A stretch of DNA of 64,000 bases, taken from Paralichthys olivaceus. Lineage: Eukaryota; Chordata; Actinopteri; Pleuronectiformes; Paralichthyidae. Location: positions 17,828,458-17,892,457 of the forward strand of contig NC_091096.1 of the NCBI RefSeq assembly GCF_024713975.1, in the 5' to 3' direction. How positions within the stretch are numbered: position 1 is the stretch's first letter; the number at the start of each line of letters is the position of its first letter. The notes below the pieces were generated by a model. It made no database searches. It saw only the letters and a list, made by a program, of their open reading frames with translations, and was not told the origin of the DNA. This document shows positions 1 to 64,000 of the stretch, piece after piece. The position numbers were made by a program, and so were the translations under genes.

Positions 1-1179
1 GTTGAGGAGAGGTTTGCAGCATTGTGGATCACTTTTTGGGGTGCTCACCGAAAATAGCACTTCATTAAAGATAAACTTTCCTCCTCGTTTTTTAATTTAT
101 TTTTTTGCTTTTCCCTAAACCTTCTCCGTCAGGTGGTGCGAGCCAAAAGTCCAAAACGGGGACGTGAGCATTTGTCTTCAGCTGCATGTTGCTGTGATTC
201 GTGCTCTGCATTCCTGAATCCTGTGTAATTGTAAGGGGCCTCTCCTAAACTCTGTCCCTGGGAATCTGATATTTACAGCAGCCCCTGATCGTAATCACCT
301 TGCCGTTCTCATTATACTGTATTGAAACTGAAAGATAGCAGCAGCTGTATGTATTGTATTAAATAGCATGTCCAGCCTTGAGCTCTCTGTGGGTCTGGTT
401 AATGTAGTGAAGACATTTTCTGTCTCTGAAAACTGGAACAGCCGATATTAATCAATGTGAGTTTGTCAGTAACATCTCCCTTTTCTCACAATGAGTTAAG
501 AGTAATTTCTGTAATATCAACAGATGAGAAATTCTGACGTTCTAAAGTGCTTGCCTCATGTTTCAACTCCATTACTTTTGCTTCGCTTTCAAGAAACTTG
601 ATGTTCCTTGAAGAGGAAGAACCCAACCTCATGCTCCAAAGGCTTTTCCTCCAACCCATGAAAACCTATACGATCTTTACTGGAAAATGTATTCTATGCA
701 AAGTTCCAGACGTGTAAGACGAGCCCACGGATGTGAGCGTGAATTGAATTTATGGACGAACCCCATCACTAGATCATGATATAGCACTCAATACAGCTAC
801 GAGCAGCATGATGAAAATGAAGCCTCTAGATTTCAGGGGGAATGACTTTTACAAATGTTTCAGGTATAAAGACCAATGCTTTGGCCACGTTCCAGACCTC
901 CCTGCAGTCTGCTGACAATGCACATAACTAATCCTCTGGAATGTCATGGTAGTAACTTGTGCGCTGTGCCGCACTTCGTAGGGGTTTAAAACTACCTTTA
1001 AAAATATTGTCTTATTCAGCTAGATCCAAGCATTGAGATGTGGACATTTGCTAGAAGATTAGTTTCTACCTGTTAATTTAATAGATTTTTTAACAGTTTT
1101 TTTTGTCATGTCCCTAAATGCTTCTAAAAGCATTAATACATGATAGGGCTTTTCATTTCTAACAGTCGGTGTCTGTGTC

Positions 1180-1600
1180 CATGTGTACGATGGGACCGGG
1201 CATACCTGTGGCTGGTGAATGTGTCTGTGTGTGTTTGAGTAGGACAGACCCGAAGGGGGGAGGCGGGCGGCGGGCGGCGGGCGGCGGGGGTGAGGCAAGG
1301 AGGAGACGCAGAGAGAGTGAAGTGAGCAGGGTTAGCAGTGGGGTGATAGGGATGTCAGGTAGTAAAAACTGAGATGAGGCAGAGCCCAGAAGTCTGCGGG
1401 GCCTGGAGATTTGCGCCTGCACTCGGGAGAGCAAACACAGGAGGCATCTGCAGGCAGCTGTGTGTACGTGTGTGCATGTGTGTGTGTAAGAGAGAGAACG
1501 GGGGAGGGGCCGCCCCTGCTCAGGACAGGGGGGGTGGGGGTGTGGAGCTGGGTGGTGGTGAGGAGAGAGCGAGGAGGCGGGGGTGGAGTGAACACAATCA
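1180..1600. other. GC-rich, CpG-containing intronic block
   Basis: This is the most GC-rich part of the first 7 kb. It has a GGCGG tandem run (about 1,260-1,290), then G-rich and GA-rich sequence on the plus strand. TCF/LEF genes are known to use internal promoters that make N-terminally truncated, dominant-negative proteins, so an intronic CpG-rich block upstream of the first visible exon is a possible internal promoter. There is no TATA box or initiator I would trust. It may equally be simple low-complexity DNA. Confidence 0.25.
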
Positions 1601-3954
1601 GCCCTCTGTTTTCATAAGACTTGTGGTATGTGAGAGCAGAAACAAATGTGTTTAATTTAGGCCCTTTTTCTCCCTCTTGCCTTCTCCACCATACACCCAC
1701 TTATGCCCACCTCCGCTTCTCAAAACTGACTTTTTCCCTTCGAGATGCCTCAGTGCCTCTCCTGCCTCCGTCAGCTGCACTCGGGAAGAAGTTTTTGAGA
1801 AAAGAGCCAAGAAAAGCAAAAAAAAAAGTGGGGGAAACAATCACCCACTGTGCCCTGTCAGGGAAAAAAAAGACAAACTCTTAGCAAATGTATTCAAAGT
1901 TACTCTCGGAGAGTTGGGGTAAATATTTATCTGCGATTTCTGGAAAAAGAAGAAGAAAAGTATTATTTTTATGTCTTCGCAGTGACTTGATTGCTGTGCT
2001 GTGGTATTTGCCCTGTTCAGTGTGTGCTGGACATATTATTGCCTCCTAAATGCCTTGGCAGCAAACTCCGTATTATATTGGTCACCCATGCTGTCTCCAC
2101 TCAATATGTGTTTGGTCATAAATGAAAAATTCAGGTCTCACTTTGGTGTCACTGGCGTAGACTTGGACACACACAACACACAAATGCATGCACACACACA
2201 TTTGATTTCTAAGTTGAGCCTTACTGTAAACATCCAGCCAGCCTCTGCTAACCACCTCGAGTCCTGGAGTTAATTATACAGTGGTTTACGGCTGTGAATT
2301 TCAATGAAACGGGGCTACTCCCCAAACAATAAAAAAGTAGTGTTCCTGTGCGACTGGACAAACAATGCCACGGGACATGGAAGAGGAGGACGTCTTTTGA
2401 CATTCGAGGTGTAGCCTGTCCTGACACCAGATCACACTGACATTAAGCGTGACGATTGAAAGCAGATCTCCCAGGTACGGAAAACCACATAACTGACTTC
2501 ACATAATTGACTTGAATAGCTTCGCACCCTCCTCTCTTGTCTTTATGAGATGGCCTTGCTCTCACCAGATGCATAATTATTTTCCTGTGTTTCTAATTAT
2601 ACAGTGAGTTTTATATGACCTGCTGTTGTGCCGTGTAACAGAATTACTCACTTATTCCTAACTTCAGCCTCAGTTTAAGGACTTTCCTGGAACTCCTGTC
2701 TGATTAAAAGTACCTGAAAATCATTGAGGCAGACGACGAACCACAGCGGTTTTGTTTCAACACTCGTACGAGCTCTATGCTCTATGATAACACTCTACAT
2801 GCAGGAAGCAATAACTTAGGATCTTGTCTTGCAAAAAGGAAGAAAGAAAAAAAATAAAGCCCGAAACAAATAATTGCTTGAGTTGCAAAAAAAATACAAA
2901 CTCCTGCTGAAGTCGGAGCTCCCTCACTCACAGGGATAGAATGTTAAAGAAGCTTTTAAAGAGGGGGGTGGGTTTATCTTGGCCCTGTTCTCTGTTAATG
3001 CTGTTTTATTACTGAAACAGCAGTAAATTCACTCCCTGGACTTTTCAAATAAACCCAGCCTGGCCTTGTGCAGAATATGTATGAGGCACTCGGCTGCACT
3101 GTGAGAATTTGTGTGTTGAATCTTGGAAATCTTTTGTGACTACAATTTATATGCAGCATAGCACTGCTACAAGACTAATATTGTGTTAATTTTGGAAAAG
3201 AAAATCTCCAGACATGCCACAGATACTACCGTGCGTCCTCTCAACCCAGAGAAGAGACCACTCGAAACTATGTTTGTGCTTCATATAGACGTAGATGCAG
3301 CTTTGGGCCGAGTGTGGAACCATCTTGGAAAAACCTTGCCGCTGTGTTGTCGGGACCTCCCTCATGCTGCCTCCCCTCGCCTGCTCTTCTCTCTCCCTCT
3401 TTGCACTAATAGTTCTTTTGTGTACAAGAGCATGTTAAGAGGCCAATGAGCCTGGCCTTAATAGGCCACGTTGCCATAGAAACCCCAGCACTCTGGATGT
3501 CTGACCTTTGACCCAGTTTTTTTTTTTTTACTGGCTGTGAAAAAGGGAACGGGATGACCAACCAGGTCACAATAGACGCCCGGCGAATTGAGGGAGTAGC
3601 CCTGTCATAGTCACTTAACTTCATTCCTCTATGGGCTAATGGACACTTCAAATGTGGTAGCCATTAGCAGTACGCTATCTCTACCGTAGCACAACCAGCT
3701 TGTCAGGGTTAATATGATGTAAACCAAGAGAATAGGGTGAGGACCTGAAAAAAGCCTAACAGTGGTTCTTATCGTTTTTTAATGGGTGTCTGATTAAGTA
3801 CTGCTGATCCACAGAAAACCAAAAATGATCCATGTTCAGTAAACCATAACTCTGCTCAGCACCACAATATTTTTGTGTCTTGATCTTTTAAGATAGTTTA
3901 ATTAATAACTTCCTCCGTGACTAATCTGCTTACTTCATAGTGAACCGGATAATA

Positions 3955-4220
3955 GGACACGGTCCCCATTTAGCGGCCCAGTAGTGCATCGTGGGTCTGA
4001 CCAGCTGAGCCGCTTGTCATTTCCCCATCAATTACACAGTAATTAGCACAATGACTGCCGAGGTTTGCTTGAGAATTGTCAGCGCAATTGCTGCTAATGT
4101 TGGCAAACAATGAGCCTTACTGCAAACTCCGAGTCGAGGCGGGAGCTACTTATCACACAGCCTTTGTCCTGAAAAGCTTTTAATTGTGTTTCATGCATAG
4201 ATCAGGTTGAGGTGTCAATG
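3955..4220. promoter_or_regulatory. candidate conserved enhancer in tcf7l1 intron
   Basis: Balanced, non-repetitive sequence with homeodomain-type cores (CAATTACACAGTAATTAG near 4,029), a CCTTTGT TCF/LEF-type core near 4,162, and TTTTAATTGTG near 4,178. This composition is typical of conserved non-coding elements in introns of developmental regulators. It is inference only: conservation cannot be seen from one sequence. Confidence 0.3.
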
Positions 4221-7200
4221 GCCCCACATGAGCAGCAGATATCAGCAGAGAAAACCAGGGAGGGACTGTTGTGTCGGGGCCTGACTGGGCTATTGTATGG
4301 GGCTGTTGTTCATATGGGCAGGGGACAGTAATTAACACCACAGCCAAACAGCAAGCTGTGTGGCCCATTTGTTTTCTGTTGGGGGGTAAAAGAAAACAAT
4401 GGGGAGGGGCTCTCCACACAGTAGGTGATTGACATTATCTGCTGGAGCAATCCACGGAGGCATTCCTGCTGCTTCACTATTCACCACAAGTTGGGCGAAG
4501 CCATTTCACCAGCGTCAGGCCTCGTCTGAGCTGCCACTTTATACAGAGGCGCTCTTTTATTTGTTGTTTGACTGATTGTTTGCTTGATTGATTGAGTTAA
4601 TCCAATTCAGCACACATGTCTAGACATATATCTGTTTTAGGTAGTCCAAATTATTTGGCTTTTTCCCAAAGTCAGTCAATGTTTTTTGAGCGATTATTTC
4701 TATGTAAAAAATGTAAGAAATATTCTAATATATTTCTATTATTTTGTAGATTTAGTGTGATTATGATTCAGCTCTGAAGGCGGCAGATAGAAACTAGAAA
4801 AGTTTGGGATTTTTCTCTGTCCTTTTGGCAGCGTGTCTGACTTAGTTTGACAGCAAATGTCCAGACATCTGTCTCTGCTCCATGCTCTGATGTTGGCCTG
4901 CAGTATGGCACCCCACACTTCAGAGATGACAAAGACTCTTGGCTGGGTTTTCCTCCGCTCTGTGAGAGCGATGTAACAATTAGAACCCAGCTCTGGCAGG
5001 CCACATGCCCCAGAGCATATGTTGTATTCTCTCTGTACGAAAAACCAAAGGGCTTCAGTGCAGCTTTTTTGGAAAATTTCTGTGGCATCACTGCCACCTT
5101 TGTCGCATCTGGGTCCTGTAAAAGTAGCACATTCTACTGATGTCTATTCTGAGTGTTGGAGGCAACAGGGAAGCCTGGAAGACAATTAGAGAGCTACAGA
5201 AATGGATCAGCTAAACTTCACTTTAGTTGCTCATTTCTTTCAGTTCTCTGTCCGAGTCTATTTACCACAGCTCCCATGCTGAAACAGACATGCTATGAGT
5301 CCCGGCCATATGTGTGTATTTGTTTCTAATAAAATAAGGGCATGTGTAAAGCATTAATAAATGTCTTGCACTTAAATTGATTTTAGTTTTATGTTTCAAT
5401 CTTTTACCATATTTAAATCCGGTCGTTATAAATCCTGTAGCTCTGTTATAACTTTTTCTCACACTTCCTTTTTTGTTGTTGCCCTAACACTGAGAAAGTT
5501 TTTGCTGTGCAGCATGGCCTGCAATTCCTCGCCTTTTGTTTCCTGAAACAACTCGTAGACCCACACACCCTCCCTCCCTCCCCCTCTGTCTCATGAGCGG
5601 TGCGCTCGCTGCTGCTCTGGTCTGGACTGAAGCTAATGTGACAGTGTGCGGCTGGCATTACCTGGCTGGATGTTTCGGGGAGTGTGTGAACCGTTGCTCC
5701 ACAGGGCACACTGGCAATTAAAAGAAAAGTAGACGCTCAGAAAAAAAAAGTGCCTGGGGGCATGTTCCTCAGTCCTGGCAGAAGCTGTCAAATAAGGGAT
5801 GGATTGGGTGGGAGAGCAGGGGTGGGCACGGGAGGGCTCGACCAAACGCTCACAATAGCGCTTGTTTCATTTGTGGAAGGACTCATGATTGACATAGATT
5901 AGACAGAGAAAACTGCATTGTTTTGGATTTTCTCTCTGGAGAGTAGCATTCATTAGGCACCCTGCACACAGCGGAGTAAAGTTTCAATAGGGAGCTAGCA
6001 GCCTCTAAAAGCAACTGCCTCCTGACAGTTGTATGGACTTGGGCCCATTAGTTGGAACCTACGATTCAGCCTTGAGCAGTATAGTGAAAATGAAGAGGGC
6101 TGATGTCAACTCTAAGAATTCCCCCCTTTTTCGAAGGGAAAAAGGGTCCCCTTCCCCCTGCCTCAGAGCGCTGTTGGACCCCAGCTGTCAGGAAACAATA
6201 CCCTCTGCCTGCTCCGACAAACTCATTCCTGAAAATGTTTTTTTTCTCCCTCCTCTCCCTTTTCCTCCCTCCTGCCATAATGTCTTTTCCATTTTTAACC
6301 CACAGCCATCCAAGCTTCCTTCCTCCTTACAAATCCTGAGTGATGAATGAACTTTTAAAAATCTAATCCTGAATGCATGACTCCACCGGTTTACTTGTTT
6401 GTCATCATTTATCCTGCAGTGACTTTTGAAAAGTGGACAAAGCTTTGCATGTGTCCTTTAAGAGGGTTTGTCACTGATTTTTTTAAGTGTCAGATACCTT
6501 TTCTCGTCTTTTCCATTCGTCAGAAGTGTGCTTTGGGTGGACGCCAAACTGTTTGTGCACAGGAATTCATAAGCGCAATGCTATGTAAATGACAAGGATG
6601 GTAAACACTGCAAAATGAATGCAGTGGACGCTGGGTGAGATTGTGCAACCACCTCATACACTGAGAATTCACTGCTCGTGACAAACTTTCATGCCCAAAA
6701 GGCAACATGAATAATAAACTGTGATACTTTTCTTCGTCTAGAATAAACAGAGTTGAATGAGCAAAGCATTACCTACAATAGGAAACCCATTTAATTAATT
6801 TGAAATTGTACCAGGGAGAAAATCCACATGCATGACAGGCTGCTGTATCCGGTATTTAAAGTGATTCATAAACCAGATGGTTGAACCGTGCTTTTGGAGC
6901 CCCGGCTTCATGCTATCTTCATCGCTGGAGAATGAAAAAAAAAAAGAGAGAGGAAGAAAAAAAAGTTCAGCTTCTTGTATCGAGCTGTAAATCACAAAAA
7001 CGTAGCTCCGACGCCATGTCACGGCAGCGGCAAAGATGCGGGCAGCAGCAATAATGAGACCAACTGTGGTGGAAATCTTTGTGACAAGTTTGAAAAAACA
7101 CTTTCACAACATCTTATGATAACTTTGTGTGTGAAATACAGGGATAGTGACAGGAGGAGGAACGGTGTTCGGGGTCAAATGGCCCATCCGATTGAGTCGG

Positions 7201-7694
7201 ACAGACAGGTGTTACCTTCGAGTCCACAGCGCAACCTTTTTTCGCGGCTGCTGCGTAGATGGGGCTTCCTTCCAGCTGTCTCTTCCCACCCCCTCAGCGA
7301 TGGGCGCCCACAGCTGGCCTCCTGTTTTTCCTTGACAAACGGCAATTTCACAGTCTACCAGTCCGATGTGTTCACATCGTTCTCTCTGCTCTCCCCCGTG
7401 CCAGAAATGACTGTCTGACTCCAGCAGCAATGTGGCTCTCATACAGGTGTCTGCTGGAGCTCTCTGCGGGTTTGACACCATTCATAGCACTTTTCCACGC
7501 TCTATGAAAAGATGCACTCCCTGTGGTCCAGTAATTTTTAAATTTTAAGCAGCGATTTTCTGCACTTTTGACTCGTTTGGCCGTTAGTTTTAATATCTTT
7601 CCTATTTTTCCCCCAGATTTTATTACTGTGCATGTTTTCCCTGCAGTGTGTCTGGTTTTGTTGTTTAACTCTGTTCCTTTCCTCTCACCCGCAG

Positions 7695-7778
7695 TACCTG
7701 CAGATGAAGTGGCCTCTTTTGGACGTTCCCGGATCTGCAGGACTAAAAGACTCCCGCTCCCCAACACCAGGACATTTA
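7695..7778 (+). CDS. tcf7l1: tcf7l1 exon: [11 protein letters not shown] segment
   Basis: 28 codons, phase 0 at both ends, beginning [11 protein letters not shown] and ending SRSPTPGHL. The acceptor is CCCGCAG and the donor is TTA|GTAAGA. It encodes part of the linker between the beta-catenin-binding domain and the Groucho-binding region, and is strongly conserved across TCF/LEF proteins. It is the first coding exon in the window. Confidence 0.93.
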
Positions 7779-10700
7779 GTAAGAGGACATTTTTGATTAT
7801 GACGAGATCATGCCCAAAAAAAACAAAACAACTGCAGGTTTAGCAGGATTTTTTGTTTGAGTTAAGATCAAGTTTCTTGTGTGGTTTTGATTCAAATTGT
7901 GTGTGGAGTAAGCTTTACAAAGTGTGTTTAGGGAAAGAGAAACATGGCTGGTTGGAGGAGGAAGGAGAAAAATCCTATAATTTCCACATTAAAATTTCAT
8001 ACACCAAATAACTGAACCACGGTGGTCAAAAACTTTATGAATCGGAACACCAGCAAAGTCTCGCTGTTTTGCTTTCCCTCAATTTTTGGCACTAATAAAA
8101 CGTTTCCTTCAGGCTACATGCATCAAGACGTTAATCCAATTATCAAACAAATTATGTCAATTTATTGGGAGGAATCCGTTTACTGTAAACCATATCAATT
8201 CTGTAATCAAACTATCCCCATAATGCGGTTACTCGCAATAATGAAGTTGTAGTGTGCATGTAAATCCGCTGGTTCCCACCCATGCACCGCTACAGCACCC
8301 ACAGGCCAACTGCAGCGTGTCTGTCTTTGCCACATTAACTCCACCATAAATCTCTCAAGTGTGAACCTCCCTGCCTGAACTTCCCCACACAGGTGTGAGC
8401 TAGTCATCACTGTGTCTCACTCCAGTTACACAATGCAGGGCCTCAGCAGACCTGTTTGGTTAGTGGCTGTGCTAAGGGACGTTTGTTTGGGATTCAAAAA
8501 CATCAGATAACACGACGCATCTATCTCAACATCTCACTGGCTCACTTGTATCAGGGCGTTTTTCCTGTTTGAGTAGTCATGTCAAACAGTGCGCGGAGCA
8601 GAAAGCCACAATCACTACACTTCAGTAATAAGAAACGTTGCGGCTCAGCCCCTTGACCTCACATAGCCTGGCGAGACGCGCTCGCCGAGCTTGTGGTTGA
8701 ATCCCTGCATCTGCAGCGATGCACATGACAAAGTCCTCATTCAGTGCAGTCAATGGGATCTTGTTGTGATGGGGACAGAGTTTGCTCATGGGAATCCGGG
8801 ACAGACTTAAGTCTCAATGGAAACCAATTAAAGATATTTAATTAGAATAAATGCTGACCTTCGAGTGACACTGTTGATTTTTCCCGGAGAAACAGTCAAG
8901 TGTATTTTATTTACACAGCGACAATTCACAACAGGGCACAAAGCGCAGGTCTAGACGGAACATACAACGTTAATTTTGAAACATATGAATCGACATTGTC
9001 CGGAGATATAGAATTAGGAGAACAAGTCTGAACAGTGAGTAAGGTAATAGCAAGTGAATTTAAAGGAAATGAAAGCACACTGACTGACACTCTGCTGGAT
9101 TGTTTCTCTTCTCACCCTCAGTGGCTGCTGTTACTTTTCATGTGGCCCCGTGTTTCTTTTCTTCTTTTATTGTTTGGCCTTCATTTCTCTGAACATCACT
9201 GAACCAGGAAAGTCAATACCGATAGAAACATTGTAGAGAACTGTAGAAAACAGTGTTCTGGAATGTTTTCTCAAGTTTTCTGAATAATAGGTAGCCTTCA
9301 CTTTGTGCACATAAGTACAGAAACAGCCAAGTTTGAAGCAGCTGCGTCGTGCATGTATATTGAAATGCTTGTACATGGGAAGTTATATATTCTCAAACAG
9401 GATCTATGTCATCATAAGGAGCCTTCATATCTTTGATTTTAACACTGGTGAAGTTGATACTTTTTACACATCGTTTATTAAAAAGATTTTATAGTTTTAT
9501 TGCAGTTTAATGAGACAGCTTTAATGGGGAGCCCGAGGCAGAGAAATATGAGATAACAGCATTGTCTTAAAACGAATGCCACACTGTAGTTTTAAAGCAG
9601 AATAAAATGTGGGGAAGTTCACTGAAAGTGTAACAGTTTCCATAATGTGAACTAAAAGAAGGAAGTCCCCATGCTTGATCGGCTGACCTGTTAGCAGAAG
9701 GTCATTTAATGTGTTGTGGGAAAGGATAATACTCGGGTACAGAGGGTAGAGAGTGAAGCACCCCAGCTCTGCCCTTACCCCCCACTCTGGGCCAGGAGCC
9801 CACATGCCCCTCTGGTGTGCTGCTGCCGCTGACAGGGAGCCAGGCTGATTATGTGCTCATTACTCCAGCCGAGGAGAGAGAGAGAGGGAGATGTGGGAGG
9901 GGAGCAGCAGGCTGGCTCCCCAGGCCTCCAGTCTCCCCAGGCCCCAACACTGCACTAATGAGAGCAAGGGGAGCGGATGGGCACACGTGGGGGGCCAGGG
10001 ATTACTGCCCAGGGCCAAGAGGAGCCAGAGAGAGAGACCTGGGGAGAGGCGGTGAAGAGACACCAGCAGGGTCTCCTGAAGCAGACCTGTTCTCCTGCAG
10101 TCGTCCTGCAACCACAGGTTAAATCTGACGTAGTGTTTTAATGACGGAAGAACATGGTTGAGTATATCTTGTCGAGGGACATGATATTTTATTAGCATGT
10201 TTGTTTTGCATAATGATAGCTCACTGAGAAGTGCAGTCAAATTCATAAATCTCAGACAATGCTGATATTTGATTTTTTTTGTCACACATATGTCCACGGA
10301 GATCTATTTAATTAATGTGGTTTAGTTAAAATGAATTTCTGCTAATTCTGGCAAATATATAACAACATAAGACAATGTAAAAGATGGAGAGCGGAGGATT
10401 CGGTGTGGACGAAGGGTCCAAGGAAGGACTGTCCTGTCACTGTGCAGATTGGCTCCATAAGGCCTGTATGCTAATCGGAGCCTGCTCCGGCCTGAGATCC
10501 TCAATTATTCAACAGACAGGTTTGTTTAGCATTCACTTGGTATTGCTTTTGGTAGTAATGCTGCTGCTGGTGGTGTTAGTTTGGTAGGGTTGGAGGACTG
10601 GGAACAAGATTTGCTATGAATCACACCACACCCCACCGTGCACGCACGCACACACACACACACACACATGCAAGCACGCACGCATGTGTCCAGCACCCCC

Positions 10701-13700
10701 AAAAAAAACATATCAGCTCCTGTGTTCAGAGGGCTGCCTTCTAATGAATAATACATCAAAGGTGCTGCAGGGCTCGGTGATGTAGTATGAGGAACTTGTC
10801 AGCCCATCAGTAGTGGCCGAGCTCGGCCAGGGAGCAGAGGAGTGGAGAGGAGGATGCAGAGGTGGTGCGGCTGTCCGAAATATCCGCCTCTCCTCCGCAT
10901 CTTTCACAACGTACCTGATTCACAGTCATCGACCGTCTGCTGATAATGATGTCAGATCTGCGTATATGCCCCACACCGAAGTCATTCAGTCATTCGCAGT
11001 AATTTGTCCACAATACCTATTCTCCGTGTCATTACCGACTACACTGACTGCTACTGTTACACCAGATTCGAAGGAGCTGTGATTTTTTAATGAGGCAGAA
11101 CTGACCCGAGTGTCTGTCCCTCTCAGATCACGATGCACTAAAATATGTGCTGATCTTCACTTGACAGGGACACAAGAATCCCCCTCTTTGTTTCAACGGT
11201 GTCCGGAGTAATAAACCCAACCAGAGACCTGGTCCTGTCAGCATGTCATAAGTCACTTAGTCACCGAATTGTTTAAGTGAATTGAAGTGGCAAGGTCGAG
11301 AGCAGCATTCCAGAGATGCTTTTGTTCCCTGCATGTGTCTGGTGCAGTCGTCTGCTCTCATCAGGGCTCCAGGACAGTTTAAGTCCAGATATTACAAGAA
11401 AAAGATGCATTTTTTATCCCCTTCTCTCAAAGTGATACATACACTTGTTTTCGACCTATATCTGTTCAGTCAGACTTTTGACTGGGAGTCTGGTGAGATT
11501 TTCTCGTTTTGCATTAGGCAGCGAACAACCGGGATCCATCATGAAATCAAAGGCTTTGGGAGGACTGAACTGAATACTGATCTGAGGCCTGCAGCCCTGC
11601 TGGGCCACTGCAGAGAAAAGATCCTCTTCAGAGATGGTATAAGGAGCCAGTGCTTTGATTCCAGCCAAACTCAGATATGAACAAATCTGGGATTGCAGAG
11701 CCAGTTTATTTGCGACAGAAAATAATGTTTCAAAATATTTATTAGCGCAGTAGATCCCAGTGAGATTAGTTTGTGTTTGTGTCCATATTCGCTGTGCTGA
11801 TTTTCATAGCCATCTCAATTTATTTAATGACCACTGGGGATATTCACAGCAGTAATATGACGCCGCTCCACTCCGTATTATTCTAACCTAGAATATTCCT
11901 GCCACTGACCTTTTCGGAGGCGATGACCAGACGCAGAGCCCACGTTGTCAGTGATGAATGACATAGCTTCGGTATGGCTGATTTTAAAGACATACGACAC
12001 GGTCTGTCCCCTCTCACGTCCGCTTCCTGTTGGCGTTGACAAACAAGGCTTGGATTTCTCAGCATGCCAGGCATTCTTTTCACCCTGTCTTTCCTGGAGT
12101 TTTGAAAGGCCTCTGAGCCTCCCACCCAGAATCTCTGAGCATAAAGCCACACAAAGCTGCGGGGTTATTCAGTTTGTTCTAAGCTCTCTTCCCCATCGGC
12201 TGTTTGCCTAGTAATTCAATTCAGATGTGCAGGATCCAAAAACATGTTTGCTTGAATGAAATCCACCCCTCCACCCACATTGACCAAGGACTGTGCTTTT
12301 CTTAGCGCCGTTCCAAGTTGGACAGCCAAATGAGGTACTGCCACCTCGGCCTTTTTAGCTTCGAACCCTCTTAAGAGACAGACATCTTTTCTCTACATCA
12401 GCTCAGCAACTTTTTGCGTGTGTGTGTTTTTTTCTTCTTTTAAACATTCCTGTTACTATGTCCAGTGGCTCTAAGACTCGTTCTGTGTGTTTTTACTCAC
12501 TGGCTGTGAGGTATGCGCCACTGCAGACATGTTTGCAACAAGCGCGTCTGTGTAAAGAGCATGATTTCTGTCTGTCGGTGCAGATACCATCTGGTTCCAG
12601 GTTGCGCTTTATCCCTCCTATCACGTCGATGTTGTTTATATTTAAAACACGGCTCATGTTCCTTGTGGTTTCCTTATTACACTTTGCTCGTGGGTCATGA
12701 AACCAGACGTATGAAGCTGTCATGGGGTGGAGGAATATTACCTCCACACATAAGGCATGTGAAAGAAGCCATTGATACATTAGTGTTTAGGTTTAAGTCA
12801 CGATTGAGCCATTAGTCTAGATTTTCAATTTTACTAAACCACATTTTATGCTCTCAGAAAAGTTGATTTACTCAAATTTGTTTTAGAAATTATCCAAATT
12901 TTGATTTATTTAATTAAAAATTATTTAATATTTCATAAGGCCTTTATTCCTCAGAAACAAACAAGTAGGATAAAAGTCAGAGTAGTTTATTCCTTCACAG
13001 TTTGTCGTGCTGCTGAAGTGAAAGAGCAGCCCAGAGTCGAAACTAGTGCCTGCAAACTTAGACACGTTACAAGCACACGATTGGTGTATTCCAGGATATG
13101 AATAATGAATGGACATCATTTCAAATTCTCACAGAACTGCTTCCCAAAATGTGTTGGCACCCAGGTCTAGAGGTCTCGAACAGCGCTCACAATATAGGGA
13201 AAAAGCAGGCGTATTGTACATGAAGTGGAACAACAAAGCACAACTTAAATATACATGACATGTGAGACCTGGGATTTCAACACTATCTCTGCCACGAAGC
13301 TTTATCAAAGCCTTTTTCTGTGTTGTGTCAACCACCGTGATGTGACCTCATATGATCTAAAGGCCAATTTATGCATCTGCATTAAATTGGTGTTGTAGGT
13401 GCGGCGTAGCCAAGTATTCTACAATGAAGCCTCACATGCACCTCTGTGGGCTGCATCCATATTAAACTCTGCATCAGTGATAGTCCAAACTTTTTAGAAA
13501 ACTCAGGCATAAACAGCAAGAGTGATGCGTTTTAGAACTACTCTCGGTTTCTCCCATGTTTAGTGCGGATGAAGCCTTAGAAATGTAACCGAAGCTCACA
13601 GCGACACGGAGCGCAAAAACGAAACCCCTTCAACATGCGCACACACCTTCTCCTTATCTCATTCAGTCATTTCACTAAAAGTAACTATGTTAGTTGAATA

Positions 13701-16700
13701 TTTAATAGCCCCAACTCAAACATGATCGGCTCAGTTTGAAGTACACACATAATGGCATAGAGACCTCCTCGCACACCAGTGTTCTGGTGGTGTAAGCTCA
13801 CAAAGGTGTAGGCCGCTTGCTTTGTTGATCCAGCGCAGAAGCATAAAGCAGGCTTAAGTCTAGAAAAGCCAAAAAAAACAAAAAAACAACTCCTGAGCAA
13901 AGTGTTCTTAATATAGCCGTGTGTAACACCAGTAAATATTTTCCTCACTCCAACTGGAATGACCAGAATCAAAGCATGCTTTAGACATGGGAGAAACCGA
14001 TTTAGTAAAAGATTTAAAAGGAGGAAAAGGTTGGACCCAAAAAAAAAGTGGATGAAAAAAAAAGCTACACTTTGGAACAATTCTGAGCAGCGTGAGGCAG
14101 GAGAGTGCACAGACGTCTCAATGCGAACCTTGTTCCCGAGCAGACCACGTTGGAGAGAAACGAGAGGTTGGGAAGGGGGTGGGGGAGGGATGTTGAAGAA
14201 AGGTTAGCTTGGAGGAACAAGACTCCTTTCTCCCCCACCACACCCCCCCAGCCCCCACCCGTTGACCCTCCCATGTGACAAGTTGAGCCAACAAGTGCTC
14301 CATTCAGCCAGGCAGCGAGAGGAAATGACTGCGAGGCTGAGCGCTGCCTAATGAAAGTAGAGACGCTGGTTATTATTATTGTCTTCGTCATCTTTGTCGC
14401 AGCAGTAGTGTTGGTTAGATATCAGGGATCCGAACTTATTTCAGAAAGTGTTGATGAACTGTGTAAGAGATCCACGCAGAGCTTTATCTATCTGCTCTCT
14501 GGTCTTCACCTCTTATCTGCAGTTACATAGGATTTTAAGTGTTTTTATAACACGGGTCGGCTGTGGTATAACGTTGCGGTGCGATCCACCCATGGGTGTC
14601 TGCTTATTTCCGTCGAGAGGCTGCTGTGAGACTGAGTGGGAGATGATGTCTCCACTTGTTTATGGGTATTCGGTTTACCTTCCTCTGATTGTGTTTGTTT
14701 GTGGCCTGCTGGTGTGACTTCAGGACTCTGTGGTACCGTTGTTTTTCTTGCTGGACTGAACAAACAGTTTGCTCCTCAGCTAAATGACTGTAATGCTCTT
14801 GGCATGTGTCTGTAAGACTTGTTAGTGTTCCTTGGGACTGGTCCAGATTGCATCACAGGGCTGGTCACACGCACAGATCGTGATGTTTGCCATTGAGGGC
14901 ACACACACACACACGCAATGGCCTATTTACTTCGTGCCTCTCTTTTGGACAATGGTCACCAGAAATCGTACAGTGAGCAGTATGAGAAAATAATGTACTT
15001 GTTTCAGCAAAGTAACTCTGATCACTCTGTTTTGAATGTCTGTCCGACTCTGGCGTTTATTAACTGTGTGTCCTCCTCTTTCTCAACAGTCCAACAAAGT
15101 CCCGGTGGTGCAGCATGCCCACCACGTCCACCCACTGACGCCGCTCATCACCTACAGCAATGAACACTTCTCCCCAGGCACGCCGCCGTCGCACCTCTCC
15201 CCAGAGATCCTCGACCCAAAGACAGGTGACGTCTCATGGACGGACATTGATTCACTTGACTACACACTGACAATCTTCAAGTAACAAGAAAACTTGACTT
15301 GAAATGTTGCTGTAAAAAGTAGTTTCTTTTTTTTTTTTACAGAGCTCATAGGCTTAACTTCTTTTCAGTTACCATGAATTCAGATAGTGATGAAAGACAC
15401 AGCAGACAAAAGCATTGAAACATCTACAAAAAAAACTTCATTGAGTTCAAACTAAAGTGCACCAATGAGCCTGACAGGGTCATGGAGCAGGTTTCTGTGG
15501 ACGGTCAGTAGATTTTCCTCACATCTTGAAATCACCAGAGTGAATTCATCACAGTCTGTGGAGGATCAAACTAAAAATCTTACACAAATATGTCTACACC
15601 TGCTTAATTGACCAATTACCAAGGGTATTGGAAAGATTTTTATTTGATGGTTAAATAACATCTCAAAAAAAAGAGTCTGAATTTTAAAGCAGTTTTTTCT
15701 GTCTGTTTCACCTGCAGGTATTCCCCGGACACCTCACCCATCAGAGCTCTCTCCATACTACCCCCTGTCTCCTGGTGCTGTCGGCTCCATCGCTCACCCT
15801 CTGGGTTGGCTCATGTCACAGTAAGTCCCATCTCCTGACAGCTGATGTGTTATGTTCCCTGAAAGTGTGCTAACTTTTTTTCTTTTTCAGAAACTATATT
15901 GACTACACATGATATTACTTAAATATATTAATAGTGAATATGTTGGTCATACTTTTTTAAATCAGTTTGTTCTGCAGGTTTTTTCACTTGATATGACATC
16001 GGCTCTCCACAGCTAATGTTGATGATACTGATGTTGCCTAGTTAAAAAAAATGGATTCTAAATTCACATTATGTCAAGCATGAAGACAAAGTACACATTT
16101 TTGTTAAATTTTTTAATAAAAATATCTGAGTTATATATCTGAGTTTTATTATTATTCATTATTCTTCATAGTGTTGGTGCAGGTGCACCGTATCAGCACA
16201 ATCATAAATGAAAACATCCAAATTCACCAGGAGGAATTTATGAACATTCCTGGGTTTTTCTACGGGTCTCGTAATCAATTGCAACGGTGCTGTTCCACAA
16301 GTGGGGGATTTGAGTTGATGAGTAAAGGATTAGTGCTGGTGGGTTTGCAGTCAGCTGTGTTTGATCCACTTCACGCTGCAGCTTTCACTCAGTCTGTCCC
16401 CTCTCTGTCTCTTAGGCAGGGCCAGTCCATGTACTCCATCCCTCCGGGGGGATTCCGTCACCCCTACCCAGCGCTAGCGATGAATGCCTCCATGTCCAGG
16501 TGAGCAGATCATGTTCAGCAACACCCGCACTTTCCCAAAGAGAGACATTTAATATCCACTGGTTTCTACGAGCATGCTGTAATCACGTTCATCCCCTGGT
16601 CTGGGGTAAATAAAGGGCTGTTGGGCACTTAAAGGTCCCATTGACAAGGTGTAAAGGCAGCATTTTATGGAAATCTCACAAATCTTGTGTCTGCAGAATT

Positions 16701-17230
16701 AAAAAAGTTACTTTTGGAAAAAAAAATGTCGGATCACGGACAGCCAGAGGCGTCAGGACTACAAAGGGATGTGAGGTCTAAGTCTATAACAGACAAGTTC
16801 AGCTTCCTAAATAGAGCAGACGCATTATTGGCATTCAGTACCCCTCTGCTGTCTTTTCTCTCAGAGCTACACTTCTGTGGTCAGACCAGGGCTCTGAGCC
16901 ATAACACACACACAGCGGCAAGATGAAAGGGCTGAGAATCGATCAGGACAAATCAAAGCTCATCTGAACCAACACGTCCCATCAGACTAAACTCTCTGAC
17001 CCTCTGTCAAAATTGGAAAGATTTGTAGCGGGCCTTCCGGTGTTAGTTTGAGATGAAATATTCAGAGGGGTGTGTCTGTGATCGATAGCATGTGCAGCTC
17101 CATCCTGAGGTGAACCCACAGCGATAAGATCCTCACATAGCTCACACACATTTCAAGACTATGTAATGCGTCGGATTCAGTGCATTCCAAACATTGCATG
17201 GATCCACACCCACACACTTACACACACACA

Positions 17231-17283
<53 letters not shown>

Positions 17284-20158
17284 ACACACATACACACCAG
17301 TCATTCATGGCCTGAACCTTAATTGGAGCATTTTTTTAAATGTGTATCTTGACAACATGCCGTCACTTGCAGCAGCGGCAGCTGAGTGATTCACTGGAGA
17401 CTTAGCAGGATGTTTACAGACACAGTCAGTATAGGTTTATTACCAGGGGAATAAAATGGCACCTCCTTGTTTATACAGTATAAATTACTAAATACATCAC
17501 AGAAAATATGAAGCAAAATATCAACTCCTGATTGAAACGGTTTTACTTTATAGAGGCAGTGATATTGAACGTTGACTGTGAGTGAAAATAAGCCTTTAAC
17601 CATCTTTCTGTGGGAGCTCTTGTTACCTTCAGTGCAGTTCAGTGTCATTCTTGATGGATAGAAACAGATACAAAACTTCAGCACAAGATCACTGTGGGTT
17701 GATTCACACTTTTCACCTCATGCAAGTGCATGGCTACACTGTGCATTGTCTGGTGTAACATGTTGAGAGGCTTAAATAGAGGAATTTCAACGCTATAGAA
17801 CTGTAACTATAGTATGATAGAGCGGTTTGGAGCTTTGTCCATTACAATGCTCCATTGTATTAACAATTGGAACGCGGGAGAGCCACTTTGTAAAAGGTGT
17901 TCTGTGTGGACGGCTGTCAGAACGCTCTCCATGGTCTGGAACGTGGTAAGGAAAGTGGTTTCAGGTGTCATGGCCATGCTGTCACCATGGTAACAACACA
18001 CTTCACTTTTCTCCAGCCATAGCAGAATAAAGGGGCTTTTGAAAAAGTCTTTATTTGAACAAAAAGCAAGCATGTAACTCTTTGTGCGTTTGAATTTAGT
18101 CTAGACAGAGGCAGTAGGCGCAGTGGATTTTTTTTTCCCCGCAGGGTGAGGCAGGGCAGTAACATGCCAAGTTAGCTGGGCTGCTCAGAAACGTGGTGTC
18201 AAACCCGACCGTTAACATGTCGCCTCCCTTCGTCTTCTCAGCTTGGTGTCCAGCCGTTTCTCCCCTCACATGGTGACTCCGCCCCCGCACAGCCTCCACC
18301 AGACGGGCATCCCCCACCCTGCCATCGTCTCCCCGGCCATCAAGCAGGAGCCCAGTGGTGACCACATCGGCTCCTCAATGCATGCGTAAGGAGAACTTGT
18401 TTAATCGTCAAAGACTGCTTTTGTCTTTACCCGAGTTGGCCATCTTGTACCAGAGCCTCTCATTCCCATTCACGCTTTATTAACAGTATCTTTTTAATGT
18501 TTCGGATTAGCAGGAAATCCCCTGTTCCCAAGAAAGAAGAGGACAAGAAGCCTCATATCAAGAAGCCCCTGAATGCTTTCATGCTGTATATGAAGGAGAT
18601 GAGAGCCAAAGTGGTGGCAGAGTGCACTCTGAAAGAGAGCGCTGCCATCAACCAGATCCTTGGAAGACGGGTAAGTGGCACAGACAGAGGCATGCATGTG
18701 AGTTTATGTGTGTGTGTTTGTTTGTGAAGCAGTTCTTTGAAATATTTTGTGTCCGTCCACAGTGGCATTCCCTGTCGAGAGAGGAACAAGCCAAATATTA
18801 CGAGCTGGCCAGAAAGGAGAGGCAACTCCACTCCCAGCTCTATCCAGGGTGGTCAGCACGGGATAACTATGTGAGTGACACACGTCCAATGTCAGCTCTT
18901 AAATCAATACGTAGAGAAAGTCTGAAATGTTTTTTTGTTTTTTTCACGTTTCAATCACATATAATATGTATAATTATAGTAATCACATTTTTTTCCCTTG
19001 CTGAAGTGGTTTAGTTTCACTATGAAAAATAACGTTGTTTTATCTGTGCAGGGAAAGAGGAAAAAGAGGAAGAGAGACAATAAACCAGACTCAAAACCAG
19101 AAGGTAAGAGGCCCTTTCCTCATGACAGCCTCTTTCTATTTGTTTTGTTTTCTCTTAACATACTTGTGTATGAAAGAACAACTGTGAGAGGTTTATTTTC
19201 CTTAAGAAGCTCGAGTGCAACCTGGGACACTGCTTGTTTATCCTGTTATTTTTATCTAGCTTTTTTCTGCATGGAGTCTTTTCTTCACTAACACTTACTA
19301 ACTTCTTTCCCTGCTTCTGTGCTTTGACAAGCAGCTTATGAGGTTCAGTGCTAATAGTGGCAGGTATGTCTGCTGTTGTGCAACTAAATGACAACTGCAC
19401 TTCCTTCAGAATAACATTGAAATGTGGGCTGAAGTACACATTTGTAGTGTGTCATGTTCATAAGTCGTACACCATCTTAATATGTTGAACATCCTGTTTC
19501 ACTGTCCCTATTGTGACGTGTTGTCGATTTTAACATGTCAGAACTTTCACCGCCATTATCTTCACTGTCACTCCTTCACTGCTGTCGCCGGCAGTATTCA
19601 GGGACTTGAACCAGATTCACAGCCAGCAGCAGATCCATAATTCAACCTCTTCACTTCTCCTTTGTTTTCCTCCCAGACTTCTCCATAAGAAACAAGAAGC
19701 AGTGTGTGCAGTACCTGCCCTCGGAGAAGATGTGTGACAGCCCGGCGTCGTCCCACGGCAGCATGTTGGACTCACCAGCCACTCCCTCTGCTGCCTTGGC
19801 CTCCCCCGCTGCGCCTGCCGCCACTCACTCCGAGCAGGCGCAGCCCCTCTCGCTCACCACCAAACCGGAGGGACGCATGCACCACCACCACTTCTCCCTA
19901 TCCGGCAAGGCCTCTGGATCCACTTCCTCTTCTTCCTCCTCCTCTTCTTCCTGCTCATCCCAACCCGCCATTTCCATCCCAATGGGTGGTTCAGGTAGCC
20001 AGCCGACTACACCCATCCTCTCTCGGCCAATCCCCTTCACCTCCCTGCACCACTCCATGCTCTCCCCACCTTCCCCTTTCCATCAGGCAGCCCTTCACTC
20101 CCATCATGCCCTGTTCCAGTCGCAGCCCCTGTCCTTGGTAACCAAACACTCTGAATAA
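7695..20158 (+). CDS. tcf7l1: tcf7l1: transcription factor 7-like 1 (TCF3), C-terminal ~450 residues over nine exons
   Basis: This is an HMG-box DNA-binding factor of the canonical Wnt pathway. It sits in the nucleus on CTTTGWW sites and, without beta-catenin, represses with Groucho/TLE and CtBP. Nine exons (7,695-7,778; 15,090-15,225; 15,718-15,820; 16,416-16,499; 18,242-18,385; 18,511-18,670; 18,763-18,870; 19,052-19,103; 19,677-20,158) join in frame into 1,353 nt. All introns have GT..AG ends. Assignment to TCF7L1 rather than TCF7L2, LEF1 or TCF7 rests on [26 protein letters not shown], the C-terminal run [20 protein letters not shown], and two CtBP motifs ([14 protein letters not shown]); there is no complete C-clamp. 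The beta-catenin-binding N-terminus lies left of the window. Teleosts carry a and b copies and I cannot say which this is. Tgoln2 lies 6.6 kb downstream in the same orientation, as in human. Confidence 0.95.
9660..10105. promoter_or_regulatory. candidate conserved non-coding element
   Basis: A long non-repetitive stretch, GC-richer than its surroundings, with TGATTATGTGCTCATTA and GCACTAATGAG cores (homeodomain-like). Open frames on both strands here are not protein-like. Inferred only from composition. Confidence 0.22.
10380..10525. promoter_or_regulatory. candidate conserved non-coding element
   Basis: Short balanced island without repeats, between AT-rich DNA and a CA microsatellite. It contains ATGCTAATCGG and TCAATTATTCAA, which resemble POU/homeodomain sites. 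Inference only. Confidence 0.2.
10641..10688. repeat. CA/GC-A microsatellite
   Basis: Mixed (CA)n and (CGCA)n tract, interrupted by ATGCAAG. Confidence 0.9.
11850..12150. promoter_or_regulatory. candidate conserved non-coding element
   Basis: About 300 bases of complex, CpG-bearing sequence in an otherwise AT-rich intron. It is open in more than one frame on the minus strand but has no recognisable protein. It reads more like a conserved regulatory block than an exon. Inference only. Confidence 0.22.
13358..13857. mobile_element. degenerate MITE (non-autonomous DNA transposon)
   Basis: The left end (AAAGGCCAATTTATGCATCT) and the reverse complement of the right end (AGCCTGCTTTATGCTTCTGC) are imperfect terminal inverted repeats enclosing about 500 bp with no coding capacity. 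The 'ggccaatttatgcttctgcg' start is one I recognise from dispersed teleost elements. A target duplication is not clear, which fits an old copy. Confidence 0.5.
15090..15225 (+). CDS. tcf7l1: tcf7l1 exon: [18 protein letters not shown] segment
   Basis: 136 nt, phase 0 in and phase 1 out. It encodes [18 protein letters not shown], then [20 protein letters not shown], and ends ILDPKTG with the Gly codon split. The acceptor is CTCAACAG and the donor ACAG|GTGACG. It belongs to the Groucho/TLE-binding, context-dependent regulatory region. Confidence 0.95.
15718..15820 (+). CDS. tcf7l1: tcf7l1 exon: [19 protein letters not shown] segment
   Basis: 103 nt, phase 1 in and phase 2 out. It encodes [20 protein letters not shown] and then [15 protein letters not shown], with the last Gln codon split. 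The acceptor is CACCTGCAG and the donor CACA|GTAAGT. The end of this exon is where TCF7L1/TCF7L2 carry the LVPQ motif; here it reads LMSQ. Confidence 0.94.
16416..16499 (+). CDS. tcf7l1: tcf7l1 exon: [17 protein letters not shown] segment
   Basis: 84 nt, phase 2 in and out. It encodes [20 protein letters not shown] and then AMNASMS. I chose the acceptor TCTTAG at 16,414-16,415 because it restores QQGQ as in the family; the AG four bases later would shift the frame. The donor is CCAG|GTGAGC. Confidence 0.94.
17201..17297. repeat. CA microsatellite in tcf7l1 intron
   Basis: A nearly 100-base (CA)n tract with a few TA interruptions. It gives a spurious His-Thr open frame. It is likely to vary in length. 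Confidence 0.95.
18242..18385 (+). CDS. tcf7l1: tcf7l1 exon: [12 protein letters not shown] segment with a SUMO-type motif
   Basis: 144 nt, phase 2 in and out. It encodes [20 protein letters not shown], then [20 protein letters not shown] and a short tail to SSMHA. The SLVSS start is the SxxSS motif found in repressor-type TCFs. IKQE fits the sumoylation consensus. The acceptor is CTTCTCAG and the donor ATGC|GTAAGG. Confidence 0.94.
18511..18670 (+). CDS. tcf7l1: tcf7l1 exon: first half of the HMG box
   Basis: 160 nt, phase 2 in and phase 0 out. It encodes an acidic/basic lead ([12 protein letters not shown]), then [20 protein letters not shown] and [15 protein letters not shown], the first two helices of the HMG box. 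The acceptor is a TAGCAG tandem (AG at 18,509-18,510 and 18,512-18,513); using the second would delete one Arg. The donor is ACGG|GTAAGT. Confidence 0.97.
18763..18870 (+). CDS. tcf7l1: tcf7l1 exon: second half of the HMG box
   Basis: 36 codons, phase 0 at both ends. It encodes [20 protein letters not shown] and then [16 protein letters not shown], the third helix and the start of the C-terminal tail. The acceptor is GTCCACAG and the donor CTAT|GTGAGT. Near-identical to the vertebrate family. Confidence 0.97.
19052..19103 (+). CDS. tcf7l1: tcf7l1 exon: basic tail / nuclear localisation signal
   Basis: 52 nt, phase 0 in and phase 1 out, encoding [17 protein letters not shown]. The KRKKRKR cluster directly after the HMG box acts in this family as the nuclear localisation signal and makes minor-groove/backbone contacts. 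Confidence 0.94.
19677..20158 (+). CDS. tcf7l1: tcf7l1 last coding exon with two CtBP-binding motifs
   Basis: 482 nt to the TAA at 20,156. It begins [20 protein letters not shown], which covers only the last part of a C-clamp (KKxCVxY); the earlier zinc-binding cysteines are absent, as in other TCF7L1 proteins. It continues with [25 protein letters not shown] (19,844-19,864), a His run, a poly-Ser stretch (about 19,919-19,960) and ends [10 protein letters not shown] (PLSLVTK 20,126-20,146). The PLSLxxK motifs recruit the corepressor CtBP. The poly-Ser stretch is of low complexity and may vary between species. Confidence 0.96.
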
Positions 20159-20590
20159 ATCCGCAAAGGCAATTTCTCTCCCATTTATTGTGCTGTATAT
20201 TGCTTTTCTTTAAAATAGATATTAGAACAACTTTTTTTCTAAATGATGAAAAGGAAGAAATATTATTGGTCAATATTTGACTGCCTCCTTTTCTACATCT
20301 CTCAATGAAACAAAGTGTATTTTTTGTAAAGTTTACTGCAGAACTGGTTTCTTTTTTTTTGATGCATTTATCCAATGAACCTCTTGTATAAAAGAACCAA
20401 TGTACATAAAGTTTCTTTATAAAAACAAAAAGGAACAAAAAACATGTTTTCTTTTTAGCCAAAACCTGATTAATGTTAGTATTAAGTTTAAGTCATAGTA
20501 CTGGCCAATAATTGCAGCCCCCCCTTTTCAATTCAAGAGCGTGTGCCCCTTCTTTGACATGTTAAATAAACATTTGAAATTGTTTCGTAA
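20159..20590 (+). other. tcf7l1: tcf7l1 3' UTR
   Basis: AT-rich sequence after the stop. An AATAAA at 20,565-20,570 is followed by a U/GU-rich stretch (TCGCTGTGTCTTTT near 20,600), so cleavage is expected near 20,585-20,590. Confidence 0.75.
20565..20570 (+). terminator. tcf7l1: poly(A) signal of tcf7l1
   Basis: Canonical AATAAA, 407 nt after the stop codon, with a GU-rich element about 35 nt downstream. Confidence 0.75.
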
Positions 20591-22365
20591 AAAAGAAATG
20601 CCTCGCTGTGTCTTTTCACGTGCATTGAAACTGTTCTTGTCATTTAACAAGGTAATGTGGTCTGGGTTAATATTCTCACAATAGTGACCACGGTGCATAA
20701 GAAGTTGATCACTGCCTTTTTGTAGGTGTTGGGAATATAGATTTAATGAGCAGTGCTATGTTATTACAGCCTCAATGAAAACAAATGTGTCCATAACACA
20801 CCTGTCATTTTTTAGACTTGTGTATTGTGTTAGTTCTGAACAGGGAACATCTTCAAACCTCGCTGACGGTGGTTAAATGTTTAATAAAGCAGAATTAGGC
20901 CAACCACACTGGAAAATGAGTCTCTGAACCAGGGTAATAAGACAACTTCCAAAGCCCCAAAATAAATACAAATAAAAAAATAATAGACGACTGCTCCTTC
21001 TTGGAATACAGCGTCCTGCAAAAACAATGACAAAACAGCAGGTCAGCTCCGTCCCAGCACTGGGATCCCCTGCCCGGGCTCCCCGTTCCTTTTGCACTTT
21101 TCACTGCATCTTTATTCACCGTTTGGCACGCTGCTTAGGCTTTAATTAACTCAGAGGTAATAGGATGGAGCCCCTGGGACCTCATTAGGCATTTCAATTA
21201 GCGAAAAAATACACAAGGTAGGTTACAGTTTTTGGTGGCCTTGGAGATGAGGAGTAGTGCCAGGGATGGACCAATTATGTCAGAGTGGGAGGGGGGCCGT
21301 GGATCTGGGGTACTGGCCTGGTTGAGGCCACTGGCACATGTATACATTGCACCATTAAAAAGACGACTTTCCAGATAGTAGACAGCACCAGAAGATACAA
21401 TGCACCGATAGAGCAGCGTGCGTTAATTGATTTTCAGCATTCAGATGCTAAATAAATGATCTTGACATTGCAGATCTATAGGAGTCAAAGCCGTGTATCA
21501 ATGTTAATGTTATTTACCATCCATGCATGCACTGACAATTGTCTGTAACAGACTCGAAGAGTAGAGCCATAAAACAAATGTACTCCTCGTTATAGACAGC
21601 ATTCCATAAAAAAAAACAGTTGCACTGAGGATGTGTTTGCATCCTGGCAACAAACTGTCAAGCCCCCCCCCCCACACTCTGTTTTAAGCCATCGTTAGCC
21701 GTAATAAGTCTTTGCTTGTTTGCTGCTCTATCTTACATCATTCCGAGCAGAAATCACACAGTGCCACGGCTGCTTGTACTCGCAGCCACTTCACCAGTCT
21801 GTCAGTGAAATTACAGGTAATGAGTTGTCAAAACAGCCGGCATATCTGTCTCCTCAAGGCCAAACACCTAGTGCAATGTTCAAGACAGTAGCCTTATTAT
21901 GAAGCCCAAAGTGTCCAAGTGAATGATTTCAAATGTGCTGGTGATTGCAGGTATTTTTCTGGTATACATATCTCTATACTTCTGCCTGGTTGTTTTTTTT
22001 TTTTCTATAATTTATTTATATATTGAAAGGAATCTGTTAAAACATGATTATCACAATTTTTAAATGTTAGTACAAACAGGGTTTCCTTATCACATTTTAG
22101 CTCTTAAACAGCCTGTTACAATATTATGCACTATGTCTTAAATACACTTAAATTCAGGTATGTCTTAATTATGTCAATGGTCATAACTCACTTTGAAAAT
22201 TAGGTTTTTCGAGAAATGTTTTGGCAGCATGCCTGGTTTGTAATGTCTCTGTGTGTTGTATTTCTTTCTGGATGATAACAGACATTAGCAGGCTGTAATT
22301 TAACTACAGGACAGACAGGGAGCTGGTAACTGACAGCTGACATTGAGGTTGATCCTCGTACAAAC
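20591..22365. other. intergenic, possible regulatory islands
   Basis: No gene is seen. A balanced block at about 21,120-21,330 (TTTAATTAAC, TTCAATTAGCG, CCAATTATGTCA) and another at 21,700-21,860 look like conserved non-coding DNA. A poly-C run lies at 21,664-21,673. Minus-strand open frames at 20,870-21,120 are not protein-like. Confidence 0.5.
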
Positions 22366-22897
22366 AGGATTTCTGCAGGCTCTCAAAAGCTCTTTAAAAG
22401 TCCCAAATTAAAATATCTGAATTCTAGGCCTTAAAAGTCTTGAATATTTAAAGAAATGATACACTCCAGGTCTTAAATACAGATGGGTAAGTTTTAATTA
22501 TGTCAAAGTTTGTTGAATATATTAACACGCTGTAATAAATATACAAACAAGACCAAAATGCAACTGATAACAGATATCTACAAATACTTCAGAAAATCCA
22601 CCGGCTGGCTGTGAGAAAGACTACGGACACCTACTGTCTCTGCCTGTGGCTAGAAAGATATCGTTTCCAGGGTTATTCTCTACGACGCTACTTCACATGA
22701 AATCAAATCAAATTTGATTTGTACAGCCCATAGTCACAAATTGCATTTAGCTTCAACTTAATTTCAATTATGGGATACTGTAAGTAATTATGGGACACTG
22801 ATATTCCTTCATATTGTGCTTGACATAGATCTTAAATTGCATTCATTTTGATCTTAAAAAGTCTCAAGTTTGAATTGTTTAAACCTGCAGAAACCCT
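22366..22897. mobile_element. MITE with 'tttctgcagg' terminal inverted repeats
   Basis: The left end AGGATTTCTGCAGG and right end CCTGCAGAAACCCT are inverted repeats (13/14) around 532 bp of AT-rich, non-coding DNA with 'tcttaaa'/'tttaaga' runs in opposite orientations. I recognise the same start from an abundant teleost non-autonomous family, probably hAT-like. The flanks are only partly similar, so the target duplication is uncertain. Confidence 0.6.
22700..22744. repeat. short fish interspersed-repeat fragment nested in the MITE
   Basis: AAATCAAATCAAATTTGATT followed by TTGTACAGCCCATAGTCACA matches the start of a repeat common in percomorph genomes ('aaatcaaattttatttgtatagccc'). Only about 45 bases are left. 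Confidence 0.45.
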
Positions 22898-23978
22898 TTA
22901 CACAGCAGATAAACAAATAGGATTTTAATACACATTGATTTTGTTCAGTTTTAAACCAAATATATTTTTGAAATGGAATATAATATATATTATCTGAAAG
23001 CCCCCATGATCCACTCAGAATGTAACATGCGGCTGTTTATCTCTCATAATAACAGATCTGGTTCACATCCACTCAACATCTGCCATGTAAGCACGAGGTC
23101 AGATTTAATACATGTTAATTTTTGCTCATTAAATTCTTCCAATCTCTTGCCAAGGTTCTTTTTTGGGGGCCTTCTTTTGATCTTGAATTTATTCCAGGTT
23201 AACCATGTTATACTTCACGTAATATTGCACCTAGAGCTGTCATCTCACAAAAAAAAGGAGAAAGAAAATCACAACCACAGAAAAAAATCACACATCAGCA
23301 TCATTAGGTCTAAATCCACACAATTACACATCTTGACACTATTGTGTAATGATCCTATGTCAGCCGCTGACTCCCTGACCTTATATTCCCATTAATAACA
23401 GGATGCTGTGTTTGCTTCACGTGTGGTTTCCCAAAGTGTTATTAATTGATTGTTTCTGTAACATTCACTGAGCTTAGCAAGACTCAGCTGGTGCCTTTGT
23501 GGAGCCAGGTATGGCTGGCTGTGAGCTTAAGAACCTCCTTAATGTATTATTCATACCCATTTGACCTTAAAGATGGAAATGCAAATGTGTGTCAAGAATG
23601 AGAGGGATCATTGGACTTTTCAAATGTCAAAGAGGCTGCCACAATTAAGACATATTCATTACATGGACCCACAGGTCCCCCACACCCAGCTGAGATGTAA
23701 AACACCTACAATTAACATTTGGATCATTATCTCATCGTTCCAAAGCTGCAGCACAGGCTCAACTGTGATTCCTACAATGTTGTAACAGCAACCAGTGCTC
23801 AGCAACAAAGCTTATTGAGTTTGATGTTAATCATCTTTACTTAACTCTTTCTAAATATGGGATATTTTACAATCCTCCCTTGGCTCTTTCTGATATATCA
23901 ACACTGCCATCTGCTGATGAGGTTAAACACTGACACAACTACCTCTTCTGGAGTAAGTACCCCTGTCGTGTCAGAGTC

Positions 23979-23998
23979 TAACCAGAGGGCGGCAGCAC
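23979..23998 (+). promoter_or_regulatory. candidate CTCF site
   Basis: TAACCAGAGGGCGGCAGCA fits the CTCF core (CCAGAGGGCGG) reasonably well. It lies in the tcf7l1-tgoln2 intergenic region. No occupancy evidence. Confidence 0.3.
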
Positions 23999-24445
23999 CA
24001 ACACAAATGTTAATGTGCGGCCCTCTCACTGTGGTGCTAAGAGACAAAAGAACCCTTCATAATAATAGATTAAAATAATGCCCATACATTATTCACCTTT
24101 TTACCTCTACAAGTCCATGTCAGTTTGTACAATGGGGGTGGAAACAATAGGAGGATGTCAGCCTCACATACAGAAGCATATACAGTATATCTGAATCTAA
24201 ATATTTATCTCCCTTTGTTTCAACATGTGCCATTCAAATTCATCTAAATAATGAGGTGATGGTGTCGTCTGGCTGGATGCCTGTCCGTACCAAGATTCAC
24301 AGACAGAAATAAATCGAGTGGGTCGAATGTGCAGACATGCATTGTTTTACCATGTGCAGGCTCTGTTTTACTTTGTGCAGCGTATATGTGCAGACACAGG
24401 GACTCTGCATCTTCTCTGTTAGGAGAATTAAACACCATCACGTGG

Positions 24446-24506
24446 GCAGAGGTGGGAAGTAACGAAGTACAAATACTTTGTAACTGTACTTAAGTAGATT
24501 TTTCGG
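24446..24506. repeat. fragment of a teleost interspersed repeat
   Basis: GGGCAGAGGTGGGAAGTAAC followed by GAAGTACAAATACTTTG and a 'tgtacttaagtaga' run is a form dispersed in many fish genomes. It is truncated just before the hAT-type insertion. Confidence 0.5.
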
Positions 24507-24522
24507 CTGCTGTACCGGTAAT

Positions 24523-25486
24523 CAGAGGCTGACTTAACCATTAGGCAAAGGTCGCCAATTGCCTTGGGCCCCAAACTACCAGGGGCCCCATAAAGAACCT
24601 AATAAAGTTATGGATTATTTCGGAACTTTTTCGTTAATTAATCATTTCTCCCTAAAAATCCAAACGCTAGAACGGCACCAGAATGCCTGTAACAAGAAAC
24701 TAGTGTCTCTGCAACCCCCCTCCATAATGGACTATTCCGTGTCCACGGAAGTGATTCAGAGTGTAAACAGAGACTGACGAGAAGTGTTGAGTCAGTCCAC
24801 ACGAGAGAGAATCAGTTCAGTTCATTTGTTCCGTCTGTGTTGGGAATGTTTAGATGATGATCATGGGTTAAGTTATTAATCGATGGTGTCGGATCATGAA
24901 TCCCTGTTGCTCCGGTCCTGACAGTGTGTCGTCTCTCAAAGCTCGTGTTTCATGATGTTTAAATGCAGCCTCATAAACTCTGGAATCAAACACACGCTGA
25001 GTTACTTCATGTACTGATCAGGTCCTGATAACTAGTAATGAGTGTTTATTAGTTAGAGAAAGACAAAGAGAAATGGTAATCTAATCATTTTTAAAAGTAT
25101 ATTTAAAGTTATTATTTCTGTAACTCCATAATTGACCTCCTATTTCCTTGTGTGTTATCTTCTCACTTAATTAAAACAAGATATGACCGAGGCCAATCAT
25201 CAACTTAATCAGAGATCCTGCTGAAAACCAAGGTTATAGATGACACATCTTCCATGTGAATGGACAATAGGGTTCATTCTTATTATACAGGGATCATATT
25301 GTTCATGAAAATAAGATTTTACTATGAGCGCATTTGTTAAACTTAATATGTTTTGTTGGGTTGGGAAGAAGTTACAAGCAGAACCTTCTTAGATAAATAA
25401 GGATTGGAAAAGGTGGAGAACAACGTATGCAGAGGGCCCCATGCCTGTGTTCGCCTTGGGCCCCCAAATTGCTAAATCTGCCACTG
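24523..25486. mobile_element. non-autonomous hAT-type element with 8-bp target duplication
   Basis: A 964-bp element. It starts CAGAGGCTGACTTAACC; the reverse complement of the other end is CAGTGGCAGATTTAGC, so the ends are imperfect CAGNGGC-type inverted repeats as in hAT transposons. Both inner ends carry 'ccttgggcccc' runs in inverted arrangement. The flanks are CCGGTAAT (24,515-24,522) and CTGGTAAT (25,487-25,494), an 8-bp duplication with one mismatch. No transposase frame is present. Removing it rejoins an 18S rRNA-like sequence (see 25,491). Confidence 0.75.
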
Positions 25487-25490
25487 CTGG

Positions 25491-25613
25491 TAATGATCCC
25501 TCATTACAGGTTCATGCAGGTTCACCTACAGAAACCTTGTTACGACTTTTACTTCCTGTAGATCGTCAAGTATGATTGTCTTCTTGGTGCTCTGCCAGGA
25601 CAGTGACAGACCA
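25491..25613 (-). pseudogene. 18S rRNA 3'-end pseudogene fragment
   Basis: Read on the minus strand this is the 3' end of 18S rRNA. The plus strand has TAATGATCC, a small local duplication, then CAGGTTCACCTAC, GAAACCTTGTTACGACTTTT and ACTTCCTGTAGATCGTCAAG, closely matching the complement of the universally conserved 18S 3' terminus. It decays after about 25,613. About 100 bases are left, so it cannot be a functional rRNA gene. It is either a retrotransposed/ectopic rDNA piece or part of a chimeric repeat. Confidence 0.85.
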
Positions 25614-26035
25614 TCAGATGTGAGTACTTTTGCCACCTCTACACGTGGGCAACAGCTGCAAGATCTGTCTGCTGACTTGGGAGAACGTGATATATTAAAT
25701 GATTTCTTGTTGCCAAACTGGTGGATCTTAGTTTCAGGTTTGGAGATGGTTCGTGGGAGTGGAATTTTATTTAATTAGGATTAGATTGTAAAAGTCAGTG
25801 TTGGTATTTGAATCTGACTGAAACTTGTTTTTGTTGGTTTCTGATGCAGTTCTTTTAATAGTAAATTTAAACTTTGAATCAATTAAGAGAGAGGGGGAAA
25901 GGAATGGTGATCATTTCCATGTGTTGTGTTTGGCAGCATGGGAACATTTGATATAGAAGTTTCAAGTAAAAAAGAAAAAGAAGCTTCATTTATTGGCAAA
26001 CTAGAACTACTCAGAAGAGAGAGTGCACAGCTCTG

Positions 26036-26195
26036 TCAAGGCCCAACAGTCCCTCTGTGAAACCACTAACTCACTAGATCTGGATTTTTATTTGGATCTT
26101 CAAATCACACACACTCATAAATATCACTCTTCTAAATATGCCTATTTTTTCATCAAGATAAATTATTCTCTGAGGAACCAATGGAAATGTTGACA
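26036..26195 (+). repeat. dispersed repeat, copy 1
   Basis: Contains GGCCCAACAGTCCC, TGAAACCAC, ACACACTCATAAATATCA and ATTATTCTCTGAGGAA. The same string of blocks recurs at 44,853-45,015 (same strand) and at 54,783-54,960 (opposite strand). It is non-coding and an old teleost interspersed repeat. Confidence 0.7.
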
Positions 26196-26214
26196 ATGCC
26201 CAGATCTCACAGTG

Positions 26215-26574
26215 TTAAAGGTTCAGTGTGTAGAATTTAGTCATATCTAGTGTTGAAATTTCATGTTGAGCTGAACACCCCTCACCTCACCCTCCCCATC
26301 GAAACATGAAAAAGAACCCGTGGCAACCTTCAGTTTTCATAAAAACTCAAAAGGTGTTTAGTTTGTCCAGTCTGGACTACTGTAAAAAAAAATGGTGGCC
26401 TCCGTAGAGAGGACCCCCTCGATGTAAATATTTAAGCATTTAAATTTAAAGGACCTTTTCTGGGGTAAAGAAAACTGCAATGCATAGAATTTAGATGGAA
26501 CTTACTAGTGAAAACATCATGAGGATAATTCTACATTAAAAATTTCACCTAAATCTTACACACTGGACCTTTAA
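26215..26574. mobile_element. 360-bp MITE flanked by TTAA
   Basis: The left end TTAAAGGTTCAGTGTGTAGA and the right end (reverse complement TTAAAGGTCCAGTGTGTAAG) match at nearly every position. TTAA is at both borders, as left by piggyBac-type insertion. The interior (ACTCAAAAGGTGTTTAGTTT, 'tggcctccgtagagaggac') belongs to a family I recognise as abundant in percomorph fish. It is non-autonomous. Confidence 0.8.
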
Positions 26575-27212
26575 AGAAAGTGGGGAGAGAAAAAAACAGA
26601 TAAGCACCAGAATTAAATGTTTTTTTTTCCCTGACTCATACCGCATCCTTCACCAAGTTTCCTGATCATCCACCCAGTAGTTGTTGCATGAATCTGTTGC
26701 CGATGGTTACAAACAGATCTACCAAATATAAATGTTCACAAACCATAAAAAACCATAAAATATCTTTGAAGGAAAAAGAGTGATAGTCTACATATCAAGA
26801 ATTTCTTCCACACAAAATAAAAAACATGCAAAAATTAATGTATGCAACGTTTAACGTTTGTAGGTTAATTGTCTTTTTCACTCAAATTCATTTGTAACTT
26901 GTTAGATATATTTCTTTATATTCTCTTGTGTTTCTGTTTTGTATTTCTTTGCCGGTGTGTCTTTGTGTTTGTGACTCCATGGTTCTTGTTATGGCTCCTC
27001 TCCGCCTGCAGGTGTCAGCAGAGCCTTATGTTCTGTGTTTTGAGCAGCAGAAGAAGAACGGGCTCGCTTGTACCCGGAAGCAGGAACAGGACTTGTCAAA
27101 CCCTCCAACCTGTCGAGCCGGATTTGTCAACGCGGATTGTGTCGTGTTGGTTTCGAGGCAGAGACATTGCGACAGACTGGACTGTCCGAGTTTTCTCTGG
27201 TGTCTGGACACG

Positions 27213-27267
27213 ATGAAGACGCTTTCCCTGCTCATCGCGGTGTCTCTGTGTTTGTGCTCGGTCTCAG
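27213..27267 (+). CDS. tgoln2: tgoln2 exon 1: signal peptide
   Basis: 18 codons plus one base (phase 1). The ATG is preceded by CACG (moderate Kozak context). The donor is CTCAG|GTGAGT. CpG content rises from about 27,010 to 27,480, consistent with a promoter/first exon. The frame stays open upstream to at least 26,928, so an N-terminal extension is possible but would bury the signal peptide. Confidence 0.85.
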
Positions 27268-30200
27268 GTGAGTGGAGTTTGGTTTCGATGGTTTTTCTTC
27301 CTCCTTCAGATTCACTCGTCAGAGAAATCCTTGGTTTAATCACCCGCGTAAGCTAATGGAGCTAATGTCGGACAGCAGCATCCTGACACTACGCAGACCG
27401 TGTGAGGTTAATCCAAGCACGGAGGCCTCTTTCACCATCAGTGATTAGTGGAGTTAACGCAACATCGGTTCGTTTGACAGTTTCCGTGATGTCACTGAAT
27501 AGAAACTCCGGGAGCCCCCCCTCCCCCTTACTTACTTAAATACCATTTGAGTGAAAAGGAACGTAAAGAAAACCAAATGAGTGGAGCCGTTCATGTGGTT
27601 TGCTTTTATTTCCTGTTACAAAACTACAAACACACCAGTATATAGAACGACCCACACAGATAAAACATGCAAAACATAAAAAAATAAAATAAAATGAATG
27701 ATCTAATTTAAATATTTCCAGTTTGAGGGGCAGGGAATCAAACTGCCAACCACATTCCTACCATACATTCCTCATAAAACCTTTCCCTCCAAGTTCCTAC
27801 ACCTCTGCTTAACTACATGCCAGGACTCTTATTGTGAAACCTGGCCTTACCTTTTAATTGGAGGGATTTTGGAGGACAACATATGTGTAAATAATGAATC
27901 TTCTAAAACTAGAATTTGACCCTCACCAAGATGTGGTCACAAGAGTAGTGAATAATGCATGTACGCACCTCAGTTGACATTGTGCTTTCCCGAACACCTT
28001 TTCACAGGACGCTTCTGTGCTTTGCCTGGTTACTATCCAGGGTTTGATCAGTGGTGTATGAACTTTGGGTAAACGATTCTGTGTGTTACATGGGTAGACC
28101 CAGGCTGTCATATTCAGAGTACATGTACACTCATGCAATTTAATAGAGTACACTGTTGTTACATTTACAAAGCTCAGTTTGATCAAAATGTCTGCTGTCC
28201 CGCTCTGCCCTCATCGTGCATGCGATTGTTTGATAAAATATTCAACTTCACAAAGCAGCCATGCATGCAATGTGCTCGGTTCTCGTCTAGTAGCATACCT
28301 TTTGTTTAACGTCATTCTCAAACGTCTTCTTGTCTACTCTTCTGAGTACCTGTCTTTTTTTTAAATAAATCAAGTCGTATACAAACTACATAAATGAGTG
28401 ATGAATTAAAGGAGCAACATAAAACAACATTTGTCTTAGTAAAGTGTTGGAACACAACATGCTGCCAGAACAGCATCAGTGCATCTTAATGTTATACGTT
28501 CAAGTCTGTGGAACCGTGCTGGAGGGATGAATGATCGTGGTGTCCAACAAGATGGTTCAAAATCTGCTACAGGTCTGTGTAGAAATCTGGTGATTGCAAA
28601 AGCCGCACCATATAATTACATCTCACATTTATACTCTTCATACCATTTAGTGACTCCTCTTTCTATGAAGCCTGTCTGGAGCTGTCATATTACCAAGCTG
28701 TTTTGCAGCGTGCAGAGGCTACCTCCTTTGCACTGATGTCATGGCCTTCGTGTTATGCTTATTACCGCATATAATCCAGTCAGATAATCCAATAATCCAA
28801 TAATCCAAGATAATTTGATAAAATGGGGGAAGCTGACAAGAACAAGACAACAGAGGACATTAATAATAAGGTGGGACAAATATTCAGTAGGTTACAGTTG
28901 GAAAATAGTTGAAGTAACGAAGTCAAGCAAGCAGAAAATGGCAGCATTTATTGCTTTTACTATTAGATTACTTTGTTGTCTGTGTTTTGTGTTTTCATGT
29001 GATTCTTAAAATATTCTTTGATTTACTTACAGCAATAAATGATGGGGCTGCTCTTACAGACACGATGAAACAAAACCCACCTGATCATCAACAAAGCAAC
29101 ATCAAATCGACAGCAGCTGAGGAGAATGCAAAGTTAACTGGTGTCACTGATGAGGAACATGAACATCAGGCACACGGCACTGACATTTCAACCAAGATGG
29201 AGAAACGTGAAGAGACGTCTGCAGACAACACTCAGTCCAAGACAAAACTGCCTGACACAAAAACACAAAGTCAGGAGGATGAAAACCAAAAAACGGACAA
29301 AAAGAAACCCAGTGATCCAACGTCTAAAGGCAAAGAGAAAACCAATGAAGGAGAGACAGGAGTGCAAGATGACAGCCCCACAAAAAAGTCTATCCTGAAT
29401 GCCAAAAAAACATCAGATAATAATGGGGGGGGAAAAGGAGACAAAGAAATAAAACTAGAGGAAAATACAACTGATAAAAAAACAGAGAAAGGAGCAACTG
29501 ATGAAAAACCAGAAGAAGTAGAAACTGATAAAAAACCAGGAAAAGTAGAAACTGATAGAAAAACAGATAAAGTAGAAACAGATAAAAAACCAGGAAAAGT
29601 AGACACTGATAAAAAACCAGATGAAGTAGACACTGATAAAAAACCAGATGAAGTAGACACAGATAAAAAACCAGGAGAAGTAGAAACTGATAAAAAACCA
29701 GGAGAAGTAGACACTGATAAAAAACCAGATGAAGTAGACACTGATAAAAAACCAGGAGAAGTTCACACTGATAAAAAACCAGGAGAAGTAGAAACTGATA
29801 AAAAACCAGATGAAGTAGAAAAAACAGGAGAGACCAGGAAGGAAGGTCTAGACAAAGAAAAAGATGGAAATAATGGAGAAAAAGAAGACAGACGTCAGTT
29901 CAACTTGCCTGGAATGGGGGACGGGACAGAGAGCAGTCATTTCTTTGCCTACCTTGTCTCTACAGCTGCACTGGTGGCAGTGCTTTACATCGCTTACCAC
30001 AACAAGCGCAAGGTACTCGGCCCCTACATCATTTGTTTCCACTAAGACCACTCTGAAGTTACTTATACCGCATTTGGATCAACCATTGTGGCCTGTGTAT
30101 TCTTTTTTCAACATCAGTAGATGTAATGGAATTTTATAAAACTAAAATATAGCACTAGCTCTGTTACAAAACTTGTAATTAGACCCCAACAGTTTCAACC

Positions 30201-30648
30201 AATGTGATATATACAGTATTTATTGTTTCTGGTTCACACTCGTTACACTAAGGAACATTGGGCATACAGGAAGTAAGCTGGGATGTCACCTATGTTATGT
30301 ACACACAGATACACAGAAACTTTTGAAAATCTGCACTAAGAAGGCATTCGTAAAAATCTCAACGATAGTCTCAAATGCAGGGATGTATAAATTCACATTT
30401 TCTTTGAAGACTAGGCTTGCAGATTGAAACAAAAAATGTTCTGTCTCTGTTTTTTAGATAATTGCCTTTCTTCTGGAGGGAAATAGATCCAGATCCTCAC
30501 GTCGACATAATTCAACAGAATACCACAAGCTGGAACAGGAGGTGAGTTGATGATATAACCTACCCACACTTTTCATTCTACTTCTCTAATCTACTGTCAT
30601 CAACCAAGTTGTGATTTATGAATTCTCTGCATTGTCTTTCAGCTGTGA
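27213..30648 (+). CDS. tgoln2: tgoln2: trans-Golgi network integral membrane protein (TGN38/46-like)
   Basis: Four coding exons (27,213-27,267; 29,033-30,012; 30,458-30,541; 30,643-30,648) give a 374-residue type I membrane protein. It has a signal peptide ([19 protein letters not shown]), a long hydrophilic Lys/Glu/Asp/Thr-rich lumenal domain, a 13 x 9-residue repeat (about residues 165-281), one transmembrane helix (about 322-340), a basic stop-transfer HNKRK and a tail with YHKL (367-370). [10 protein letters not shown] and [11 protein letters not shown] are near-identical to the end of mammalian TGN46; YHKL stands where mammals have YQRL, the signal for AP-2-mediated retrieval to the trans-Golgi network. 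The lumenal part is lineage-specific, as expected for this family. The start is the only Met that puts the signal peptide at the N-terminus, although the frame is open upstream. Confidence 0.9.
27268..29032 (+). other. tgoln2: tgoln2 intron 1
   Basis: 1.8-kb AT-rich intron with no exon recognised. It holds a short AAAATAAAATAAAAT tract near 27,680 and a small 'aataatcca' tandem run near 28,787-28,810. Confidence 0.75.
29033..30012 (+). CDS. tgoln2: tgoln2 exon 2: lumenal domain and transmembrane segment
   Basis: 980 nt, phase 1 in and phase 0 out. It encodes almost the whole lumenal domain and the membrane helix [18 protein letters not shown], ending HNKRK. The acceptor is TTACTTACAG and the donor AAG|GTACTC, a weak donor. 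Reading through it adds [10 protein letters not shown] and stops, making a form without the sorting signal. Confidence 0.9.
29470..29820 (+). repeat. tgoln2: coding minisatellite: 13 units of 27 bp in tgoln2
   Basis: Thirteen consecutive 9-residue units of the pattern TDKKPxxVx, exactly 351 bp and in frame. The central units differ at one to three positions (G/D, K/E, D/E/H). The first two and the fourth are the most diverged. It lies in the lumenal stalk. Mammalian TGN46 also has lumenal repeats, but with a different unit. Confidence 0.95.
30458..30541 (+). CDS. tgoln2: tgoln2 exon 3: cytosolic tail with YHKL
   Basis: 28 codons, phase 0 both ends: [20 protein letters not shown] then EYHKLEQE. 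The acceptor is TTTTTTAG and the donor GAG|GTGAGT. YHKL is the YxxPhi endocytic/TGN retrieval motif. The RSRSSRR stretch is basic and near the membrane. Confidence 0.92.
30643..30648 (+). CDS. tgoln2: tgoln2 exon 4: last codon and stop
   Basis: CTG TGA directly after the acceptor TCTTTCAG. It adds a single Leu after KLEQE. The rest of the exon is 3' UTR. Confidence 0.75.
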   Translation: M

Positions 30649-32345
30649 CCTGATGTCATTCTTATGAGGCTTTTACCTGGAGCAGCTGTTTGCACTATGG
30701 GTTTTTTGAGTAGTGGGTGAGCGGACGTTGGATTAGATATTTTCTCGGGTGTACTCCGTGTTGATTTCACCTTGTGTTAATTGCTCTATTTTGTACCTTT
30801 TTTTTAGATGCTTAATGCATGACTATGCAGATTACATTGTTGCCTTATTGAGGGACGAAGTGAAATGCAGTGAAGGTTTGGAAAAAAAAAAAGAAAAAAA
30901 AAGCATGTTGTTTTTGCACGAGCGTCGCTATTCTACTTTTGAGGCAATCATATAATTTGACCCGACTCAGGTTATTTCAGTAGCAGATAAAAAATGAGCT
31001 GTTTGGATTCCAGCCTTCTTTGTATAGTACATGAGTGATTGCACTGTGTACATAAATAAGCCATTTGAATCTTTGTAAAGTATCAGGTGTGTAAAATGTC
31101 TGTGCAGATGTTTTAGATGTCTCTTAGATAAAATGTAGAGGTTCAGTTCAGATGTATAAAAGTAACACAATGGGATTTCTGTACACAACCCTATGGTGTT
31201 GGCCCGATGAATGTAAAAGCAACCTTTATTTTCAGATGCTTGCACAGTTTTTGTCCACTTCAGCTTCTTAAAGGCTGATTTGCAAACATTCCGACAGATA
31301 AAAAAGAAGATCTTTGCTTCAAGTAATAGTTTCTTTTAAAAAAAATGCTCATTTGCTTTTTTTGCTGAAGGTGGGATGAAAAGATCAACACCTCTCTCAT
31401 AGCTTCCTGGTAAATATAGCTCTAATACAGCTGCCTCTTAGCTTAGCATAAAGATGGAATTTCTGTAAGAGAAAGGAACACAATCTGCCTTCCAGGTCAC
31501 TTGGTATATTTGTTTTGTTTACTCCAAACAAGAACTTATGTGTTTAAAGTGTTGCACTTTTACAAAAGGCCTTGTGTCAAGATCAATTAAGAAGTAGGGG
31601 GATTTATGCTAAGCTAAGCTAGCCCTCTGCTAGTTGGAGCTTCATCTTTAGTGAGCAGGCATGAGTGGTATCAATCTGCTCGTCTCAATCTTCAGAGGAA
31701 AATGATCAAGCAAATTTCCCAAAATTTTGAGCCAGTCGATTTAAATACAGGGAAGGAATTTAAGTTATAACTGCTGTCAGGGCGATGGGTTTTAATCAAA
31801 AAGGCGACTTGGAAGAAGAAACTAGCCAACAGTTGTATTGCTGTGCACTTTGGAAAAAAGATGCGTCTCTGGGGATATACAGGTTGACCACTAATACATT
31901 ATATTTAAACTTTCCTCTTGAGTAGATTTGTGTTGATGTTTAAAGCTGACTTGTGCCAAATTACGTTTTATGTGAATCGGTGTTTGACTCTTGTAATGTG
32001 CCTGTTTCATAAATGAATACTGTGGTTTTTACTGGGTTGGTGGTCCTAGCCTATGGAAGGCCTGCTGTGTTGAAAGTATACATTCCCCGTTTTGTCTTGG
32101 CAGAATCAAAGTATGTCCCAGAAATATATTTTATTGTAAAATCTGCAAAGTTTGAATATGAGTCATTCTTCCATACAGTTTGGCCAAAACTTTAAATGTT
32201 TAATGACCTTACACAGCTAAATATCTTAAACATAAGGTTTATTTCATTTTGTTAGAAAAAAATCCTGCTGTCCTTTGAAATTTTTAATTTCTGAGCCAAC
32301 TAAGAAGACTATAGATTCCAAAATAAATCCTATTTGTACTTTCGG
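30649..32345 (+). other. tgoln2: probable tgoln2 3' UTR
   Basis: AT-rich, no coding sequence. It contains a MITE (31,335-31,765). AATAAA at 32,322-32,327 is the best poly(A) signal seen; earlier variants may also be used, so the true end is uncertain. Confidence 0.45.
31335..31765. mobile_element. MITE with ~80-bp terminal inverted repeats
   Basis: The left arm (GATCAACACCTCTCTCATAG ... CTTAGCTTAGCATAAA) is the inverse of the right arm (TTTATGCTAAGCTAAGCT ... GAGTGGTATCAATC). The arms flank about 170 bp of unrelated DNA. The 'gctaagctaagctagc' and 'ttcccaaaattttga' blocks are typical of a widespread teleost element. A partial copy lies at 44,671-44,800. Confidence 0.7.
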
Positions 32346-33045
32346 GTCACAGATGAGTTGGATTCCTGAACTGCCTTCACTGTCACAGCTGCTTCACTAA
32401 TTCAAGTTCTGACCATGTGTTTTAAGATATTTATTTGAATATAAGAACCAATACAATGGTGTATAAAAGTATCCAGTACAAGCAAAAACTCCTGTGTCTA
32501 TGGCTATATATTACAAACATTTATATTTGTGGTATCAATGTACAATTTGTCATCCAAAGGGTTTTAAGAAAAAAGTAAGAGGTTATGAGATGATTGATGT
32601 GGTTGGAAAGAAGAACAAATTTCTCTAGGGTTGGGAAATAAAATAATTACCAATAGATTTTTATCAATAGAAATTTAACTTAAGTTCATCATATAAAAAT
32701 ATTTTGCTTATTGATTGTGCACAACAGGTTGTAATCATCTACTTCAGATTTGTAGAACGTTTTTTTTTTTAAAGAGTAATTATCAGTGCTGACTGATGAT
32801 GTTTTTATGCTGATAACACAATTTTAAAATTATAATTTGCCTTATTTGATCCTAAAACTGGTTTAATTTAAAATAAATGGATTAAGAAATTCTGTTCTAA
32901 CTGATAACTCAGACATCCACAATGTTCTCAGTGTCCCCTGTTACTTTTCAGGGGTCAGAAAGCAAGAGGCGAGAAACCACTGTTCTTTTTCAGTATGTGT
33001 TGGTTTTAATAGAACATCATTGTGAAAGTTGTAAAACATCGTGTA
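32346..33045. other. intergenic, AT-rich
   Basis: Nothing recognised between the tgoln2 and dusp18-like 3' ends, which converge here. Confidence 0.6.
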
Positions 33046-33051
33046 TTTATT
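33046..33051 (-). terminator. dusp18-like: poly(A) signal of the dusp18-like gene
   Basis: TTTATT on the plus strand is AATAAA on the gene's strand, about 50 nt after its stop codon. Confidence 0.6.
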
Positions 33052-33098
33052 TCCACACACACAGTATATGTACAGATTTTTACACACACAAAAGGTCC

Positions 33099-33644
33099 TC
33101 ACAGTGGCGTCACATTCCTGGACTCTTCTTCGTAAATGTCTGGTATCTCTCCGATGGACGAGGCCACCATTCGGACGGAGTTGCACCCGCGAAGCACCAT
33201 CTCATAGCGGATGAGCTGCTTCCAGAAGCCCGTGTTCGGCCTCACCATGGGTCTGCAGGTCCTCACGGTGCCGTGGGCCTCCAGGAGAGAGAGGCCGCGG
33301 TGCCGCATGAGGAAGGCGATGCACAGCGCGGAGGAGCGGCTCACGCCCGCGTTACAGTGCACCAGCGTGCGGCCTCCGCCGTCCGCTGTCTGCTGGATGA
33401 TGTCCGACACCCGGTCAAAGTGATCGATGAGAGGGGACACCGGGGAGTCGGACAGCGGGATGTGGATGTGCTCCACCCCGGCAGCAGGAGGACAGCTCCA
33501 CCTGGTCTCTGTAACACTGATGATACAAGTGATCTTACACCGACTGACCTGAGCGGAGTCTCGGGCCGCTCGGCCATTACTGAGGTAGAGGTGATCGGTG
33601 ACCTGACACAGGCCCGACAGACCTGCGGGACCAGACGGACTCAT
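33099..33644 (-). CDS. dusp18-like: dusp18-like dual-specificity protein phosphatase
   Basis: 181 residues in one exon, with high GC and CpG content. It is a small atypical dual-specificity phosphatase, a catalytic domain only, that removes phosphate from Tyr and Ser/Thr in proteins. The signature HCNAGVSRS is complete: catalytic Cys97, Arg103; general acid Asp66 in PLSDSP; then CIAFLMRHRGLSLLEAH. The start SGLCQVTDHLYLSNG and the end MVASSIGEIPDIYEEESRN with PL at the terminus are closest to DUSP18/DUSP21 (SGLSQITKSLYISNG; MIPDIYEKEV), less so to DUSP14. DUSP18 is 188 residues long. The chosen Met aligns with the family start; the frame is open for 59 more codons upstream (to 33,821), which I take as 5' UTR. 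It converges on tgoln2. Confidence 0.9.
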   Translation of the reverse strand: MSPSGPAGLSGLCQVTDHLYLSNGRAARDSAQVSRCKITCIISVTETRWSCPPAAGVEHIHIPLSDSPVSPLIDHFDRVSDIIQQTADGGGRTLVHCNAGVSRSSALCIAFLMRHRGLSLLEAHGTVRTCRPMVRPNTGFWKQLIRYEMVLRGCNSVRMVASSIGEIPDIYEEESRNVTPL

Positions 33645-33788
33645 AAACACAGATCCACCGCATGGGATCCACCCACACAGTCTATTGTCGTCTGTAGATC
33701 CACCGACGCTCTGTGATGAAACTGCGCGGGACAGTCTGGCACTGGTAAGGAAAGTCTGGACGGACAAACCCTGTGTACGCACACACGT

Positions 33789-33807
33789 TGTCGCCCCCTG
33801 CTGGATG
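33789..33807 (-). promoter_or_regulatory. candidate CTCF site near the dusp18-like 5' end
   Basis: TGTCGCCCCCTGCTGGATG is the reverse of a good CTCF core (CCAGCAGGGGGCGAC). It sits about 145 bp upstream of the start codon. It is the best match of the four candidates in the window. Confidence 0.45.
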
Positions 33808-33821
33808 ACTTTTATTCTCAT

Positions 33822-35209
33822 TTCTTTTAATTAGAAACAGAAACACATTAGTGATTCATAAATTGACCTAGTTCCATTTCAGATGTTTAGTATGACTGTT
33901 TTTTATTGATGCTATGCCAAACTATGAATAAAAAATATGCTAATATTTAAATAAAGGGAGCTCAACAATGATTAAGAACGACCATTCACACCCGGCAGCC
34001 AGATTCTCCACTACACTTGGCCTGTATCATGATCTTTTCCTCCAAACAAGCTCTTTATTACCCTGCAAAGAATTTCCTGATTCTCTGCCATCCACTTTGC
34101 TTCACTTTGGCAGCAGGAACACCAGCTGACCTGCTGCCATTATTGGCCAATGTCATGGTAAAAGATGAGCTTTGCAGATTTAAACCTAGCTGTGACGCAG
34201 AGGTTGAATTGTCGTCCCTGAGGTCGTGAAGTACACGTCAACATCTACTACAAACTCCATAGTGCAAACATTACTTTCCCTCTGACTGCCTCACATAGCA
34301 CTGTATTCTCTGTCTTCAGGTCAGAATGAACAACACCACTGTCCTACAGGGTGTCTGCTACTGCAGAGACACACATGAATACAAAACCATTAAATAAAAC
34401 AATAACAAAGAAGACATAGCTAAATTAAGCCTACTTAATCATCTGGCTGATTATAATACTTCCAATACAACTGATATATTGATCAAAGCCACAATGTATT
34501 TTTGGTCGTAGCTCACTGAGAGAAAGTTGTTTCCAACAGCATTTCACACACTGTCACGTATGTCTGTTGTCTTCAAACCTCTAAAAGAACTGAATCAGAG
34601 TGTTCAGTGATTCAAGCAATTTGATCTGTGAAGAGAATAGATGTCGCATTACGTAAGCGACATAGCCTGGTATTGTGTTTAATTCAATAACAGAAATGTG
34701 AGCAATAATATGTGAAAGACTCTGTTACTAAAACAGATGAACTACATCTCTTTACCAGACTCTCACATCCACTTCCATGTCAGAGGCCTCACCAAGTCCC
34801 AAACCAACACTGCGTCCATTTAGAGAGTATTTTGTTGTGCGTCGATGCAGCCTGTTTTGGGTGTTGTGATTCCACAGTTAAATGGCATGTAGCCCAGTGT
34901 ATGATCATTAGCTGTTGTCATTGTGCCTCACTAACTTGTTAAATTCAGTTGTATATTGACATTATTTCAGCTTTTTAAAAATATGTCATTATTTCAGAGG
35001 TCAGTTTATTTATTTAGTTCATTCCATTATTCTGATGTCCACATAACAACACAGTATCATGATTTACTCATACACAAGATATCCCCAAATCACCTGGAAT
35101 AACTCACTCTAATGTTCTTTCCTCTAGCACCACCCTCTGGCCAAAGAACACCATACAAAACTCCAAAGTATTGTAAAGGGAGAAATTAAAATATTATACA
35201 TTATCTTTT
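33822..35209. other. intergenic, no gene seen
   Basis: AT-rich DNA between the dusp18-like gene and the lncRNA candidate. Short open frames only. Confidence 0.6.
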
Positions 35210-35232
35210 AATATATATATATATATATATAT
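35210..35232. repeat. AT microsatellite
   Basis: (AT)11 tract. Confidence 0.9.
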
Positions 35233-35411
35233 GACAAAAGTCTTCACATGTTCATTACACACATTATATTGTTCTGCTATCTCCACACAAATTACTTCTT
35301 CATTTTCTTCTCGTTATTATTACTATTATTATTAAAACCCCTACACAACACTTTCAAGCTCTTCTCTTACAACATGAGGAGCATCACTGAGTCACAATGA
35401 AACTGTGATTG

Positions 35412-35453
<42 letters not shown>
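35412..35453. repeat. GT microsatellite
   Basis: (GT)n of about 42 bases. Confidence 0.95.
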
Positions 35454-35455
<2 letters not shown>

Positions 35456-35517
35456 AGATACCAGTGGATAATGAAGTTAAGACGTGAGTTATGTCACAGT
35501 GTGTCTCAGTAGAAGTG

Positions 35518-35541
35518 CAGCAGCAGCAGCAGCAGCAGCAG
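35518..35541. repeat. CAG trinucleotide repeat
   Basis: (CAG)8, followed by GCTGCTGCTG on the same strand at about 35,558, so the two can fold back. It lies about 300 bases before the likely first exon of the lncRNA candidate. Confidence 0.9.
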
Positions 35542-35849
35542 CACAGGGGTGTTGTTGCTGCTGCTGGTGGTGTTGGTGGCTGCAGGCGGTCGCTCCTCTG
35601 TTGCCCTGGAAACACAGATGGTGGATGAAGGGCGCGCATACAAAAGAGCGTAAAACCTGTGGCAGAGGCAGCAGCTGGAGAGCGAGAGAGCACCGGCTCA
35701 TGCAGTCCTGTGCTCTCTCTCTCAGTGGTGGAGCACGTCTCTCTCTCTCTCTCTCGCTCTCTCTGTGACACCTTCCATCCATTTTCTTTGTCTCGGGGGT
35801 TTTCCGTTTCCACTTCTCCCTGTTTACCCAGGACTGGACCATCCCGTCA

Positions 35850-36089
35850 GTCAGTGCGCAGCTGTTGTTGGCACTCCCACATCCGCTGCTGTGGGCTCCA
35901 CCGACACACAGACGACGCTCAGCCGCGGAACATGCTAGTGTGTGTGTGCGAACAGTCGCCTTTCACTGCACACACGCACACAGATTTGCGTGTGTTTGCG
36001 TGTTACACCGCTCCTTTTTTTGCCAGGATGGAAAACAGAAGAAGAGAAGGAAGATGTGGTTTCTTTTTCACCGTGATGCTGCAGGACAG
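35850..36089 (+). ncRNA. putative first exon of the lncRNA candidate
   Basis: CpG-bearing sequence (CCGACACACAGACGACGCTC, AGCCGCGGAAC) ending at a donor CAGGACAG|GTGCGT. Two frames are open for 80-150 codons but do not resemble a protein. The 5' boundary is a guess. Confidence 0.35.
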
Positions 36090-36684
36090 GTGCGTGATGA
36101 ATTTGGTAATCATGTAGGAGAATGAAAATAACCCTGTGGTTCATTTTACTTCTCTTCTTTTTTTAAAATTCACCATTTTCTTTATTGTGCTTAATATCAA
36201 AGTTTATCATATTGGAGGATTTCAGTCCCCTGATTGGATAAACATTTACTCATTTACCCTCCTGCAGCAGAGGGCCTGGTGTGAGGAGAATGTCTTGTCT
36301 CACCCTTGGGGGGGTTTATGAATATTAAATTGTTTTTTTATGGAAAAACAATCTGTGGTGGAATCATGCCATGTTTAGATATACGATCTGTTAAATCTAG
36401 TTGCTGTAGGCAGTCGTAGGCTACAGCTTAGCCTACATAGGCTTTCATCAAATAGATTGTGTTCTTTTAGCATATAGCATGGGCTGCAGCTGCGGTGACC
36501 TATTTTTGTACCTTATAGCCATAGTCTGAAGTTGTATTCTTATGTGAAAATATGTAATTTTTAGTTTCTGGGTCAATATAAGGCAACTTAGCAAAAAATG
36601 TGATGGAAAAAGCATAGAAGAACTACAGATGTCTACGATCAGCTATGGTCCAAACACTCATTCTTTATGCTTTTACTTATTTAG

Positions 36685-36798
36685 GTAACCTTGTGGACGC
36701 TGCTGCACGGACATGACGCTGTATTTATCTGCGGAGCTGCCGACAGGTCACCTTTCAGGACGCCAGGAGGATCCACATGGGAACCAACAGCATGACAG
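36685..36798 (+). ncRNA. putative exon 2 of the lncRNA candidate
   Basis: Acceptor TTACTTATTTAG and donor GACAG|GTTATG enclose 114 bases of GC-richer sequence in AT-rich surroundings. Confidence 0.3.
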
Positions 36799-37082
36799 GT
36801 TATGTGTACTGGCTGGATTATCTTTATTCACATCATGAGGGAAGTTAATCACAGGCACATTCACAGGAGACTTTAATGGCAACTCTGTCAAATCAGTAAG
36901 ATAAATGAGATCAATTAAACCTATTTCAAGTGATACATCATTTAAGATTGGGTGTATTTCATCCCTGTTGTCTGTAAATAAAAGGGAGAAATGAGAGAAG
37001 AGCCATTCCCTGGGGTAACATAGGAAGACAGTTGGGTTGCGTCCCACTTTTCTGCTGCTTTGTGTTGTGTGTTCTTCTCCAG

Positions 37083-37182
37083 TTACACTGAAGAAAGAAC
37101 AGATCGGGACTCACCCTGGACCTCATTGTTAACCTGGCGACATTGCACCCCCCCCCTGCTGTGCTGCAAACCAAAAAGACTG
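37083..37182 (+). ncRNA. putative exon 3 of the lncRNA candidate
   Basis: Acceptor GTTCTTCTCCAG and donor GACTG|GTAAAT enclose 100 bases, including a nine-C run. Confidence 0.3.
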
Positions 37183-38420
37183 GTAAATGATCTCCAGGTA
37201 TATTTACACCACAGTGACTTTTATTCCCCTGTTTTATTTCACTTTACAGCGTGACTTGTTATATAAGGGTTTTGGATGAATATAAACCGCAGAGCCCATT
37301 TCTATGGAATCTTATCTTGGTTTTGCCCACATACAGTGTGTGTCCCTCCCTGTGTATATATGTGTGTTAAGCCCCTGTGCTGGCTGAGAGTGCAGATAAA
37401 TGGGGAACAGATGGAACATGAGAGATTAGTTATGTGTTAAATTGCTGCCATATTTTCTGCTATATGCCACTCTCCTTTCCAGGATTATGGTTAAGAGTGG
37501 AGATAAACCAACCTAAAAGTGTAGACCATGACCAAATCAGATTAGCATAATCTACTTTTCAGATTCGTTTATGCGACATTATGCAGGATTATCCTGTAAA
37601 AAAGTGTTTGCATATTTGTAAGACTGCAGCAGAAATGTGTCTTTTAAAGCACGTCTTGTAGGAGTAGTCCACAGGAATGTGAAGCACATCAGTGTTCACT
37701 TTCTTCCTTCTTCATTTCATCGTGACTGTAACAGTGTCACTTTTCCCACAGTGATCGATGCACGATGCCACCACTGCTCTCCTGCACCTTCAGACGGAGA
37801 GGATCCATGTTGGAGTGTTCCCCCCACTGACAGAAAATCTCTGCCACCTTTGTGCATCAGTGAACGCAACTTTGAAGAGTTAAAAAAAATGCCACCGCTC
37901 GTTGGTGTAGTCAGTGTGAGCATGATCAGATTAAGCAGGAAGGTATTTCATATGAAAAATTGTTTTGCTGGAGCGTTGAGGTTTTTTTTGTCACCCCTCG
38001 ATCGTCTGTATTTGTCCCCCCTCATCCCCTGCTGTGAGTAATACCAAGTACAGCTTCATCCGCCCCCGCTCTCACTTCTGGCTGATCACTGCAGCGATCG
38101 AACGCGTCACGCTCGCTTTCTTCAGCTGCCATGTGCAGTGACCTCTTCCCGCTGTTACCTTGGTTACTCTGTCTAACGCTGTATTCGCTTCTCACCCATG
38201 TGGGAGACACTTTTAACAACAGTGCTGTCCTGTGTGTCTTCTCAACAAAGCAAGCATGTCTCTGTGCCAGATCCAGAATATATTTTAATACATTAATAAT
38301 ATTCTTAGTGTGTGAGAATGGTTTTCACACATTTTACAAAGTGTAATTAACACAGTATGTCATTGTTTGTCTTGAATCCTTTTAAGTTGAGTTACTTTAC
38401 ACAGAAGTTTTTTTTACTGT

Positions 38421-38535
38421 CAGAGTGGGTGTGTTTGTGTGTCTGTGTGAGTGCACTTGTGTGTACGCATGTGCTCTAATCAGGTTTGTGTGTGTTCATC
38501 CTCGTAACTGTGCATGTGTGTTTGTCTGTCTGATA
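38421..38535 (+). promoter_or_regulatory. UGU-rich tract, possible CELF-binding region
   Basis: Irregular TGTGTTTGTGTGTCTGTG-type sequence, not a clean microsatellite. As RNA it would offer many UGU sites for CELF/BRUNOL proteins. Confidence 0.35.
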
Positions 38536-38875
38536 TTTGTACTGGGCCTGAAACTATAAACTGCTTTACTGTGATTTCCCCATAGCTGAAAACCTTCTTT
38601 ACCAAAAAAGCCACTGGATGTAACAAAGGGATAAAAAAATATTTACAAATGATTCTTAGCATTTGTTACAACCTCATTGAAGAACCAGTGATTGTGATTT
38701 AGATAATCACAAGAATGCTGCTGGAAATTAATGGTGTGTAGTTTTCTAAACGACGCCTGCTGGCATTAATTACACTGCTCGGATGCCTGCAGCCCCGTCA
38801 TCTGATGCTTAAGCAAATGACATCAAATGCTAATAATTATGTGCAAATAGCTTTTTACCCAGGTCTGGATCGTAC

Positions 38876-39867
38876 TACTAACAGTATCTCACTAATATCT
38901 AACAGTACTAATGTGTGCTAATGAAGATTACTAACCTGTCCTCTGAATGCTGATGGCTGGCCTGGTTCCTCTCTAACCCACTGACTAACCCTCTGCTTTA
39001 TACATACACACTCCTCTCTCATGATCCTGCAATCCTTCTACAGATGGCCACCTTCAGATGAATTATTAATGAAAAAAAAAAAAATCAAAAAACCGTTAAA
39101 GTGAGCGAGTCAAGAAGGGTTTCAGGACATGGGAAGGGAAATGTTATTAACCACGAAATGATAAGAGGAGCAGACGCAGCTGCTGGTATAGAATGGGTTG
39201 ACCACACACCTAACTGAAGCTGACTCTCATCTGATTCCACTGGATTTGTCACTGGTTATTCACTGTGAAGGCTGAATTCAAACATTCAGAGAGCAGCTTC
39301 GTGTCTGTGACTGTGTGGTCAACCTGTGCAGTTGAGTGTCTGGCTTGTTGTGCAGTGACACACACAAGGCAAGCTAACCTCAGCTCCACTACTAACTCCT
39401 TATGGTGTTGATACTAACAATGGCGAGGGTGTAAAGACCCGCCTGACGCTCTTACTAACACCTGTTCTCCCTGACTGAAACTCTTTCAGTCCTGATGTCT
39501 CCTTCTTAATTTCTTTTATCAGATCAGATCTATATTAGCACCAGGGATGTTCTTAAAATCACATTGCATGGAAACATTTATCCTAAATATCCTCTGTGGT
39601 GTCATGATTTAGTGCAGTGAGCCGTATGACTAAAAACTACGAGTCCTGATGACTGAGCTCAGCAAGAGTTGTTACTAACATCACCTAAAGTTAACAGTTA
39701 CTAACCCGAAGAGCGTTTTAACAGCTCTCTGCAAACTAACAAACTAACCCACTAATAAACTAATGATCTAACAAAAACAACAACTAAATTTACTAACTCA
39801 CTTTGTGATGAGAGTTAGTGAAGCAGCCTGATTTTGAGGAGTTGCATTATTTATTGAATGTACTAAC
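38876..39867 (+). repeat. TACTAAC heptamer array
   Basis: TACTAAC starts at 38,876, 38,929, 39,390, 39,412, 39,453, 39,673, 39,699, 39,791 and 39,861. ACTAAC with another first base lies at 38,984, 39,735 and 39,743; TACTAAT is at 38,906. All are on the plus strand and spacing is irregular, so this is not a tandem duplication but repeated use of a short motif. At random one expects about 0.06 exact heptamers per kb. UACUAAC is the ideal SF1 branch-point sequence and a high-affinity QKI site. Confidence 0.9.
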
Positions 39868-39903
39868 AGAGTTAATAATTTATGAATTCATGACAGGATT
39901 GAA

Positions 39904-39974
39904 TGTGCCTGTGTGTGTGTGTGTGTGTAAGTGTGAGCGCAGAAGAGCATGTGAGTGTGTGTGTGTGTGCGCAG
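39904..39974 (+). repeat. GT-rich tract after the heptamer array
   Basis: Interrupted (GT)n with AAGTGTGAGCGCAGAAGAGC in the middle. Confidence 0.8.
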
Positions 39975-40187
39975 AATGTGAAATGTAACCATATTCATCA
40001 GAACCAAATGTTTCCAGTATTAATCTTTCAAACAAAGTGAGCGTTAAGATGCCTCTAAATCTCAGTTATAACAATCAGCCTGTGCATGTGAATGCATCAT
40101 GGCATGTAAAGAAAAATGAGTTCAATGTATACAAATATTTTTATACCTTATTGCTAATGCATCAGTTGTCTTATGATAAACCTTTGT

Positions 40188-40193
40188 AATAAA
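40188..40193 (+). terminator. poly(A) signal of the lncRNA candidate
   Basis: AATAAA followed within 25 bases by ATGTTTTTTTCC, a U-rich downstream element. The preceding 150 bases look like the end of a 3' UTR. Confidence 0.6.
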
Positions 40194-40754
40194 CACGTAT
40201 AAACAAAACATGTTTTTTTCCTTTATATTGTCTCTATTATAACTGCAACCACCTAAGTGTAATGCAAAAGGTCCCGTGCAGCCAAATATTCCACCAGAAC
40301 AACATCCTCACTCCTGATTGCTTTATCATCCGGACACATGATTACTGCCCCCCCCCCCACACACACACACAGACACACACATGGAAAGGGCTTGTGTCAG
40401 ACACTAAACCTTTAACAACAGCAATACTCTCATACTGATAACAAGGATTGTGTCATTGAAAAAATTTAATTTGTCTGTATCTAAGTTTGATCTCGGAACC
40501 TCTTGGGTCTTGAGTGAGATTCTTCCAAGTAAGAGGTTCTGTCTTTTGTGACATACACATATATCTGGATACATTGATATTTAAATGAACTGGTAAGAGT
40601 GGTAAGAGTTTGAGGGTTTGTTCATGTTTACAATTGATGCAGTTACATGTGTCAACGCTGAATCAATCTATTTAAACTTTTAAAAAATAATTTTGTCCTG
40701 GTTCGTATGGCTTCACATCACTAGGATGATTTTAGATTTGTCATGGATGCATTG

Positions 40755-40773
40755 TGACAGCAGGGGGCAGCAA
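40755..40773 (+). promoter_or_regulatory. candidate CTCF site
   Basis: TGACAGCAGGGGGCAGCAA resembles a CTCF core. It lies about 560 bp after the lncRNA candidate's 3' end and is oriented opposite to the 33,789 site. Confidence 0.3.
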
Positions 40774-41179
40774 CTCATCACGATTTGATATTGTTTTGGT
40801 GCAATATGAGCTCTTCTTGCTTATTGGATTTTCTGCAGCTGCTGGAAAAAGGTTTGCACCGGTGTCACGCTCTCATACTGTTTTGATCAAATTGAATGTT
40901 GATGGTTAAAACTACCCATTAGTTTAAGCCACATAGGTGACTTTCAAAATAAAAGTATGACACATGATGGTCGTTTATTTGCATCCCTTGTCTGTTGAGA
41001 TACAAGGGTCAAAGGTCACAAGCAGAGCATAAAGTGTCCAATAACATTTGAGTCGCCAAAGTTTGTACAGCCATAACCAATAAAACCTACTGATGTATTT
41101 ATTACAAGTACTTTTTCTCTTTCTCGTGAATAATTTTGACTCTGGTTGTTATGCTCCAACTAAATGTCAATCATTTAGT

Positions 41180-41182
<3 letters not shown>

Positions 41183-41220
<38 letters not shown>
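41183..41220. repeat. CA microsatellite
   Basis: (AC)19. Confidence 0.95.
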
Positions 41221-41222
<2 letters not shown>

Positions 41223-43879
41223 CAGTGAACCTTCATCCTTCGCTTGTGTCAGACAGACAAGGGTCTACTCTGCACTGCCCCTCATTTAAGCTCGATATGA
41301 TCCAGATGAGGGGGGGGGGTTCCGAAGGAGTGCAGGGCTTCATGGGTCAGCTGTAATTCACCACAGAGCTCAGAGAGCAGAGTCTTAACACCCACAAAAC
41401 CCTTCACAGTACAGTGAGGCTCCACTTAACGTCTTAAATATCACACAAACTCCAGTTCAAAGGGATGTTTGTTGGGATGAAAAACATTAATCGGCTTAAT
41501 GATGTTCTCCGGTGGATGGTTAGTTTTGAAAACACACCAATGCTCTACAGGGACGAGGAGGCCACAGAGATATTTGTGGCCTAGATAGAGACTCGAAGAT
41601 GTGAAAAAAATGTGACAAGAAATATTTTCACAATTAGGCTATCGTCTCGGAAATTTTAAGAGCGTCCTTGAGTGAAATGAGGAATCTCTGAGCACAGTGC
41701 ACATGTGTGTGTGTGTTTATGTGTGTGATCCAGCTCTGTGTAAACAGAGCCTCCATCACAGGCAGGACGTCTACTGGAATAGTAGCTCACTGCCTCCAGT
41801 GGAATTTGTCTGTAAGCTGTAAAAGATGGGGAAGGACAAGAAGAAAAAACCTTCATGGGAAGTATTTCTCTCTGCAGCGGTGTCGGCAGATGTTATTCAT
41901 TTGAAGAGAATCACATTTATTTACATGCACTGTATGAATGTTTGTGTGAACGGCTGAATTGCAAAACTGCAGTGAAAAGAGCTTTGAGTAGTCATCAAGA
42001 CCAGAAAAGTGCAAGATAAATACAGACAACATTTTTACATTTTATTTTTGTTCACAGATTTACATGAAAAAAAACATCTTGTAACACACACAGTCCACCA
42101 GGAAGTGCAGGACAAGCTAATCATATATCCTGCTCATATGAAAAAGTGCAAAACATGAAAAAACACCATTATACACATTTATTTAGTTGTGCTGTCCAGA
42201 CAGACAGAACCAGGAAGTGGCTCTGCAGCACACTGACTAATATTCAGTGGCATCACCTGCAGCTTTCTTGTCTGTCCAGAGTCTGTGTTGTTCTTGTATT
42301 GAATATGCAGTATAGGCACAGTTTTCAATGTATTTTAATTTGAATAAAGTGAAATATCAGAGTACTTCATCCACTGCTGGATATATTTGTCCAATCAGGT
42401 AGCTCCACATAAAGACTCTTGGTATGTGGCCACTGTGATGTGGTGAGATTGTAATTCTCCCTTTTGGAAGGACAGCTGAGATGTGGTGATGGCAGTTCAA
42501 TTGTTAACTTGTCAACCTTCTGTAGGACTCATCAGCCTGGTCTCCCTGATACGTCTACTATTGGGGATAAATATTTCTGCTTAAGACGTCAGCGTCTCTA
42601 GAAAATAACTTCATTCCTTCTCACTGCAAGACAGAGCCATGAAACCTGTGTCTATATTCAGAAAGACACACACACTTCAGCAGCGCCTGGCCCTGCAGAG
42701 TTTAAAATAGTAAATCCCCTCAAAGGCAGTTCAAGGCCTGAATAAAGATTTCTCTCCCTGCAGGTGTGTGTGTTTATATGTGTTTCTGCCTCCTAGTTAG
42801 AATGAAGGCGAGAGCAAATGACATGGTTGAGATTCTCTACTTTTAGGGGGCATGTCTTATTTAGGCCTGCTGTGTGCTCAGTGCTGTTAAAATTATCTTA
42901 TGAACAGAGGATATGGGTGTTTTTATTATTATTTTTACTATGCAATACAGCGTTGCAAAATATCAACTGTAAGCATTTTTACAAATGCCACTGAAACAAC
43001 GCCTCAGTAAATAATAAAATGCCAGAATTGTATCTCACAAAACATGTATCCTACTAAAAGTTGTGTCACTTCTTGTAGACCGCACAATGTTGAATTTAGG
43101 AATGTTGATTTCCTAAAAATGTATTCTTACAACAAAACGAAGTTTCTTTTATTTTCATTAAAAAAGATGTTGCATATTTCTCCATGCATCATAAAATTAG
43201 CTCTTGCAGTCTTCGACATAACAAAAGCACACAGGACTTGTGGCCGGTTCTCATATTATTTTGGGCCCCACTACAAGTATGGGAGGGAAGGGATGTGGAG
43301 AGCAGCAGAATTTGGGTCAAGGGTTGCAGCTCTTTAAATGTACAATAGTGGCTTTAAACATGAGGGCAGGGGGAGTTCACGAAAATGGTTTGCAGACTTT
43401 TAAAACATTGAAAGAAGTGGGAAATGTTGCTAATTTCTATGAACAGGGCGATCTTTGTTTTCAGCAAGGTGCAGGTTCTTCAGACTGACAGAAGATCCCT
43501 GGACTGACCTGACGCTAGCAACACAATGTGCATGTTGTATTTTGGAAAATCTGACAGCACAGGTTTTTCTTGAAAAATGACCTTCAAACTTGTATTAGAG
43601 TTTTGTGGAATATTTTACTGCAGCTATTTTCTTCTCCGCTGTTTCTTGCGTCACATCCTTCCCCCCTTTTGTGCTTCTAAACTTTAAAATCATCTTCCAT
43701 TAAACTATTTAAACACAGATCGGGCTTCCATTAAACTATTTGACACCTGATCCACTTGGTCACACTATTTCCTCCTCGCTTCAGTGTCATTCCTCCAAAC
43801 ACTGAGTCCTGTTAATGGTGTGAAAATTGTGATATTAAGTCAGAGACCCTGTGCTTCCTAAATGTCTTTCTTTTCCCCG

Positions 43880-44330
43880 CCTGCAGCCAACATCCAGAGA
43901 GCAGATAAGCGGACAGTCGAAGAGGGCCAATCTGTCCTGCTGGACGGTAAATGATGGACAGTAATTAAAAGTTAGCTAATAACCTCTTCACACCTGACAT
44001 TTCAACAGGGAGGTCTTGGACACCATTATCTACATATAGATTAAACAGTATAATTGGCAGGGAGATAGGGTTAGGAGGATTGCGAGAGGAAAAGGAGCGA
44101 GAGAGAAAGAGAGAGAAAGAAAGGCCAGGCCATCGCCAAACCATTAAGCAGAATATCTGAGTGACACTGATTTTTCTCCTCTTGCTAATGCGACAGGAAT
44201 TGAGCTGAACTAAAATGCTAAATGAATGAAGCCTATCTCGGCGTGGTTATTACCAGGGCAAACATCGGCCATGGAAAATAGCTTTAATTTCATAATAATT
44301 GCTGGATGGACGTGACTCGTTTGAGACACA
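43880..44330. promoter_or_regulatory. candidate conserved non-coding cluster
   Basis: Balanced sequence with GTAATTAAAAG, TATAATTGGCA, TTTAATTTCATAATAATTGC and CpGs, interrupted by a GA-rich run (44,085-44,125). A 60-base piece at 43,888-43,947 has exon-like AG..GT borders but no recognisable peptide. Confidence 0.3.
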
Positions 44331-44360
44331 ATGTGAGAGTGAAAAGTGAGGGAGAGAGAA

Positions 44361-44388
44361 GGGAGGAGGAGGAGGAGGAGGAGGAGGA
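44361..44388. repeat. GGA trinucleotide repeat
   Basis: (GGA)n, about nine units. Confidence 0.9.
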
Positions 44389-44670
44389 TGGGAGAAGTAG
44401 TTGGCTGCATTATTTCTGCCTCCACACACTGAAATTTACACAAACTCATTGATAAGTAACACTGTGGACTGATGAGAAAGAAATTAGTTGATTATGTAAA
44501 TCCAAAATTTAGAACAAACACTAATAGAGCTTAACAATTGCATGGTTCCTGCAGGTTTGTACCAAACAAGAAAGTGGCATTACACCATCATCACATAATA
44601 ATATTCAAAAAGCCTGGTGGCTTCATGAATGAACGTGCAGTGTAAAAAACCACTCGGTGGAAACTGCTGG

Positions 44671-44800
44671 CATGTTGAGATTGATACCACACTGTCAAGC
44701 TGAAACCAGCAGCCTAGCTTAACTCAAACACTGGAGGCAAAGGGAAACAGCTAGCCTGCCTGTCAAAATATAACAGCACGTCTAACCAGATCACTGCTGC
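44671..44800. mobile_element. truncated MITE copy
   Basis: GAGATTGATACCACACTGTC and AACAGCTAGCCTGCCTGTC belong to the same family as the element at 31,335-31,765. Only one arm and part of the interior remain. Confidence 0.5.
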
Positions 44801-44852
44801 ACTTATAAACAAAGAAAACTAGAGCATCACTCAATAGAGTTCATACCTCCCA

Positions 44853-45015
44853 CAAGGCCCAACAGTCCCCTTATGAAACCACATTTAAATTCACTAGATC
44901 CGGATTTTTATTCTGATCTGCACTAAATTGCACACACTCATAAATATCAACCCACTAAAAATACCAGATTTTTTTCATTAAAATCCATTAATCATTCCCT
45001 GAGAAATCAAGGAAC
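44853..45015 (+). repeat. dispersed repeat, copy 2
   Basis: Shares CAAGGCCCAACAGTCCC, TGAAACCACA, TCACTAGATC.GGATTTTTAT, CACACACTCATAAATATCA and TTCCCTGAGAAATCAA with the copies at 26,036 and 54,783. Confidence 0.7.
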
Positions 45016-47339
45016 ATGTTGAAAAGGAATCCATTGCAAAACAAGGAGTAGATCTTTCATAACAGGAAAAGTTGAACAGATGGAAACACATAGTCAGTGT
45101 TGTTTCTGAACAGTGTTCACACAACACCTCTATCACAGAGGATGAGACGCTCTTAAAGTTGAAGAGAACTCTCTGAGAAACAACTATCTGTCTTATGCTT
45201 CCCCCAACAATAAATCAAGTTGACGTTGAAAACTGAACAATCAGGATGAAAGCATGCAGGTACCTGTGGCGTATTCAGGTGTGAAACAGTTAAATGTAGC
45301 CTTTGAAAGCCTGCCAGGCTACAGCTGTGTTATTCTCTGACTCTCATCATTGTTCAGTGATGAATATAAACCCTCTCCACAGCTATACGAGGGTCATTTA
45401 GTCACATTTTTGGACAGCCTTTGATTTTCAGGCCATTATTTTTAACCGTCTGAAAAGGGGCAATTAACCTACTGCTTGACGCAAATGCTTTTACCCAGCA
45501 CTTCTTTATATTTTTCTGCACAATTCATTGAAGGATAATAGAAAAAAAAAAGTATTTTAAATTGCAATGTGATTGGCTGGGGACACACAACAATTGAATG
45601 TGGAGGAGAAAAAACTGAAGATTACTGTTGAAGTAATGAACTAAATGTCACAATATCTTCTGTACAGTGGGCCTGAAGTGCAAATCACAAAACACAACAA
45701 ATTACAAAACAAATTGGCAAAACACATTTTGCTGTTAAAAAGACATACGTCAAAATCAGCAGTGGACATTGTCGATTAACAGTCCCTGTCATTCCTGCAG
45801 CTTCCTGCCGTTGTGTTTTTTATTTGCTATTGATGTGTTTTGCACTTTATGTCCACCTTTAAGTCCTATAATGAAATGTACATGTACAACTGTTTCTACA
45901 CAAAGACTGGGACATACAGTATGTTCGTCTCTTGCTCCTCTTAAACTGACTGATTTCAACTAATGCTCACTATATACATACATACATATAGCATCCCATA
46001 CAATTGTTAGCACATTGGGGATACTATATTCTCAGCCAAAGAACAATTGCATACACACTACTTAGTCAGCAGAGCTCAGTTTTATTAAATTGTGATATAA
46101 CTGTCACACTGAATGTTATATACGTATCATGTTTTCATTGTTTGGGGACATTTTTAAAAGTGACAAAGAGTTTTTTCTATCTGAAGACTGAGATAGAAAA
46201 CCCTGTTGGAGTATTTTTTCACTACATGTTAATTAGCTAAATTTTGGATTAAGTTTCCACCAGATCAGGATAGAGGAATGTGTAGTTCAGATGTAGCTAC
46301 ACTCTCCACCACTAGATGTCCCTCTTGCTTTAGTCTGGAGGCAGCTGTGCTGGACTTGTGGAGTGTGTATCTGAGCCATCTGTCCATGACTTGTCTCTCC
46401 AGACCTCAGGTTCATCCATCATGTCCAGAGGTGCTAGTCTCTCTGAAACCAAACAAGAAAACATTTCTTTATTCCTCTGCTTCATCTGTCCTCTCGGCTC
46501 TTTCCTCTCACATTCTCCACATTCTCTCTCCGCCTCGTTCTCTCTCCGTCTGTCTCTTTCTGTCCCTCCGCCTTCGATAAAAGGATCACTTTACTGTTTA
46601 TACAAGGGGATTGGTGTTGTTAACAGGTGTAAGGTAATGGGATCCCGACTGGCAGCCAGGCACAGAGAGGGTCGCACCCCCTCCTCTCTCCAACACCAGC
46701 GATACTCCTCTGATGGATTGCACCCACCATTCATCTAAATTATGTCACTGGCAATGAGCTATCAGTTCAATCTGGCCTAAACGAAGCACAGGGTTTGTTT
46801 CTGTTGACACTTCCTCAGCACTCACTTCTCCTCCTGATTACTGTCAGGGCCTGTAGGAGTTACAGAGCAGCTCAGCCAAGTTCTGGGCTGGGTCCCTATA
46901 CTCTGCAAGTGTATGTGGCCCTTTTTTACTCTTTGCGCTGAAAAAGGACGTTGGCGACAAGGATGGCGACTTTGATTTTGCATTCAGCATCTACAGATTG
47001 CTGTTATATGAGCACATGTATTTACAGGCTGAAAATATACTGTGAAACTTTACTCCAGTGTATCTAAAAAATTGATTTTATCATTAACGTCAACAAGTGC
47101 AGTTCATCTACAGTTTACCACGACATGAAAGTTGAACCAGGCTAACACGACTGTGTAAATAGTAAGGTGCTTCTTTACTACTGCCATTTTAATCAGATCC
47201 AGCCATTTTGGATCCTGTGTTTCTCTTCTCTCGCAGCCTTCTCCATGCGTCCCCTCCTCCTCCTCCTCCTCGTGTTTAATTCCTTTTTCTCCTGTTGACC
47301 CTTAGAAATACTCCCAGCTGCAGAACAGATGTTGAATAT

Positions 47340-47364
47340 CTCTTTCTTTCTTTCTTTCTTTCTT
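47340..47364. repeat. CTTT tetranucleotide repeat
   Basis: (CTTT)6. Confidence 0.9.
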
Positions 47365-48689
47365 CATTTCCTCTCTTTCTATATAACTCCCTGATGACCT
47401 AGACAATGATTGAGTTCATAATTCTAGCCTCACAGCAGGACATACCAGGTAAACCATGATTACCATAAAGGCTGTAACATCATTAACACTTCTTACGAAT
47501 CTGTCTTTCTCTCTTCTGTCATTTTTTACCATTTTTATTTCACTCGATGTTTCTCTCAAGTTCACAGTAGGCCTAGGAATTCCTCCCTCCTGCATTCAGT
47601 GCTTTTGGGAAGAGGGCGAGTGCAGGGGGAACGCAGACGGGAGTGAGAGGGCCCCGAGTGCAAACAGCAAAGTTCGGCTCTGCTCTTTCCTCTCATTGAG
47701 TAAAATTATTCCTCAGGAAAGAAAGAGTTTGATTCATTGAGAGAATTCCTGAAGTTGATTATTTGACCATTTTGCTCATGTGGCTTCATTTATCACGTGA
47801 AGCTTGTTGAAGATGAAGTTAGGTCTCTATTTTACTGGTGGTTAAAAAACGCCTCATGGCTCAGACTTCTTCACTAGATGTGGGTGTAGAAAAGCAAACA
47901 AGCAGAATTTGAGAATAGGCAGAATTAAGAGAAGGCGCAGCCATTACTCTGGTTTTGTGATTTGCTGGTTAATTGAGCCTATCCAACACATTGTTAGCTT
48001 GTTATTTCAGATAAACAACCCAATAAATGTTCCCTAGATTACATTATTACAGCTGTAAAAATGTACCCAGGGAATCGGATCCTCGATATAAAAATCTTGT
48101 GATCATGCCTCCCCCATCCTCGTTGTTTTTTATTGAGTTCTTCTTCCACTGGAGCCAAATATAGAATTAAAGCCGCACTGATAGAAATAATACGCAATAC
48201 TTAGTTTTGAGTCTACACTCGCAAGTGCTTTAAAATGCACATTTTACTCATGCCTGACAGCAAGTTCACAAGACTTACAAAAGAAAGCCCTTTCACAACA
48301 TTTGCGTCATTCTTTTGATGTCTAGACATTATATGTTTTTCTTTTTTTTCTGAGGAACTAAAAATCCTCCATCTGACAGGCTAGTGTGTCATCTCCTAAG
48401 AGAGAGGTACTTGACTGAAGTCACTGTGTAGACAGTACAAAGCTCCAGCATTGGTCCATATTCATGAAGGTGTAGCTATTACTGACATATTTTCTTATGG
48501 GAACAAATCACCACTAGGCCATGGAGAAGCTGCGGTGTAGACTATACAGTCTCTGGAGCTTTGTCACATCCAGCTGATCTGAGTCCAGTCTTTGTGCCTA
48601 GTTTTGTCATCTGAGGAAGTTCCCATGGATGGGACAGTTTTCGGTCCCCTCCCTCAGCAGAGTCAGCGGGTGGATGGTAAGAGGGGAGG

Positions 48690-48690
<1 letters not shown>

Positions 48691-48734
<44 letters not shown>
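48691..48734. repeat. GT microsatellite
   Basis: (GT)22. Confidence 0.95.
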
Positions 48735-48736
<2 letters not shown>

Positions 48737-49657
48737 CAGGGGTTGGGCTGACAGGAGCGAGGATGTGAGGTGAAGATCAATGAGGTTTGAAAGCAAAATA
48801 AAGTGCAGAAGTCAAAGAGAACTACAGAGGGAGCATCTGTTGTGTCTTCTGTTCGCAGCAGTTCAGGGTTTTGGCCTCCAGTGCGTCAGGGTTCAATCTG
48901 AATCCCATGATCTATTTCTGGGAGGTGTGGAAATGTCAAACGATGTGATTCGCAGACAAATCTCTTCTTTTGTATTAAATTAAGCATGCGATTCTTTCTC
49001 TTCCTTTTCCAAACTACAAATTGTCACAACATAGCGACAATAGAGGGATTACATCAGAAAACCTCCAGAGAGGAGACACACATTCACAGAGAAAACTTTT
49101 TTTGTATAAATCTTTTAGATTACTCCTGCCATATTTATACAGTATTCCTTTTTCTCCGTGAAGTTACGATGGTTAAACAGACAAGCGTTTCATTTGATTC
49201 CAGCAATTAGTCAGTACCAAGGGTGAGTTTTCACAAATGCAAATAAGCAGACAAGTGTTTGCTGACCACTTCCAAACATATGACCTTAACAATGGTGCTA
49301 TTGATCAGTTGCACCACTTGTTTTTCTTGTGTTTGTTGAGACCATTCCTCTCTTTGCCAATATCCCTCCCTCCTGCAAGATGACATTGAGCATGCGACGG
49401 GTTGCGCACACACGAGAGTGAGGGTTAGCAACAAGTCAATAACTGAAACACAGCAGAACAGTGAAGGTTGTGGAGGTGTTGTATGCATGCAGACTGCTAA
49501 GTGCGAGTCTACCTGTGAGCATTAGTGCTCTTGCATGGCAGGCTTCTGTAGTCTGTTACAGGGCCCAGGTATTCCTTCTCTACCTCATTAGTACTGATTT
49601 ACGCCACGGCAAGGTGGAGGCAGGCAGGATGGACCTCCCACCTCCCCCCGCTGTTTA

Positions 49658-49681
49658 TACACACACACACACACACACACA
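49658..49681. repeat. CA microsatellite
   Basis: (AC)12, followed by a pyrimidine-rich stretch. Confidence 0.9.
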
Positions 49682-49852
49682 GCCCTGTACTCCTACCTCT
49701 CTCCCCTTTTCCCTCCCTTCTCCCTATCTCTCTCCTTCTCATTCTCCTGCCGTGCACAGACAATGGGGCCCTGGAGAATACCGGCTTGTGCTGAATTATT
49801 CAAATCAGCAGTGGCAGCAAGCCGGAGAGCAAAGGAGAGAGGCAAAGAGGTG

Positions 49853-49858
<6 letters not shown>

Positions 49859-49886
<28 letters not shown>

Positions 49887-49960
49887 CAGATGATAGGAAG
49901 TGGATGTGGAGGGAGAGAAGCAGACAAGAGACAGAGAGAGAGAAAGAGAGAGAGAGAGAT
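49859..49960. repeat. GA-rich low-complexity tract
   Basis: Two (GA)n runs (49,859-49,886 and 49,931-49,960) with related sequence between. They produce spurious Arg-Glu frames. Confidence 0.9.
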
Positions 49961-50172
49961 TGATAGAGAGAAAGGCATTGTAGAAGTGGTGGATCTCGTT
50001 TCTGCATGCAAATAGCCTCTTGCTCCTCTTTCGCTCCCACTCTCTCTCTCCCCCCCTCTAGTCACCCCCTGCCCTTCACTGCTTCATTAATACACATCTG
50101 TACCCCAGCCCTCCCATCCACCTCCTGCCTCTGCTCGCTCCTAGTGAGGAGGAGAGAAACAGAGGAGAGGGG

Positions 50173-50219
50173 GGAGGAGGAGGAGGTGATGGTGGTGGTG
50201 GTGGTGGTGGGGAGGGTGG
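50173..50219. repeat. GGA/GGT low-complexity tract
   Basis: (GGA)n running into (GGT)n. Confidence 0.9.
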
Positions 50220-50526
50220 GAGGCGGGGAGGCACTCGACAGCAGCAGCACGCTGTTGGCAGGAGGAGAATGCGCCGGTAATTAGCCAGCACCGGTACAGA
50301 CGGAAAAAAAACACAAAAAAAACAGGAAGGAGAAAGGAGAAGAAGAGGAAAGGAGAAAAAAGAGCAAAGCTCTGAAAACAAGTCTCCTGCCAGGCTGAAC
50401 TCCCCAGAGGCGAGACCTGGACATGACGGTGTGCAGTCTGGGAACAAAGGAAGGAGAGAAGAGCTGGGGAAGAGATGGGAGGCTGAAGAGTGGGCCCATG
50501 ACAGCACCTGCAGAGATGGAGAATGT

Positions 50527-50529
<3 letters not shown>

Positions 50530-50561
<32 letters not shown>
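50530..50561. repeat. GT microsatellite
   Basis: (GT)16. Confidence 0.95.
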
Positions 50562-50563
<2 letters not shown>

Positions 50564-50739
50564 AATGTAGGCACTATTTTCTTTCATTGTTTATGCTGCT
50601 CAGTGAAGGATACTGTCAGATGTACAGATACAAGATTCATCACCAGAATTTCTGCCTTACACTGTAGGGTAACAACTATGTTTATTTGACTCATATAAAA
50701 AAATAATCTCTTTCAAAAATTACAAAGATATTCAGCTGT

Positions 50740-51240
50740 CAGGATCTCCTGTCACAATCCCTCTAATGCTGATTGGCTGTCGGCATCCACTTCCACACCT
50801 CGCTTCACCGAGGCTGCACAGCATCACATATTTAGATATAAAGCCAAGAGAGGCCAAGGTTTACATCTGTTATTAGGCAATCCATGCAGCATAAGTTAAT
50901 TTACAAATCATACTAATAATAATCTTAATATTCTCCCTAGCAACATAGCTGTTGAACGGGTTGCTAGGCTACATAGTGGTAAATGGTGTCTGGCAAAGCA
51001 GATGATATTTGAAGTGGGCTGTTTATGAATTTACTTTAAACATGACTCAGCTAATCACCATTATCTATGCAAACATGTTACAGACAGTTTAGTCACGATA
51101 ATGCTAGAATGGCATCTCCTGAGGTCGTGAAGGTTATTGTGATATGGAGAAGGTATCTCTCCGCCTGGTGTCATCAGATGGTAATGAACTTAAGAAGGTG
51201 ATGAAGAGACTCTGACCTGCCCTCACTAATTTGCTAAAAG
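50740..51240. promoter_or_regulatory. candidate conserved non-coding element
   Basis: Complex, repeat-free sequence (TAATGCTGATTGGCTGTCGG, CTCAGCTAATCACCATTATC, GTCACGATAATGC) between simple repeats. Inferred only from composition and homeodomain/CCAAT-like cores. Confidence 0.25.
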
Positions 51241-51989
51241 CCTCTAAATTTTGCTGGTGATTTTTTAAATGTATACTTTGAAAAATATGAGTAAGTGGAG
51301 ACAAAGTGTGTATGGGGGAGAGAGGGAGAGAGAGAGAGAGAGAGAAGAGTTGACCCCTGAGTCCTCTGTTAGCCTCATTAGTGAGAGGACTTGGTTCATT
51401 AAATGATGAGAGCGAACTGTGTAGTCTAAGCTCAGATCACACACTAAGAGCCTGCATGCCCATGTTTTATTTCACTTCATTTAGTCTGAAACTTTGATGA
51501 AATATGATTTAAACAAAGAAATCCTCACACACCTGAGATCTGTACTACAGAGCAGGTTCAATATACCAAGGATTTCTTTGTTATCTGGCTTCACTAAACC
51601 AAATGCAATCAAGCTCAACCTGAGCTGCTCTCAGACCTTTCAGACATGTGCTAAACTCTGAATACTCTCCTGACATTCTCTGGAGGGTCCAGAACGCAAT
51701 GTCCGAGTCACTTGTTCTAGAGTTTCTCCTGCCAGCCCCCCGATAAAAACACTGCATCATTTCTGAGTGATCCAATGTGCAAGCAGCTGTGTTGACAATG
51801 TTTCTAACGTGCAACGGATGCAAAATGTCAACTTTGAAGAGGTAGCATCTCTGCAAATGTTTCCATATCATACTTATGTACATTTTCTGAACATGCAGCT
51901 AAGTCCAACTTCCGTAAGTAATACAAGCAGTAAGACAAACAGCATGGGAAGTGGAGGTCTGACATGTTTAATACGTCAAAAATCACAGT

Positions 51990-52345
51990 TTAAAGACGCT
52001 GAACAAGGCTCCTTCCTCACTATCATTGATGTGTGGTGGCCTCTCATGACTTGGCCGTGGATCAATTCTTCCCCCCGTGCCTGAGAGCGTCAGGCCCTTC
52101 CAGCCGTGCAGAGCCCCAGGAGAGACTGGCTGTGGTTTGACGTGCTCCGTGCTTCCCTCCAGCAGCAGCCTTGGCATGAGCCAGCCAGCCTGCCCGGCCT
52201 CCCCACACACCGTTTGGAGAGTCAGCCCACCGTGCTCTACTGGGACCTGGGCTTGGCAGTGATGGTTATAGGGCTCAGATTGGCGGTTGATGGGGCCTTC
52301 TGCCTGGCAGCCCCATGAGGGCAAGTAGAGGGGGTAAGGGAGACA
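51990..52345. promoter_or_regulatory. candidate conserved non-coding element
   Basis: A 350-base GC-richer block that is open in several frames on both strands, including 182 codons on the minus strand, yet with no recognisable protein and no clear splice borders. Its even composition suggests constraint of a non-coding kind, but an unknown exon cannot be excluded. Confidence 0.3.
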
Positions 52346-52559
52346 GGTGTGTTTATGTTCCACTTGTTGCCCCTCACCCCACCCCCACCCTCTGGACAGA
52401 TGCCCATAACATTGATTTTTGGAAGTCAGAGAAGTCAGAGTCGGAGAGTCAGTCAAAGGAAACAAAGGGAGGCGTGGGTTGAAGGGGGAGAAAGGAAAAT
52501 ATGATATGATGGTCTCTAAAAAGCTGCTCAATAAAAAATCAATAGGAGTCCTGTAGAGT

Positions 52560-53000
52560 GTGGCTCTAGATAAAGGCCCCCCTTCACATACGTAGGCCTG
52601 TGCATACGATTTCCTCCGCTAACATATTCCCAGCCTAGGGCGAGAAACACTCTTCCAGGAAATCCATTTTCCTTATATCTCTCTGGGCAGTTTGAGCAGT
52701 CCCTTCATGGTCATCAGAGTCTTTTGGAAAATGATATGAATATTACACCATGGTGTTGGAAGAAGCATTATGCAGAGTTGACGACTGAAGCGAAGTCAAG
52801 CCGTTCGGCTCAGCAGGTTGAATGGCTTTGAGTAATCAGAGTTTGGGGATTTTAATTAGGACAATTAAGTCCTAATTACAATGTAAACACATTGTGCTGC
52901 CAAAACCCCAGACCCCCAGAGTGAGGCCTCTGTACCGAAGCCTCCCATTCTGCTCCGCTGTCTAAAGAACAGCATGGCCCCCATGCTGGACAGTAAATGC
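52560..53000. promoter_or_regulatory. candidate conserved non-coding element
   Basis: Contains TTTTAATTAGGACAATTAAG and TCCTAATTACAATG, a cluster of homeodomain-type cores, in otherwise balanced sequence. Confidence 0.3.
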
Positions 53001-54480
53001 TAAAAGAACTTGCATGAAACTACCTAAGAGGAGGACACTGAACCTTTAACCCAGAGTGTGTCTTGCACAGGACACAGATTCATCTGATATTTGAATGCAT
53101 CCTTAGAGTTTTATTTTTCCAAATATATAACTCAGTGTAAATTAAAAGCTTTTGTTGAGCAGGCTATGTGTTCTGTACCCGCTGCTTCAGTTAGTGGACA
53201 CACTGAAGAATTATGTCACGTTCATGCTGATAACTTATTCTTAAAGAACAATTCACCACTGGACTCTAATCATTGTCTGACTCACAAAGAACAGTTCATT
53301 GTTTTAAAGGATCAAAGTCTATGCAGCAGAACCAGAGTTTAAATCTTTTTTTATTTCCTGTCTTCTTTTTTTCCTTTGTAGTCTACATTACCTACTAACT
53401 GTCTACAACTTGTTTCAGTTATGCAACTGTGCAATCCAAGGCATAGAAAGAGACTTTGCTTTCATGCACTGAACTGTGGATATCATCTGAGTGAACCCAT
53501 GTTTCAGTTAAAGATTTCTCCATTGAGAGGGACTGAAGAGTTCAAATCCATTGAACTGCAATTTCTGAAAGGATTTGAAACATTTGTACAAAGTTTTTTG
53601 TCCTACTTGACAGTTTTTAGTTATTATATTTAACATTTAATATGCATAATATAACAGCGATTAAACATTACTGTCATGTTTTTATTCCTACATTGAATAT
53701 GGAGATATTTTCATTTAAATTATGAATAAAAGTGAGAGATCCTGTTCATTCTGTACATGCAGTATATGCACTATAATGTGCATATACACACACATGTACG
53801 ATCAGGCTAGGGTGATCTTCTTTCTTCTTCTTCTCTGAAGAAAAGACAATATTTGGAAATATTTAAACACATTATCTATCATCCTATAGCAGCTGACAAT
53901 TAAATACTTTGATTTTCTCATGGGTTTTATGCCCCTGGTATCGTTTGTAATGTAGATGCATGCATGTGCACACATGGAGGTGTGTCAGAGTGGAGGTATA
54001 GCCCAGTGTAGCTATAAGTCAGAGTGGAATACTATTAAAACACTACTAATGCAATGCTAAATGCATTCATGAGAAATGTAATTTTCAGTGTGATACCAGA
54101 TTTTAAAAACCATGCAAAGAACACCACTCTATGTGATGACACCACTCTCGGCTGTAGCTGAATGTGAGCGAGGAGGCAAACAGACAGGACAGTGCCTGTT
54201 GTTCTCAGCTCTGGAGGCTCAGAGATGAGAAGGAGCTCCTCAGAGACGGAGCAGGGAGGTGACAGGGTGTCAGGGTGCTGTCACCTCCCACAGTCCCACA
54301 ATACTTTGCAGTAGAGAAAAAAAAAGGTTTGCAGAGGTCAGGGGGCCACAGTGTAAACAGTTACTGTTTCTCTTTGAGGGAAAAAAAAACTATATTCTGT
54401 GACATTTCAGGCTCAGATTTCTGTTGATTTTCATTCTTGCATCATCATCATCATCATCATCTTTGTCATAATTCATCATT
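53001..54480. other. gene-free, AT-rich DNA
   Basis: No exon recognised. Holds an ATC trinucleotide tract (54,440-54,461). Confidence 0.55.
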
Positions 54481-54569
54481 GCCTTGTCCTTTTTGGCAGC
54501 AAGTTCCATGTGGATGTAATCGGTGGTGGGCCTCAGTATGATGAGGCTGTAAAGTGTTTTCAGTCCCTG

Positions 54570-54960
54570 ATGTTCCCTAAAAACGAATTAACTCCATCAA
54601 GGAGGTTATGTTTTCTTCTGAGTTTGTTTGTCTGTTAGTTTGCAGGATTACACAAAAACTACTGGACGGATTAGCAGGAAACTCAGTGGAGGGATATGGT
54701 GTGGGTCAGGGAAGACACCATAAAATAATTGTGCAGATCTGAATCAGTGGGCAGATCCAGGAATTATTTTCACTCTCTTTAAAATTGTGAGATACGTCAT
54801 TATTGACATTCTTCTTGATTTCTCAGAGAATAATTAATGTATCTTGATGAAACAATATGATATTTATGAGTGTGTATAATTTGGTGCAGATCCAAGTATA
54901 AATCTGAATCTAGTGTATTTGAATGTGGTTTCACATGGGGACTGTTGATAAAGGACAATG
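54570..54960 (-). repeat. dispersed repeat, copy 3 (longest)
   Basis: On the plus strand it starts TCCATCAAGGAGGTTATGTT and has ACACAAAAACTACTGGACGG, a block I recognise as widespread in fish. From 54,783 to 54,960 it is the reverse complement of the copies at 26,036 and 44,853 (ATATTTATGAGTGTGTATAA, TGTGGTTTCACATGGGGACT). So the two shorter copies are truncated versions of this longer unit. Confidence 0.65.
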
Positions 54961-55659
54961 AAATGCAACATATTCTTCTAACTGCTGACTGGTTTACATT
55001 TGCGGTTCAAACCCCTGCTGTAGTCCCATAGGAGAAAATATGTTCTACATTTGTTGCGTGTTGGAGACCTTTCGTGCCAGTTTTGAATATAGCAGGGATC
55101 CTGGCTGCCCTTCCACACCAAGCTCACCTCCAGAACCACATAAGCACCCTAATTTTCATGCCACTTCCCATTACGCATGTCATTCCTCATGCCACAGTCC
55201 TGGCCAGCTGCTCCAAAGGGAGCGCAACACGAGGGCATGGGCAGGAGGCATTAGTGATCCCACTCATGCTTTGGTTTTAAATGCACAGTTATCTGTTTTG
55301 GGCTCTTTTTTCCCACCAACAGATAAAACAATTTGCAAAAATCTTTACATATTGTCAAAAAGAAGTGGTTTACTATGTGTTACCAAATAATACCAAATAT
55401 TCTAGAAAACAGTTTTATTTAAGTTTGTGGTATTTCTCTTGTGGTTTATTTTAATGTTGGAATTCTCAGTTTGGATACAACTTGACAAAACTCGCATTTT
55501 GGTTTCACACAGAGTAAAAATATGATCGCTGTTGGTTCAGGGCAAAAAGCAGTGTTAAGTACATGAGGAATACATCTGAATAGCTTGATATTTGACAGCT
55601 TTTGTTCTGTCTCATTACCTTTGCAAATGTAATCTAGGACTCAAAAAGTCGACCATCCC

Positions 55660-56010
55660 TTCGAGTGGATGTGCTCCCCTGTGATAGTATTTCCCCGGTA
55701 TGCTCTTTGCTTTCTGAAAATAGCTGGACCTGACAACTCCCCCGCCCCCACCTGCCACCACTTGGACAAAGCAGAAACTATATTCGGCAAATGAGGCAGG
55801 GAGTGGAGGCAATGGTTGACTGGTCCTAAGGTGAAGGCAAAGGCTGTGTCCAGAGGGGCGGGATAGAAGGAACCTGAAGCCTTCTCAAAATGAGACTATT
55901 TCCCAGCCATCATCATGATCTCACTTCTTGCTGGGCACTGGGCAGGTCTTGTGGAGCGACCTGTGATATTGTTGCCGAGGCTGACAGGCCGGCCTGAAGC
56001 CCCCGGAGGA
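55660..56010. promoter_or_regulatory. candidate conserved non-coding element
   Basis: Balanced, GC-richer sequence without repeats, with no coding frame of note. Confidence 0.2.
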
Positions 56011-56624
56011 ACAGGAGTTCTGTGCTGTGATACGGAGGTAATGAAACAAGAAATACACACAGATGCAGAAATGTATACATGACCACTAAAGGGAGGGACA
56101 GCAGGATATTTCATAGCTTTTTATTTCCACAAGCATGGAAAGCATATGAGACATAACCTCATTAACCAGCCACCATTTTTAAATCATTCTCACATTGTGA
56201 GTGTGTGTGTTTGTTTGTTTTCTGGTGGCTAGGGGACCAGTGAGATTGATGTGTGACTGAAGCCCACTGTTAACTGCTGCAACTATAATTACAACGAGCA
56301 TTTAATTGCAGACTTATTCATTAACGCTAAATAAAAAATATTATCTGTCCCTCATAATGAGGATGTACTGGGTGTCTATGACTGGAGAGCAAGATGTGGA
56401 GCAGGAAACTCCTCATTCTATTACGTAGACTTTTTACTTCAACATGATCATATTTTCAGTAAAGTTAATAAGGTGGAGGCTGAAATACACCTACTCTTCT
56501 ATAATCTAATGCACAGTCTTACATTAACTACAGGACTACTTGTAAGTGAACAGAATTGCTGATCCAGCTGTGTATGTAAAAAATGCACTGTATGCTACCG
56601 GCTAAGCAGCAAACAGCAGAGAGC

Positions 56625-56815
56625 TAAAGGCCCCGTTCAGACCCAGCCTCCGTCTCACGAGTGGTTCTGTTTAAAAGCCGATCACAAGTGATCTGGTTCG
56701 CATGTGGGCACATTCTCATAACAGTGTGACCATGAATGCATCCTGGGACACATCTAAAGGAGTGCCTACTCATCAGATTTCCTCCGGCCTGACACAGTGT
56801 CAACTTTGACCACCG
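56625..56815. repeat. possible degenerate teleost MITE
   Basis: GGCCCCGTTCAGACCCAGCC and GCCGATCACAAGTGATC resemble the 'gttcagacctgg ... gatcacaagtgg' type of fish element. Heavily mutated; right end not defined. Confidence 0.3.
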
Positions 56816-58440
56816 CATATTGATTTTCATTTTTTATGATTTAAAATGAGTAGAATCTTATTTCATTGTAAAAGCCACACATAGAAATGTGATTCGCTCA
56901 GCATCTCCTTGCTCTGCTCTCTCTCTCAAACACGCACACACTGACAATATGGCCGTTTGTCGTAGCTGGACTGGCTCAAAACAACTACACATTTGGTCTT
57001 TTCAAACGGCAATGATGTAGGTATTTATTTGCAAATCAGCAATTGGTGAAGGTACTTGAGCATTTAGCAGCTAAGGAGCCACTTATTTCCATCACGAGTG
57101 GGTAGAGACCATTGAGATATTAGGCTCACACTCCCCAGGCGGCCAATAATGAATAGGCAGTTGTTTGCTATCATATTTTCCACTTCAACCTGGCAACAAA
57201 CGTGTTGATATGTCAATGCTGTGTTGACAGCTTGTTTACACTGCTCTCCAGTGGCCTCAAAATCAGTTATTGCATGGTTAAGGTTTTACATCTTGGTTCA
57301 CTGCTTCTCTTCTGGTGAACACCAGCAACAATTAAAGTTGTATGACTAAGAGAATAATACCTCTGGTTTAGTGCTTGAAAAAAAAACCTTATAATATATA
57401 AGGGTTATAAACAAATTGATGTTTGATACTGAAATCAATCTCAGGAAGTGCGGTTTTAAGACAACTGTTACGTCCCTAAGATGTCTAGGGTATGAGGGAC
57501 AAACAATTAAAAATAAACCAGGGGAAAACAAGTGACCAGCAGGATGCGTTAAAGTAAAGTCACGTATTTTTATTAACAACCTTAAGATCTGCACAAAACA
57601 TTCTTCACAAAACTGAAGAGGGAATAAAACAGACAAAGAACAACTAATTGAAAACAATCTCAAACATGAAAACAAAACAAAAGAGCACTAACAGAAGTTA
57701 TTCAAAGAGTTCAAAGACACACAAAAAGCACCAACCAACTAATGCATACTAGTAAACAGTTCACTCGCAGCTTGTTCCTTGCTGCCACTTGGCCCACTGG
57801 CCACATCTGAAGCTCTGCTCAGGGTTTTATCTGCTTCTCCCTGATTTCAGAGTGGCTTCAGCTGTGCAGTGGAGGTGCTGCACGAGCACACACCTGGAGG
57901 AGGAGGAGGAGGAGGAGGGAGGGGGACGAGGAGGAGAGAGAGAGAAACAAAACACGGCACGTAACAACAACAATAAGTGTCACCAATGGTGTCAAAGGAA
58001 AGTCGACATTACATGAACGCATGGTCCTGTGTTTCACTAGTTTCTTTCATTTGTTTTTGGGCTCGGGAAAGGAATCTGAAAGTTTGAAGCATTTATCTAA
58101 TCTTGTTTTTTTCAAACAAAAGAGAAATACATGTGTTTTCTAGTTGAAACAGCAAGCTTGCGTCGATTATAGATTTTTCTTTGGCTACAAAGTACAGACA
58201 TTTAAGTAAAGATGATTACTCTGCAGATCAGCAGTCGTGTTGGCTGCAGCAGCTCAGATCACTTTTAGGGTTTACAGGCCCAATTTATTCCTTCTCAGAA
58301 AGTTTCTGTATAATATTCAGCAATGCTTGAACATGACTGGGCTGTCCCTGCAGCTGGACATAAACTTTTATCCATCTGAATAATCATCTAGAAACGTGGT
58401 TCATAAAACAAATTGTCATTATAAAAGACATAAAGACATT
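56816..58440. other. gene-free DNA
   Basis: No exon recognised. A GGA repeat lies at 57,896-57,920. Confidence 0.55.
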
Positions 58441-59724
58441 TTGCGAGCAGGTTGTGGAGTGAGAGCTGGTTGAAAAGGGAGCGATGCCGTTGCCTTGTGT
58501 GCGGAGCCTTTTCTGTGCTGCTTCCTCTTTTATAGTCTGACCTTTCTCTTAATTGGCTGCCATGTCTTTACACTGAGATTCTGTTGGTCTCCCAGCCAAG
58601 TAATTTCTCCCCCTCTCCCAGCTAAAGCGTTTCCCTCTGACCCATAAATTGGAAGTGCTTTAACCTTTCCTGAGTGCTCACTTTATAGTGCTCTCTTTAT
58701 TCTTTTATTATGCAGATGAAATGGATTTTCAAATTTAAAAAATGTGAGTGGTGTCACTCACACCTGCGTTCTTATAGTAAACCTTTTTATCCTCAAATTT
58801 GGTTGCAAAGCTACATTTTCAAAGTTAGCACATGACAGAATGACAGCGAAACATTAATTCAGTTAGTTATTTAATATGACTGTATGAAGACTGCTGTTTG
58901 CATTATTGCTGAAAATCCCCTTCTCTTTATAGTCAATAATCCCTAATTTACCTAAATCAACTGATGCATGAAACAATAATGATAAGAAATGAAGGCCTAG
59001 TTTACCCATTTCCTCCAGTTATCTATAAAAGCCATTACGTGTGCATTAATCAACTATCTATTAGGCTAAACAAGGTTCATAATATATCTGTAAAAGTGTA
59101 TGTGTGTGCTCGGGGTGTAATATACTTGATGTATTGATATGTTTATTTCAATTTATTTCAAGACCTCATCCTGCGAGTCTGACCCCGAAATCAATACCTT
59201 CATTTATGGTCCACCACCTTCAATCAATTCTGGCCCTGTCTCCTCTCCACGATGGACTGCCTCTGACTGGACACATGTAAGCAGAGCTACACAGCTCTCT
59301 CGCTCTCTCTCTCTTCTGTGTCGCTGTGCAGTGGGAGGTAACTGGTCGCTCAAATCCTTGATTGGCTGCCGGTCATCATCCCACAGCCTTTCCCCGGCTC
59401 CTCACTCCTTTCTCAGCATCCTCCTCCGGCTCTCGCCTCTCCGCTTGCGCTCTTGACTGGCAGCTATATAGCTCTGATTCATGATAAACAAAAGTACACA
59501 GCCACGGGCAGAATGAGAGAGGCACATGCGGAACAAATGCAAATGGACCTTAGTTCTGTCATGAGCTGCTTCTCTCTCCACGCTACGCTCTCTGTCTCAC
59601 CCATTCTGGCAGACTTATCAGCAGTAATGCATAATCTCATTCCTTTGAAATATAGATGCTGTGTACATGTAGATGTGCTCTGGCATCCCTTTGACCACAC
59701 CACAGAATTGTATTCCTAATGTAA

Positions 59725-60180
59725 GAAAAGCTGTTCAAGACAACGCCTGGGCCTTGCGAGGGAGGTTTAGCCATTTAGCCGGGTCGCCTCCTTTTAGAAA
59801 GGCGTAAGGTTGGGGAAAGCCAAAGGTTTTATTCTTTTTAAAAAGCATGCATGAGCTGGCAGTATTGCTCAAACCGCCTCCTCAGGATTTATTAGCCAAT
59901 TTCCACTACCATTGTCTTTCACTTCAATCTCAGAAGTGAGGGCGCACTGGGCAGAATATAGGGCTGCAATCATCCGAGTGTGTGGCGACAAAACCTCCAG
60001 CACTCGCACCTGGAACTCAATAGATATTCATGAACATTCTCGTATTTAGAGAAGGAAATAACTTAATACCGACAGTGTCGATGGAATAATAGCCATTTCC
60101 TGCCTGACTTGCAGCCCCTCAGAAAATGAGATTGCGCTGGCCGTCATTTTTCTTGTCTACTGGGTGTTTCCACGCAGAGG
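59725..60180. promoter_or_regulatory. candidate conserved non-coding element
   Basis: About 450 bases of complex sequence with CpGs and clustered motifs (GGATTTATTAGCCAATTTCC, AATAGATATTCATGAACATT, GGAATAATAGCCATTTCC). It is one of the most enhancer-like stretches in the desert by eye. Inference only. Confidence 0.35.
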
Positions 60181-62060
60181 TCTATGGCTGCAGCTATGCT
60201 CCCTGCATTGGCAATGAGGTATAGATAGAGAGAGCGGCGGAAGAGAGAGGGAGGGCGAGAGAGGAAGAGCGAGACAGAGGGAAAGAGAGAGACTGAGGGT
60301 GACTGAGTGAGACAGGCCGACTCCAACAGGAGACAGAGGATTATTGTCAGCTTTACCATGAATAAAAATGAAGGTTAAATAGAAAATAAAAACATAAAAT
60401 GTGACAGGATCATAATGTGTGCCATTTTCTGAAACGCCAACTTGGTGTCGCTCGTACCAACCTGTATTCCTAAAGGTAAAACACCTCCTGCGCTTCAGTG
60501 TAAACAGGACTCCACTCGACCGAGCTGAGAGATGCTGCTCCCCGGCTGAACAAAGGCAAATATTTCATTTGTACCATGATTATGACTGATTACTTTAGCC
60601 AGACATGGGGATGCAAGTGTGTCCACACAGGATAAGAGATGGGGAAAAAAACAAAAACGGGAGAAAAAGAAAAAGAAGATAGAGGAGGGACTTGAGTGAC
60701 ATAAATGGATGCCTGACCTGAGAGACAAAGGAATCTTACAAACTATTCCTTACCATTACTCGGCCTGTCACGTTACCCCGCCACCGCTCTTATAAATGAA
60801 CCATTTCACAGAGGAGCTCAATCCTGCAGCCCTCTCTCTTCTCCACAATTAGGTTTCTCCTCTTTGTAAGCCTTCCTTATCTCTTTGCTTTTACTCAGGC
60901 CTTCATCAGCGCAGACATATATCACGATTTTCCTTTCCATTCCATTCTCATTCAGACCTTCATCCTCACGAGTGCACAGCATACATCATGAGTTCAGGAG
61001 AAGCTTTTAAACATTCTGGTAAAGGTTGTTGCTATAACTGTTTCTAAGCAAAACCTACTGAAACTTAAAGGTTGCTTTGGAAATTTGCTTATTTTTTAAA
61101 ATCCTCTTCACAACCTGAAAGCCATCGATAAGAAAAGTCTGAAATAAAATAATTTAAAAGATGGAATCTGTGGCCCCTGAGAACTGTAATAAACAGGAAC
61201 AATCATTTAATTTAGTCTGAACTAAATTATTCACTGGTGTACCTTTCTGTCCCTAACCTACCACCTGTACGGACCCTGCCGGTGTTCTCATTGCGCATGA
61301 CCGGAGTCTTCAGCCAGAGAGACACACACCGCTGTAGAAGAGACGTTAGCCAGAAGTTAGAGATCGTGTCATGGAACATTTGTCTTCCATCAGCTTTTTT
61401 TAAGAGGGGGCCAGTGTGAGGGGGGGGGGTTAGTTTTTCCAGGTTAACCTACCTTAGTTTTAAATTTGATGCGGGGCTGAAAGACATAAAAACACTCACC
61501 ATACACCTTTACATATTGGGGGCCTTATTTTTGTGCAATTAATTTGGACTAAAATATATTTTTTCTTAACTGTTGAAAGTACTTTCACAAAGAAAACAAA
61601 TATTACTTGACATAGATAAGCAACATTTTAATTTAACAACATATTTCAGACATATTGCCAGACACTGCTCTGGGTTAAAATGATCCCGGTCTGGTGCTCT
61701 CAATTTTAGGCGCAGTTCTTACATCCCAGCAGGACCCTCACATCGGTCTGGAACCGAGTCCATGCTAGAGCTTTGGCTCCTGTATGAGCTTCTGAAAGAA
61801 AATGGAAAATCTCTTCTTTCTCATTGCTGGATAATAGAATGAGCTTAGCAATAATTATAGCAATGGGCAGTGCTGTTGATGTAAATTTGTCAGGCTCACA
61901 GTAAATAAAGGCCTTAAGACAATGCCTCAAAACTGAAAATGTACTTCATCAGTGGACGAGCTAAATCCAGACTTTCTTCACGATTCATCTTGACCTGTCA
62001 TGTCAGCCTTTAGCTGAAAGACCATAAAAAAAAACTTCTGGTACAAGCAGGTATAATAAG
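60181..62060. other. gene-free DNA
   Basis: A GA-rich tract (60,220-60,300), a balanced piece at 60,740-60,990, and otherwise AT-rich DNA. No exon recognised. Confidence 0.55.
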
Positions 62061-62399
62061 ATTGCACTGCTGAGCACACAAGAGGCCTGATTCCCTCAGT
62101 GAGTCTCTACAGAGAGTTAGTAGACCAAATCCAGGAATGGGTGGCTGAGCTTTGGTCATTTCAGTGCGTCACTCAGGGCACACAAACAGCAGTCAGAGGA
62201 GGAAAGTCTTGCTATTTTTGGCTGAGTTGAGAGGCTCCTCTGTGGCTTGAGAAACAGGGATGAGCCAAAGCGTGTGAGTGGGGGATTTTATGTGGGATAA
62301 TAATATGAATTTGCGCCATAAGGGGAGATTTTTCTTTGCAATAATGGGGGTTAGGGACAATGAAAGATTGTGTGGAGGAGAAGTGGTGGTAGTACTTGG

Positions 62400-62830
62400 G
62401 GAGTTGGACGGGAGGGTGGTGGTGGAGGAGTGGTGCTGTTTAAATTAATCTGATCTTGGATGCCTCAGAGACGGGGCCGGTGTGAGCTCGCCACGCACCC
62501 AGACAGAAATCTGAGCAGATTGCACCACTGCTTTGTATTCCAAATTAATTGGCCTCTGAAGATCGCCCTCCGCCCCTCACAACACTACTGATGCACATTT
62601 TCCTCCCCTCAATTAAAAGTGTGTACCCCTCCCATAGCCCTCTCTGCTCATTCCCCAAGACTTCTTGCTCCCCTTGTTACCAAGAACAAACTGGACCCTC
62701 ACGTCTGAGCTCAGCAGGACTGTAGGGAAAAAGCACAAACTGAAAGGGGGGGGTAATTATAATAATCCATCACTCTGAGTGTATAGTAATTGTCATTAAT
62801 TGAGCTTAAAAGGTGAGGCTGTCTGTATTT
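62400..62830. promoter_or_regulatory. candidate conserved non-coding element
   Basis: Complex sequence with many TAAT cores (TTTAAATTAATCTGATC, CCAAATTAATTGGCC, CTCAATTAAAAG, GTAATTATAATAATCC, GTCATTAATTGAGC) and TCTGATC/GCAGATTG motifs. The density of homeodomain-type sites is high. Confidence 0.4.
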
Positions 62831-64000
62831 TACATTTATATCCATACTAACAAGTATTAGCTGTTGTTTATTAGCTGTTGCTTATTCCTCTGTGCCGCAG
62901 CAGCGTTATCAGAAAACTATAACACATTAATGAGCCACATTGTTGCACTGGGTGACATGTTCTTCATGACACTGTACATGAATACTGTTTATTTTGAGTT
63001 GATCCCACATTCACCCTCCTGCTGCCTCCACTACACACTTAAAGTAAAACTAAAAACCAGTTATGTGCCAATCCACAACTGCAAAATAGTTCACAACAAT
63101 TTCAATGTTTTACTCCTTTGTAGCATTTGAAATATGTTTAATAAAATCTACAGGACCCAGCTTTCTTGCTTCTCGAAGGGCCTATATGCTGATCCTTAGG
63201 TTGGTGGGAAACCATAACCAGTGAATGTTTTGTATAAAATTTCTCTAAAAGTCCTAAAAAGATCCATCCACTGCTCATCCTGGTCTTATCTGCTATTTAA
63301 AATGTTTTGCTTGACACTAGGATAAATAGATTTTTACAACTATCTAGTCTGCTACCAGGAACCTAACGTGGAAGTGGCTGGTAGTATGAACATGGGAAGA
63401 GTTGGTTACTATCCTAATATCCTACTGGCCTCAGAGGAATTCAAGTCAACACAAGAGAATAGTATCATCTTTTGTTTTCTATTTGAGAGATAATAACAAT
63501 GTTTGGTTGTTCTGTTCTTGATGAACTGTGAAAGTTCCTTGTGCAGCAGGGGGCCACATGCTGTTATTATGCTGCTCCTTATAAAGGAAAGTCAGTCATG
63601 ATAGACTCAAGATAACAATACCAGCCAAAACAAAATGGTGATGATAAACAAACAAAAAGAACTCCAGTGTATATCCAAGGTCTGTGTTTGATGCTTTATA
63701 TCACATGTTGGGAGCCTTCCGTCTGTGAGCTGAAAATGGCCCATGAGACAATTTGATCTGCCCCATAAATAAATTCATAAATACAAAATAGCAACAAAGA
63801 AATACAAAAGAATTGTGATGACAGCAATTAGTTTTTGGTCTGTGATAAGAGAAAACATAAAACATTAGACGAACATGTCCTTCACGGTGGTGCCTTTCGG
63901 GCCTGTCAGTTCATGGTCAAGGTTAAAAGAAAAGTAGATGCAGAATATTGCGCCCAAGAGAAAATGTCAAATGATGAAAACAAGCCAGTGTTCATAGTTT
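62831..64000. other. gene-free DNA to window end
   Basis: AT-rich, no exon recognised apart from short open frames. Confidence 0.55.
63541..63559 (+). promoter_or_regulatory. candidate CTCF site
   Basis: GTGCAGCAGGGGGCCACAT contains the CAGCAGGGGGC core. Confidence 0.25.

What the first reader, a model, noticed from the sequence alone, without database searches (positions are those of the whole stretch)
35850..40215. Candidate teleost counterpart of the lncRNA Gomafu/MIAT
Nine exact TACTAAC heptamers on one strand within 992 bases, UGU-rich tracts on both sides, absence of coding frames, and a poly(A) signal downstream reproduce the known signature of mammalian Gomafu/MIAT (UACUAAC repeats binding SF1/QKI; association with CELF3). 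It may sit in a different neighbourhood from the mammalian gene (here near tgoln2 and a dusp18-like gene). Human DUSP18 and MIAT are both on 22q12, and MIAT lies beside the gene desert next to MN1, which would fit the gene-free DNA to the right.
Basis: partly seen in the sequence, partly recalled or inferred. Interest (0 to 1): 0.9.

Follow-up and report, generated by a model that had tools for sequence, protein, structure and literature searches.

The report
Fish counterpart of Gomafu/MIAT RNA
A stretch of fish DNA carries nine copies of a landing site for splicing proteins and sits beside the same two genes as the brain RNA Gomafu/MIAT does in people, so it is probably the fish version of that non-coding RNA.

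Summary
Nine TACTAAC heptamers lie on one strand at 38,876-39,867, with 18 ACTAA against 2 on the other strand. In 304 kb of this chromosome with tandem arrays masked, TACTAAC is the only one of 16,085 counted seven-base words to reach nine per kb (next: six). The copies' flanks are unrelated.

Human order is CRYBA4, MIAT, MN1, PITPNB; human strands are recalled. The 200 kb examined in between show no second array.

Against: the left flank differs (dusp18, a tgoln2-like gene, a TCF/LEF-type gene); the nearest crystallin reported on this chromosome is about 3 Mb away; other transcripts can hold several TACTAAC. Transcription, neural expression and nuclear retention could not be tested. The genome-wide array count did not complete.

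Verdict: a strong candidate orthologue of Gomafu/MIAT by motif and position, probably an SF1/QKI-binding nuclear RNA. Papers seen here trace it back to amphibians only.

The parts
38876..39867 (+). Array of nine TACTAAC (RNA: UACUAAC) with further ACTAA half sites; predicted SF1/QKI-binding region
38380..38560 (+). TGT-rich tract before the array, possible CELF sites (inference)
   Evidence: 23 TGT in 181 bases
39890..39990 (+). TGT-rich tract after the array, possible CELF sites (inference)
   Evidence: 20 TGT in 101 bases
35850..36089 (+).
   Evidence: strong donor at 36089 (10.2 bits); highest CpG observed/expected of the stretch, 0.72, at 35751-36250, though 37751-38250 reaches 0.67
36685..36798 (+).
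   Evidence: acceptor 7.2 bits, donor weak, 2.4 bits
37083..37182 (+).
   Evidence: acceptor 8.9 bits, donor 6.5 bits
37752..40215 (+). Predicted large last exon, holding the array
   Evidence: acceptor 6.3 bits; no transcript evidence
40188..40193 (+). AATAAA, predicted poly(A) signal
   Evidence: other AATAAA on + at 39754, 40948, 41079
33099..33830 (-). dusp18-like single-exon gene, left neighbour, pointing away from the candidate
   Evidence: DSPc domain; best solved relative DUSP18, E 2.9e-49; best other copy in the genome 44% identical

Best explanation
[quoted passage not shown] Shown here: a one-strand array of nine TACTAAC, no recognisable protein, and a position before a 237-kb interval that ends at MN1 and then PITPNB, both on the opposite strand, in the human gene order. 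Inferred: the + strand is transcribed into a spliced, polyadenylated RNA of about 2.9 kb whose large last exon holds the array; the RNA stays in nuclei of neurons; its UACUAAC sites hold SF1, the branch-point binding protein, and QKI, which recognises ACUAAY; by holding them it lowers their free amount and so tunes splicing at weak branch points. The UGU-rich tracts could add CELF binding. I put orthology at 0.83 and this sponge action as the main mechanism at about 0.55.
For: Array far beyond chance, strand-specific, unique among 16,085 words in 304 kb, copies with unrelated flanks. MN1 then PITPNB to the right, both on -, matching the human gene order printed in PMC5546599. No second array in the 200 kb to the right. 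Little coding potential. Known relatives: human 7, mouse 6, chicken 3 TACTAAC (Table 1 of PMC3116199); 16 ACUAA within about 1000 nt of MIAT (PMC11483029), here 18 ACTAA within 1.1 kb. SF1 binds the mouse repeat, and repeat RNA delays splicing in vitro (PMC3116199).
Against: No crystallin within 2.9 Mb among the places reported, whereas Gomafu lies 3' of CRYBA4 in human, mouse and chicken. The left flank is not the human one. No Rfam match to a MIAT family even at E 10. One splice donor is weak and an AATAAA lies inside the array. Several unrelated transcripts hold three to eight TACTAAC in one species (Table 1). No RNA data, no second fish genome, no genome-wide count.
Confidence: 0.83

Rival explanations
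1. An unrelated, lineage-specific lncRNA (for example one divergent from dusp18) gained UACUAAC sites on its own and happens to lie on the MN1 side. It could still act as an SF1/QKI sponge.
For: It lies next to dusp18 and points away from it; the CRYBA4 landmark is missing; unrelated transcripts such as mouse Slc8a1 have 8 TACTAAC.
Against: It would need array, MN1-PITPNB side and, with recalled human strands, orientation to agree by accident; no other array in the 264 kb joined to the window.
Confidence: 0.1
2. The array is not in a mature RNA: it is an intronic, 3' UTR or regulatory DNA feature of an undetected gene.
For: No transcript evidence; exon borders are predictions and uneven.
Against: Strong strand bias of the sites; no coding gene recognised around it; dusp18 is on the other strand.
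Confidence: 0.05
3. Chance or a decayed tandem repeat.
For: None found in the calls made.
Against:: beyond every shuffle, the only such word of 16,085, unrelated flanks, no similar stretch in 264 kb; one search lists no tandem array at 38.8-39.9 kb.
Confidence: 0.02

Closest known systems
Gomafu / MIAT / RNCR2 of human and mouse
   Same: TACTAAC array (human 7, mouse 6), ACUAA density (16 in about 1 kb), MN1 then PITPNB on one side in human, no protein.
   Different: Left neighbour is dusp18, not CRYBA4; predicted RNA about 2.9 kb against 8.7-10.1 kb (lengths in Table 1); no alignable Rfam family; expression unknown.
Chicken Gomafu and the proposed Xenopus RNCR2
   Same: Found by position and repeats, not by sequence alignment; chicken RNA of 3.3 kb is close to the predicted length.
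   Different: Chicken has 3 TACTAAC and is brain-specific and nuclear; here 9 and expression untested.
NEAT1 as a QKI-regulated nuclear RNA
   Same: A nuclear lncRNA with ACUAA elements linked to QKI (PMC11483029, passage).
   Different: Different gene and nuclear body; considered only for likeness of mechanism, not tested for membership.

Membership tests
Gomafu/MIAT | Multiple clustered TACTAAC / ACTAAY repeats on the transcribed strand | tested here: met
   Nine on +, none on -; that + is transcribed is inferred
Gomafu/MIAT | Position on the MN1-PITPNB side, same gene order as human | tested here: met
   human strands recalled; PITPNB was not told apart from PITPNA
Gomafu/MIAT | 3' of CRYBA4 (the landmark used to find it in human, mouse and chicken; a locator, not one of the authors' two criteria) | tested here: not met
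   Nearest crystallin reported on this chromosome about 3 Mb away (its counts are lower bounds)
Gomafu/MIAT | Non-coding | tested here: met
   Longest ATG frame of the model 71 aa; no Pfam match over cut-off for 9 of 10 frames of 90 aa or more
[quoted passage not shown]
   No RNA data
Gomafu/MIAT | Nuclear localisation (the other criterion) | not testable with these tools
   No RNA data
Gomafu/MIAT | Array in the largest, last exon of a spliced RNA | tested here: inconclusive
   Predicted only; splice signals uneven, second AATAAA inside the array
Gomafu/MIAT | Match to an Rfam family of MIAT exons (existence of such families is recalled) | tested here: inconclusive
   None at E 10; chicken Gomafu was not found by sequence search either
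Gomafu/MIAT | Direct binding of SF1, QKI, CELF3 | not testable with these tools
   Sites present; needs CLIP or pull-down

The most novel reading that the evidence does not exclude
Gomafu/MIAT is at least as old as the split between ray-finned fish and tetrapods, and what selection keeps is the UACUAAC array in the MN1-PITPNB neighbourhood: length, exon sequence and the whole left flank turned over while nine SF1/QKI sites were kept or renewed. A gene of about 4 kb would then be a minimal Gomafu in which the splicing-factor sponge can be tested in vivo.
Probability: 0.72. Interest if true: 0.78.

Novelty: new member of a known kind. Interest (0 to 1): 0.7.

Why it matters
Few long non-coding RNAs can be followed from mammals to fish (general knowledge), and Gomafu's function is unsettled: the knockout mouse shows no developmental deficit and mild hyperactivity (PMC4890022, title and start of abstract in the listing). 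Papers seen here place its conservation back to amphibians (PMC2876091, PMC5851271; passages). A compact fish copy with the array intact would show which part selection keeps, would date the gene, and would give easily edited animals in which to test whether an RNA can titrate branch-point proteins.

Tried and rejected
Rfam at gathering threshold found nothing in the window; at E 10 in 35-41 kb it gave 24 weak matches, none of them MIAT and all under their gathering scores, discarded as chance. A protein-coding reading was rejected (one frame of the ten, 35481-35768 on +, was not sent to Pfam). A tandem-repeat reading was rejected. A second array was looked for and not found in the window, the 200 kb to its right or 40 kb that begin at MN1's start. 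The next richest ACTAA spot on + has 8 per kb (C4:17,918,443) with a single TACTAAC nearby. CRYBA4, CRYBB1 and TPST2 had no tblastn match in the letters held. Papers on zebrafish lncRNAs that hold the word Gomafu mention it in passing in the passages shown.

Not in print: the listings (30 of 47 shown; 16 of 16; 25 of 57; 20 of 48; 20 of 167; 5 of 5; 15 of 182; 2 of 2) show no title or abstract start that describes a fish Gomafu. This covers one open-licence library; of the 12 papers fetched I saw passages only (for PMC3116199 also abstract and outline). Subscription papers and genome databases were not searched.
Full report
What was claimed. Nine TACTAAC heptamers on one strand near 39 kb, flanked by UGU-rich tracts, without coding frames and with a poly(A) signal, were read as a fish Gomafu/MIAT.

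The array is real. The nine are on the + strand at 38,876-39,867; the window holds 15 on both strands against 5.83 expected, and 0 of 100 shuffles reach 15. In 38.8-39.9 kb the related half sites follow the same strand: ACTAA 18 to 2, ACTAAY 16 to 1, CTAAC 17 to 1. To ask whether such dense words are common here, I masked tandem arrays in 304 kb of this chromosome and took the highest count per kb for every word that is not of period 1-3: TACTAAC alone of 16,085 reaches nine, the next words reach six, and the other 209 arrangements of the same letters reach at most three. Without the masking, 12 of 13,835 words in the window reach nine per kb; the other 11 start at 28.8-29.5 kb, in or beside the coding repeat of the tgoln2-like gene. 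The flanks of the nine copies share nothing by eye, and the stretch has no similar second stretch in 264 kb. Selection on single sites is therefore likelier than duplication of a unit (inference).

It does not look like a protein gene. Of the 10 frames of 90 aa or more listed between 35,367 and 41,083, nine were compared with Pfam: none reached a cut-off, two had weak matches below it. CpG observed/expected peaks at 0.72 in 35,751-36,250 (0.67 in 37,751-38,250), a strong donor is at 36,089 and AATAAA at 40,188, with another AATAAA at 39,754 inside the array. The donor at 36,798 is weak, so the exact exons should not be trusted.

Where it lies. The window is C4:17,828,458-17,892,457 of a 588-Mb genome in 25 contigs; that it is a fish is inferred from the finding and the genes. 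To its right MN1 was found on the - strand: matches at C4:18,105,883-18,106,035 and 18,116,952-18,117,101, in frames that read as MN1 from recall, and its start at 18,120,240-18,120,497 (59% over 86 columns). PITPNB follows on the - strand, six pieces, 44-85% identical, between 18,131,547 and 18,137,709 (not told apart from PITPNA). The candidate's predicted 3' end is 237 kb from MN1's last coding exon. A table in PMC5546599 lists human 22q12.1 as HPS4, SRRD, TFIP11, TPST2, MIR548J, CRYBB1, CRYBA4, MIAT, MN1, PITPNB (passage). The human strands (MIAT +, MN1 and PITPNB -) are recalled; with them, orientation agrees too. One search reported two matches, both of one MN1 gene.

The interval. The 200 kb right of the window have at most one TACTAAC per kb per strand, and the longest open frames printed there are low in complexity or unconvincing by eye. 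No systematic protein search of it was made, and of C4:18,092,458-18,117,999 only two pieces of about 3 kb are held. It resembles the gene desert between MIAT and MN1 in human (recalled).

Results against. The crystallin landmark is missing: of the 135 crystallin-domain matches reported (a lower bound), those on this chromosome are at 5.00 Mb and at 20.82-20.83 Mb, the latter about 3 Mb to the right, beyond MN1. Divergent crystallin pairs on C8, C9, C11 and C18 could include CRYBB1-CRYBA4; whether arrays stand beside them is unknown, because the genome-wide pattern searches did not complete and no letters were left to fetch. No MIAT family of Rfam matched. Table 1 of PMC3116199 lists other transcripts with three to eight TACTAAC, not conserved among species. 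There is no RNA evidence and no second fish.

What it most likely does. The mouse Gomafu UACUAAC repeat pulls down SF1, repeat RNA delays splicing in vitro, extra SF1 restores it, and the repeats are not needed for nuclear retention (PMC3116199, abstract and passages). The motif contains the QKI site ACUAAY (PMC2876091, passage), and SF1 and QKI can each interact with MIAT (PMC11483029 and PMC9221589, passages). CELF3 binds Gomafu in Neuro2A cells (PMC4255692, passages). The fish array offers 9 UACUAAC and 18 ACUAA in about 1 kb, against 16 ACUAA in about 1000 nt of MIAT. I therefore favour a nuclear RNA that holds SF1 and QKI away from weak branch points. Shown: sites, strand, density, position. 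Inferred: transcription, exon structure, nuclear retention, binding, effect on splicing. Confidence 0.83 that it is the orthologue, about 0.55 that the sponge is its main action.

Membership. PMC3116199 names two criteria for the family: expression specific to the nervous system and nuclear localisation (passage). Neither can be tested here, so it should be called a candidate orthologue. CRYBA4 adjacency was tested and not met; it was the landmark of the original search, not a criterion. The repeat array and the MN1-PITPNB side were tested and met. That it works like Gomafu does not depend on the landmark.

Novelty. Conservation back to amphibians is the furthest claim I saw (PMC2876091, PMC5851271; passages); the 2011 paper knew no syntenic region beyond human, mouse and chicken and cites the Xenopus proposal. 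The searches named under Tried and rejected show no fish Gomafu, within one open-licence library. It is a new member of a known kind; the interest lies in depth of conservation and in a compact locus in animals that are easy to edit.

Noticed in passing
window 29469-29821 (+): A 27/81-base tandem repeat codes a KPxEVETDK-like repeat in the tgoln2-like frame at 28918-30045.
   Followed up: partly
window 18362-20158 and 28918-30045: A TCF/LEF-type HMG-box gene followed by a tgoln2-like gene; human TCF7L1 and TGOLN2 are neighbours on 2p11 (recalled), so the left part of the window seems to come from another ancestral block than the MN1 side, with a fusion point near dusp18.
   Followed up: partly
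L006 about 5986-6986 (C4:17,918,443 onward, +): Second richest ACTAA spot of the 264 kb: 8 ACTAA and 4 ACTAAC per kb, one TACTAAC nearby.
   Followed up: no
G000 C8:22.45-22.46 Mb, C9:15.02 Mb, C11:14.29-14.30 Mb, C18:2.48-2.49 Mb: Four divergent pairs of beta-crystallin-like genes, like CRYBB1-CRYBA4 in arrangement; whether a TACTAAC array stands beside any is unknown.
   Followed up: no
G000:C10:2.53-2.58 Mb and C24:0.70-0.71 Mb: Large clusters of crystallin-domain exons, probably gamma-crystallin arrays (the class is inferred).
   Followed up: no
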